Part shown: positions 1 to 64,000 of the stretch, piece after piece | Layout: each line of letters begins with the position of its first letter | How positions within the stretch are numbered: position 1 is the first letter of the stretch | NCBI RefSeq assembly: GCF_000004075.3 | Contig: NC_026658.2 | Coordinates: 558,001-622,000, forward strand | Direction: 5' to 3' | DNA from: Cucumis sativus | Lineage: Eukaryota > Streptophyta > Magnoliopsida > Cucurbitales > Cucurbitaceae | Length of the DNA: 64,000 nucleotides | The notes under the pieces: generated by a model | The model's input: only the letters and a program-made list of their open reading frames with translations | What the model was told of the DNA's origin: nothing | The model's database searches: none | Position numbers and translations under genes: made by a program

Positions 1-457
1 TGACTTTCAAGTACTTGTTCATGTAGACATCTTTTTAATTATAAAAAAACATTAATTTTTTCTCCATGTAGATATCTTATTCACTCATATAACAAACCCT
101 AGACATTTTCATGTAGACATCTTATTCACTCATATGACATCATGTATAAGTTTGTTTTTTCCCCTTAATATAGGTGTGTAGTTCTCCAAGGTGCTTAAGT
201 ATCTAGTAATAAAATACGGTTGTCGACATTTTGAAGTGGAATTGACAGAGGGTTCTACAGGGTGTGGCCTAGTGAGGTTTCACTGAAGTAGCTGTCAGGA
301 CATTGGTTTTCTGGGGATAGAATATTGTTAGGAACCACCGTAGTTTAGATGTCCTTGTCCCACATTAGTTAGAATGGGATAATCAGTGCGGTACTTAAAT
401 AGTTTGGCTCTCCTACCCCCAATATAAATAAAACTAAAATATAAATAAAATTCATAC
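1..457 (-). other. Last visible intron of the fumarase gene with short repeats
   Basis: No exon is recognised here. The donor after exon 16 is at 456-457 and the acceptor lies outside the window. Bases 18-124 hold three copies of a TCATGTAGACATCTT-like unit, about 46 bp apart, two of them followed by ATTCACTCATAT. Bases 350-420 (GTCCCACATTAGTTAGAATGG and onward) resemble dispersed plant repeat or LTR sequence, but no element boundaries can be set. Confidence 0.6.
18..124. repeat. Three-copy direct repeat in the fumarase intron
   Basis: Copies begin near 18, 63 and 109 with the core TCATGTAGACATCTT (the second has CCATGTAGATATCTT). The last two are followed by the same ATTCACTCATAT tail. Spacing is about 46 bp, so this is a small imperfect tandem array. 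Confidence 0.7.
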
Positions 458-4501
<4,044 letters not shown>

Positions 4502-6363
4502 TTTTTAGAGGTAAAAGCTAATATGAGTTTGGGGAAGAATGAGAGAGTGATCCGGAAAGAGGAGGAGAGAAGAGTAACAAATAAGAATGGAGATTGGGGA
4601 AAGTGGAATCCTCGAACGGAGGAATGGACGGAGATAAGACGCCGGAGAAATGGCAGGTGACGTCAGACGGTGGTAGGTGTCGTGAAAGAATACGGCGATT
4701 TATTTGGACGAACAAAATACAGATTCAAAAGAGAAATGGAATTGGCTTTCACGGCTGCGCCTGCCTCACGTGACTTTTCTTTCGGCCCAATTGAGACGGC
4801 CCGGCCCGGCCCAACTCCAATTCCCTCTTCTTCTTTTTTTTACTACTTTAGTTCAATTATCTAAAAGTTCATTTTGATTGAAACTTTGTTAAATAATTAT
4901 AATAATCTTTTTATGCAAGATGGGAGGACAAGTTGTCCTGCCCTAGGGTGTCACGTAGATTTTACTTGATGTACTCGATTTGCCTTGGATTTGTGGTTTT
5001 GTTATATTTAATTGAGGTGTGAATTCTGAAGAGCTGTTTCGTGTGTTGTTATTTATTATATTTGACGTAAATGTAGCCGTTGGGGGATTTTTCGGTAGAA
5101 AGCTGTGTGGATTATTCTTCTTAAAACCTTTTTTCTTAAGTTGTATTTTTTCTCTTTTGGGTTGTTTTATTACTTTATGTTTCAGTGTTTTATTTGTGTC
5201 TTGACTTCAAGCCATGAGTTATTCTCTTTTTTCAGTAATATAATACCTTTATAAAAATAATAACAATTAAAAGTGTTAGGGCTAAACTTGAACAATTTTT
5301 TAACTATATGATTAAAATTTGTGAACTATGGTAGAATGTAGAGTAGAAGGTAGAAAGTAAGTATTTAGTAAAAAAAAATTATGCTAAAAATGTAAATTTT
5401 CAAATTTACATGATCAAATTAAAATAAAACTCAAAATTCAATAAATATTTTGAAACTTAAATTTAGAAAACTAAATAGAAATCGCTTAACAATGTATTTT
5501 TTCTTTAAAGTTTGCTTAATATCCTCATGAAAACCATAAATTAGGAGCAGAGATGATGGTTAAAATTGATGAAATTTATAAAATGTAGAATAAAGTAATA
5601 TCCAACTGACCATAATAAGTTAGGACGGAGATTTAAACCTGAATCTATGCATATTATATATGATTTAGTTAGTTGTAAAGTGTAATTTTTGTCTTATTTT
5701 GATTGTCATTGTTAAATGCTCTTTTAGGGTAAAATCAATGGTTAGTAATGCCAAAATAGGCTACTGATCTATATTTAGTATTATTCCTTCTTCTTGACAT
5801 TATGTGCGTGGTCGGAATGTAACAAACTTTGCATCTATTATATATATTTGTAGGTATGATAGCATACTTAGAGTCGTTAGGTACAACTACTACTACTCTT
5901 TTAGCCTCTCTCTACATACACACATATATATTTTTTGGGTGTGAAACTTTTGATTGGATGCTGTGTGAGCGTGCGAGATGGTGCAGCAACCCAACTGCAC
6001 ATAATTTTTTCTTCTGGTTTTTTCATATTGATGAGGCTTAGAAAAAAGTAAGAACTCTAAATCAAAGATTTAAATTTACAAGCAAAGGAGAAATGTTATG
6101 GAGCTGTTTGTTAACACAGTTTCTGTCATAAACCAAAATACAAAAGCAACAGAAATTATTGCTTCTTTTCACCATTACAATAATTAATTACAACAACTTT
6201 AAAGAAAAAAAAAAGTGGAAAGACATGTATAAAAACACCTTTCTCTCTTTTCAACATAGCCAAAAGTAATATAAAAAAAAAAGAAAAAGAAAAAAAGGAA
6301 ATCAACACTCCCTCACTTTGTTAAAGAATCAAAAAAATGAAAAAAAAAAAAAAAAAAAAAGAA
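4502..6363. other. Intergenic region: fumarase promoter/5' UTR and kinesin 3' flank
   Basis: Both neighbouring genes are on the minus strand, so 4502 to about 4850 is the upstream side of fumarase and 6100-6363 is the kinesin 3' UTR side. The first part is GC-richer, with an ACGT core and two GGCCCA boxes. From 4850 to 6100 the DNA is AT-rich, with only short chance ORFs and no recognisable protein. A poly-A run lies at 6338-6360, just beyond the kinesin stop codon. Confidence 0.6.
4766..4813 (-). promoter_or_regulatory. Fumarase promoter: ACGT core and two site-II (GGCCCA) boxes
   Basis: TCACGTGAC lies near 4766-4773, and GGCCCA (TGGGCC on the gene strand) at 4784-4789 and 4808-4813, about 265-310 bp upstream of the fumarase ATG. 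TGGGCC/T site-II elements bind TCP-type factors and are enriched upstream of plant nuclear genes for mitochondrial respiratory proteins, which fits the gene. The motifs are seen; their function here is inferred. Confidence 0.55.
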
Positions 6364-9300
6364 TTATTGTTTTCTATTTCCAGTTCTGCGTTTGCTATCA
6401 GCAGAAGTAGGCTGTCTCCCACTTCTGTGCAGTGGGAGAGCAGCAACCCCATTTGACATCTTCTGTGAAGGAGAAGGTCCCATTGAAGAATTGAAGTTCT
6501 TGCTGCACAATTTCATTAAAAAAAAAGAAGCCACAAATATTAGATCAACTTTGGAAGTTAAAGCTCTATAGCGAGAGAAGAAGCATAGCTAGTATTATAG
6601 TAGGTACTACACTATATTATTACCTTAACTCTGGGCTCTTTACTGGCTTTCCACTGTTCGGTTTCTTCGTTTTCGATCCAATTCCGCTGCCTATACTTGT
6701 AAGTTTAGATTGGTTGAACTGCCAAAGCAAATCTGGTTCAGAAGAGTCGCTTGTTCCAGCGTCTAGATCGTCTATATCGTCAATGCCAACCATGTTAAAT
6801 CGGTTGGCTCCAGTTAGCATACTGTATCCTTGTTCTGTATACAGTTTGGAAGAGTCTTGAAGATATTTCTGGTAGAAGATGTCATTTAGGTTACCATTTT
6901 CTGCTTCCCAGCATCCTAATGGATTCTCGATTTGGTTAACGTCTTGCTTGTTGACCATTACTTTGTCAACCCATTCACCTGAGGCCATGTCTTTTTCGTC
7001 CTCCCTGTAGTTCAGGCAAGGGCTACTGACGGGCGGCCATGGAGGTGAATTGGCCAATATTTCATCCATGTCAAAGCTCTGCCTCTTCTGTCGTATAGCA
7101 GAGTTGTTATGAAGCTGAGGCATTGATGTTAAGAATGTTAGAGTGATGAACTAATTAACCAAGGAGAAAATCTTTTGAAGAATTAATAATAGCAAAATCA
7201 TTTATCAAAGTGAATTCACAATCACCAACACCGACCAACCATACTTCGTTTCTCTTCAAGGGACACTGAGGAAAATGGTCATTGAACCACATTTTTTATA
7301 GATTCCAACGTAGAGGGATAAAACATGTGTTTCTTAGTAGTAGGTGGCTCATGGGGCAGAACCTAGTTTTTTGTGGTTTTTTTCTACAAGATACTTAACT
7401 CTCAATGAGAGATGAAAGAATACACAATTGTTCTCCTGTATATTATCAGCAAAAAATAGTTTTGAAGAAGAAAAATCGGGTGAACTTCCTAAGGACTATG
7501 GTTCTCTACTCGACAACATCCAATGAAAACAAAGTAGCTAAATTAGTTGTCGCTTTCAACGGGGGATGGGGGAGGGGGGGAGGGAATACCTCTATGTTGC
7601 CTACATCGCCCATAGGCTGACGGCGGATAGTATGTTCAATCAACACATCTACGTCCTGATTTTTAGGCCGGAAAGGTGACTGCTCATTTGCTTTTGTCTT
7701 GAATTTCTCCGAGTTCCCAGAAGCTGGAAGTGGAGTATGTTGTTGTGCCCCCTCTTTTCTTGCAAGAGCTGCCTTTAAACTTGCAATCTGACACAAGTTT
7801 CCACTTGATGAGTATACTAATAGAAGTTTGCATGAACATGATTGAGATTAATCATCAAATGAGACCAAAATGTCAAAACCTGTTCCTTGAGCTCTTTAAC
7901 ATCTGAAGTATCTTTGTTCACTCGAGCAGCACCAAGTTCGACTGTTGCAACTCTCTCTGCAAATTTAAGTGTACTTAATGTTTCTCCAATAGCATCAGGT
8001 TCTGGGCTGATGTGAACAAACATCAATGTCTTGGCTTGCCCACCTAAAAAATTATGGATACATTTAAAATTGATGGTCAATCTACAAGAATAAGTGTGTG
8101 GATCGATTTAGCTATAGTGTGTACACTTTCATCTTACCAAGTGAATCTTGAAGAAGTTGCGTCAATTTGCTATTTCTGTAAGGGACGTGGGGATTCTTCT
8201 GGGCAAGAGAAGCAATAACATCACCTAGAGCAGAAAGGGACTTGTTGATATGCTGTGCTTCTTTCAGTCTATCTCCAGTCACCTCAGACTTGTCAACCCT
8301 CTCACTTCCTGCCAAATCTACAAGATGCATGCAGCCACGGAGAATCGCCCCAGATGTCAGATCTCTTCCTTGAACATGAACCGTCAAACAACTAGAAAAT
8401 AATTCAAATTGAAGTTAGCCAGGTGCCTGGTGAAGCCGTATACACATCCTCAGTACGACAAGATAAATGAATTTTTACCTATGGGAACGGCTGCTGCGGT
8501 CATTTAAAGCTGTCGCCCCTACAGCACGATTCCTTTGGCCAAGGTTCATTAGACTAATGATATCCAAAGTTGACGACACACTTACAAGATTAGCGTCTGG
8601 TACACTAAGTCCATTTTGAGAACTATTTCGAATTTCTAATGTAAAATTTAGTCAAGGAAATGACACCATAAAAGCCTTATTGAAATTGTCTAGATTCTGG
8701 AACTGTAAACGAGAATGTTCAACTTTGTAAGCAATCATGATCATGGATACAACCAGAGTATTACTTATGTGCATCTCCATATTGTCAACTATACAATATT
8801 TGCTTAATTATGTCTACAAACTCAAAAAGAAACAAGATCAATTATGAAAGGATATCTTTTATTAGATCCATCAGTGACGAGGAGATCCCGGACTTGCTCA
8901 TTGTAAATCTCAATCATCTGAACAGAAACATCATAACGATAGGTCTCCTTTCTTTGATCTGCTATAAGGAACAAATCTCCCAATGCTCTATAATTTACTC
9001 CTTGGCTCTTCTCTGTTAGCTCTTTTGGCCCAGACTAGAAGCGTATAGACAATGAAAGATATAAGCCCAGATTTGAATTTCAGATACGCTTTTTAGAGGT
9101 GAAACTCAAATGTTTAATACCTACCATAGTAAAAGTTTTCCCCGATCCTGTTTGCCCATATGCAAAAATACAAACATTGTATCCATCAAGAACAGATCGA
9201 ATGAGTGGCTGCATATCGGCAAAGACCTCCACTGCGATAGAACGAGAACAAATTGTCAAAACATGTGTTAGAAAATCTATCAAGCTTCAAAGTTAAATAT

Positions 9301-12219
9301 TTCATCAACCTTGTGTAGCAGATGGACCAAATACTTTGTTGAAGCTGAAGGATCTCTGTCCCTTCCCATGTTTTGAGGGAGCGTTAACAGAAATGTTTCC
9401 ATCTTCTATGTTATCCACGACACTCAAATAATTTGATTGGCCAGACAAAAAGGGTCTAACTCGGCAGTAAACTCTTATGCTACCTGATCAAAAAGACCAA
9501 TATATTTATGATCTGAAAGCATAAAATGCACAAAAAATTCAATCATATTTATATGAACAATGATCTAAATTACCCTTGAGATCCTGCACTTGATTGTATA
9601 GCTTACGATTTTCCTCAAGAACTTTATGATATCCAGATGCAGCGTGAGCAAGACTATGTACATGCACACCTACATAAGAAAACACAGCCAAAAATTTGAG
9701 ATGAGAAAAAGTTAACTTACTCCCCAATGAAGTTTGCTACTAGAAAAGTATATCGTGTAAGCCTACCGAGGTGGTGGAACTCTTCACTAAATTTTACTTG
9801 CATAAACTGCATTCCAGCTTTTGCAGCGTGCAGTTTATGTTTTAGTTCCTACAATAGTAACTTGAAATTAGTAAATGACGAACAATAAAGAAAAACACAA
9901 TTAATAAAAATATGCAATAGGTACGTACCTGAACATCCTTTTGCTGCTGATCGAAAACCGCTTGCTGCTTCATAAGCAAGCTCTTTGATTGCTCCTCAAA
10001 TATACTGCTTTCATGGGTTATTTCATTCTTTTCAATCGCTTTGGAGTTTGGTTCCTCTGCCTATATAAAGAGCGAAGAGGGTAAATTCAGTCAATTCCGC
10101 TATACTGCAATTGTAAGCTGCGTGAAGTATAAAAGATCAACAACACACCCTTTTAGCACCAAAAGCTGATTTCAAGAGCGACTTGTTGCTTTGTGAACCA
10201 GCCGAAACCACATCTTTTGGAGTAGCTTTTGTCTGTTTGCAAAATAGGAGGGAAATAAACAAAATGTGAAGACACAAATGAAACAAGATTGTTGAGTATA
10301 CATACCAGATCAAGGCTGGAGAACCGATTCTCAACTTCATCCACAAGCTTGCTTAACAATGATTCTACAAACTACAAGAAGATAGAGCAACATAATTTAG
10401 AAAAAGTTGAGGAAACGTCCAATTTATACAAAATAGAACAATTGACCATATATGCTGTTAAAACAGCAGAATCAAATTGCCATTGATGATAGCCTAGTAT
10501 TTGAAAAAGAAGAAGCTAAGAAATACTCTCAAGGTAAGATGATTAAATTGATGAATCATGCTGAAACAGAAACAATGATCATTTTTCCTTAATAATTCCT
10601 CACAGTCTGCGGAATGAAACACTAATTCATTAACAATGTCCATTTATCTTGATCTAAGGCTACCACCAAGCATATCAAGACAATCTATCAATAAAGCTAC
10701 ATAAACAAAGTTCTCGAGATTCAGTAATCACCGTTGGAATTTCTTCAGGCCTTTTATCTGTTAAAAGTGCACGAATGAGGGCGGCGCGGGAACTATTCTG
10801 CTACAATGAATAATTGACAAGAAGGAATGCATAGTTTAGAAATGGTTCCCAACAAATAACTTGAGACAAACAAGCAAATAACACAAGGTTGAAAGAATCC
10901 GCATTACTAACCGTTTTGTTCCAATCCGCGTTGGAAGAATTGAAAGATTTGTCATTCAGGGAGGAGGTTCTTGACAAGGAATTTGTGAATGGCTCTGAAT
11001 TTTTCCTCACAAAGGACTTAGTAGCGGACATAGTAGTAGTGGGTTTTACATTTCCACCGAATTTCCAAACTCCGTAGCCTCCACCCTGTTTCCACTCGCC
11101 ATACGACTTAAGAGCCAGAACAGTATTGACAACCCTGGCAGATTTCCCTCCCTGAACAAGAAATATCATAGAAAGAATTGTCAATCAAAAGCCTCTTCAA
11201 CCACTTAGTCATCATCCTTTTTTTTATCTCTTCAGACATACTTGTTCTAGATCAGATGCCTCAAAGGTAGGAACTCCCATCTCTTGTATAGCTACAAGAA
11301 AATTCCTCACGTTCTCAAAATATTGAAATGCTGAGAGTGCAGCTCCATCAGGGATGAGGGCAGAATCACAAGGGCTCTCAACTACCTAACAATTGTTTTT
11401 GATAGAGACATAGAAATTAGATTTTAAGGCAATTAGTGCCTAAAAAACAACAAACCCAAATGTGAATTTGGCTCACCTTGGGAACCGCTCCTGGTTGAAC
11501 CTTATTCAGGACATTGCAGAGAATAATCCCACTTCTCAATCCAAGCCTAAACTCTTCCTCTGAAGGTTCAGCTGGCAAATCTTTAGCAGCAACAACCCCG
11601 ATCATCTTTCTCAACCACCCGGCGGCTTCATTTCTTCTAGATGCTAGTTTAAAGAAAGAACAAATCTCATAAGTATCAGAAAAAGAAACAGCTAAAAACC
11701 CCAATAAACCCCAAAACTTAAGAACTTCAATAGATCAGTTCAACCCCTCAAATAACCATTGCCCACATTGTCCCAAATAACATTACCAACAAAAATTCAT
11801 AAGAATTGTGCATCCTGAGTGGGAACTCGTACTCAACAATCAAGGAAAAAGAATCTCATTACAGAACACAATTACGATCAAGTAGATGAGAAAACAGAGG
11901 ATCATAAATTCGCATCATTGATTTCTAAAGGTAGAAATTAAATATTCTTGTTGTTAGAATGTGTATCCAAAATACAAGCATATGCTGTCTTTTTCTTTAA
12001 AAAAATCTGCATCAGTGAATTAATCAGCAAACTAAATCATCAGATTCACAAGGCTCCAAAGATTTAGGAAAAGAGAAGATTAGAAAAAGCAGAGTTACCA
12101 GCTTCCTCAGCTCTTCTAGATTCCAAATCAAGTCCTCCTCCATTACCAAGACGATTCCCATGCTGTTGAAGCACGTCCTCCACCACCGATGCCACTGAAA
12201 ACGACAGCGTTCTTTCCAT
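6364..12219 (-). CDS. CH-domain kinesin-14 (KIN-14, KATD/KP1/KCH type)
   Basis: A minus-end-type kinesin with an internal motor and an N-terminal calponin-homology (CH) domain, a plant class that links microtubules to actin or organelles. Exons: 12099-12219, 11477-11643, 11242-11385, 10912-11151, 10732-10800, 10306-10371, 10149-10232, 9929-10060, 9767-9848, 9574-9669, 9310-9483, 9125-9231, 8856-9034, 8479-8640, 8138-8391, 7880-8043, 7590-7787, 6624-7114, 6364-6502. They total 3,069 nt, or 1,022 residues, in one frame. The CH domain is at about 42-165. Coiled-coil-like neck sequence precedes the motor at about 400-745. The P-loop GQTGSGKT is at 484-491, switch I (SSRSHS) near 603-608 and switch II (DLAGSE) at 633-638. 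The tail is Ser-rich. All introns are GT-AG except 8641-8855, a U12-type AT-AC intron. The start ATG at 12219 opens a conserved-looking [10 protein letters not shown]-terminus. Which KIN-14 letter applies needs a tree. Confidence 0.96.
8641..8855 (-). other. U12-type (minor spliceosome) AT-AC intron in the kinesin motor domain
   Basis: On the gene strand the intron begins ATATCCTTTC (8855 to 8846) and ends TTTTAC (8641). A branch-site match TTTCCTTGAC is at 8660-8651, with the branch A about 11 nt from the 3' end. All three match the U12 AT-AC consensus. Splicing here joins ..AAAAG to ATTAGAAATT, giving the expected kinesin text NKRLEIRNSS across codon 554. No GT donor that keeps frame exists nearby. 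Confidence 0.9.
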
Positions 12220-12860
12220 GGTTTCAACCTTCGTCTATGTCCACGCAAGAAATGAAATTCTCCCAAAAAAAAAAAAATCAACACCCAAACGCACCAAAAT
12301 GCATCAGAATTGGTGGGTACTTCCGAAAACTAAAAAAGATCTACAACAGAAAAACTGAAGGAAGTGTTTGAATATTAATGGAGGGTTTCTTCCTCTGTGG
12401 CCAACAAAGTGGCGATCCTCTGTTGCTGTTGCTGTTGTTGTTGGTAAGCAATGAAAAATGGGGTTAATGGGTAATGGAGTTGGTTGATATTTCTTTGTTA
12501 TTAGTTCTCCATTGCTTTGCTTCGACCCTTTTTTTCTGCTTTCAATTCCTTTTTTTCACTTTCTCTCTCTACGAACAAAGAAAGATACTGAAACAGAGTA
12601 GAGCCCCCTCCCTCTTCTCTCTCTATCTGTTATTCTTGTAGCCTTTAATACTCTCTCTATACTGCTTTCTGCTTTTTTCGAAGCTGAAAACCGAGCCTTA
12701 TGCCGAACCTTAAACCTAACCTCCACCAACGGCTCTTTAAAGCGCGTGACTTCCCATTCTTTTGTTTTTAACTATGTGAGAATTGAAATTTAAGAGGTTA
12801 GAGGTGCCTCATTTACTGCCTCGCCACGTGTCACGTGAACAATGGGATCATACGTCCACG
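12220..12860 (-). promoter_or_regulatory. Kinesin 5' UTR and promoter region with pyrimidine tracts, MSA-like core and ACGT cluster
   Basis: 12540-12670 is rich in CTCTCT tracts, as in plant 5' UTRs. An AACGG core (CCAACGGCT, MSA-like) lies at 12728-12732, about 510 bp from the ATG. CCACGTGTCACGTG followed by ACGTCCACGTAGG puts four ACGT cores into 12824-12861. The transcription start is not located; regulatory roles are inferred from motif matches only. Confidence 0.45.
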
Positions 12861-15800
12861 TAGGAATCATTTCAAACTTTATAATAATTAATTTGTCGGT
12901 TTTTCTTTTTTTTTTTTACAAAAATAATAATAATTCACAAAATTGTTTATTATTTATTTATGGATTAGAAAAGAAAATAAGGTTGAATGGATAATTTTCT
13001 TCCTTTCTTTTTCCTTTTTATATTGATATTAAGATTTCTAAAAATTATTGTTATTGAAATTGTTTTTAAATATAATCCAATAAAATAAAATAATTATAAA
13101 ATATATCAAAATTTTATATTCTATTCAAGAAATTCTTACACGTCTCTAAAATTTGCTTTTAATAACATTTTTCAACTAAGCACGTCATTTTAAACACAAC
13201 CATATAAAAGATAACAGACTACTATATCAAGATTTTAGTTTAATAACAATAATAGTGTCAAAAGTGAGCTTAACTTAATAAATTTATTTCTCTAGAGATA
13301 GAAGGTTAAATATATATAATTTTTTATTGGCTTAGCAAATTATTATATATTTAATTAAGCATAGGTTAATGCTTATAAGTAATTAAAGTAAACTACTAAA
13401 TATGTTAAATAGATACTATTAATATCCTTAGTTGTTTGCTTAAGAATTACTTAATTCATTAAAATAACAATGGAAAAAGTGGTGAAAACATGACCATTAC
13501 TCTACAATATATATATATTTTTTCATTTTACCTCTTTTGGATAGTGACATCTAAAATGAGCAAATATTTAGCATAGAGGGAAAAATGAATGGGAAGTCTT
13601 TAGGTATGGTATATGCTTAAATGCAAAGTATTCAATTAGAAGATTGATTGTAATTTGAGCATTGCCAACCAACATTATTAAATTATAGATACCCTTCATA
13701 TTTATCAAATAATATTTTAGCGATATGTTAGCATGTTTGTCGATATTTTCATAAATGAAAAGATTTAGTATTTTTGTCGAATGTTATTTATGAAATTAGA
13801 AGTTATTTTTCAACGTTTAAACTTTTTTCGTATTTGAATACATGCTTTTTAATGGTGTATATATTTATAAATATAACAAAATATCAATATGTATATATCA
13901 TCTATTATTAATAACAATTTATAACAATAATAAAAATTAATGAAAAATAAGGTTAAAATTAGTTTTTTTTTAAAAAAAATCATATTTTCTCAACCTTAGT
14001 GTGTTTGAGAAAGAAAAGTAAAGTTATTGTATTAATCAAAACATCATTTTCTGTCTTTTAAACAAAGCAGTTTATCAAATGTTTTATTTGTTGTATGTAA
14101 CTTTGGAGGCAATATGTCAACAATAATGATGATAATGAATCATAATTTTACTACATATATTCCTTGCCTATTTATTTGTTTCCATCAATATCCATACAAA
14201 CTTTTGGATAACATGTATTTTCATTAATACAATACTTCATTAATAATAGTAATTTGAAAAATAATTTAAGTTAATGTTTAGAATCAAATTAACCATCAAA
14301 CCTTCAACCTGCAAAAAATATATATATATATATATATAACAATAAATGATATAGAAAATTGAACCTATCACTTTTAAATGGATTGTACAAACACTATATA
14401 TTAATTTAGTAGTGTTTATTTTATTAATTATTGAGAATTTCTTTATACTAAATTGTAAAATGTCGATTTTGGACATGTGTGGAAAAGTAAGCGACCTACC
14501 CATGAGAATGCATGAAGAGCGGAGGCTTATGACTTCTACATAATCTTTTTATATATCTTCATTCAATTTTAAGATGCGGATATTTGATAACTCGTTGGTA
14601 AATAAGAGAATGAGAAGTAGAGAATTTATTCTTAATTTAGGACATAATAGCTATAAACAACGTGCATTAGTGCAAGATAGACAGGGTGATTTCAACCCTT
14701 TTGGAGTGAGAATCCTTAATTATCAATCCTTAACACCTCAAAATTAATATGATTTCAACCCTAAGGATTGAGTTAAACATAGATTACCTTAAGATGACAA
14801 GAACAAATTCCTAAGTCAAGATTCGAAAACTCTCCAAAATAAGATGGTCAGACCTCCAACATGAATTGTAAGTTCATAAGCTCTCTAACTATTTTGACCC
14901 AATGGGTAATATACCAAACTAATTATCTTTGGATCGTTTTTAACTCAATTTTTTTTTACAGTTTTGAACCTTTGTGATTCATTTTTCATTTCAACACACG
15001 TAAACATGGCCACAAAGTGAATTTAAATAAATTAAGTTGTACCGTTGGATTAAGAAATTTCCCGCCACAACAGTTTACTATAATAAAATAAATTGTTATT
15101 ATTTAATTTGAATTTGAAAAAGATGGGTTTAGGTATTTTGTCCATTAGTATGTGCTTTTTAATAGAAACAAATGTCGCCTTATCTGATTTGGAAATTATT
15201 GAAGAAGTCAAAAAAGAGACCTAAGACCTCAACCTCAATAAAAATAAAGCTTCATATTTCATTTCAAATTTTGAACTTTCAAATATCAAAAATAAAAAAC
15301 CTAAGAATTCCTTTTTCTAAAAAGAAAAACCTAAGACAAATACAATTACAAACGTGTTGAGTAAAAAATAACGTTCTCTTTTATTTTTTCTCCAATCTTA
15401 CATATTTTGATAATGATTCATTTTTCTAAATTCTTCTTCTATATATATTGCTATGATTAAATTCTTCTTGTACATACAATGTTTGAAAATTCTTCTTAAA
15501 AACTAAAGGTTAATTTTTCAATTTCATTTACAAATTATAAAACTCTGCCTTTTGTATGTATAATAATTTCATGTTTAGTTTATTATTTTCAATTAATATT
15601 TTCTAATACACCTAAATATTAAATGGTAATTTAAATTATCTTATAAAATTAGCGAAATTGCACACAAACTCGTTCTAATTATAGAATATTAAGTTCAATA
15701 AATTTGTTATTACTAAGACAAAAAAATATTTCAAAACAATACATAATTAAAAGAGGTAAGAAAATTCTAACATATGATTAATGAAATTGCTTTCTCTTTT

Positions 15801-18800
15801 ATTCACATTTCTAATATGTTAGATTATTTTTCGGTAAAATTTATCACTATTTGTTAATATACAAAATGAAATGAAATTTAATATCTTTTAACTTTCAAAA
15901 TCCAGTTGATTGGCACAAAAAACAAAATTGTATTGGCAATATTTATTCAATATTTTTGAACAAATTTATACAGAGAAAAGAAAGTATTTAGAACCATGAC
16001 TTTTCAGAATTATTTTGTTTTATGATGTACTAAAGTTAGAACAAAACAAACATATTCCATTCCCTCGTAATATGATTCAAAATTGTTCACATATCTTTCA
16101 ATTATCCCTCTACTAATAGAAATATTAATCAAAATAATTAAACTTTCCTCAATTTGTGAATGGAAAAAACAATTTTAAAAAAAGCATTATATGCAAAACT
16201 TGAAATAAACGGTAAAAATCTTGGGAGTGGCGAAGGAATTATAATAATATTAAAATAAAATTCAGTTCGCTTCAAATTAATAAAATAAAATAAAAGTTAA
16301 AAAGGGTAACTTTTTTTATTAAAAATTAAAAATATTAAAAAGGTAACTTTAATAAATAAATAAAAAACAATATTAAAAAGGTAACTTTAGAAAGAAAAAA
16401 GAAAAAAAGAAAGAAGAATAGCTAACGGTTGGCGATGGGTCTAGTCGAACACAATTGGAAAATGGTTGTTGAAAGCAATTTTAAATTAACTCAATGATTT
16501 TGTTTAATTATTATTATTATCTTTCTTTTATTTATATTTAAATTAAATGTTGAAATGTTCGTCTAAAGCTTGTAAAGATATTAAATTCATGGTGATAATA
16601 ATCTAACATACTCCTTAACTTCACGACGGTAATAAAGTCACTAGTAGCAAATACATTGTCACACCACAAAAGGAGGGTCAAAGAGAAAAGCATGAATATC
16701 ATATAATAATTGGTTGCAACTCAAAGACTTATGTTGTAGTATTAGCTAAAACTCCACATTTAGACTCAACAAAAGGAATTGGTTGCTTTTTGATATAACT
16801 AACTGCATTATATTTAATGTGAAATACCGATTTGCTATAAACAATATTCATACGAAGTAATCGAGAGACTAAGGACCAAGTACCTTATTTTTTAAATGCA
16901 CTACATTTGCTGTCTATTGTAGAATGTCAATGTGATATTTCAAAACTTTTGTATAAGAAGCAAAATAAAAAGTGACAACTATTGTGCAAGCACTTTTTAA
17001 GTACGTTGACGGTAAACACTCTCTTATTTTCAAATATCACAAATTGTGAACGTCAATGTTTGATATTTCGAAATATCTATCAATGCTATTTTTATTAGTA
17101 TCTATAACTAATAAATAATCACATTTTGTCATATTTAAAAATATTAGTATGATTTAAAATAATTACTATAGCTTTTGTAATTATGCATAATTAACATTTA
17201 AATTTCAAATTTTATTGTTTAATTAAGTAGACAATTTTATTATCTTTAAACCATGAAGTTTGACATTTCAGCTATATATATATTGTCAATGAAACAGTTT
17301 AATACGACAATTATTTTGGTTATATTAGGCAGTTTAATAATTTCTATTTAAATGAGGATTCTTATCATTGTGAAATTAACCATTTAATTGGTGTTTTTGG
17401 GAAACGTTAAATCGAATTAATTGAATTTAATTAACATTTTTGTAAGAAAATTTAAACAACAATTATTGGAAAGGACAAAAAATACAATTTATTTTACAAA
17501 TATAGCAAAACCAACATTAATATATATTAATAAAAATCTATGAGTATTAGTGTATAAGTGACTACTTACTGTAATACAGATAAACATTAATAAAACATAA
17601 ACATTAATTTCTATAAATGTCTATTATTAATAGATGTTGAGAGTGATTTTGACATTACTAAAATCACATTTACTACGGTTAAAATCACTTTTCTCTAAAA
17701 GTAATCATGTTTAGTAAAAAAAATTGATTTATGAAAAAATAAAAACATTTTTGAAGTATCATTAAATCTAAGTGATTTTTCTTTTGGTGATTGGATGAGA
17801 ATCACCTCCAACATTTTTCTCATACTATTGAAATTTTGATAATTTATATTGTCCAAATTTCATAACATATTATTTTTAAGGTGATTTTAACCTACCAATA
17901 TCTATCAACATCTATAAGGGATATTTTCCTAATATTTTAGTTTAATTTATTATATTTAAAAACATTTTAAAAAAAGTTTAATAGATCTTCAATTTAGCAA
18001 TTAAGTTTCCAACATCTACCTCAAAATTTGGATGTTAATTATTAAAGGGTGTGATGATTGTACTTTTTAATAATTAAAATTGTATATTAATGAAAGGTAA
18101 AATTTTATCTCTTAATTAATCAAGTATATTAAATGATAAAGTTTGAGAGTGAACATCTAATAATGTATTAACATTATTGTAAAATAAGTGTGTTTCCCTC
18201 ATTAAATTTATTTCATTCCTAATTTCATCATATCTATATAAACTATACATTATCTTTTTCTAATTGCCTTTTTTTAATTAAATTTCTAATTTTGTCCATC
18301 ATGCTATATAATATAATTGACATAATATTTTATGTGATAATTTTCCCCTTACAAGTTGAGATGAAATATGTGATAAGACAACTTTGTTCTAACCACTAAT
18401 ATCTTCATCATCCTCTTGCACACTATTGTCTAGTCTATAACATACTTAAAATATTGTGACAATGCTTGACTAAGCTCTCCGATTTCACAATCTTCTATTC
18501 ATCTCCCAAATTAACTTTACGTAAATTTATTGGTCGTTAGAAAAACATATCTACATATATATCAATTAACATGTTCACTTTGGCAATGTCAATAAACATT
18601 CATATCATAACAATGAATAAAACAAGTCATATTTTTTTCTCTTTTTTTAATTTTATAGTATAATTAAAGCGAATTATACCTATAACTTTTGGACTGGTTG
18701 ATGGTAATAATAATAAATTTTAAATTTTAAAGTGAAAAATAATGCATAAAAGGTAAATGGAAAAATAATTGTAGTTTTATTTATGAATGCCACGCATTAA

Positions 18801-19025
18801 TTGATCTACACATATTATTTATCTCAAATTACAATATAATAATTAAAACGGCAGAAAGAAGAACTCAATTCAAAATTGCAATAAAAAACAAAGGATATGG
18901 AGGTTACAATTGTCAATTGAGCCGAAAGAGATAAAGAAAGAAAGAAAGAGGTTACCGTTCAACGTCCAAAAAATTCAAATCTTTGGTTCGTTGTTAAACC
19001 TAACTTAGCTTCGGATACCGTAGAC

Positions 19026-19210
19026 CCCACGTGGAGCGTCTTACGTGGGCCCATCTCACTCCATACTTTTCTAAGCGCGACGAATAAAATTGTTTAGGTG
19101 AATGACCAATGGTAGACTGACAACTGGTGCCTACGTGGTTCAAACTGCATACGTGTCATCGACGTAAGTGGGGCCGGTTTTGATAAACCATTTTCATGTA
19201 AAGCACGTGT
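19026..19210. promoter_or_regulatory. Cluster of ACGT-core (G-box/ABRE-like) motifs without an evident gene
   Basis: Within about 185 bp there are six ACGT cores: CCACGTGGA and TTACGTGGG near 19028-19046, CTACGTGG near 19132, ATACGTGTC near 19149, CGACGTAAG near 19160 and GCACGTGTG near 19204. The surrounding 250 bp is distinctly GC-richer than its flanks, promoter-like. No reading frame follows on either side. The motifs are seen; promoter activity is inferred. Confidence 0.4.
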
Positions 19211-19783
19211 GGGTACGCGCCTCAGTTTTTCCATCCTCCCTCGCTTCGGTATGTACAAATAAAGAAAGAAAAGTAGTTTTTAATTTTTATGGTTGCCCTC
19301 TGCCCTCTGCCCCCTCTAATAATGCTAAATAATTTCTTTTCATAATATAATGTTCTCTATACTCAAATTTATTGTTCATAATATTATGTTAAATCACCCA
19401 TGTTTTCTTACAAATTTTGTAACCCATAATAATATCTTCATTATAAAAGAAATAAATAATATTTGACAAAGAAATAATGGACAAGTCATGGAAATTTGTC
19501 ATTGTTAAAAACACATTTGACTGTTATAAAAGACAAGTCAAACCAACCCATCTATACCTAAAAACAAACACTTTTTTTTTTTTTTAGAGAAATCAAATTC
19601 ATGGATTTCTACTTAGGTTTAGAAAAGAAAGGTGAAAATGACCTCCGTAGAAAGTGAGTGGAGATGACCAAAGAAACTAAAATGTATAGAATAACAGAAA
19701 AATGATAGAGAAAGAAAGAATTAGTGAGTAATCAACTGTATTATGATTAAGAAATACTAATTAAAGGAAGATTAAAACTAAAA

Positions 19784-19787
<4 letters not shown>

Positions 19788-19814
<27 letters not shown>
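19788..19814. repeat. (GA)n microsatellite
   Basis: Uninterrupted GA dinucleotides, about 13 units, in AT-rich intergenic DNA. Confidence 0.9.
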
Positions 19815-19818
<4 letters not shown>

Positions 19819-22800
19819 AGTAATAATTGAAATGAGTGGATGAAATGGATATTTCCTTTGTGTTTGAAAACTTTAGATAAGCTTCACATGGGAAGGGAGG
19901 CCAAGGGAAGTGGTGCATTGTACTAACTGTTCATATAATATATGATCGTATTAATTTTTTCAAAACTTTATATTATAACTTTATGCTTCTTCATGAAATG
20001 AACAATCCCAAACTCATGACTTTGTTGAGCCCACTTCATTTTCAACACCAAAGAAAAATCACACGCGTCATCATCACAATTGAAACCCTCAATTCTCTAT
20101 AAAAGAAATTAAAAAGAATTAAGCTTAGCTAGGTTCAAGAATTCACTTATTTCTTGCATGTGATTATTGATGGTGAGATATCATCCAGATGCAAAATTGT
20201 GGGGAAGTTTTAGGATTAAATTATTACATTACAACTTTGATACATATATATATATATTATAGTTCGAGTTTATTTTTAATTAAGTCTGTTTAATTTGGAA
20301 CCATATGAGTTGGGTTTAATTCCTAAATGAAACTTTTAAAGCTATGTTATTATAGATAAACCAACATTAAATGGGTCACTAATAGATAACTTTTTGTGAA
20401 GTTTTAATTATGTTTTTTCAATCTTATAGAAAGTCATTTTTTATGTTTAATGAATAAAAATTAATTTTACATTTTTTAAACAGATTAAAATATGACAAAT
20501 TTTCGAAAAAATGTCAATTTTTTTTTTTTAAAAAAAATAACCATTTTGAGATTGAATTGTTGATAATCTTATATTATGTCAAAATCTAATACCATACATT
20601 ATTATTATAAAAAATTGATTAATATAAAAATAACTCCATAAAAGAGGTTGAATAAATCGAACCTTTTTGGAGACAATATTTTAACTGTTAGATTGTTAAG
20701 AAATATAATTAGTAGACCAGCTAATTATTAATATTCCTTTTTCCCTCTTTAAAATATAACTATTAATCTTAAATTAATAGTCTTTAAGTTATGATAATTA
20801 CTATTAGAAAAAGATTATAGTAATAAACGTCCCACATCTTAATAAGATAATATAATTATTTTGCAGTTGACATCATACCTTAAAATCTTTTATAATTCAA
20901 TTTCTTATCATATATGTCCACCATTAATTTTGGACAATAATTCCATACATATAATTAGTGTAATCCAACCAAGATTTATATAATTTTTCTTAACAACTTT
21001 CACTAGTAGCTATTATCTAATTTATGTACTAAAATTTGTATGTGCTACATTTTATAACTATTATTTAGTCATTACAGTTTAATTTCTTTTTATTTAGCTT
21101 TTTTTCTTTGAAAGAAACAATAATAGACCTTTTTGGGTACATAGTTTTAACTAAATTATTTATGTCAACATTACTGCCGATGATAATTGAAAGATAATTG
21201 TTGATGTAAATTTTAAGGAAAGTAAACATGAAATTTAAGATTTGAGTTCCAAAACAACAATAATAATAGAGCTTTGAAATAAAATTTAGATCACTCAACT
21301 TCACTATTTGTTTTTAAAAACTATTGATCATATGACCTCATTTTCATATATGATTCTAAAAAAATGAAATTGAGACGTGAAACGAGTGTGATGGTATGAA
21401 TTAGAAATATGTGATGGTGTTTGGTTTTAGTTTTTTTAGGTGATTGTCACAATGTGATCTTCTTGAACCTAATTTTCGTGCCAAAACCGATTTCTATTTA
21501 ATTAGCTTTGAAAAATATTGATGAAAGGTTAAAAAAGATAATCTTATTTTTGAAAGAAAGAAAAGAAGAAATATTTAGTAATTTTTGGGTATATAGAGCA
21601 TTTGTTACTTTGTTATAGGATTCCTCCATTTTTGGCAATCTGATGGATAAAGAAAGTGAAATTATGAATGTAATGTCTCCTCCAAAGCTAAATTGTGAGA
21701 TCCCACACAAACATTTTTCTTTTCTTTTTCTTAATTTTAGAAGAAGAAAAAAAGATTATGAACCAAACCCCTCTCTTTAATAATATCATCAATTCAACTT
21801 TTTGGAGGTTAACTTTAGCCTTGCAAATTAAGGATTCCCAATTAATTTTTCTTTATAATTTAAAAAGAAAATCCACCAATTTCATTTTGAAATTGACAAA
21901 GTTAAAAGCAATCCCATCATTATAATCATTCTAAGTTTTTGCTGGCAACAACATTTAGGCACACAGAGAGAATTATAAAACTAAAAACAAAAGGCAATTA
22001 GAGAAAAAAACAATATTGAAAATTAGAAGGTCTAATCTGGAAAGCTAACTAACTACTACTCCAGCTACCCTTCTAATACCTAAACCACATATTAATTAAA
22101 TCAAATCAAAATCAACCAAGTTGGGTACATATACAATTCACAAATGAAAAAGTTAATCCCTTACATCAAACTTGATAACATAAACACTATAAACACACAC
22201 TATGTTAATTGAATTATGTTGATGTAAAAAAAACACTTTACATATTTTTAACATTAATAAGTTAATGAGAAAGTACATATACTATCTACCCATAAAATTT
22301 AGAATGAGGAGAAGAAAATGAATATATATTGGGTGGGGGCAACCTGCATTTACAAGGAATGATGAAAGCATTTCCCACTCTCCTTTAACACATCATGAGA
22401 TGGAGGAAACTTAATAAAACATGAAAATTTTAAATAAAGAGCCCTTCTCCCTTTTGCTCCTCTAATTATGTTCTCTTCTCTCACTTTTTTTTTTCCCCTT
22501 TCTTTATATGCTATTATGATTTGTAGGTTCAAATTATCATTTGTAAATTTAATATCTTTCAAAACTAACTACATGGTTCCAAAATTTTCATTTATTCACA
22601 AAAAAAAAAAGTTTCAAAGTTTATTTTTTCATGCATTTGATAGGGTAATGGTCACCTTTTTGGTACAATGGTTGTTGAGTGAAAGATTAAACTTGTAACA
22701 TATATAAAGAAGGAAATCATATATGTTAGTCTAACATGAACTCATGCCCACTTTGGCAACCATATTATTAGGATTTTGAAAAATTTATTAGTGGTAAATT

Positions 22801-23509
22801 GAAATAGGAGTAGAAATTAATTATATAAAGAATTAATAATTTGTGTAAGAACTTTATATTTTTCATAAAGAATGAAATAAAAACAAAATTCAAAAAGCAT
22901 ATAAACCAAATTACTAATCTGTCCATTGTGTTTTTTCATATAGTAGTAACGAAAAGTTATGCAAAACCCAAAGACAAGCAATTAGAAGATGTCAAAGTGG
23001 AACAATAATATTCCTCAATATTAAAAATTTGAGCATATATTCTCTGACCATTCTGCCCTTTTTCAACCAAATAATCTTCTTTATTCTTCCAACCTGAAAG
23101 GATAAAAAAGAAAAAAAAAAGCACAAATTTATATTCTCTTCTAATTTGTCTACTTGAGTTGTCACTTTGTGCACATTAACCATTTTGAAATTAATTTCAA
23201 CTCTACATTTCAAAAAATCTAAATTAATTCGATTGTGAAAATTTCCAAGTAAATTCACATTGATTTATTTATTTTATGAAAATCATGGGTCCATCATTTT
23301 AATTAATTCCATGTTATTTGTGTAATGTCTTTATATGAAGGGGCAAAAAAATTCATTCAAGGGAGATGACACCCCATCTCACTAAATTATTAAATAATAT
23401 TTAGGCTTTTAGACGTTAATCATTATCTTTTTCATATATAAATATAAATTTCTTTTTTCCTAACAAAGAAAAAAGAAACATTTTGTTTTAAGTTCTTTGA
23501 ATTGTTCAT

Positions 23510-23513
<4 letters not shown>

Positions 23514-23546
<33 letters not shown>
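23514..23546. repeat. (AT)n microsatellite
   Basis: About 16 uninterrupted AT units. A second shorter AT run lies at 23890-23917. Confidence 0.9.
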
Positions 23547-23549
<3 letters not shown>

Positions 23550-24549
23550 TTCAGCTCTTTATTATTAATTAAAATGTGGGTTTTTTTTTCTTACATTTTA
23601 TTTTGATTATGACAAGTCAACCTCTCTTCAAAATGAGATTATGCAATTTGGATGAATTCTAACTTTGTCTATTTTGATGAATATGCATTGAATTAATATT
23701 AGTGTTTTGAATATTGGGGTTTGACAGTTTGGATTTGATTTTCAACAGTGTGTTGATAATAATCTAAGCTATGTCTGTTTCTGTTTTTCCCCCAAAGTTT
23801 GTAGCAAATTTAATGTTGTGTCTACCTTTTCCAATGCATCACATTAACATTACAAACACTAATATCATCAATAATTATTCTACTTTCAACTATATATATA
23901 TATATATATATATATATTCTTGTTATAAAACGTGACTCTTTTAAATTACAAGAAGAGGAAAAAAAAAAAAACAAGACCTTCTATCATTATCATTATATTA
24001 AAGAAGAAGAATCTATATAAAAAAATAGAAATAATGATAGTTATTTCAATGTGTTAGATATTATAAAGGACATTTTAAAGTATGTAAATAAAGATCAAGA
24101 ATAATATCTCTATTTGTTTGGGATTAGGTATATTTAGAATATAAATACTTGGGCAAATTGCAAAAATCACCCCTAAAGTACAACAAATTTTTAATAATAA
24201 CAATTATTTTTAAACTTTTAAAAGTGTTAAATTAGACACTCAAACTTACAATAATTGTAAAAATTAAATCGAAAAATGATAGAAAATTTGAATTATTAAA
24301 TTTATATTAATCAATGCAATTATGTAAGTTTGAGAATTATAAGTTAATAAGCATAAAAAAGAAAACGGGTAGGCTTCTACTTGAGAAAGCCCACAAAGAA
24401 AATGAGAATTAGGATCTTAATCATAGACCGTTGTTTTATTTGGAAAGTTGATCGGATAAAGCCCAATCCAATATCAAAACATCCAACGTATAGCTAAGTG
24501 TTGCAAAGCTAAGTAATAATATTAATAATTTCGAATCATCAACATAATA

Positions 24550-24631
24550 GTCGCTTTGGCCGAGTGGTTAAGGCGTGTGCCTGCTAAGTACATGGGGTTT
24601 CCCCGCGAGAGTTCGAATCTCTCAGGCGACG
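24550..24631 (+). tRNA. tRNA-Ser (anticodon GCU)
   Basis: The acceptor stem GTCGCTT pairs with AGGCGAC (one G-U), with discriminator G at 24631. The D-arm contains TGGCCGAGTGGTTAAGGC, which holds the A box. The anticodon stem TGTGC/GTACA closes the loop CTGCTAA, with anticodon GCT at 24583-24585, reading AGC/AGU serine codons. A long variable arm (GGGGTTTCCCC) marks a class II tRNA. The T-arm/B box is GAGAGTTCGAATCTCTC. A T-run from 24639 serves as the Pol III terminator. CCA is not encoded, as expected for a nuclear gene. No intron. Confidence 0.97.
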
Positions 24632-24700
24632 TTTATTCTTTTTTTTTTTTCATTTATTTTTTTTCTGCTTTCAGGCGACCCTTTGTTTTCATTTATTCTT
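24621..24700 (+). repeat. Short direct duplication of the tRNA 3' end
   Basis: TCAGGCGAC, the end of the tRNA, followed by T-rich sequence and CATTTATT, recurs about 50 bp later at 24671-24679, again followed by T-rich DNA and CATTTATTCTTTT. It looks like a small local duplication of the tRNA 3' terminus plus terminator. Confidence 0.6.
24638..24651 (+). terminator. Pol III T-run terminator of tRNA-Ser
   Basis: A run of more than ten T residues starts 8 nt after the tRNA 3' end, the usual RNA polymerase III stop signal. Confidence 0.8.
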
Positions 24701-26090
24701 TTCTGTTTTCGAAAACTCCATTGGTGGTTATTGTACACTTCAATATACTTAATTTCTTTACTCTCTTTTTTTCTTAAAGAAAACTCTTCAAATATTTATC
24801 CATTACGTAGTATGCATTTGATAATCAAAACGTTATTGATTGTATAATGAGATAATTGATGTTTCTTTCTCTCGTGTAAAGCATTATGCTGGGACATACA
24901 TGATGTTTAAAGCATTAGAAGAATAAACTTATTCTCTTCTTCAATGTTTTATCCCAAAATTGTTTAATTTTCTTGTGACTTGAGATGTTATTTTGTAGTC
25001 ATTTGTTTTGCTTAATGTTTTCTTTAAAAAAAAAGTGTCTAATGTTATGGGTGGACTATAGAATCAATGGTAAAAACGACATAACCAAGAAGAGAAAGCA
25101 ATTGAGTCAAGAGACTAAAGTGGTCATAAAAAAAAATGTTAATTAGCTTCAAGCCAGTAAAGTCCAACCAGCCTCATTCAAGGATAAGGCTAAGAGTAAC
25201 CTTCTCTGTTTGATGAGTGGATCATACTATGCCTTATCTTTGAAAAGAGAATGGTTTGGATTAAAAGGCCAATCCAACCTCATCGGCCTTGCCCTATACT
25301 AAAATTGAAGTGGTGGTCGAGCCTAAAAAATTGAGTAATGGGGCATACCAAATGCAATCCCTAGCCCATTCAGTTTTAAAATAACCTAATATGACTTAGA
25401 AACTTTGATAAAAGACGTTTTAAGACATAATTTCTCAATAAATATATCATTACGACTTCTAAGGAAGCAAGCCCATTATATTACTCGAACTCTCTACTTA
25501 CTAATATGAATACCATTTCCTAACTTAGGCATCACAACTCATGTGACAAGCACCACATTGGTGTGTAAATATTTTTATCTTACAGGTCACATTATTCTCC
25601 AAATTATAAATTTATCATTGTTGCCATATGAAGATCATGCACATTTTTCCTTAGCCAAAATTTGGCATCAAAATCTAATAGACATTTTATTTATGATAGA
25701 TAAAGACAAAAGTTTATTAGTAATAATATGAAATTTTATTATATTTTGTAAGTATTTAAGAAAAACGATATTATATAGGAAAACGGTAAAAAACGACAAA
25801 CTTGACAAAATACTATAAATAAAGTAATGAAATGATTTTTAACATAATAAAATTTCCAATTAATATATAATAAGAAGTAATATAAAAAAAAAAGTGAGAG
25901 AAACTTGTAATAAGTGAGTATGGCCCTCCAACTTTTGAAAACTCAACACTGCTCTAAGAACTGCCAAAGTTTTCAATTTTAAATCACAAAAATATAAAAA
26001 ATCATTTAAAAAAATTATTATTATTTCTCAATCTTCTTTGACTTTTTTGCTTCTTTTTTTTTGAAAAAAGAGACTTTATTACTTTCCAGC
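24700..26090. other. Intergenic region between tRNA-Ser and CSLD5
   Basis: AT-rich, with only short chance ORFs and no recognisable exon. 25690-25800 contains TTTATGATAGATAAAG and similar words reminiscent of the degenerate TGATAG repeat at 33.1 kb. Nothing else can be supported. Confidence 0.5.
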
Positions 26091-26097
26091 CACTCGA

Positions 26098-26284
26098 CCG
26101 TTTCGCTAAAAAAACGCGGTCCGTAGGATCCCATCATCTCTACGGTCCAGATCTCTCGACCGTTGAAAATTTAAATTCTCTTTTTTCCCCCAAACCCCAA
26201 TGGTATGCTTTTTATCATCTAAAGCAAATATTGCCGTTGTATGAACCCCGATTCATTTCCCTCAAATCCCCCACCCCCCAACGG
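26098..26284 (+). promoter_or_regulatory. CSLD5 proximal promoter with four MSA-like cores
   Basis: CCGTT at 26098-26102, 26160-26164 and 26234-26238 (AACGG on the other strand) and AACGG at 26280-26284. The second, read in reverse, is TTCAACGGTCGA, close to the mitosis-specific activator consensus YCYAACGGYY bound by R1R2R3-type MYB factors. All four lie within 340 bp of the ATG. CSLD5 in Arabidopsis acts in dividing cells, so G2/M control is a reasonable inference. Confidence 0.5.
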
Positions 26285-26437
26285 ACACCCTTTCTTCTTC
26301 ATTCCCACTTCCAAATCCGCCATTCCTTTCAATGGTTTCTTAAGAATTTCCCTTCTCAACGCTTCGTTTTTTCTGTTTCTTTTCTGAGGAGAAATTTACA
26401 GGTTCTGTTTGTTTGTTTGTTTGTTTGAGTGAGGAAA

Positions 26438-29400
26438 ATGGTGAATAGGGCTTCGTCTCCATCGTCTTCTCCAGTGAAGATAACAATCTCTTCTGGAAGT
26501 AAGGCTGGCAATGGAATCATATCGATGGGGTTAACGAGTCCGATTTCGCGTGCTTCCATTTCGAATAACCCCAATTCTCCTCTCAGTGGCAGAGGGAACA
26601 GAGCCTCTAGTGGTGGAAACCGCCGATCTAGTGGTGGCAAGTTCGTTTCAATGTCGAAAGATGAGGCAGTTGAAGAAAGTAACTCTGAGTTTGTTACTTA
26701 CACTGTTCATATTCCTCCAACCCCAGATCATCAGTCCATTTCTGATTCTCAGACAAGCCTCCCTGAGGACAATGCAAATATGGGGAAGTCGCAAAGGAGC
26801 TTCATTTCTGGTACTATTTTCACTGGGGGTTTCAATTCGGTGACTCGTGGCCATGTGATTGAGTCGCTGGCGAATCCAACTGAGCAAATGAAATTAGGGC
26901 TTGTTTGTGGGATGAAGGGATGTGATGAGGCATTGGAAGGGAAGACGATGGTTCCTTGTGATTGTGGGTTTAGTATTTGTAGGGATTGTTATTTGGAGTG
27001 TGTTGGAAATGGCGGTGGCCGTTGTCCTGGCTGTAAAGAGGGTTACACAAGTGTTAGTGATGATGAAGCAGAGGACCAAGCTTTGCCATTGCCTTCAATG
27101 GCGGATGCCAAGCTTGACAAAAGGCTGTCTTTGGTGAAATCATTCAAAGCTCAAAATCACCCACCGGACTTCGATCATGCCCGATGGCTTTTTGAGACCA
27201 AGGGGACATATGGCTATGGAAATGCAGTGTGGCCAAAGGACGGCTATGGGTTTGGTTCAGGAGCAAATGGTTTCGACCATCCACCTGACTTCGGGGAGAA
27301 AAGTCGACGGCCTTTAACCCGGAAAGTCTCTGTTTCTGCTGCTATTCTCAGTCCATACAGGTAATTTTTTTTGTATGCCATTTTGAAACTTATATTTTAG
27401 AAATTTTAATTTTCTCAGCTCTAGCTTGGCGTCATTTTCGGCAGTTGTTTTCTTCCTTCAGTTTTTTGCATCTGGACATTGATCATACTGTTGTATTATG
27501 GTATTTTAAGAAATCATATCTGGTCATTTAAGATAACTGACTTTGTTATTAGTCACATATCCTTAAACATTTTAAGTATACAATCAACATTTTGTGATTG
27601 ATGTGATATCTTTGAACTTGTGTATATATTTTATTGTGTTTTGTTTCTGAAGGCTTTTGTTTCATTTTGGCAGACTGCTTATTATAATTCGTCTAGTGGC
27701 ACTTGGTTTCTTTTTAACATGGAGAGTTAGACATCCAAATCATGAAGCACTGTGGCTGTGGGGAATGTCTATTACTTGTGAGCTTTGGTTTGGATTATCA
27801 TGGCTATTAGATCAACTTCCTAAGCTCTGTCCAGTAAATAGAGCCACTGACCTCTCCGTTCTCAAAGACCGATTCGAGTCGCCAAATCTTCGAAACCCCA
27901 AGGGTCGATCTGATCTCCCAGGAATTGATGTGTTTGTCTCAACAGCGGATCCTGAGAAAGAACCTCCGCTTGTGACAGCCAACACCATCCTCTCAATCCT
28001 TGCAGTGGATTACCCCGTGGAGAAATTAGCTTGTTACTTATCAGATGATGGTGGTTCTCTCTTGACATTTGAAGCACTTGCTGAGACAGCCAGCTTTGCT
28101 AGAATATGGGTTCCATTCTGTCGAAAGCACGGCATCGAACCAAGAAATCCAGAGGCCTATTTTGGACAGAAGCGTGACTTTCTTAAGAACAAAGTGAGAC
28201 TTGACTTCGTTAGAGAGAGGAGAAAGGTGAAGAGAGAGTACGACGAATTTAAGGTAAGGATTAATTCATTGCCGGAGTCTATAAGGAGAAGGTCAGATGC
28301 TTACAATGCCCACGAAGAAGTCAGAGCCAAAATGAAACAAAGGGAAATGGGGGGCAATCCTTCAGAGGAAATCAAGATCTCAAAGGCAACTTGGATGTCA
28401 GATGGCTCTTACTGGCCTGGAACTTGGGTTTTAGGTGAAGCCGATCACTCTAGAGGGGATCATGCTGGTATTATTCAGGTACGTTGTTTCTTTTTCCTTT
28501 TTTCTTTTTTGAACCATTTGTAAAATCTTGAAAAGAAGACTAAGAAATTTTGTTTTATCTTTTAACTGCAGGCTATGCTAGCTCCTTCTAATACAGAACC
28601 TGTTTATGGTTCAATCGCAGATGGGAAGAATTTGATTGACACAACAGATGTGGACATCAGGTTGCCAATGCTAGTTTATGTGTCTCGTGAGAAGCGGCCG
28701 GGGTATGATCACAACAAGAAAGCCGGAGCAATGAATGCTCTTGTTCGAACAAGTGCAATCATGTCAAATGGACCCTTCATTCTCAATCTTGACTGTGACC
28801 ACTATATATACAACTCCTTGGCTTTGAGGGAGGGGATGTGTTTTATGCTTGACAGAGGCGGTGATCGGATTTGTTATGTTCAGTTTCCGCAGAGATTCGA
28901 GGGTATTGACCCAAACGATCGGTATGCAAATCATAACACTGTATTTTTTGATGTGAGCATGAGGGCTCTTGATGGGTTGCAGGGGCCTATGTATGTGGGG
29001 ACTGGCTGTATTTTCAGGAGGACAGCTCTATATGGATTTAGTCCTCCAAGAGCTACAGAGCATCATGGCTGGTTTGGTACTCAAAAAACTAAGTTGTTAC
29101 TAAGAAAATCGAGGGTATCAAAGAAGGAAGATGATGAGATGGCGGTTCCAATCAACCAGCGTGGTCAAAATTGTGATGATGACGATGCGGACATTGAGTC
29201 CTTGCTTTTGCCAAAGAGATTTGGAAATTCTACTTCTCTGGCTGCATCAATTCCGGTTGCAGAGTTCCAAGGAAGATTGCTTCAAGAATTGCAAACGAAG
29301 GGTAATCAAGGTCGACCGGCTGGTTCTCTTGCTGTGCCCCGGGAACCTTTAGATGCCGCCACTGTTGCTGAGGCCATTAGTGTTATTTCCTGCTTCTATG

Positions 29401-30353
29401 AAGACAAGACAGAGTGGGGCAAAAGAGTTGGATGGATCTATGGTTCTGTAACAGAGGACGTGGTAACTGGATACAGAATGCATAACAGAGGTTGGAGATC
29501 AGTTTACTGTGTTACTAAGCGTGATGCTTTTCGAGGCACAGCACCAATCAACCTAACTGATAGGCTTCACCAAGTACTCCGATGGGCGACGGGGTCGGTT
29601 GAGATATTTTTCTCAAGGAACAATGCCTTGTTTGCAACACGTAGAATGAAGTTCTTGCAAAGAGTAGCATACTTCAATGTTGGGATGTATCCCTTCACAT
29701 CTTTCTTCCTCCTTGTCTATTGCTTCTTGCCTGCCGTTTCTCTATTTTCAGGACAATTCATAGTCCAATCCCTAAGTGTAACATTCCTAATCTTCCTACT
29801 TGCCATCACCATCACGTTATGCTTACTCGCCATCCTTGAGATCAAGTGGTCAGGCATTACCATCCACGATTGGTGGCGCAATGAGCAATTCTGGTTGATT
29901 GGAGGAACAAGTGCCCACCCGGCTGCCGTGCTACAAGGCCTGTTGAAGGTCATTGCTGGAGTAGACATCTCATTCACATTGACGTCCAAATCAGCCACAC
30001 CAGAGGACGGGGACGACGAATTCGCGGACCTATACGTGGTGAAATGGAGCTTTCTGATGATCCCTCCCATCACAATCATGCTGGTGAACATGATTGCGAT
30101 TGCAGTAGGAGTTGCTAGGACATTGTACAGTCCATTTCCAGAATGGAGCAAGCTTGTGGGAGGGGTGTTCTTCAGCTTCTGGGTTTTGTGCCATCTCTAC
30201 CCCTTCGCTAAAGGGCTGATGGGACGTCGTGGCCGAGTCCCAACAATAGTCTTTGTTTGGTCCGGACTTCTATCAATCATAATTTCGTTGCTGTGGGTCT
30301 ACATTAGTCCTCCTCCTGGAGTACAGGATCATATGAAGTTTCAATTCCCTTGA
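26438..30353 (+). CDS. CSLD5: Cellulose synthase-like D5 (full-length)
   Basis: A processive GT2 glycan synthase of the CSLD family, active in cell-plate and tip-growth wall deposition in Golgi or plasma membrane. Exons 26438-27360, 27674-28478 and 28572-30353 give 3,510 nt, or 1,169 residues, normal for CSLD. The first ATG in frame is 26438; the open frame runs three codons further upstream but only to a GTG. Seen in order: a Ser/Pro-rich N-terminus with [17 protein letters not shown] CSLD text; a Cys-rich RING-like finger from CGMKGC to CPGC at about 155-205; two N-terminal membrane spans after the first junction; SDD with D432/D433; DCD at 650-652; TED with D872; QVLRW at 910-914; and about six C-terminal membrane spans. 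All catalytic motifs are intact. N-terminal wording ([31 protein letters not shown]) matches CSLD5 rather than CSLD1-4. It heads a tandem cluster with two shorter derivatives. Confidence 0.97.
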
Positions 30354-30950
30354 TGAGATTGAATTTGGAAAATGGTAATCTCCTCAATTTCCTGTTGTTA
30401 TTGTGGGGAAGTAGTAGTATATAATATAGGTAGTAAGAAGTAAGTATAGGCATTAGGCATTGCATTGCTTATTGTTTCATTACGTTGATGGATGGATTTC
30501 ATTCATGTTTTTGTGTTGGTAACAACTTAGATTGGATTCTGTGTATGCCCCCAACATCTCATTCTTCTTTATTACTCTTTTCATCTAAGTGTACCTAAAC
30601 TCAGAATCTTAGTTAGTTCTCAATTCTCTCAAAACGTTGCCATTGCTCATGCAAATGAACTATATATTTTTCTATTCTTCTTCTTCTTCTTCTTCTTTTT
30701 AATTATAATGATAGATTAGGATTGTATTAGTTTAACACTTTTCTTTTGCAATGAAATTAATTAAAAATTGTCGGAAAAAAAAAAACTATTTGTAAAAGGA
30801 ATTTAAATAATTTTTATATTTTAAAAAAAATTCAAACTTATTTTATTTAGGTTGAAAAAAATTTATTTTTCATAACATACAACGCTGTTTAATTCATCTC
30901 TAAATAGAATTCACTTACAAAACAACACTCTCTAGTGTAATCTCTTCCCA
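30354..30950 (+). other. CSLD5 3' UTR and flank
   Basis: About 200 bp after the stop (AATCTCCTCAATTTCCTG, then GATGGATTTCATTCATG and ACTTAGATTGGATTCTGTG) recurs after the third CSLD gene near 46390-46525, so it is ancestral 3' UTR. A CTT microsatellite lies near 30678-30697. No gene. Confidence 0.6.
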
Positions 30951-33851
30951 TATAAAGGTTTATTTGAAATCTATAATTAGTATACATATATAAAATGAAT
31001 CACAGTCCTTTTCTTAAAAGAAAGAGATGACAAGTAGAGAAATAAAAAAATACCTAATCCAATCATAAAATATTTTAAATTTGAGCTGCTGCATGTAACA
31101 TATGAGTTAGAAGGACAATGGATCAAAATGAATCGAAGATAAAGTAACCTCTTCAGTTATTCATAAAACATCAATTTACCATTTAGCTTTTAATTAAAAA
31201 TTAAAACCATATATTATTAAGAATAATTATTTTATTTGACAGTCTAACCATCCAAATATAAAAACCACATCACCATTTTGTTAAAGAGTTAATAAAACGT
31301 TAACAACATGGATCAAAATAGATTCGTTTTAAAAGATTATGAACTAAAAAAGACATTTGAAAAGCGACAAAAGTATAATACAATGTTTAGATACCAAAAT
31401 AAGATTTAAACATTTTGTAAATATTAAAAGATTTATCTTAAATCTACTAGAATTAGGATTAGGATATAAGATTTTTCTAATCCAACTTATGATCAAATCT
31501 TATCTTATCCTATTTTATTTTCATTTTATAACACAAATTTCAACCTATAAAAATAAATTGAAATTGTAGTTTTGATGAACTTTTGTTTTGATAGAAGAAT
31601 CAAATGAAAATAAAATTCAAATTAAACACTACCAACAAAAAGATATCAAAATTGGAACAATATTATACCCTAAACCAATGTGTCTTTTGCCTACAAAATT
31701 GGCTTTATTCTTCATATGGAAAGAATAAAACAACAATTTTTATTCTCTTTTAGATTTGACCAATTGAATTTTGATTTTAGTGGATTATTAATCGATCTCA
31801 TTTTATTATCGTATTTTAATGTCTTCACATAATCTTAATTACATTTCAATCTTCCAAACAACACCTTCAAATTAAGATCACCTATTTATATTGTGAATTA
31901 AAGACCATGTCTTTCAAAGAAATATCCCCTTTTATAACCCTATGTATTTTTCGAGGTCGATCCTAATTCTATTTTCTAAACTATTTTTTGTATTTGAACT
32001 AAAAAGCTAATTTTTTTTTTATCAACTTAAAGTATATCAATTTATATCCATTTTCTTTTTTTAATTTGTCTATTCTAACCATTTATTTTATTAATCTTAT
32101 ATTTATAAAAGTCTACGCACGTAATATTCCTTTCTAATTTCCAAAAAGTGATCTTAAATAAACAAAATTAAGTTCATACATTTTGAACAACTCCTATATT
32201 AAACTTTCGAGTCAATCGATTATTAGAAAAAGAAGAATAATTCGATCTTTTGAGTTTGTTGAATACCTAATTGGTCATAACATAAAACCACGACCAATTG
32301 ACTTTATTTATTTATTTTTTCACTTTTACCATTTCCTTCGTTCCCATTCAATTAAGGCTCAATATTTTTAATATTTGATTATAACTTCTACTTTAATATT
32401 TATATTTGTTCTATTTTATTTTTAATTTTATCTAAGAAGTACATGTATTTTTAAAACAAAAGTTAAAATTTTAAAAATAACCATTATACTGAATTGGTAC
32501 ATTAGATAGTATATATAAAAGTATTAACTAAACTTTTTGTTTTTCATTTTGTCCTTCTTCTTTGGTTTTATTGTAATTTGAAATTAATTATTAGTAAATA
32601 CTTTGGTATTAATAATTTTAATTTTTTTTCCTCGCTTAATTATGTCATTAAATTTTTTGTGAAACCATTCACATTCGCCAGTTTCCACCGTTCCCTTTCT
32701 TTCGTACTAACTATTTTATATATCTCTTCCAACCTTTTAAATTCTTTTCCCTTTTTAAATCTTTGAATATAAATATCATATTCCTTTTCTTTTCTATTCA
32801 CGTTTCCAAGTTTCACAATAAAAAGTTAAGAGCCAACAAAAAATCAGATCTATGTCTTTTATTCTCTTCTAATTTTGTTTTCTTATTCTTATCTTTTTCA
32901 CTATTTTTTTATATAAAACTATGTTTACGTATATTCTTTATTTATAGACTTTAGTGATGTCGAGGAGCAAGCAATCAACTCAATAAAAAGATTGAGAAAT
33001 TGATAAAGATTCAAAAATGAAGAATGTAAAAGTGAAAGACTAAAGAGAAAACAGTCAGAAGTATCATTTTCAAAAATAATAAAATAAACTCAAAATATTT
33101 ATAAACATAACAAAATTTTGGATTCTAACTATGATAAACACCGATAAATTTTTATTAATATCTATTAATATCACTGATAGAAGTATATCAGTGTCATCAA
33201 TGATAGTCATTGATAGAATATGAAATTTTGCTATATTTTGTCAAATTTATCATTTTTGACAATTCGCGTAGTGGACAAGTTAGATGTCAAAGGAGAAAGC
33301 AAAAATAAAAAGGTCACATCTTAGCTATTGGAATGAGTTATTTAGGCATAGTTGTTCTCTTGTTCCATATATATGTATGAGAAAAAATGTAATGAAAAAC
33401 ATAGATTAAAGCTAAGTTTTTATTAAATGAAGATCAAAGTTTATACATGCAAAAAAAAAAAGAGTAATAAAAAACACAAATTATAATAGTCTCCACCTCA
33501 AACACATCTTATAATAATACATACTATAATAACCTAAACTTTAATACGTTCCAAATTAACCAAGCCCATATTATTATAACACATTCCATTAAAGATTGAA
33601 TGAATGAAAGTAAGTAGATTCCCTATTCAATTAAGGTCCATTTTTAATATTTTATTATAACTTCTACTTTAAGGTTTATTTTTGTTTTAACTCTTAATCA
33701 ATTTTAATCGTATTTTTAAAAAATGACAAAGTTAAATTTTAAAAAATATATATGATCGTTATACCAAAAGTGAATTTAAAGTAAATGAATCAGTACATGC
33801 ATTTATATACTTAAAAAGCTAAGTGATTTGCATACTTAAAATTTACTATTA
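30951..33851. other. Non-coding left part of duplication copy A
   Basis: AT-rich, with no exon recognised. About 1.1 kb (32.2-33.35 kb) is specific to copy A and contains the TATCA/TGATAG repeat. The rest aligns by eye with 39.4-41.77 kb of copy B. Confidence 0.5.
33118..33250. repeat. Degenerate TATCA/TGATAG-type interspersed repeat
   Basis: Repeated words CACTGATAGAAG, ATATCAGTG, CATCAATGATAGTCATTGATAG and then GAAATTTTGCTATATTTTGT. This pattern, with short inverted TATCA/TGATA words next to a GCTATATTTGT tail, is a type I associate with cucurbit genomes. It falls in the segment of copy A missing from copy B, so it may mark the insertion. Boundaries are approximate. Confidence 0.5.
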
Positions 33852-34320
33852 TTGTTGTTATGTGTATCTTTTGAATCTGCTTCTATGCATGTTGTTGCTC
33901 TAACAAATATTGGATACATGTTCATCAAACGTTGGATGAAGACACGCTGGTCAAACCCCATCTCTTCTCACTCTAATTTCTGGAAGAAAATGTTGCTGCT
34001 TACTGTAAGAGAATCTATGAACAAAGTCCAGAAAATGAATCTGATCCTCTCAACTTCATTTGAACATATTTTTTCTCAATATAAATATGTGCAGCAAAAG
34101 AACAAGAAGATGAAACAATAAGAACCAAATAAGAGGAGAGAGATTATAAGTTGAAATCTCCATTGTTCAGTAAATTTGGTTTTTTTGCTTTGCTGTGTTT
34201 GATGTTATTTATTTGATATTATCAGAATTTCATACTGTTCCTGGTGAGTTCATGAACATCTCATTCTCTTCCAACTTCACACCACATGTACATATTTATC
34301 AAAAGAAACAATTATAAAAA
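33852..34320 (+). other. Near-identical island, copy A (unknown, possibly exon or gene relic)
   Basis: Almost identical to 41775-42238: about one mismatch over the 300 bp from 33921 to 34220, apart from an 11-nt insertion here near 33908. One frame gives an 89-codon ORF, but the copy B version starts elsewhere because of the indel. A different frame reads VHQTLDEDTLVKPHLF and FLEENVAAYCKRIYEQ with stops between, more protein-like but broken. TATAAATATGTGCAG near 34094 looks like a splice acceptor. No family recognised. It could be a decayed gene end, a non-coding exon or a conserved regulatory block. Confidence 0.4.
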
Positions 34321-35327
34321 CTATTATGTATATATATATCTTTTATGATTTGTATACTTCTGTATTTTACTGATTCCCTTCCTTTTACTCGATGTTAAAC
34401 TTATCAAAACATGGAAATTTTGATAAAAATATAGTTCAATAATACTATGATCACTACGTGTTTTTTGTATTATTATAATTATATTTTTTATTTAGAAATT
34501 TCATGTTCAATACTAAAAGACTTATTGGTGTTTCTATTAATAAACACCATAAAAAAACTATTAATAAAATATAAAATATATTATATTTTCTAATTAATTT
34601 GATTCAATTTGTTATATTTCAAACTATTAATTTTTTTTTTTTTTTTTTTACTTTTTCCTATATCACTTGAAGTGAATACAATTTTGGTCACTGAAAATTA
34701 GTTTATGATTCATCCAAGAATTTGAAGTTGAATTTTATATATATTTCATATTTCATTTGTTTTTAAATAGGCAGGTCTTTGGGTTTTTTAAACCAGATAA
34801 GTTAGGTAATTAATGTTTGTATTTAATTTGCCTTTGTCAAAAAGTTTGGTTACATTATAAATTATAAATTTAGACTAGAATTATCTAATTTGATTGTAAA
34901 CTTGTGCGACTTTTAAATTTAATTATTCATCTTTAATACTTTATTTTTGTTCAATTTAAGACTTTAGAGCAAGTACATAAATTTTCAATTTTATAAGTAA
35001 TAAGTGATAATTGGTTGATGTAACACACAAGACTAAAATTTTGTATCTAATAATTAAAGTCTGGACCTTACAATTTAAAATTGTATGACTAGTTATATAG
35101 GAATGTTTTCACCCACTTATTCAAGTTATCTTCCTTCCTAGAGATCAAAGGTTCCAATAATCCTCTTTTGACCTATATTTTTTTTGTTTCCATGGGGTTT
35201 GCTTTGGTCTACTGACATTTGCAGTCACCTAAATAAATAATCCATAATTGTGAATTAATGTGAATACAATTTATACATTAATATTAGAAACAAAGCTTCT
35301 AGTGGCAACAACAACAATTTTGATGCA
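34321..35327 (+). other. Upstream region of the second CSLD gene
   Basis: AT-rich, with no exon. The last 60 bp before the ATG still align with CSLD5 coding sequence (NKASSGN-like, 35289-35327), but an in-frame TAA at 35256-35258 precedes them. The original N-terminus and promoter are therefore gone, and the copy must use other upstream DNA for expression. Confidence 0.5.
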
Positions 35328-38300
35328 ATGTCGAAAGACCAGGCGGTTGAAGACAATGCATATATGGAAAAGCTGCAAATTTCTAATGCTATTTTCACTG
35401 GAGGTTTCAATACGGTGACTCGTATGCACTTGATCAAATTGGATACTAACAATGGTGGAGGTCTTTGTACTGGATGTGAACTGAGTTACACACATGTTAG
35501 TGATGATGAAGCAGAGAACCAAGATTTGTCATTGCTTTCAATGGCGGATGATTTTGAGACCAAGGACACTGCTGAGTTTGGCTCAGAGGTGAAGAAAACC
35601 CGACGACCTTTAGCTTGGAAACTCTCTGTTTCTCCTACCATTCTAATCTCATACAGGTAATAAAAGAAATGTAATAAAAGAAATGTTATTGTGTTCGGTT
35701 TCTAAAGGCTTTCTGTATTTCTTTTGGCAGATTGCTTACTATAATTCGTCTACTGCTACTTGGTTTCTATCTAACATGGACACTTACACATCCAAATCAT
35801 GAATCAATGTGGCTGTGGAGAATTTCTATTACTTGTGAGCTCTGGTTTGCATTCTCATGGCTATTAGAACAACTTCCAAGGCTCTACTTTGTAAACAGAG
35901 GCACTGACGTATCTGCTCTCAAGGATCGATTCGAGTCCCCAAATCTTCAAAACCCCAAGGGTCAATTCGATCTCCCAGGAATCGATGTGTTTGTAACGAC
36001 AGCGGATCCTGAAAAAGAACCTCTACTTGTGACAGCCAACACCATTCTCTCAATCCTTGCTGTGGATTACCCGGTTGAAAAGCTGGCTTGTTACTTATCA
36101 GATGATGCCGGTTCTCTCCTGACATTTGAATCACTTGTTGACACAGTTAAGTTTGCAAGAATATGGGTTCCATTTTGTCGAAAGCACGGAATCGAGCCAA
36201 GGAGTCCTGAGGCTTATTTCAAACAAAAGCATGACTTTCTTAAAAATAAAGTGAGGCTTGACTTTGCTGGAGATCGGAGAAGAGTGAAGAGGGAGTATGA
36301 TGAATTTAAGGTAAGAATTAATTCATTGCCAGAGACTATAAAGAGAAGATCAGATGCTTACAATGCCAAGGAAGAACTCAAAGCCAAAATGAATCCATCG
36401 GAAATGGGGGAAAATTCTTTAAACGAAATAAAGATCTCAAAGGCAACTTGGATGTCTGATGGCTCCTACTGGCCAGGGACTTGGGAAGTTCCAGGTGAAG
36501 ATGATCACTCTAGAGGGGACCATGTTGGTATAATTCATGTAAGTTGTTTTTTTTTTTTTTTTTTTTTGAATCATTTATGTAATCTCTTGAAGAAGACAAA
36601 TATGTTTTGTTTTTATCTTTTAACTACAGGTTATGCTAGCCTCTTCTGATGCAAAACCAGTTTATGGTTCAAACACAAATGGGAAGAACTTGATTGACAC
36701 AACAGATGTGGATATTAGATTGCCAATGCTAGTTTACATGTCTCGTGAGAAGCGACCAGGGTACTGTCACAACAAGAAAGCCGGAGCGGTGAATTCTCTT
36801 CTTCGAACCAGTGCAATCATGTCGAATGGACCGTTCATTCTCACTCTTGATTGTGACCACTACATATATAATTCCTTGGCTCTAAGAGAGGGGATGTGTT
36901 TTATGCTTGACAAGGGCGGCGATCGAGTTTGTTATGTCCAATTTCCGCAAAGGTATGATGGAATCGATCCGGACGATCTGTATGCAAATCATAATACTCT
37001 ATTTCTTGATGTAAACTTGAGGGCTCTTGATGGGTTACAAGGCCCTTGTTATATAGGGACTTGTTGCATTTTTAGGAGGATAGCTCTCTATGGATTTAGT
37101 CCTGCTAGAGTAACAGAGCACCATGGTTTGTTTGGTACTCGAAAAACTAAGTTGTTACTAAGAAAGCAAACGATATCAAAGAAGGAAGATGATGAGAGGG
37201 CCACTCGAATCAATCAATGTCCTTTAGATTGTAAAGATGATGGAGACACTGGCTCCTTACCTCTGACAAAGAGATTTGGAAACTCTACTTCTCTGGCTGC
37301 ATCAATTACAACTATGGAGTTTCAAGGAACGTTGCTTCAAGAACTCGAAAGTAAGGGCAATCAAGGTCGTCCGACTGATTCTCTTACTATGCCTCAGGAA
37401 CCTTTAGACGTTGCCACTGTTGCTAAGGCCATTAGTGTTATTTCCTGCGTCTATGAGGACAATACAGAGTGGGGTAAAAGAGTGGGATGGATCTATGACT
37501 ATTTGACAGAAGATGTGGTAACCGGCTACAAAATGCACGACAGAGGTTGGAGATCAGTGTATTGTATTAGCAAGTACGACGCTTTTCGAGGCATGGCGCC
37601 AATCAACCTAACTGATAGGCTATACCAAGTGCTCCAGTGGGCAACAGCGTCTGTTGAGTTGTTCTTCTCTAGGAACAACTCCGTGTTCGCAACGGGTAGA
37701 ATGAAGTTCTTGCAGAAAGTAGGCTACTTTAACATTGCAGTTTATCCATTCACATCCTTCTTCATTCTTGTCGACTGCTTTTTGCCTGCGGTTACTCTGT
37801 TTTCAGGACAGTTAGTGGTCCAGTCATTTGTAATATTATTAACCTTCAATCTTGTTGATTCCATCATATTATACTTACTCGCCATTCTAGAGACCAAGTG
37901 GTCAAGCATGACGATCACCAACAGATGGCGAGAGAAGCAAGCCTTTGTAATTTGGGCGACAAGCTCCTATCTGGCTGCTGTGCTACAAGGCTTGTTGAAG
38001 TTCATAGCTGGAGTAAACATCTCATACAGATTGACACCCAAACTAGCCACAGCAAAGGATGGAGATGACGAATTTGCGGAGTTATATGTGGTGAAGTGGA
38101 CCTTTCTGATGATTCTTCCCATCACAATCATGGTGGTGAACACAATTGCCATTGCAGTGGGAATTGCAAGAGCATTGTATAGTCCACATCCAGAATGGAG
38201 CAAGCTTGTATGGGGAATGTTCTACAGCTTTTGGGTTCTATGTCATTTCCACCCTTTCGCCAAAGGGCTGATAGGACGTCGCAGCCAAACGTTGAATTTA

Positions 38301-38405
38301 TTCCATGTTTGGTCCGGACTTGTGTCGATCATAGTTTTGTTTTTGGGCATCTACATGGCATCTCCTTCAGGGGCACAAAATCATATGAAGTTTCAATTCC
38401 CTTAA
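35328..38405 (+). CDS. Shortened CSLD5-like glycan synthase, copy A
   Basis: Exons 35328-35656, 35731-36538 and 36630-38405 total 2,913 nt, or 970 residues, in frame with no stops and the same intron positions as CSLD5. The start ATG corresponds to an internal methionine of CSLD5 (around residue 71); an in-frame stop lies upstream. Against CSLD5 it lacks the first 70 or so residues, the PPTPDHQ segment, and all of the RING-like finger except a final CTGC. SDD (D234/D235), DCD (453-455) and TED (D674) are kept, but QxxRW is QVLQW, with Q715 in place of Arg. Also changed: DDGG to DDAG, DRYAN to DLYAN, GTGC to GTCC and EHHGW to EHHGL. Membrane spans are retained. The second donor is CAT|GTAAGT, changing IIQ to IIH. 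The open frame suggests a made protein; catalytic ability is doubtful. A young pseudogene remains possible. Confidence 0.9.
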
Positions 38406-41400
38406 GCGAAAGATCAGAATTCATACGTATATGTGGACTTATCATTGTTCATAAAGGCACGTGTGAAAGGGTAATAATAACAATAATATATATATAGATA
38501 ATAATCCACAACATTTCAATCAGAATGAAAAAAATAGAACACTTACTTTTATCTTCGAAGTTTGAGTAGCCAAAATTGATGTCTTTTGTTAATAAAGTAT
38601 TATTGTTTATACTCATTTGCTACAAAGCACAAATACTTCATATGAGAACAAAATTCATATCAAATATCTATAATTATTAATTTTCCAACATATATCTAAC
38701 ATTTGACATATTAGTTTTTATTTTGGCTTTAAAAAAAAAAACTAAAAAAAAATAATAAACTCATTATATTTTTTTCAACCCAAATCTTGTAATCTAACCT
38801 TCATTTTCACATATAAAGTTTGAGAGTCTTTACAAAATCTAAGCCACTTGGATATCTTCAACAACTGAATGGAAGAAATTCATTTACATTCATACTTCTC
38901 CCCTCTAATCATCTTCCTCTTCAATGATCTACTTGAGTCCTTTTCTCATTTCATTCAATATCTCTGATGTGGATTTGCATTCAATAACTATTGCATTTCC
39001 ATCTCTCATGTTGATTTGTGTATTGCATTTTGTACCATTATCACTCACTTGGACATTTGTGACTTTATATGCATTTAATGAGTTACATTTTCGTAAGGTT
39101 TATCGATTCGTAATAAAAATGAGTGTAATTGCAATCAAATTTCATTGACAAATCAATTGTTATAAACCACGATCGCAAATGTAATTGAATTATTTTGGAT
39201 CGTGTTTACCCAAAACTATTAATTTTGTCAAATCTATAACTATCATTTTGGTTTGGATTATCGTTAACGGTAATTAACTATAACCTAAGCGATATTTTCT
39301 TCCATGTGATTGGTCAAAAATCCATACCCCATATAAAACCCTAGGCAGAACAAGGGTACAAAATTCCGAATTGACTCAGTCTAGGGCATGTAGTGGCCAT
39401 GGCCAAATTTGCCATACAAAGGCTTATTTGAATTATATAATAAGTACTACACATATATACTCCAAAATAAATTCTACAAAATTGTTGATAAATATTCTTA
39501 CAATAAATCACAATCTTTAAGAAAGAATGGAGGAAGAGGAGAAAAAAAAAAACACCTAGAGGAATCCTAACATATGGGTTTAGAAGGACAATGCATCAAA
39601 ATGATGATACCAAAATATTGAAGATAAAGTGATATTTTCAGTTTTCAATAAAACATCAATTTATCATTTAATCTTTAATTAAAAATTAAAATCATAGATT
39701 ATTAAGAATAATTATCTTATTTGATAACCTAGTTGTTCAAATATAAAAACAACACCATTTTGTTACAAGGCTAATGAAATATTAACCATGGATCAAAATA
39801 GACTCGTTTTAAAAGTTTATGAACTAAAAAAATCTTTTAAAAAGTGACCAAATTAGAACAAGATACAAAGTTTAGAAACCAAAATAAGATTTAAGCATTT
39901 TATAAAGAATTTTTTATGTAGGTATGATTAAATCTTATCTTATTCTATTTTATCCTCATTTTATAACACAAATCCCAAAAGGTTAGACAATTAATTTATT
40001 AATAAAATATAGAGTTAAATTGAAATTGTCGTCAAAATTATTAGGATTTTGATTAACTTTTATTTTAGAATCAAATGAAAATAAAATTCAAATAAAACCC
40101 TACAACAAAAAAGATATCAAAATTGGAACAATATTATATTTCTCAAATTTTTTAACATAAATTAACTAAACCAATTTATCTTTTAAAAAAATTGCATGAA
40201 GTGACAGAAACATTTAAAAATAAATAGCTAATGGCACCAATTTTTAAATATTGCAAAGATGAAAAAATTAGTAATATCAGAGGCTATCAGACGGTAATCA
40301 TAAGCTTACCATAATTTAAAAAATGTTGTGACATGAGTTCTATTATCATAATTTTATTTTGCTATATTTGTAGAAGTCCTTTCATCTTTTGCCTACAAAA
40401 TTCTATTTGTTCTTCCAAGGAAAAGAATAAAATAACAATTTTTATTCTCTCTTAAATTTGACCAATGAATTTGAATTTGAGTGGATTAAACCATTCTCAT
40501 TTTATTCTCGAATTGACACATTTTAATATTCCTCCCATAATCTTAATTACATTTCAATCTTCAAAATCAATCTATATTAAATTTAAGATCGACCTATCCG
40601 TGTAGTAAATTAAAGGGTTTGTTGAAATTTCTTTTACAATTCATGTTTCATGTTTCACCATTTATTTTATTCATCTTATATTTAGAAAAGTCTACACACT
40701 TAGGAATTGATTCATCGCTAACTTTCAAAAAGTGATCTTAATAAACAAAATTAAGTAACAACTCCAACTTCCACAAACTGAAATAATGAAATTTGGATCA
40801 ATTCAAAACTTTGTTAATCTATTTTCATGTATAACAATTGAATTAATATATAGTCTTTATGTAATCGTGACTATATAAAACATTCATTATCTAACAAATA
40901 TTAAATTTATTCTTACATGCTAGCTTAAACTTTTAGATTTAATCAATAATTTAAAATGATATCAAAACATAAGGTTGGTTTAACAGGGTTTAGGGTTTAG
41001 GCATAGTTGTTCTCTTGTTCCATATATATGTACGAGAAAAAAAAAGTAATGAAAAACATAGATTAAAGTTAAATGTAGATCAAATTTAAGAAAACAATGT
41101 ATATGTCAGTCCTACGTATGATAAAAAAGAGTAAGTAAAAAACTAAAGATTGAAGCTAAATTTATTAAATCAACATCGTAATTAACAAGATTTAATATAA
41201 TCAATCCAAAAAAAAGTATTTCATATATACCGGCAAAAAAAAGAGTAATGAAAAACACATATTATAATAGTCTTAATCTCAAACACATCTTATAATAATA
41301 CATACTATAATATTGTACATCCCAAACACATACTATATTATAATAACCTAGACTTTAATACTTTGCAAATTAACCAAATCCAGGTGATTATAGTACCAGA

Positions 41401-41774
41401 CTAGCTATTATAACTCACTCTTTGTCCCAAACGTTCCATTAAACCTTGAATGAAAGCGTAAGTAGATGTCTATTCGATTAAAACTCCTTTTTAATACCAA
41501 GTAGATTCGATCAAGGCACCTTTTAAGTAGATTCCTATCTAAGGTCTCTTTTTAATATTTTATTATAACTTCTACTTTAAGATTTATTTTTGTTCTCTTT
41601 TATCTTTTAACTCTTAATCAATTTTAATTCAAGAAACAAGTATATTTAAAAAATGATAAGTTAAATTTTAAAAAATATATATCATCCTTATACGGAAAGT
41701 GAATTTAAAGGAAATGAATCAACACATCAATTTATATACTTAAAAAGCTGAGCCATTTGCATACTCAAAATTTA
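38406..41774. other. Intergenic region between CSLD copy A and the island of copy B
   Basis: 38406 to about 39400 is unrelated to the CSLD5 3' UTR and holds no recognisable gene; 38924-39148 is a chance ORF. From 39410 the sequence aligns with the left part of duplication copy A. AT-rich throughout. Confidence 0.5.
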
Positions 41775-42238
41775 TTATTATTGTTGTTATGTGTATCTTT
41801 TGAATCTGCTTCTATACATGTTGTTGCTCTAACAAATGTTCATCAAACGCTGGATGAAGACACGCTGGTCAAACCCCATCTCTTCTCACTCTAATTTCTG
41901 GAAGAAAATGTTGCTGCTTACTGTAAGAGAATCTATGAACAAAGTCCAGAAAATGAATCTGATCCTCTCAACTTCATTTGAACATATTTTTTCTCAATAT
42001 AAATATGTGCAGCAAAAGAACAAGAAGATGAAACAATAAGAACCAAATAAGAGGAGAGAGATTATAAGTTGAAATCTCCATTGTTCAGTAAATTTGGTTT
42101 TTTTGCTTTGCTGTGTTTGATGTTATTTATTTGATATTATCAGAATTTCAGAGTGTTCCCGGTGAGTTCATGAACATCTCATTCTCTTCCAACTTCACAC
42201 CACATATACATATTAATCAAAAGAAACAACTATAAAAA
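41775..42238 (+). other. Near-identical island, copy B
   Basis: Partner of 33852-34320. In this copy VSFESASI, VVALTNVHQTLDEDTLVKP and HLF follow in one frame before a stop, so B may be nearer the ancestral reading. Its 67-codon ORF in another frame (from 41836) is the same as the end of the copy A ORF. It lies about 1.0-1.5 kb upstream of the CSLD copy, as in A. Confidence 0.4.
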
Positions 42239-43248
42239 CTATAAATTTGAATTACTAAACAAACATTTTCATTATTATTATATTTATATACACGTGTACA
42301 TATCTTTTTATGATTTGTATACTTTTGTATTTTACTGGTTCTCTTCTCATGTCGATGTTAAACTTACATAAACGTGAAAATTTTGATGGAAATTTAATAA
42401 TATTCTATGATCACTACGTGGTTTTTGTCTTATTATAGTTATATATTTTCATTTAATAATTTCATGTTCAAGATTAAAAGATTTTGATCGATGTTTCTAT
42501 CAATTTCACCAATAGACACTGTCAGAAGATTATTAATAAAATCTAAAATTTGTTGTATTTTCTAAATAGTTTGGTTGATTATATTTCGAGCTATTAAAGT
42601 TTTTTTCCTATATTATTTGGAGTGAATCCAATTTTCGTCACTAAAATTTAGTTTATGATTCATGCAAGAATTTGAATTTAGTTTATGATTCATGCAAGAA
42701 TTTGAATTTGAATTTTATATATTTTTATTTTTTCATTTATCTTTTGTTTTTAAATAGGTAGGTCTTTGGGTTTTCAAAGTTATTTAATTCGTTTCTAATG
42801 CAACTTTTAAATTTAATTATTCATGTTTAATACTTTATTTACGTTCAATTTAAAACTATATGTGTACATAAATTTTCATTTTTATAACTAATTGGTGATA
42901 ATTGGTTGACACATTTGATGTGATTAAAATTTTGTATCTAATAATTAAAGTGTCGACCTTACAATATAAAAATTTATGACTAGTTATATAGGAATGTTTC
43001 CACCCACTAATTCAGGTTATCTTTCTTCCTAGAGATCAAATGTTCCAATAATCCTCTCCTCATATTTGTTATACTAAAATAACAAAAAATATAGGTCTTT
43101 TTTTTTCTTTCCATGAACTTTGCTTTGGTCTACTAACGTTTGTAGTCACCTAAATAAATAATCCATAATTATCAATTAATGTGAATACAATTTATACATT
43201 AATATTAGAAACAAAGCTTCTAGTGGCAACAACAAGAAGTTTGATGCA
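42239..43248 (+). other. Upstream region of the third CSLD gene
   Basis: Aligns with 34321-35327. It contains a doubled unit near 42648-42690. The last 40 bp before the ATG is relic CSLD5 coding sequence (NKASSGNNKKFDA), without an upstream in-frame ATG. No separate gene. Confidence 0.5.
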
Positions 43249-46200
43249 ATGTCGAAAGACCAGGCGGTTGAAGACAGTGCAAATATGGGAAAGCTGCAGA
43301 TTTCTAATGCTATTTTCACTGGAGGTTTCAATACGGTGACTCGTATGCACTTGATCAAATTGGATACTAACAATGGTGGAGGTCTTTGTTCTGACTGTGA
43401 ACAGAGTTACACACATGTTAGTGATGATGAAGCAGAGGACCAAGCTTTGTCATTGCTTTCAATGGCGGACGATTTTGAGACCAAGGATAGCAATGGGTTT
43501 GGCTCAGAGGTGAAGAATAATGATGTTAAGCACCAACCTAACTTTGGGGAGAAAACTCGACGATCTTTAACCTCGAAGCTCCCTGTTTCTCCTACCATTC
43601 TAATCCCATACAGGTAATAAACAATAATGTTATTCCTCTAGCTTTGAACTTGTGAAATTTGATTTGTTGTGTTCGAATTCTAAAGGCTTTCTGTATTTCT
43701 TTTGGCAGATTGCTTACTATAGTTCGTACACTGCTACTTGGTTTCTATCTAACATGGATAGTTACACATCCAAATGATGAATCAATGTGGTTGTGGAGAA
43801 TTTTTAATACTTGTGAGCTCTGGTTGGCATTGTCATGGCTATTAGAACAACTTCCAAGGCTCTGCTTAATAAACAGAAGCACTGACGTATCTGCTCTAAA
43901 GGATCGATTCGAGTCCCCAAATCTTCAAAACCCCAAGGGTCGATCTGATCTCCCAGGAATCGATGTGTTTGTAACGACAGCGGATCCTGAAAAAGAACCT
44001 CTACTTGTGACAGCCAACACCATTCTCTCAATCCTTGCTGTGGATTACCCGGTTGAAAAATTGGCTTGTTACTTATCAGACGATGCCGGTTCTCTCCTGA
44101 CATTTGAAGCACTTTCTGACACAGCCAACTTTGCAAGAATATGGGTTCCATTCTGTCGAAAGCACGAAATCGAGCCGAGGAGTCCTGAGGCCTATTTCAA
44201 ACAAAAGCATGACTTTCTTAAAAATAAAGTGAGGCTTGACTTCGCTGGAGATCGGAGAAGAGTGAAGAGGGAGTATGATGAATTTAAGGTAAGGATTAAT
44301 TCATTGCCAGAGACTATAAAGAGAAGATCAGGTGCTTACAATTCCACCAAAGAACTCAAAACCAAAATGAATCCATCGGAAATGGGCGAAGTTTCTTTAA
44401 ACGAAATAAAGATCCCAAAGGCAACTTGGATGTCCGATGGCTCCTACTGGCCAGGAACTTGGGAAGATCCAGGTGAAAATGATCACTCTAGAGGAGATCA
44501 TGTTGGTATAATTCAGGTAAGTTGTTTGTTTCTTGGAATCATTTGTGTAATTTCTTGAAGAAGGCTAAGATGTTTTGTTTTATCTTTTAACTATAGGTTA
44601 TACTAGCCTCTTCTGATGCAAAACCAGTTTATGGTTCAAACAAAAATGGGAAGAACTTGATTGACACAACAAACGTGGATATTAGATTGCCAATGCTAGT
44701 TTACATGTCTCGTGAGAAGCGACCAGGGTACTGTCACAATAAGAAAGCTGGAGCAATGAATGCTCTTCTTCGTACCAGTGCAATAATGTCGAATGGACTC
44801 TTCATTCTCAATCTTGATTGTGACCACTACATATATAATTCATTGGCTCTAAGAGAGGGGATGTGTTTTATGCTTGACAAGGGCGGCGATCGAGTTTGTT
44901 ATGTCCAATTTCCACAAAGGTTCGATGGAATCGATCCGGACGATCTGTATGCAAATCATAATACTCTATTTCTGAATGTAAACATGAGGGCTCTTGATGG
45001 GATACAAGGCCCTTATTATATAGGGACTTGTTGCATTTTTAGGAGGATAGCTCTCTATGGATTTAGTCCTGCTAGAGTAACAGAGCACCATGGTTTGTTT
45101 GGTACTAAAAAAACTAAGTTGTTACGAAGAAAGCTCACGGTATCAAAGAAGGAAGACGATGAGATGGGCACTCAAATCAATGGATATACTTTAGATTGTG
45201 ACGATGCTGATGATGCAGACACTGGCTCCTTACCTCTGCCAAAGAGATTTGGAAACTCTACTTCTCTGGCTTCATCAATTACAGTTGTGGAGTTTCAAGG
45301 AACATTGCTTCAAGAATTTGATAGTAAGGACAATAGAGGTCGCATGACTAATTCTCTTACTGCGCCTCAAGAACAACCTTTAGACGTTGCCACCATTGCT
45401 AAGGCCATTAGTGCTATTTCTTGCGTCTATGAGGACAATACAGAATGGGGTAAAAGAGTAGGATGGATATATGGCAGTTTGACAGAAGATGTGGTAACCG
45501 GCTACAAAATGCACAATAGAGGTTGGAGATCAGTGTATTGTATTACCAAGCATGACGCTTTTCGAGGCACAGCGCCAATCAACCTAACTGATAGGCTTCA
45601 TCAAGTGCTCCAGTGGGCAACAGGGTCTATTGAGTTGTTCTTCTCTAGGAACAACTCCTTGTTCGCAACGCGTCGAATGAAATTCTTGCAAAAACTAAAC
45701 TACTTTAACATTTTATTGTATCCATTCGCATCCTTCTTCATTCTTGTCTACTGCTTCTTGCCTGCAATTTCTCTGTTTTCAAGACAGTTCGTGGTCCAGT
45801 CATTTGTAACATTATTAACCTTCAATCTTGTTGATTCCATCACATTATACTTACTCGTCATTATAGAGATCAAGTGGTCAGGCATGACGATCGCCAACTG
45901 GTGGCGAGAGAAGCAAGTCTGTGTAATTTGGGCGACAAGCTCCTTTCCGGTTGCTGTGCTACAAGGCTTGGTGAAGTTCATAACGGGAGTAGACATCTCA
46001 CACACATTAACACCCAAACTAGCCACACTAAAGGATGGAGATGACGAATTTGCTGACTTATACGTGGTGAAGTGGAGCTTTATGATGATTCCTCCCATCA
46101 CAATCATGTTGGTGAACACAATTGCCATTGCAGTGGGAATTGCAAGAGCATTATATAGTCCACATCCAGAATGGAGCAAGCTTGTAGGGGGAGTGTCCTA

Positions 46201-46381
46201 CAGCTTCTGGGTTCTATGCCATTTCCACCCTTTCGCCAAAGGGCTGATGGGACGTCGCAGCCGAGCGTTGAATTTATTCTATGTTTGGTCCGGACTTGTG
46301 TCGATCATAGTGTTGTTGATGGGAATCTACATTACATCTGATTCTAGGGCACAAAATCATATGAAGTTTCAATTCCCTTAA
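43249..46381 (+). CDS. Shortened CSLD5-like glycan synthase, copy B
   Basis: Exons 43249-43613, 43709-44516 and 44597-46381 total 2,958 nt, or 985 residues, in frame. The N-terminal loss and finger deletion match copy A (only CSDC remains), but it keeps a PNFGEKTRR segment like CSLD5's [10 protein letters not shown] that copy A has lost, so B is slightly closer to the ancestor. SDD (D246/D247), DCD (465-467) and TED (D689) are present; QxxRW is QVLQW, with Q730 for Arg. DDAG, DLYAN, GTCC and EHHGL are shared with copy A. The exon 3 start reads VILASS, so an ATG search on that exon alone misses its first 20 codons. Intron 1 is 95 bp against 313 bp in CSLD5. The 3' UTR matches CSLD5. Family and membrane topology are clear; enzymatic activity is uncertain. 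Confidence 0.9.
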
Positions 46382-48460
46382 TTGGATTTGGGAAAAGGAA
46401 ATCTCCTCAATTTCGTGTTGGTGTTGTGGGTGACTGTGAAGTTAATAGTAAGGATTGTGCAACTATGTGTTGATGGATGGATTCATGTTTTGTGTTGAGA
46501 ACTTAGATTGGATTTTGTGTAAACCTCAACTTCTCCTTTTTCAAATTTCTTCCTTCTATAGTTTAATCTTTGCTTGATTCTTTCTATTCTAATGGTTTGT
46601 CTTGAGGTAATTGACAATGTTCAAATTCATAAGTATCCTTATTATTATACATTTTACCTTAATTTTTGTAGTACATAAATTTCTTTGAGGTTATAAATTA
46701 TAAACTATATTGCAGATCCATCACTGACCATAATAGTCTATCCGCCATAAAAACATTACATTTATTAGCTATGATAGTCATCTACCTTTCTAATGGTAGT
46801 AAGAACGTTTTTTTAATAATGTTGTTTTAAAAAATAATGTAAAAAATGAGGTAAAAGGAAAAGTATACACAAAAATAGGGATCAAATTTCCCTAAAACTA
46901 TTAATTTTGTCAAAGGTACTGTTGTCATTATGATTTGAGTTACAATTAACCATAACCTAAGCCATAATGGTAACAAAACACGTCCAAATTCATAGGTTTT
47001 TTTTCCTCTAAGAAAGAAACAATAATTGTAATCATAACCATAACCGTAACCTTAAACCATAACATGGTAACGACATGACATAATTTTCGAATGCAATTAG
47101 ATTGATCACCTTTCGTCAATCAAATGACAGTTTTTGTTTACATCAAACGTTTGCCCCCCATTTGTTGGTATGGAAGCAAAACACAAGATGAAAAATAACT
47201 TTTTAAATTACCATTGATTCATAAATTACCACTTATTCATTCCGAGTAAACATGGCCTTAGTACATTTATTTTGGATTTACTTATAATATCCTAAAATTA
47301 AAGAATAAAATGTTTCTTATCCCAGACTTTTCAAAAATGGACGCATATACGTAGTTGTATATTGTATTTGTGCTTCATAGCTCATTAAACATGCCAACCA
47401 TTATAATTTCTTTTAATTTAATATATGTTGCCACTTGATCTAAAATTGTCATATCATTAGAATCCAATAGGAAATTAACTCCCACATCATTTTTTCCCTT
47501 TTTTTTTTGTTAGTCTTAACTGTGAAATGAGTTCATGCTGGAGTACAAGGCAATAGTACCCCTTGTGTTCATGGCAGAGCTCCCTGAGTTCATGGCCTAT
47601 CTAAAACCATTTAGAGGAGTCCGAAAGTATTAGTTCACTTTTTCAATAGAACAAATGGAAAGTCAGGAGTTCAGAACTTCAACTTCAGGCCTTCCGAGTT
47701 AGAACTACACCAGCCTTTCGAGTTTGATCTCGCTTGAGACCAAGAGTGTTGCTTTACCGAATCTCATTTTCATGATAAAGGAAGAGTTTATGGCAAAGAC
47801 TTGAGTTGAAGATGCTGACCTCCTTTCTACTATTGATGAGTCTATGACCACATGTTACCTGTCCCAGGAGAAGGGAGTCACTTAAAGCAGAATAGTTCTT
47901 TATTTGGCAAGCTTTCTCCCAAGATTTTCTTATTGTGTTTGTGACTGAAATGATGTGTTCTTTGCTCAACCATCTTCGGTAGGATTATTCATTTGTTCTT
48001 TGTAATAAGCCGATTTTTCTAGGACCTCTGAATTTGATCTGACTTGTAACATCCTAAACCCTCCTTTTCACGATAAAGAGTTTTATGTAAAACTTGTTTT
48101 GGATGTCTACTAGGGTAATTGGGCAAGGTGTTGGGGAGAAAGAAGTTGAAAAGTGTAGAGTTGTAAACTCCACTCTTTATTTGGCATAAGAAGTCCATGA
48201 GCCCCACAACTAAAAAAGAATCAATTTTATAAATTATTGACTCCTTGCACTAATGGCTCTAGGAGTCATCCACAATCTTCACAACTCCATTCCTTGCCCC
48301 CAAATTACCCATTTGATCTCTTTCTTTTGAATTAGAGTCCACTCTTGTAAGTACTTCTGGAATTTTCATTGGTGGGCCTGTTCTTTACTACCACGCTTTT
48401 GTAGTTAATTATAATAAAAGAAAGACATGAAGAAAAAAAAAACAAGAATAAATCAATCAA
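46382..48460. other. CSLD copy B 3' flank and repeat-like DNA
   Basis: 46382-46530 matches the CSLD5 3' UTR. 46720-46800 has degenerate TGATAG-type words. 47500-48300 is less AT-rich and reads like decayed repeat or transposon DNA: two weakly similar stretches (around 47745-47910 and 48035-48190) share TTTCAxGATAAAG, AGTTTxATGT and CTTTATTTGGCA in the same order. A short open stretch with VFMAELPEFMAYL (near 47570) is too small to assign. Confidence 0.4.
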
Positions 48461-48469
48461 TTGTATCAA

Positions 48470-48801
48470 TCTACTATATTAACACCCAAATCAGCTAATA
48501 ATCGTGAAGCCGCCTAAGACTAGTTATTCAGATTATCAAATGCTAAAGGACAGGAACGATAAATTGCACCCACCAAGAAACCCATTGCTTCACCTAATTG
48601 ACATAAAATAATCTTATTTCACAAACTAGTTTGAAATACCACAATTTTTATTATAAAAGAAAAAAATTATACACAGCTATTACCTCTCCATATCCTCCAC
48701 AAGTTAGAGAGATTCCTTTAGATCGTGGATCCAAATATACTTCCATCCCATTGGGATACAATTAGGTTCTAATCAAACGATCTTCTTCATTTAGAGCAAG
48801 C
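48470..48801 (-). pseudogene. Probable broken gene fragment, two exon-like blocks, family unknown
   Basis: Block 1 (48684-48801) has a CTTTCAG acceptor and GAG|GTAATAG donor and reads LALNEEDRLIRT, stop, LYPNGMEVYLDPRSKGIS, LTCGGYGE. Block 2 (about 48475-48593) follows a TCAATTAG acceptor and reads GEAMGFLVGAIYRSCPLAF, two stops, then AASRLLADLGVNIVD. The intron phases do not agree. Protein-like composition with good splice sites but internal stops suggests a decayed gene; chance cannot be excluded. No family recognised. Confidence 0.4.
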
Positions 48802-51249
48802 CTGAAAGTGAGACAGAGAAAGAGAGAGAATATTCAGTGAGAAATCTAAAGCTCAATCAAATGCATAAAAAACTAATTAAAAAGAAAGAACAGTAGAATT
48901 TTTGGTCCCCTCATTTCATGTTCAACTCTCCTATGGCTGTTTCTAGCTGTAAAGTAAAGGGATCCCAAAAATTCACTCTTCTCAACACCATCCATTTTCT
49001 TCTTTCTTCCCCATTATTAGCCGTCCAATATGAGATTTATATCTCTCCCACGGCTGTGATTGAGTTTATCTTTTTGTTTTTTTCCGAATTAGTATATAAA
49101 AGAAGAAAAAGGCAAAGAAAGCAACATTTAGACATCTATTATGTCTTGAAATAATCACAAGAACCAGCCTGGCATGACGGCACAGCAAGAAGACTTAAAA
49201 GGGAGGAAACGTAGAGATGTTTGCCCCCATCCACAATTCAAAGACAAAGTGGAAAAGACTTAAATAAGAAAATTATGCTCACAGTGAACAAATCCAATCA
49301 TGGAGGTCCCTGCTACATGTTACTTTCTTACTTCACTGAACTTAACAACAAAGGCAGATATTTCCAGTATTTCACCCATCGACTTCAAAATTATGATAAT
49401 AAATAGATTATGAGATTAATTGCCTATCAAACAATAATGGATATACAACTAAATGAAAAATGACTTCTACCATTTCAGATAGCTGCCATATAATGTCAAT
49501 GAGACTTCAGTTACAATATAATTCAATAATTAACAAAAACCAAATTGATATGGTTTACAAAGAGTAAACAGACAAAAACAAAACCAGCACAAGGGTCATA
49601 AAGAATAGAATAGATTTGTAACTTTTTTTATAAGAAAAGAATAGAGCAGATTTGTAACTAAACCAACATTTTGCATTATCCACTTCAAATAAAATATTAT
49701 ACAGAATAGTAAAAGGTATTTTGTTTATAATGAATATTATTATAATGATCAGAAAAGTTTATCCAATGTACCCAGCCGCATCGGAAGCCCAGGCAACAAA
49801 ACGGTCCCAACTCATAAAACAATGAGACACATAGGGGTCCCGCAACCTACATGCTGTTCTAAATTTAAATTTCTCAACTTCTTCCTTTCTAAGCGACAAA
49901 AGAGTATTAATTAATGGCAAAATGGTTGGATAAATCTGTAACTTTCCTCTTAATGAATCAACATACTTCAGCTACCGTTTTGAGCAAAAGAAAACGAAAT
50001 ATAGCAACACAAGAGTAGGGGAAGAAACCAATTCCCATAGCTTGTAGTTAGAGCTTTAGGTCAAAAGTTTGAAACTCCACCCCATAATTATATTTATAAT
50101 GCTAAATTTTGAAAAAGCATAGTAAGAAAAGAAGGGAGAGACTAAAGGAAAGAATATGGAGGTGTGACCCCACCCGTGTGGGTGTGAGGCCACAAGAAAA
50201 GGACATTGGGCCAATGGGTAGTTAACAAGTCACCTGCACCTGCCACCGAATCCGCTTCTTTAACTTAAAAGAGTCCATGAACTTTACTTCTTATCAAAAC
50301 CCATTTAAGATTCTTCCAATACTACAATTTGGTCCTCCAGCTGGCACAAATTGGAGTATTTTAGAAACAGCCACTCAGTCCCTTTTGGCCACTATTGGCA
50401 ATTTCGGATAACCTTTTAATAATTTATACACACACACTCGCATTACGCCTAAACGCACATGCCCCGCAATGTTTTTTTCATACTCTTCTTCCTTCTCTTA
50501 AAACGTAGACAACTTTCTGATCTTAGCAATAAAACAGACATTAAGGATAAAGAAGTTCCAAAAATGCTTAAAGCCTGAGAATTCAGTTACAATTTGAACA
50601 AAAATGCCCTTGAGTTGAGATAAGTGATGCATGCCTAAAAAGTTATGTTCTGGTGCATCAATAATCACAATTCTTTGAAATAAGTCAAAGTGAGAAAAAT
50701 ATGGAATGGTAACCGTACCTTTCAATAAGGAGAGGAGTTCTCCAGAGCCAAATATGTTGTTTAAATGGAGCCAGAACGCTTGCAACAAATAATCTATGTT
50801 CGACCAGCCAATGAAATTCCTTGTCGATAAACCACAACTTGAGTACTTTTGGCAAGACCACCATGTGAAGGATAGGATGGCTACACTTGATAATATAATT
50901 GTTCCAGAATAGCAAAAGCTTAGGAAGGGAGAAACAAATAGAATCGCTTGATCGAAAATCTTAATACATGGAAAACCACCATCAAGTATCCATTCATAAA
51001 AGAATACAAAGTCTGTACAAACAAATCGAATAGCTCGTTTTTTCCCTTTTTATTTTCAGACCCAGGAAAAATAGTAAAATAGGATACACATCGCCTGGAA
51101 GATGGAGTTAGAAGAAGAAGCACAAAAGTAACTGGAAAGAGACGGAAAAACAACGAAAAATAGGACTAAAGTTGAAAATTTTATCGAGAAAAGCGTCAAA
51201 AAAGTCCTGCGGGAAAATTTACCGGCGACCTCATATATGATCTGAAATA
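48802..51249. other. Intergenic region and GATL 3' flank
   Basis: No gene recognised on either strand. 50900-51249 is likely the GATL 3' UTR side. 49600-50450 is ordinary non-coding DNA with short chance ORFs. No exon of the 48.5 kb fragment was found upstream (higher coordinates). Confidence 0.5.
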
Positions 51250-52353
51250 TCACCCGGAATATCCGTACAAGTCGTATGGTGACCATAGAGCGTCCAGTGG
51301 ACATGGTTCTTTGGAGTCCAACCTCGACCATGGCTTCCCACTGCCGGACCAATGCAAGAGGCTAGTCGGACCCGGGTGGAGGTCACGGCAACTGCCTCTG
51401 ACATTATCACCTCCTAAACCATGCTGGTTCCACCGGTGCTCGATGGTCGCCACGTTACCGGCGAAAACCAGTAAGAACGGGGGAAGTGACCCAAGTTCAT
51501 AGATGCGATTACTCTTCTGAAGTTTCATCCACCATTCAATCTTCTCCGTATACCCACCATTCCTCCATTTAACCAAGTCTATGACCATAACGCCCGTGTT
51601 GAAGTAACAGGGCTTTCTTCCAGCAAATGTGCCGAAAAATCTCTCATCAGACCAGAAACGTGTTGTGAAATACTTGCTGAAATTGGCATGACAGTACTCA
51701 GGAGCCCCGATTGTCCACTCACCCAAATTCGTCGTCCATAGCTTCCGGATATCATCCACCACAATAAGATCAGAATCCAGGTAAATTACCTTCTTCACAC
51801 AAGACTCGAGCAACCCAGCCAAGTAATTTCTAGCATAATTAAGCGGCTGCTCCAGCGCTTGCCTCACCGAAGTGGAGATCAGATTCCTAACAATCTCCGG
51901 ATCAAAGTAGTACACTTTGAAATTCATCTGAGGGAAGGTAGATCGAACGAAGTCCTCAAGACTGGTATCCGAAACAAGGAAATGAAAGAAAACACTCTCT
52001 GGACACAGCGAGTTTCGAAGAATCGAATTGACAGCCGCAACTGAGCCACGAAGGTACTCCACATCGAGTGTAATGGCAACATGTACCAAATTCGGATCAC
52101 ACACACCAAACTTCCCAGAAAACCTCGAGTCACCGCCTCCACATTGACCAGCATTGCGAAATGTAGATGCCTTTCGGAAAGAGAATCTATTCAACGATCT
52201 GGAAGAGGCAGTATCAACAGGCAAACGAAGATAAAAATCGAGATGAGAGGATCGAATAGCTTCGGCCGGAGGAAATGATTGTAAAGCCGGAGCAAGCACA
52301 ATCATGACCATTGCGGCGGAAAAAAGCCCCGATAATTTCATCAACCAAATCAT
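51250..52353 (-). CDS. Galacturonosyltransferase-like protein (GATL, GT8)
   Basis: A GT8 glycosyltransferase of the GATL family, implicated in pectin and/or xylan synthesis in the Golgi. Single exon, 367 residues, typical of these intron-poor genes (about 350-390). Seen: an N-terminal hydrophobic stretch (residues 8-24, signal or anchor), VHVAITLD at the start of the catalytic domain (90-97), the metal-binding DSD at 193-195 in [14 protein letters not shown] (216-221), FNTGVMV (251-257) and the C-terminal HWSGSGKPW at 334-342. These GT8 hallmarks are all intact. The start ATG at 52353 is the first in frame: the frame stays open 90 codons upstream but has no ATG there. GATL lacks the long GAUT N-terminal region. 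The exact GATL number cannot be set without a tree. Its upstream region is rich in GA/CT and GAA repeats. Confidence 0.95.
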
Positions 52354-52623
52354 ATTCACGCTATAAACCCCTTTTTTCTTTTTCTTCTTCCACTTGAAAC
52401 CAAATCGACGAACAAAAATGGAGAAAAAACACGTTCGGAGGAACGCTAGGGTTCCTTTAAAGTCCTCCAGAACTCTCGAGAAATCAATACATGGAGAAAA
52501 ACAACAACAAATATTAAGCCCTAAACCGAGATGGAATCGATATTTGTCCTCCCTAGAAGAGCGTATGAAAGCGAAAAAGTATGCCGTGGGAACAAAGCAA
52601 GCAGAGAGAGGATAAAAAGGCAA

Positions 52624-52663
52624 AAGAAGAAGAAGAAGAAGAAGAAGAAGAAGAAGAAGAAGA
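52624..52663. repeat. (AAG)n microsatellite
   Basis: About 13 AAG units, interrupted only at the ends. Confidence 0.9.
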
Positions 52664-52717
52664 TAAGTTTGTAGAGGTGAGCATTGAAGAAGAATCGGAC
52701 CTCAAAACAAAGGCGAG

Positions 52718-52723
52718 AGAGAA

Positions 52724-52757
<34 letters not shown>
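52718..52757. repeat. (GA)n microsatellite
   Basis: GA-rich run with one AAA interruption; about 14 pure units at the end. Confidence 0.9.
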
Positions 52758-52758
<1 letters not shown>

Positions 52759-52980
52759 AGTCCCACCGACGGGGGTTCTGCAGTAGGATTATATCTCTTC
52801 TCCTTCTCCTCCTCGTCGTCCCTCTATTACTCTGTCGGTTGCAGAGCAATGGAAGAAGACAAAGGTGCAGACGCACAAAGTAGAGTGAAATTAATAGACC
52901 TTTTTCTTTTCTTTTCTTTTCTTTTTCTTTTTCTTTTCTTTTCAGATCTCCTCCACTCCACATGGCCTAAATTTTAATTA

Positions 52981-55900
52981 TTAAAGTCTTTGGGGGGTTC
53001 GAGGGTCAATTACTACTTTTGTTCTTTTATTATTATTATTACAAAGTTGGTACTCCAATTCCCAATTCCCAAAATCTCCTAAATTTAACTAAAATATATC
53101 AAATCAATCCTTCTCTTCTCCTCTAACATAATTAAATATCCCTATTTACCAAATTATATTATGAAATCTTAGGTTTACACAAATATTAAACTATGTGTAC
53201 CCTACAAAATTACTATAATTTATTTGCTTTTATTTTTAGAATTTATTACACTTACCTTCATTTCCTCTAATCTTTAATTCATATATATACACATTAGATC
53301 CCCTAATTTTACATAATTAACCACCTTAAACCCTATGCTCTCAATTTCTCAACTTAGGCTATTCTTTCTTAAACCCTATGCTCTTGTTTTTTTTTTTATT
53401 ATTATATATATACACACACTATCCACTTTTACATTACCAAACCTTTTTCTTCTTCAAATATCAAACCCTCAATTTTATGGAAATATTTATGTTAATGGAA
53501 ATTTCGACAAATTTTATGAAAATGTTATGAAAATGCAAATTTTGGGATGGTAAAAAGAAACTCCCATCAATTGAAATTAATCAAAATAAATAATAAATAT
53601 AGATTTTTTTTGTTTTAGTTTTTTCATACTCAATTTCTTTGGAAGTAAAGATTGGATTAAAAACAAAATTGAAAATTGAGAAGAAAAAAAAAAAAGTTCA
53701 CATTAACCCAGTTTTATTGTTCATCAGAAATGATATAATGTTGTTGTACATCAAAGAAAAAGCATCAATTTTATGATGTGAACCAAAACCAACCCCTTGA
53801 ATGTTTCTATCCCTAAACCCACACAGAATCCCAACCTACTAACTAATCAAATATAAGCAATTATATATACATACACATTACATTTAATTTTATGTTGATA
53901 GTTTATCTTTTACTTAAATTCACCCAGAACTTCAAATGCTTTCATGTTGATAATTAATTTCTCTAGAAGCTAACTCTTACTCACCCAACTTTATGGATGT
54001 GTATTAGCATTGAGTATGATCTCCAAAGCATACAAAGTAGACAAATATTAGCATTTACTTTATTGATATGAGCTTATTGATGCTTGTTCATTTTATTGTT
54101 GTGTTTTGGAATACTTGATTGGGTTTCTTCTTAGTCAATAGACTTGTATTTCCAACTTTGTTTTGGTTGGATGAATTTGTTCTAAAAGAACAAGAAAAAT
54201 CTTATGCCAAACTCTTCTAAAACAACTATAGTAATAATATTAGTAGAAGCTTTTGACAAAACTAATTTCAATTAAATCCCATCTTGATTAAAATATATAT
54301 ATATTGAACCTCTTCTGAGTAATTTCTTTAAGAATATATATATTTAATACATAGCTCAATTTTGACAAAAATATCTTAGTCATAAGTTCTTGAATTTGGA
54401 AAAAAAATCAATATTTTGACCATAGCAGATCTGTAAAATTGATTATTAATCAGAAGAATCAATTTGTAAAATTCTCTAATTCATTTCTTCAATTAAAAAA
54501 ATAACAAATGGAACAACTCAATATTAATATTCTAGGTATATTCTTTCTTAGTTATTGGATTATCAAATTTTAAATCAATATGACCTAAAATCTTGCTTTC
54601 TATATATAAGTAGTTGACTATCTCAATTTACAATTTCATTATTCATTCGTTTCTTTATAAGAATTGAATGCATAAATAATTAATATTAATTCTTTTATAA
54701 TAATTTAGAAATTTAATTAAAACAATATATAAAAGGAATGTGTATATTTCTCTCATATAATACACACATTCATTTTTACTATAATTTAGGGTTTGAAACT
54801 TAAAATTATTGGAGTGTTGTTAGTGATCTTAGTCTATGTTGATGATTTTTTTATGGCTATGGGGAGATGGTGGAAGAGAGTTTCTTTAAGAAGATAATCA
54901 TCCATCACTAGTGATATGGTGGATATCTCTATCAATTAAAATTTCCTTTTCAATACACTAATTTCTATTCTCTCTTAACCATATAAACAATTGATCAATT
55001 AAGTTACTTCTTTTGAGTGTATTAATCAATTAGTATTTTATTGATTGTTGTCGAACGTGTGATCGTTGATTCAACATTGATTGATATAAAATATATTGTT
55101 GATACCACTAGAATGTTGATTCTTTGTGTGTTAGATACAATAGTGATATACACTTGAGATGTTGATTGGTGTTAGATATATTATTGTTGATATATACACT
55201 CATGTCTTTGAAATGTCATGTTTATAAAACGAAACACAAAAATAAGTTACCTACTTGAACTTTCCTTTTACGATGTCGGTTGCTCTGCATCGTCTCATAC
55301 ATATAGCAATCAAATTAATCTTGTTTATACGATTAGTAGGAAGTACGTTATTATAAATATATTAATTTATGAGAATTTGGATTCTTGCACACCATGACAT
55401 CAAAGTAGTTACATTCATTTAATCTTTCATATTTGACGACAATACTAAGAGATAGTCTTTTACCAAATAAAGTGACTTCTGACCAATCTTTACACTAATA
55501 ATATTTTTTTTATTTTTTCTTAAATGATCAAATAAAGTATTGAATATGAAATTGAATATCAATCTTTTATAACTTTATTTTGAATAATAATAATAGTTTT
55601 TGTTTTGATCAGTAAGTTGGGCTGCTTTTCTTTTACGTTTGTAGTTTTCTAAGGGTTGAATTTACTATGTTTGAGATCAAATAATTTCTCATCATCCAAA
55701 TTTTAAAATAAATCGAACCATTTTCGAAATTAAAATTCACACCAATAAGTTAAATTCAAATTTATTACAAAGTTTTCAATACCTTGCTTAAAATAGTTTT
55801 CCATGCCTTACTTATTGATATTTGTGTAAAATAAAGAAAAAACAAAAATGGACAATGGAAATAGTGAAAGAATGAAGAGTTGTGTGAACTAGCACACGAA

Positions 55901-57217
55901 CGACAAACAAAATATTGATACTATTTAGAAAATATAGAAAAAATCTATATCAACTCTTTCAATTTTTTTCCATCCATAAGAATTTTTCAATAATTAAATA
56001 AATTACTAGAAGAAAAAAAGAAACCTCCGATCCATACTTTGCCTTTCACACCAACCTCGCATCACTTGAGCTAAAATTCCGAATTAGCTTAAAACTACAT
56101 TCACATTTCCCTACCAATTGTCCCAAACTTACCACTATTACAACGACATCCTAATATTAGGAGTATAGTTGGGAGAGATTTACCACACTTTCTCCAATCA
56201 ATTAATTACTATAACCAACGATGTAACCTCATAAACTCTCTTCCCAAATCCAAAAGACACCATGAAAAGGCTTTGGTACAAAAGCTCCAATTCAATGGAT
56301 GTTGTTAGGCCCAATTAAAAGTTTTGGGTCTTAAAGATCAAGGTGGCCTCTTTTCTCATTGGAATTACTTGGGCATACCATATAGCCTCCATCCACACAA
56401 TCAATAATAATGTTTTGACTTTTGGTTCGTTTCTTTTAATGCATTTCACAAATCATAAACTAAGCATATGTATACATGATGGCCCCCCATCGGCACTCTA
56501 AACCACATGCACTTTCTTCTCATCATATAATTCATAAGATAAATGCTTTGTTTATGTATATACAAAACCTTATCAAAAGTCAAAGGCAAAATCCAATTTG
56601 TTTTTCATTACACACCCATACACGTCCAACCTCTAACATAATTAAATCTGGAAATCAAAAAATTGAAAGGAAAGAAAAAAGAATCATATCTACAAGAGAG
56701 ACAAAACTAGATCATACTAACTTTTAATCAACAACATGCACATATTTTGAATATTAACAAAACAACAAAATATGCATTATAGGAGGATCAACATTACAAC
56801 AACCTCATTTAAATAAACACAATTTTAATAATAGGTAAAGAATTTGAAAGATTCCTCCTGCGACTTTAAAGTATACGTTTGGACTAAAAAGTTAGAAAAT
56901 TCGAACTCCCCGCTCTTTCATCTAGGAATGTAATTTATTCACTTACGTAAGAGCTTGAATTTCGTTGCATTTCAACTCTTTTTTACAATATCATCTATGT
57001 TATTGATTGTTTGAATTTGTTCGATTTCGAATTTGCTTTATTCATTAGTAATCTAATCAAATTTCTAAGTTCATAGTCAATTCAACTATTTTTAAGCTTT
57101 TTGAAAAATAATATCGTTGAAATATATATTATTGTTATTTATTATTAAATAAGAAGCACTAAAATTGAAAGAAAAAAAAACACCCAAAAAAACCTTCCCG
57201 AACAGGACACAACTTTT
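52981..57217. other. AT-rich intergenic region
   Basis: No gene recognised. 55040-55210 contains recurrent GTTGATT/GTTGATA words, an irregular low-complexity stretch. Short ORFs such as 56476-56727 are rich in Lys/Ile/Asn, with no family resemblance. Confidence 0.5.
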
Positions 57218-57682
57218 TCACCTAAATTGAGCGGTTTCCGGCGCCGATCCGGCAGCGACAGGGCGGTGGATCATCTCCCGCTGCTCCGCCACAACAGATT
57301 TATAGATCTCGAGGATCATCTTCTCGTCGTATTCCTTCGCCAGCCGTTGTCCGAAACCAGGAATGCCGTCGCACACTGCGGCGCCTCCGCCGTAGCTGGT
57401 GTTGAAAACCCGGGAATTGGCGAATCCGAGCATCATGTTGACATAGGCATCACGGAGACGGAGGAGTAGTTTCTTCGGCGATGGAATTTTTCGTAAGAAT
57501 CGGAACTTGGGTGAGATCTTGATTCGCCAGAAGCGCCGCCGGGTGTTCCGGGTGGACCCAAGCTCGACCTGGGCTAGCCTCCTCCGGCGTCGCGACGACC
57601 CATTAAGCTTCTTGTAGTTTTTTCTTTTCCAGTAGCGTCTTAGCCCTTGGTACCATTTTTCTGAAACTCCGTCTTCATCCAT
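57218..57682 (-). CDS. Small basic plant protein, function unknown
   Basis: 154 residues, single exon, on GC-richer DNA than its surroundings, which supports real coding. The protein starts MDEDGVSEKWYQGLRRYW, has a strongly Arg/Lys-rich middle (RRRRR near 33-37; FWRIKISPKFRFLRKIP), then LRDAYVNMMLGFANSR and a C-terminal EYDEKMILEIYKSVV helix-like segment. I recognise this as a conserved plant-specific architecture of unknown function but cannot name a family with certainty. The ATG at 57682 is chosen because it begins this family-like N-terminus. An in-frame ATG at 57820 would add 46 residues of low-complexity, UTR-like sequence ending in a Glu run from a CTT repeat. No signal peptide or membrane span. 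Confidence 0.8.
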   Translation of the reverse strand: MDEDGVSEKWYQGLRRYWKRKNYKKLNGSSRRRRRLAQVELGSTRNTRRRFWRIKISPKFRFLRKIPSPKKLLLRLRDAYVNMMLGFANSRVFNTSYGGGAAVCDGIPGFGQRLAKEYDEKMILEIYKSVVAEQREMIHRPVAAGSAPETAQFR

Positions 57683-60600
57683 TTCTTCTTCTTCTTCTCT
57701 CTCTCTCTTTCTAAAATTGTGAAATTGGGGAAGATGAAGCAGTGGGTGTGGTTCAGAAAGATGAATATTTATTGAGTAATGTTGTGTTGTGTTAATAATA
57801 ATATAAGCATTAAATTTCATTAATTGGTTTTGGAACTAAAAAATATAATTCAATTATAAATTGAGAATCTTGAAACATAGGTTGCTGATTATGATATTTG
57901 TAAATTTCCTTTGGGTACACAAATTTTAAATCACACAATATATTTATTAGGATTTACTTTCAATTTAAGTAAGTGTTGAAATTTAATCTTATCTTTTCAC
58001 TTTTTAATAAAAACTTAACCAATAAATTTTACAAAAGTTGACCAATCCAAAACACTCCCAATAAGAGAAATTCCAAAGAACCAAACTTCGTAATTTATTT
58101 CATACAGAAATAGTCAAAAAAAAAAAAAAAACTATTTACCATTAATAAAAAAGAATCGAATCTTAACTAATTATCAAAATTATGCCAAAATTTCAATTTT
58201 GATTTAAACTAATGTTTTCCTCTATTAACTTTTCCAATCTTATATACCAAATTTTCAACACCACATCAATAAGAGATTCTTTTTTACTGTGTAGAGTGTT
58301 CATTCAGTTTATCTTCAAAAATTATAAATTTACACAAAAAACAAAACCTCAAATGTAATTATATATTCATCCTCAAATTCTAAACTTTAATCTTATCTTC
58401 TTCTTTTGATAATAATTCAACATCTATATGACTTTGTAAAACTAAATATTGCTGTGATTAACGTCACTTTTGAAACGTACGAGTAGGAGAATTTGTACCA
58501 TACATGTGTTGTGACTAACATATACTAAGCTATGCTATGCTCATCTTGATAGTATTATAATATTATAATAAATATAAAATAGTTGAATATTAGATGAGAA
58601 AAATAAGTTAGGTATAGTGTGGGAGATAAAGACGTTATTAAATGGTAGAAACAATTTTCCAACCTATATCATCAAGGAAGTTGCTGTCCATATTTAATGT
58701 GGTTCGACATGACACGTGCCGTCCATGGATTGCTCTCTTAACTTTACTACATCATCAATTCACATTAATGTTTCACATAAAACATTTATTTAAAAGCCAA
58801 GCACATTTAACAAATCGAACCAAACCAAACCATAACTTGTTGCATGCTTCTTATGCGGTTCAATTTGATTTAATGTTTTAAATCAATTTTAAAATCAAAC
58901 CGAACCGCTTCATTTTAAAATATTTAAATAAATGTTTATAAATATTTTATTTTTAAAACTAAGTTAAATATGTTGACTCGAGATCCACTTAAATCTAAAA
59001 TAAAAAGGAAATTTTTTTATAGACTTAGGTGTTTTGGTGGTTCGAGATTGTCCGATATTTAGAAAAGGAAAATTTATCAAACTTGATGATTTGGTGGCCT
59101 TAGATTTTTCAAGATTTAAACTCAATTTATGCGATTCAGTTTGACCCAGACATGCAGTTTGGTTCAATTTTTTTATGAATTTTGTTTTGTATTTTGCAAT
59201 TGAGTGCAATTTCAACTTGAAATTGAATCGAACTGAACTGTGAACATCCCTGTATAATACAATACACATCCAAAATTTAAATTAAATAAACATACTTTAT
59301 ATTCATTGATTTTTTTTCAATAGTATGTTTGATTATTTTGATTTAATAAACAACTTTTTTAAAAAATGAATCATTTTGATTGGATAGGTAATTGATTACG
59401 TTGTAGAGTTCTTGGTTTCCTTTTGATCATTGACCTTTTATTATGTATATATAGATAGATGTTAATTTTAACAAACAAACATAATTTGCTTTGTCATAAT
59501 GTGCATATGCATTTAGAAAATTTTGTTGTGATCTTTCTTTTGTTTTGATACTTGAAATAATTGCTACTTTCTATTAAAAATGAATTTAAGTTGTGTTGTA
59601 CTTTCCTTTATTTTACATTTTGCTCAAGATGCTATCTTTTTTCTTTGAGTTTATAAACCAAGTACCGATCATTATTTAGTGTATGTTCATCCATTTCGTT
59701 GATTATGTCTATATATATATCTAAATCTTATTTGGTACGATTGACGTCTTTATTGGTTTGAGTTTTAAGTTAACACTAAAAAGGGTTACATTTTGTTTTA
59801 GTCTACGTCAGGTTAAATGCAATTAGAATAGTTTTTCATTTTGTAAAGATTTTGTAAATGTTATATGTTTGTTTATGTATGTTATTGAAACAAAATTAGG
59901 ACGAGTGATATCACCACTTCATTAAATTTTTTTTCTTAGAACTTTGATTGACAAATGTGTGTGATTGGAAAATGACTTTGTTCACCTAATATGGTAAGGT
60001 GATACCATATATTTTTTAAATCACCGATTTAACTTAAATAAAGTTAATGTTAAAATGAGTATAGTTAAATTAGGAGAGTGTTGGTATTATTAACCTTAAA
60101 GTTAAAGGTCAAACTCCTCCACCCTCCTTGAAATATGTAAAATTTGAGAGAAACTTAATTAATAGACCTCTCACTTAATTAAAGACTTAACAAAGAGAAA
60201 AATTCTAAAATCTTCAACAAGGATGTGACTAAAACCTTTGAAGTGATCCATGGTCTGTTATTTGAGTGGTCTGTTGCGTTAGATTTTATAGATATAGTTT
60301 GAAAAGTCTTCAAATTTGTTGAAACAATGAACGTAAATGGGAAGGTCATGCATATGCCGTAAAAGGCACTTGACATATGATATTGTTATGGAATTAAAAG
60401 AGAGATTAAAATGATTGATATGTGTTGTTGAAGTTCACACATAGTTTATAAAAGTTTAGTTCTTCCCTACTTCATTCAAATTGGAAGATGTTATTAGTTA
60501 AGTTTACCATGAATAGGTAATCGTTTTGTTTATGCAAAATGGTGTAAATGTGGTCTACTGAAAATTTACAAGTAGAGTGGTAATAATTAGTTGTCGAACA

Positions 60601-60960
60601 TTGGAAACTTTAAACAATGAGGACTGAATATTCTAAAGTCTTTTTAAATTCTATAATATATTTGACCATAACTCTACACCTTTTCATGGATTCTCCCTCC
60701 CATCTCTTTACACTCTAATTACATCTTCTCAACATATCTGGAAATCCACCTTCAATGTCGTCTAACTTCTCGCTTCTCTTAATTTCTTTTACATCCAAAG
60801 CTCACACCACTTTCTATAATATTTAACCTCAGAAACATCATACGCCTTTTCTTCCCCACTGTTAACCAATTCTCCATTCTTAAATAGATGTAAACACACA
60901 ACCAAAAATGACGAACAGATAAAATAATCTTCAATTCCTTTTTTTTCCTTTTGAAAATAA
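57683..60960. other. AT-rich intergenic region
   Basis: No gene recognised. 58795-59260 contains repeated, partly inverted words (GAACCAAACCAAACC, GCGGTTCAATTTGA, GCGATTCAGTTTGA, GTTTGGTTCAATTT, GAACATCCCTGTA) typical of a degenerate plant interspersed repeat. Other ORFs here are chance. Confidence 0.5.
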
Positions 60961-61183
60961 TAATAATAATACACAAAAGGAGACAGAGAGTTCAGTATCC
61001 GTACGACAAATAGATCGGGAAAACCAAACGTTGTAAACCTTCCAGCTCATTCTCGATTTCAGAAACTTTTTCAGATTACCCCTTTCCCAAACTTACCCCT
61101 CTCCCCCATTTCTACACTCCAAAAAACTAATTAAAATCCTCCCCTCTCTCTCTCTCTCTTCCCTTTTTCCACTTCCATTTCAA
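60961..61183 (+). promoter_or_regulatory. 5' UTR/proximal promoter of the DUF3511 gene
   Basis: GC-richer, pyrimidine-rich DNA directly upstream of the ATG, with a (CT)n tract at 61143-61160. The transcription start cannot be read. Confidence 0.4.
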
Positions 61184-61459
61184 ATGTCCGCCCGGAGGAT
61201 CGAGATCGTCAGCGGCAAACACAACGGTGCACGCGCCGCCCCTCAGATCTACAGGTCGCCCAATCTGGATACGAACGGTAACCGCGTGGGGTCGGCCGCT
61301 ACAGGGAAGCCGTGGGGGTTCGCTGACCCGGAGGCCAAGCGGAGGAAGAGGATCGCTAAGTATAAAGTCTATACCGTTGAAGGGAGAGTGAAGGATTCGC
61401 TTCGGAAGGGACTACGGTGGATCAAGAATAAGTGCTCTCGTATTGTCCATGGATTTTGA
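61184..61459 (+). CDS. DUF3511 domain protein
   Basis: 91 residues, single exon, clearly GC-richer than its flanks. Seen: GKPWGFADPEAKRRKRIAKY followed by KVYTVEGRVKDSLRKGLRWI and a short basic C-terminus, the DUF3511 pattern of a small plant-only family. Strongly basic, no signal peptide or membrane span. The start ATG at 61184 (CAAATGTCC) is the only in-frame one near the conserved N-terminus and sits just after a CT-rich leader. Function is unknown; family members are small and several are reported as stress- or hormone-responsive, which is not shown here. Confidence 0.9.
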   Translation: MSARRIEIVSGKHNGARAAPQIYRSPNLDTNGNRVGSAATGKPWGFADPEAKRRKRIAKYKVYTVEGRVKDSLRKGLRWIKNKCSRIVHGF

Positions 61460-62151
61460 TTACTACAAACAATCCAACGGTTCTCCTTTTTTCTCCTTTT
61501 CTCTTTTCTTCGTCCACTTATTTTTTGACTTCTTGTTTATCTTCATCACTTTTTCTTTATTCTCATCATTTAATTTAATTTAATTTTGGTTAGTCTATAC
61601 ACAAATTTATTAAGTTTTAATTTACAAGTATAGCGCAATAATAAATGAAAGTAATGGAATTTTTTTTAAACATTATGTGTATGTTGTAATGTAATTAATT
61701 TATTTATTATATATAATTCTTAGGAATTTTGACATAAAAATACTTAACATTGTTTTTTTAAAAGTAATTTAGGTATTTTACTTTTGTGTACAATTATAAC
61801 TTAGATGGAAAACACATTTTAATCCAATCTAATAAAAAAAAGAACTAAAAAGATATATAATTTTAATTTTATTTAAAAATGGTTCCGTATAAATAAATTG
61901 AGAATACAAATAAAAAGGCAAATATATAGATTATATATGCTCTCGTTGTATATGCTTAAACATATAGATTAGTGAACTAAAAATGCTCAATTAATATAGA
62001 AATGTCAAACATCATTAACCTTATTACTTCACCACTAATTTTCTCTTCTTTTTTTTTTTATTCGGATTTTCATTATTCTAAAATCAAATCCTTGTTATAG
62101 ATTTTATTCTCGAGTAAGTAAGATTATGTTTTATATGGATAGTTGGATATT
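61460..62151. other. Convergent 3' flank between the DUF3511 and DUF761 genes
   Basis: The two genes converge, so this 0.7 kb must hold both 3' UTRs. It is AT-rich with no coding signal. T-rich tracts after 61470 follow the DUF3511 stop. Confidence 0.5.
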
Positions 62152-63204
62152 TTAGCCAATTGATCTCTTAATCATCTCGTTGTAGCGAATATCAGATTCA
62201 GAGCGTTGAAGCTTCATTTGTTCGTAGAATTGAGCTATGAACATCTCTGCTTTGGCATCGATCATCTCGTCCTCGTCCTCGCCATCCACATTTGAACTGA
62301 CTTTATCATTGTTTATTTCTTCGTCCTCTCCGTCGTTTTGGTCCAAATCTTGAAGGTTGGCAGCAGAAGCATACCTTAATCAAGAAATACAAATCAATGA
62401 TTAAATTTATTATAATTTTTAACTTTGAACGTTTTGGTTAAATCTTGATTCACTGAAATAGATAACTTGTTTGACTTTATAGGCTATTGTCATCATTTTC
62501 AAACCTATCAATATTCTTTAAAATAATTCATCTATGAAAAACACAAACTATAATAACTTTTTTTCTATCCATCCTAATTCTATGTTTGTGTTGTAAAACA
62601 AAATGGTTTAAATAGGAAAGTAATGCAAATTAAGTATCACCAAATTCATTGAATTATAAGCCAAAATTTCAAAAAAAAAGATTAAAAAAACTATTGTTTT
62701 TGTTTAAAAAACTTAAAGAATTCAAATCATGAAAGCTGCAGTTGTAGTACAAAAGGAAAAAGAAATAAGGAACCTGCTCATGCCATCAACAGAAGAGGAG
62801 GAGGAATTGACATCCTCAAAGTTATCAAGGGAAGGGGAGGAAGGCAAGCGGGGCAGTGGAGGCTCGGTACTGGCCGCGGGCAAGGAAGGAACAGTGGTTG
62901 ACTCATCGCTCTGCAAATGCAAAGGCCGCATTGCACCAACAAGCCTATTCCACATTCCTTTAGAACCCACATGATCAACGATTGCACTGTTGTTAACAAC
63001 AACATTCGGCTTCCGAGAGCGTTGCCGGAGAAGCATCAAAGCCACCTTCAGAATGTTAGTGCTCTTCTTCTTCTTCTTCTTGGGCTCACACTCATGCTCC
63101 ACTTTGACATTGTGATCGTAATTTGTGTCGTCATTCGTAATCTGCAACACTGTTTCATAAGAAGAAGAATTCACAGTCATTACACCAACAGCTTGCTCTG
63201 TCAT
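62152..63204 (-). CDS. DUF761-type (cotton fibre expressed-like) protein
   Basis: Exons 62774-63204 and 62152-62374 (intron 62375-62773, GT-AG) total 654 nt, or 217 residues. Splicing joins VDGMSR to YASAANLQDLDQND. The N-terminal part holds a Lys run (PKKKKKK near 43-48) followed by a short hydrophobic/basic segment (LKVALMLLRQRSRK). The middle is Ser/Pro-rich, and an acidic stretch (DGEDEDE) leads to the C-terminal DUF761 motif KAEMFIAQFYEQMKLQR. The start is ATG 63204 (MTEQAVGV); the open frame extends only to a GTG upstream. DUF761 proteins are plant-specific, poorly characterised and often encoded by small stress- or fibre-expressed genes. No catalytic motif is visible. Confidence 0.9.
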
Positions 63205-64000
63205 TAATCGGACCACACGGATGGAAGAAGCTTATTTTTTTCAAAAGTTTTATGTTTTTTTTTTTTGGGTTTTGAATTTGATATTTTGGTTGTCTCTACC
63301 CTGCAAAATGCAGGGTGAGACAGGAGAGAAAAATGGGTCAAAAAGAAGGTTGGGAGGGAGAGGTTTTTATAGTTATGATTGGTGTTTAATTTAGTTATAG
63401 AATTTGCTATAAAAAGAAATGTGGTTCTACTTCATTTGGTGAGCAACTTTAGGATCCCACTCTTTACAGTTTGGTTGCCATTCATTCGGTCAAAATGCTC
63501 TTCCTCTTCCTCTTCCTCTTCCTCCCCCTCCCTACTTTTACCGTAAAACGGTTAGCTATATAACTTCCCTCTTAATCTTCTTTGTAAAATTAAGGTCATA
63601 TTCTACAAAAACCCATTTTTGTTTGGAGCTTGAGGTTTTCTCTAGAAAGATAGCAACCAATTTCTATTTTTTTTATTTAACGATGAGACACGTCTCATCA
63701 ACATTAATTTCTCGTTTAATACAACATAACTCTTGTGTAACCTCCCAACTCAAGAAATATTTTACTTGTAAAGGAAATGTTTATAATGGATTTTTAAAGA
63801 ACCTAATTCAAAATAATTAAATCAACTCAAGAAACATAATATAATAATATTTTTTAATCATTTTTAGATTAAAATATCTTTTTCATCCATGTACGACTTT
63901 GATGCTTATTTAATTTTAGTCAATCTATTGTCAAATATTTAATTTTTGTTTAATATGATTAAAAAAGTTTAAAAAAGTAATAAATATGAATAAAAAGATC
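63205..64000. other. Upstream region of the DUF761 gene and window end
   Basis: The likely promoter of the minus-strand DUF761 gene. It contains a CTTCCT hexamer array at about 63500-63528. Beyond 63550 it is AT-rich with no coding signal. Confidence 0.5.

Follow-up and report, generated by a model that had tools for sequence, protein, structure and literature searches.

The closest described relatives of the genes reported here belong to the CSLD family. CSLD3 is reported as a beta-1,4-glucan synthase in work cited in PMC8331140; the same article presents CSLDs as proteins thought to act as multimers and describes N-terminal mutant alleles of Lotus CSLD1 that complement alleles with catalytic-region defects. 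According to PMC8306620, a RING is present, among CSLs, only in CslD, and the arginine of the QxxRW motif coordinates UDP. In other GT2 enzymes, alanine at NodC Arg-280 or Chs2 Arg-604 is reported to inactivate (PMC4132801), and R381 of the hyaluronan synthase XlHAS1 is described as touching the pyrophosphate, with neither alanine nor lysine tolerated in its place (PMC11750622). The CesA3 allele ixr1-4, an arginine-to-lysine change in the motif, was recovered as an isoxaben-resistant mutant plant (PMC8306620). Since that mutant was recovered, the position of the motif arginine is not wholly untouchable in plants.

Our literature search covered titles and abstracts, cucurbit CSLD and CSLD pseudogene topics included. 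Among these titles and abstracts, we recognised no CESA/CSL pseudoenzyme and no description of the two cucumber genes presented below or of any QxxQW CSLD; a supplementary tree of PMC8306620, outside this scope, includes cucumber proteins.

A tandem CSLD cluster in cucumber

The window, by which we mean the whole 64-kb stretch of Cucumis sativus DNA that was analysed, contains three related genes arranged head to tail, here called A, B and C.

26438-30353, + strand: A, a complete CSLD5-like parent gene with a RING zinc finger and QVLRW at residues 910-914; exons 26438-27360, 27674-28478 and 28572-30353; 1169 aa
35328-38405, + strand: B, a RING-less copy; exons 35328-35656, 35731-36538 and 36630-38405; 970 aa
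43249-46381, + strand: C, a RING-less copy; exons 43249-43613, 43709-44516 and 44597-46381; 985 aa

The name CSLD5 for A is a putative label taken from an earlier note on this DNA; A itself is a CSLD-type gene. B and C share the three-exon structure of A, the introns of all three genes are GT-AG, and none of the three has an internal stop. Pfam recovers the Cellulose_synt domain (PF03552) with E=0 in A and C and 5.2e-300 in B, and the catalytic D,D,D (the aspartates of DD, DCD and TED) is intact in both copies. By eye, an out-of-frame ATG can be seen at 35323-35325, 5 bases ahead of the presumed start of B, and it could lower translation of B. In the surroundings, an Rfam search over 24000-50000 returned one tRNA only, outside the cluster (24550-24631, + strand; RF00005, 57.8 bits), and an open frame at 51250-52701 on the - strand encodes a Glyco_transf_8 domain (E 2e-54), a further glycosyltransferase close to the cluster.

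In a tree of seven proteins, all from this genome and with no named reference CSLD among them, B and C group together as sister to A with 100/100 support. Over the core, identity to A is 75.3% for B (647/859) and 75.9% for C (653/860). Sequence downstream of A (31096-32173) resembles that downstream of B (39568-40756) at 70-85%, which suggests that 3' flank was part of what was duplicated. The genome holds another tandem CSLD pair, L039 and L040 (G000:C2:24371000-24387000), whose core proteins are 91.9% identical with an NG86 omega of 0.03, a sign of tight constraint.

Two features of the copies that do not appear in the earlier note concern their beginnings. The zf-RING_4 domain found in A (5.5e-12) is absent from B and C at E<=0.001 in Pfam: in the first exon of each, the beginning of A's N-terminus is missing together with three or more additional stretches, one of which holds the RING, and every gap leaves the frame intact. 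We interpret the absence as a loss, because the cysteine-rich stretch is present in L039. The 5' regions of the copies also differ from that of A; the features compared are listed here.

33611-35327, + strand: 5' region of B, matching the 5' region of C (41524-43248) at 87% of 1614 aligned bases
26098-26284, strand not assigned: four AACGG/CCGTT cores upstream of A, possible MYB3R sites

The 5' region shared by B and C showed no match to the sequence upstream of A, and a genome search with the B region (40 of 68 candidates scored) found no single-copy source, only C and short repeats. Within it, a block of about 400 bases (33849-34248 upstream of B, approximately 41767-42166 upstream of C) reaches 98.5-98.9% identity, with 300 bases matching fully, while its flanks are 80-90% identical between B and C; gene conversion, constraint or assembly could each account for it. 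In the 1.5 kb upstream of A, we counted five AACGG/CCGTT cores (1.49 expected) vs none upstream of B (0.85 expected) or C (0.97 expected); the full-length MYB3R consensus had no match upstream of any of the three. Since PMC6161211 reports MYB3R-type sites in the CSLD5 promoter and the cores are absent from the 1.5 kb ahead of either copy, the two genes may have escaped mitotic control, a suggestion drawn from small counts.

The QxxRW arginine and neighbouring motifs

The motif that distinguishes the copies from their parent lies in the third exon of each gene.

29571-29585, + strand: QVLRW of A, the reference state, arginine codon CGA
37626-37640, + strand: QVLQW of B, Q715, codon CAG
45602-45616, + strand: QVLQW of C, Q730, codon CAG

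The CGA of A differs from the CAG of the copies by two or more base changes, and the tryptophan of the motif is retained in both copies. As the tree makes B and C sisters (support 100/100), the replacement is most simply taken as a single event, and for the same reason we rejected counting QxxQW as two changes.

To place the change among its relatives, we compared it with loci found by searching the genome (226.6 Mb) with the third exon of A, a search that gave at least 88 matches (74 of 115 candidates scored) and covers CESA and the nearer CSL genes, with distant CSLA/CSLC-type genes outside it. The 30 regions beyond A yielded 31 readable motifs, so that the comparison comprised 32 motifs: five from CSLD (A and L039-L042), eight from CESA (L043-L050) and 19 from 18 CSL loci (L051-L068), L057 contributing two. 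Arginine occupies the position in all 32, A included, and glutamine was found in B and C only. Of the 32, 30 have the form QxxRW, and the remaining two, L059 and L060, have HxxRA. The arginine is also present in four PDB alignments (CslF6 and three CesA). L059 (G000:C2:23079500-23085500) and L060 (G000:C2:23096000-23101000), both CSL genes on contig C2, read HHKRA in one case and HQKRA in the other, a mirror image of B and C in which the Q and W are gone and the R is retained.

B and C lack a residue required for catalysis, the requirement being taken from other GT2 enzymes (NodC, Chs2 and HAS). Because glutamine cannot supply the charge of the arginine, both proteins are probably crippled.

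Four further variants, DDAG, DLYAN, GTCC and EHHGL, are common to B and C. The same genome has DDAG in L058 and L067, DLYGN in L061 and GTCF in L066, the DDGG site being unreadable in many of the CSL loci compared, and CslF6 (PDB 8dqk) carries DLYAN and DDSG; the exact GTCC was seen in no CSL examined besides B and C. We therefore rejected DDAG and DLYAN as signs of lost function, given the same or close variants in other CSLs here and in CslF6. On all points of sequence, the earlier note was accurate: its coordinates and residue numbers for B and C, their open exons and intact aspartates, the QVLRW (CGA) of A against QVLQW (CAG) at Q715 and Q730, and the four variants in both copies were all found as it gave them. 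Its proposal of altered activity fared less evenly, as the arginine change is serious, but variants of the DDAG and DLYAN type are by themselves no sign of lost activity.

Relaxed selection and retained frames

To estimate selection on the copies, we fitted a purpose-written branch codon model with a fixed tree to 843 codons of A, B, C, L039 and L040; 18 of the 861 core codons of A fell in gapped columns and were dropped, and L041 and L042 were left out. Omega was 0.666 on the B/C lineage vs 0.022 elsewhere (2dlnL 380.7), and fixing the B/C value at 1 was rejected (2dlnL 6.33, p=0.012). Selection on B and C is strongly relaxed. Taking the tips only, omega was 0.745 (p=0.074 vs 1), with 0.91 for B (p=0.75) and 0.62 for C (p=0.077) as single tips. 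NG86 agrees, with an omega of 0.645 between B and C vs 0.030 between L039 and L040. The outgroup is saturated (dS about 6), which leaves the stem omega unreliable and the synonymous split between the A branch and the B/C stem unreadable: the stem value ranged from 0.23 to 0.67 depending on the model, one of which gave A an omega of 1.3 on a dS of 0.005. Because the stem value shifts with the model, our conclusions draw on the tips and on how far the lineage departs from the background.

The relaxation is also visible in individual residues. The five other CSLDs agree at 513 core positions, of which 123 are altered in B, C or both (64 changes shared, 13 positions changed differently, 26 in B alone and 20 in C alone); this count omits positions gapped in any of the five, as does the 45-position count below, and also the last residues of L041. 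In the membrane parts, both copies have altered residues on which the five other CSLDs agree, W1017 and W1151 among them.

The reading frames, in turn, have been kept. Neither copy has a stop, vs 5.2-7.0 expected per copy if the tips were neutral, and in simulations the chance of finding none was 0.004 (B) and 0.002 (C). Comparing the exons of B and C, we found three indels in 2913 aligned bases, none of them off-frame, vs 20 in 1614 aligned bases of upstream noncoding sequence, where 12 of the 20 were not multiples of three. As a rough bound, the share of the period after the B/C split during which B went unconstrained is about 0.19 or less if indel rates in exons and upstream sequence are assumed equal; stops alone set the bound at 0.56. 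With no stops and no frameshifts, we rejected the possibility that B and C are long-dead pseudogenes.

The remaining constraint is unevenly distributed. Regional omega was estimated on A, B and C alone, with region borders drawn from motifs; all p values in this paragraph, Fisher tests included, are nominal values from several tests. The tips gave 0.80 for the whole (p=0.17), 0.57 for the GT domain (p=0.006), 0.27 for the D2 block (p=0.004), 0.47 for D1/P-CR (p=0.034) and 0.47 for D3 (p=0.086), vs 1.24 for TM3-8 (p=0.45), 1.95 for the class-specific region (CSR; p=0.17) and 2.5 for TM1-2 (p=0.19). Synonymous and nonsynonymous codon differences between B and C numbered 28 and 41 in the GT core vs 19 and 84 in the rest (Fisher p=0.0017). 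The cytosolic GT domain of the copies is more constrained than their membrane parts, and the channel region is evolving without detectable constraint. A similar comparison used 45 positions conserved not only in CSLD and CESA but also in 90% or more of the remaining readable CSLs. There, C has changed at 2 of the 45 vs 95 of 468 other CSLD-invariant positions (Fisher p=0.008), and B at 5 of 45 vs 98 of 468, which is not significantly fewer (p=0.17).

Readings of B and C and known systems

We give about an even chance to the reading in which B and C are catalytically crippled, CSLD-derived pseudo-synthases, membrane proteins that kept the cytosolic fold and perhaps act as complex partners, their frames maintained by selection until recently or longer. 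One tandem duplicate of the CSLD5-like A would be the ancestor of both: it would have gained a different 5' region and lost its N-terminal RING and the UDP pyrophosphate-binding arginine of QxxRW, and a later second duplication of this altered copy would have produced B and C. Their proteins would be made but would have little or no glucan synthase activity, judging by other GT2 enzymes, and selection would have maintained the cytosolic domain for a non-catalytic task, such as joining or titrating CSLD oligomers. Support comes from the arginine in 32 of 32 other motifs and its necessity in NodC, Chs2 and XlHAS1, a B/C omega far above the background yet below 1 (p=0.012), the mere 2 of 45 core changes in C, the RING loss, the open frames, the constraint on the GT domain and the multimers proposed for CSLDs, which, with the Lotus complementation, make a non-catalytic partner acting through its cytosolic domain possible. 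The same reading is weakened by tip omegas of 0.745 (p=0.07) and, on A, B and C, 0.80 (p=0.17), by the 5 of 45 core positions changed in B (p=0.17), by the membrane residues altered in both copies and by the arginine-to-lysine change of ixr1-4. With the RING gone, any assembly would presumably be altered. A more specific form, in which the copies are natural pseudo-synthases selected for a non-catalytic cytosolic role, for instance tuning CSLD oligomers at times when the mitotically expressed parent gene is off, appears unlikely to us. The earlier note had suggested a duplicated CSLD lineage that kept its fold but may have lost or changed activity, for example as a complex partner. The open exons, the GT domain and the arginine change bear out the first part, but a partner role through the usual N-terminus is less likely now that the RING and most of that N-terminus are seen to be lost.

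A close rival, possible though on balance somewhat unlikely, is that both copies are pseudogenes at the start of their decay, functional until recently and now without constraint or a role as proteins. A tip omega of 0.745 that does not fall significantly short of 1, omegas of 1 or more in the membrane and class-specific parts, the loss of RING, parental 5' region and arginine alike, and changes at 123 of 513 CSLD-invariant positions are all what such decay would leave. It is harder to reconcile with no stops where 5.2-7.0 are expected, no off-frame coding indel, a period without constraint of at most 0.19 (0.56 from stops alone) of the time since the split for B, and a GT domain at 0.57 on the tips (p=0.006). 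The dN/dS check that the earlier note had proposed for recognising pseudogenes divides along the same line: omega on the tips (0.745) could not be told from 1 (p=0.07), but exons free of stops and frameshifts argue against old pseudogenes. We think it quite improbable that the copies are instead catalytically active with an altered donor, acceptor or product and form a new CSLD-derived branch parallel to the RING-less CslF. The retained D,D,D and tryptophan of QxxRW fit such enzymes, as do the DLYAN and altered residue after the catalytic DD in common with CslF6, the constrained GT domain and the 43 of 45 superfamily-conserved positions kept by C. However, the arginine stands in all 32 other motifs and the four PDB alignments, its replacement abolishes NodC, Chs2 and HAS activity, and the channel region shows no detectable constraint. 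Finally, the shared glutamine could be an artefact of assembly or gene conversion rather than an old substitution, and the 98.5-98.9% identical block with its 80-90% flanks does point to conversion or assembly trouble nearby; yet the exon around the motif is only about 91% identical between B and C, many other codons set both apart from A, and next to the motif each copy carries differences of its own, so we hold this to be very improbable.

If the proteins are made, the pseudo-synthase reading would offer a CSLD fold naturally separated from its chemistry and from the N-terminal RING, and the intact parent, some 8 kb off, would serve as an internal control. It would then be testable whether non-catalytic subunits can be part of CSLD or CESA oligomers or regulate them; the intragenic complementation described for Lotus CSLD1 in PMC8331140 raises this question. 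If they are not made, the locus would show a synthase gene at an early stage of decay, its frame outlasting its chemistry.

Several known systems resemble the copies in part. Natural departures from the motif are reported in rice, RxxRW in OsCSLA10 and LxxRW in OsCSLE2 (PMC3022907), but there the first residue is altered and the arginine stays, the reverse of B and C. Cotton GrCSLD1 is drawn without zf-RING_4 in PMC5504666, a RING-less CSLD, but unlike B and C it is reported there with a conserved QXXRW; the same article calls AtCSLD6 an apparent pseudogene, a precedent for a decaying CSLD. Pseudoenzymes in general share with B and C a kept fold and the loss of a required catalytic residue, the inactivity of B and C being predicted. 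CslF6, a mixed-linkage glucan synthase (PDB 8dqk), is the top solved structure for C (E 1.2e-240) and shares DLYAN, but it has QVLRW, and B and C are each most closely related to the other copy and to A. To the CSLD family, the copies are tied by the three-exon structure of A, the D,D,D, about 75% core identity and their position as sister to A; they differ from it in lacking the RING and the QxxRW arginine, in their 5' region and in an omega about 30-fold higher.
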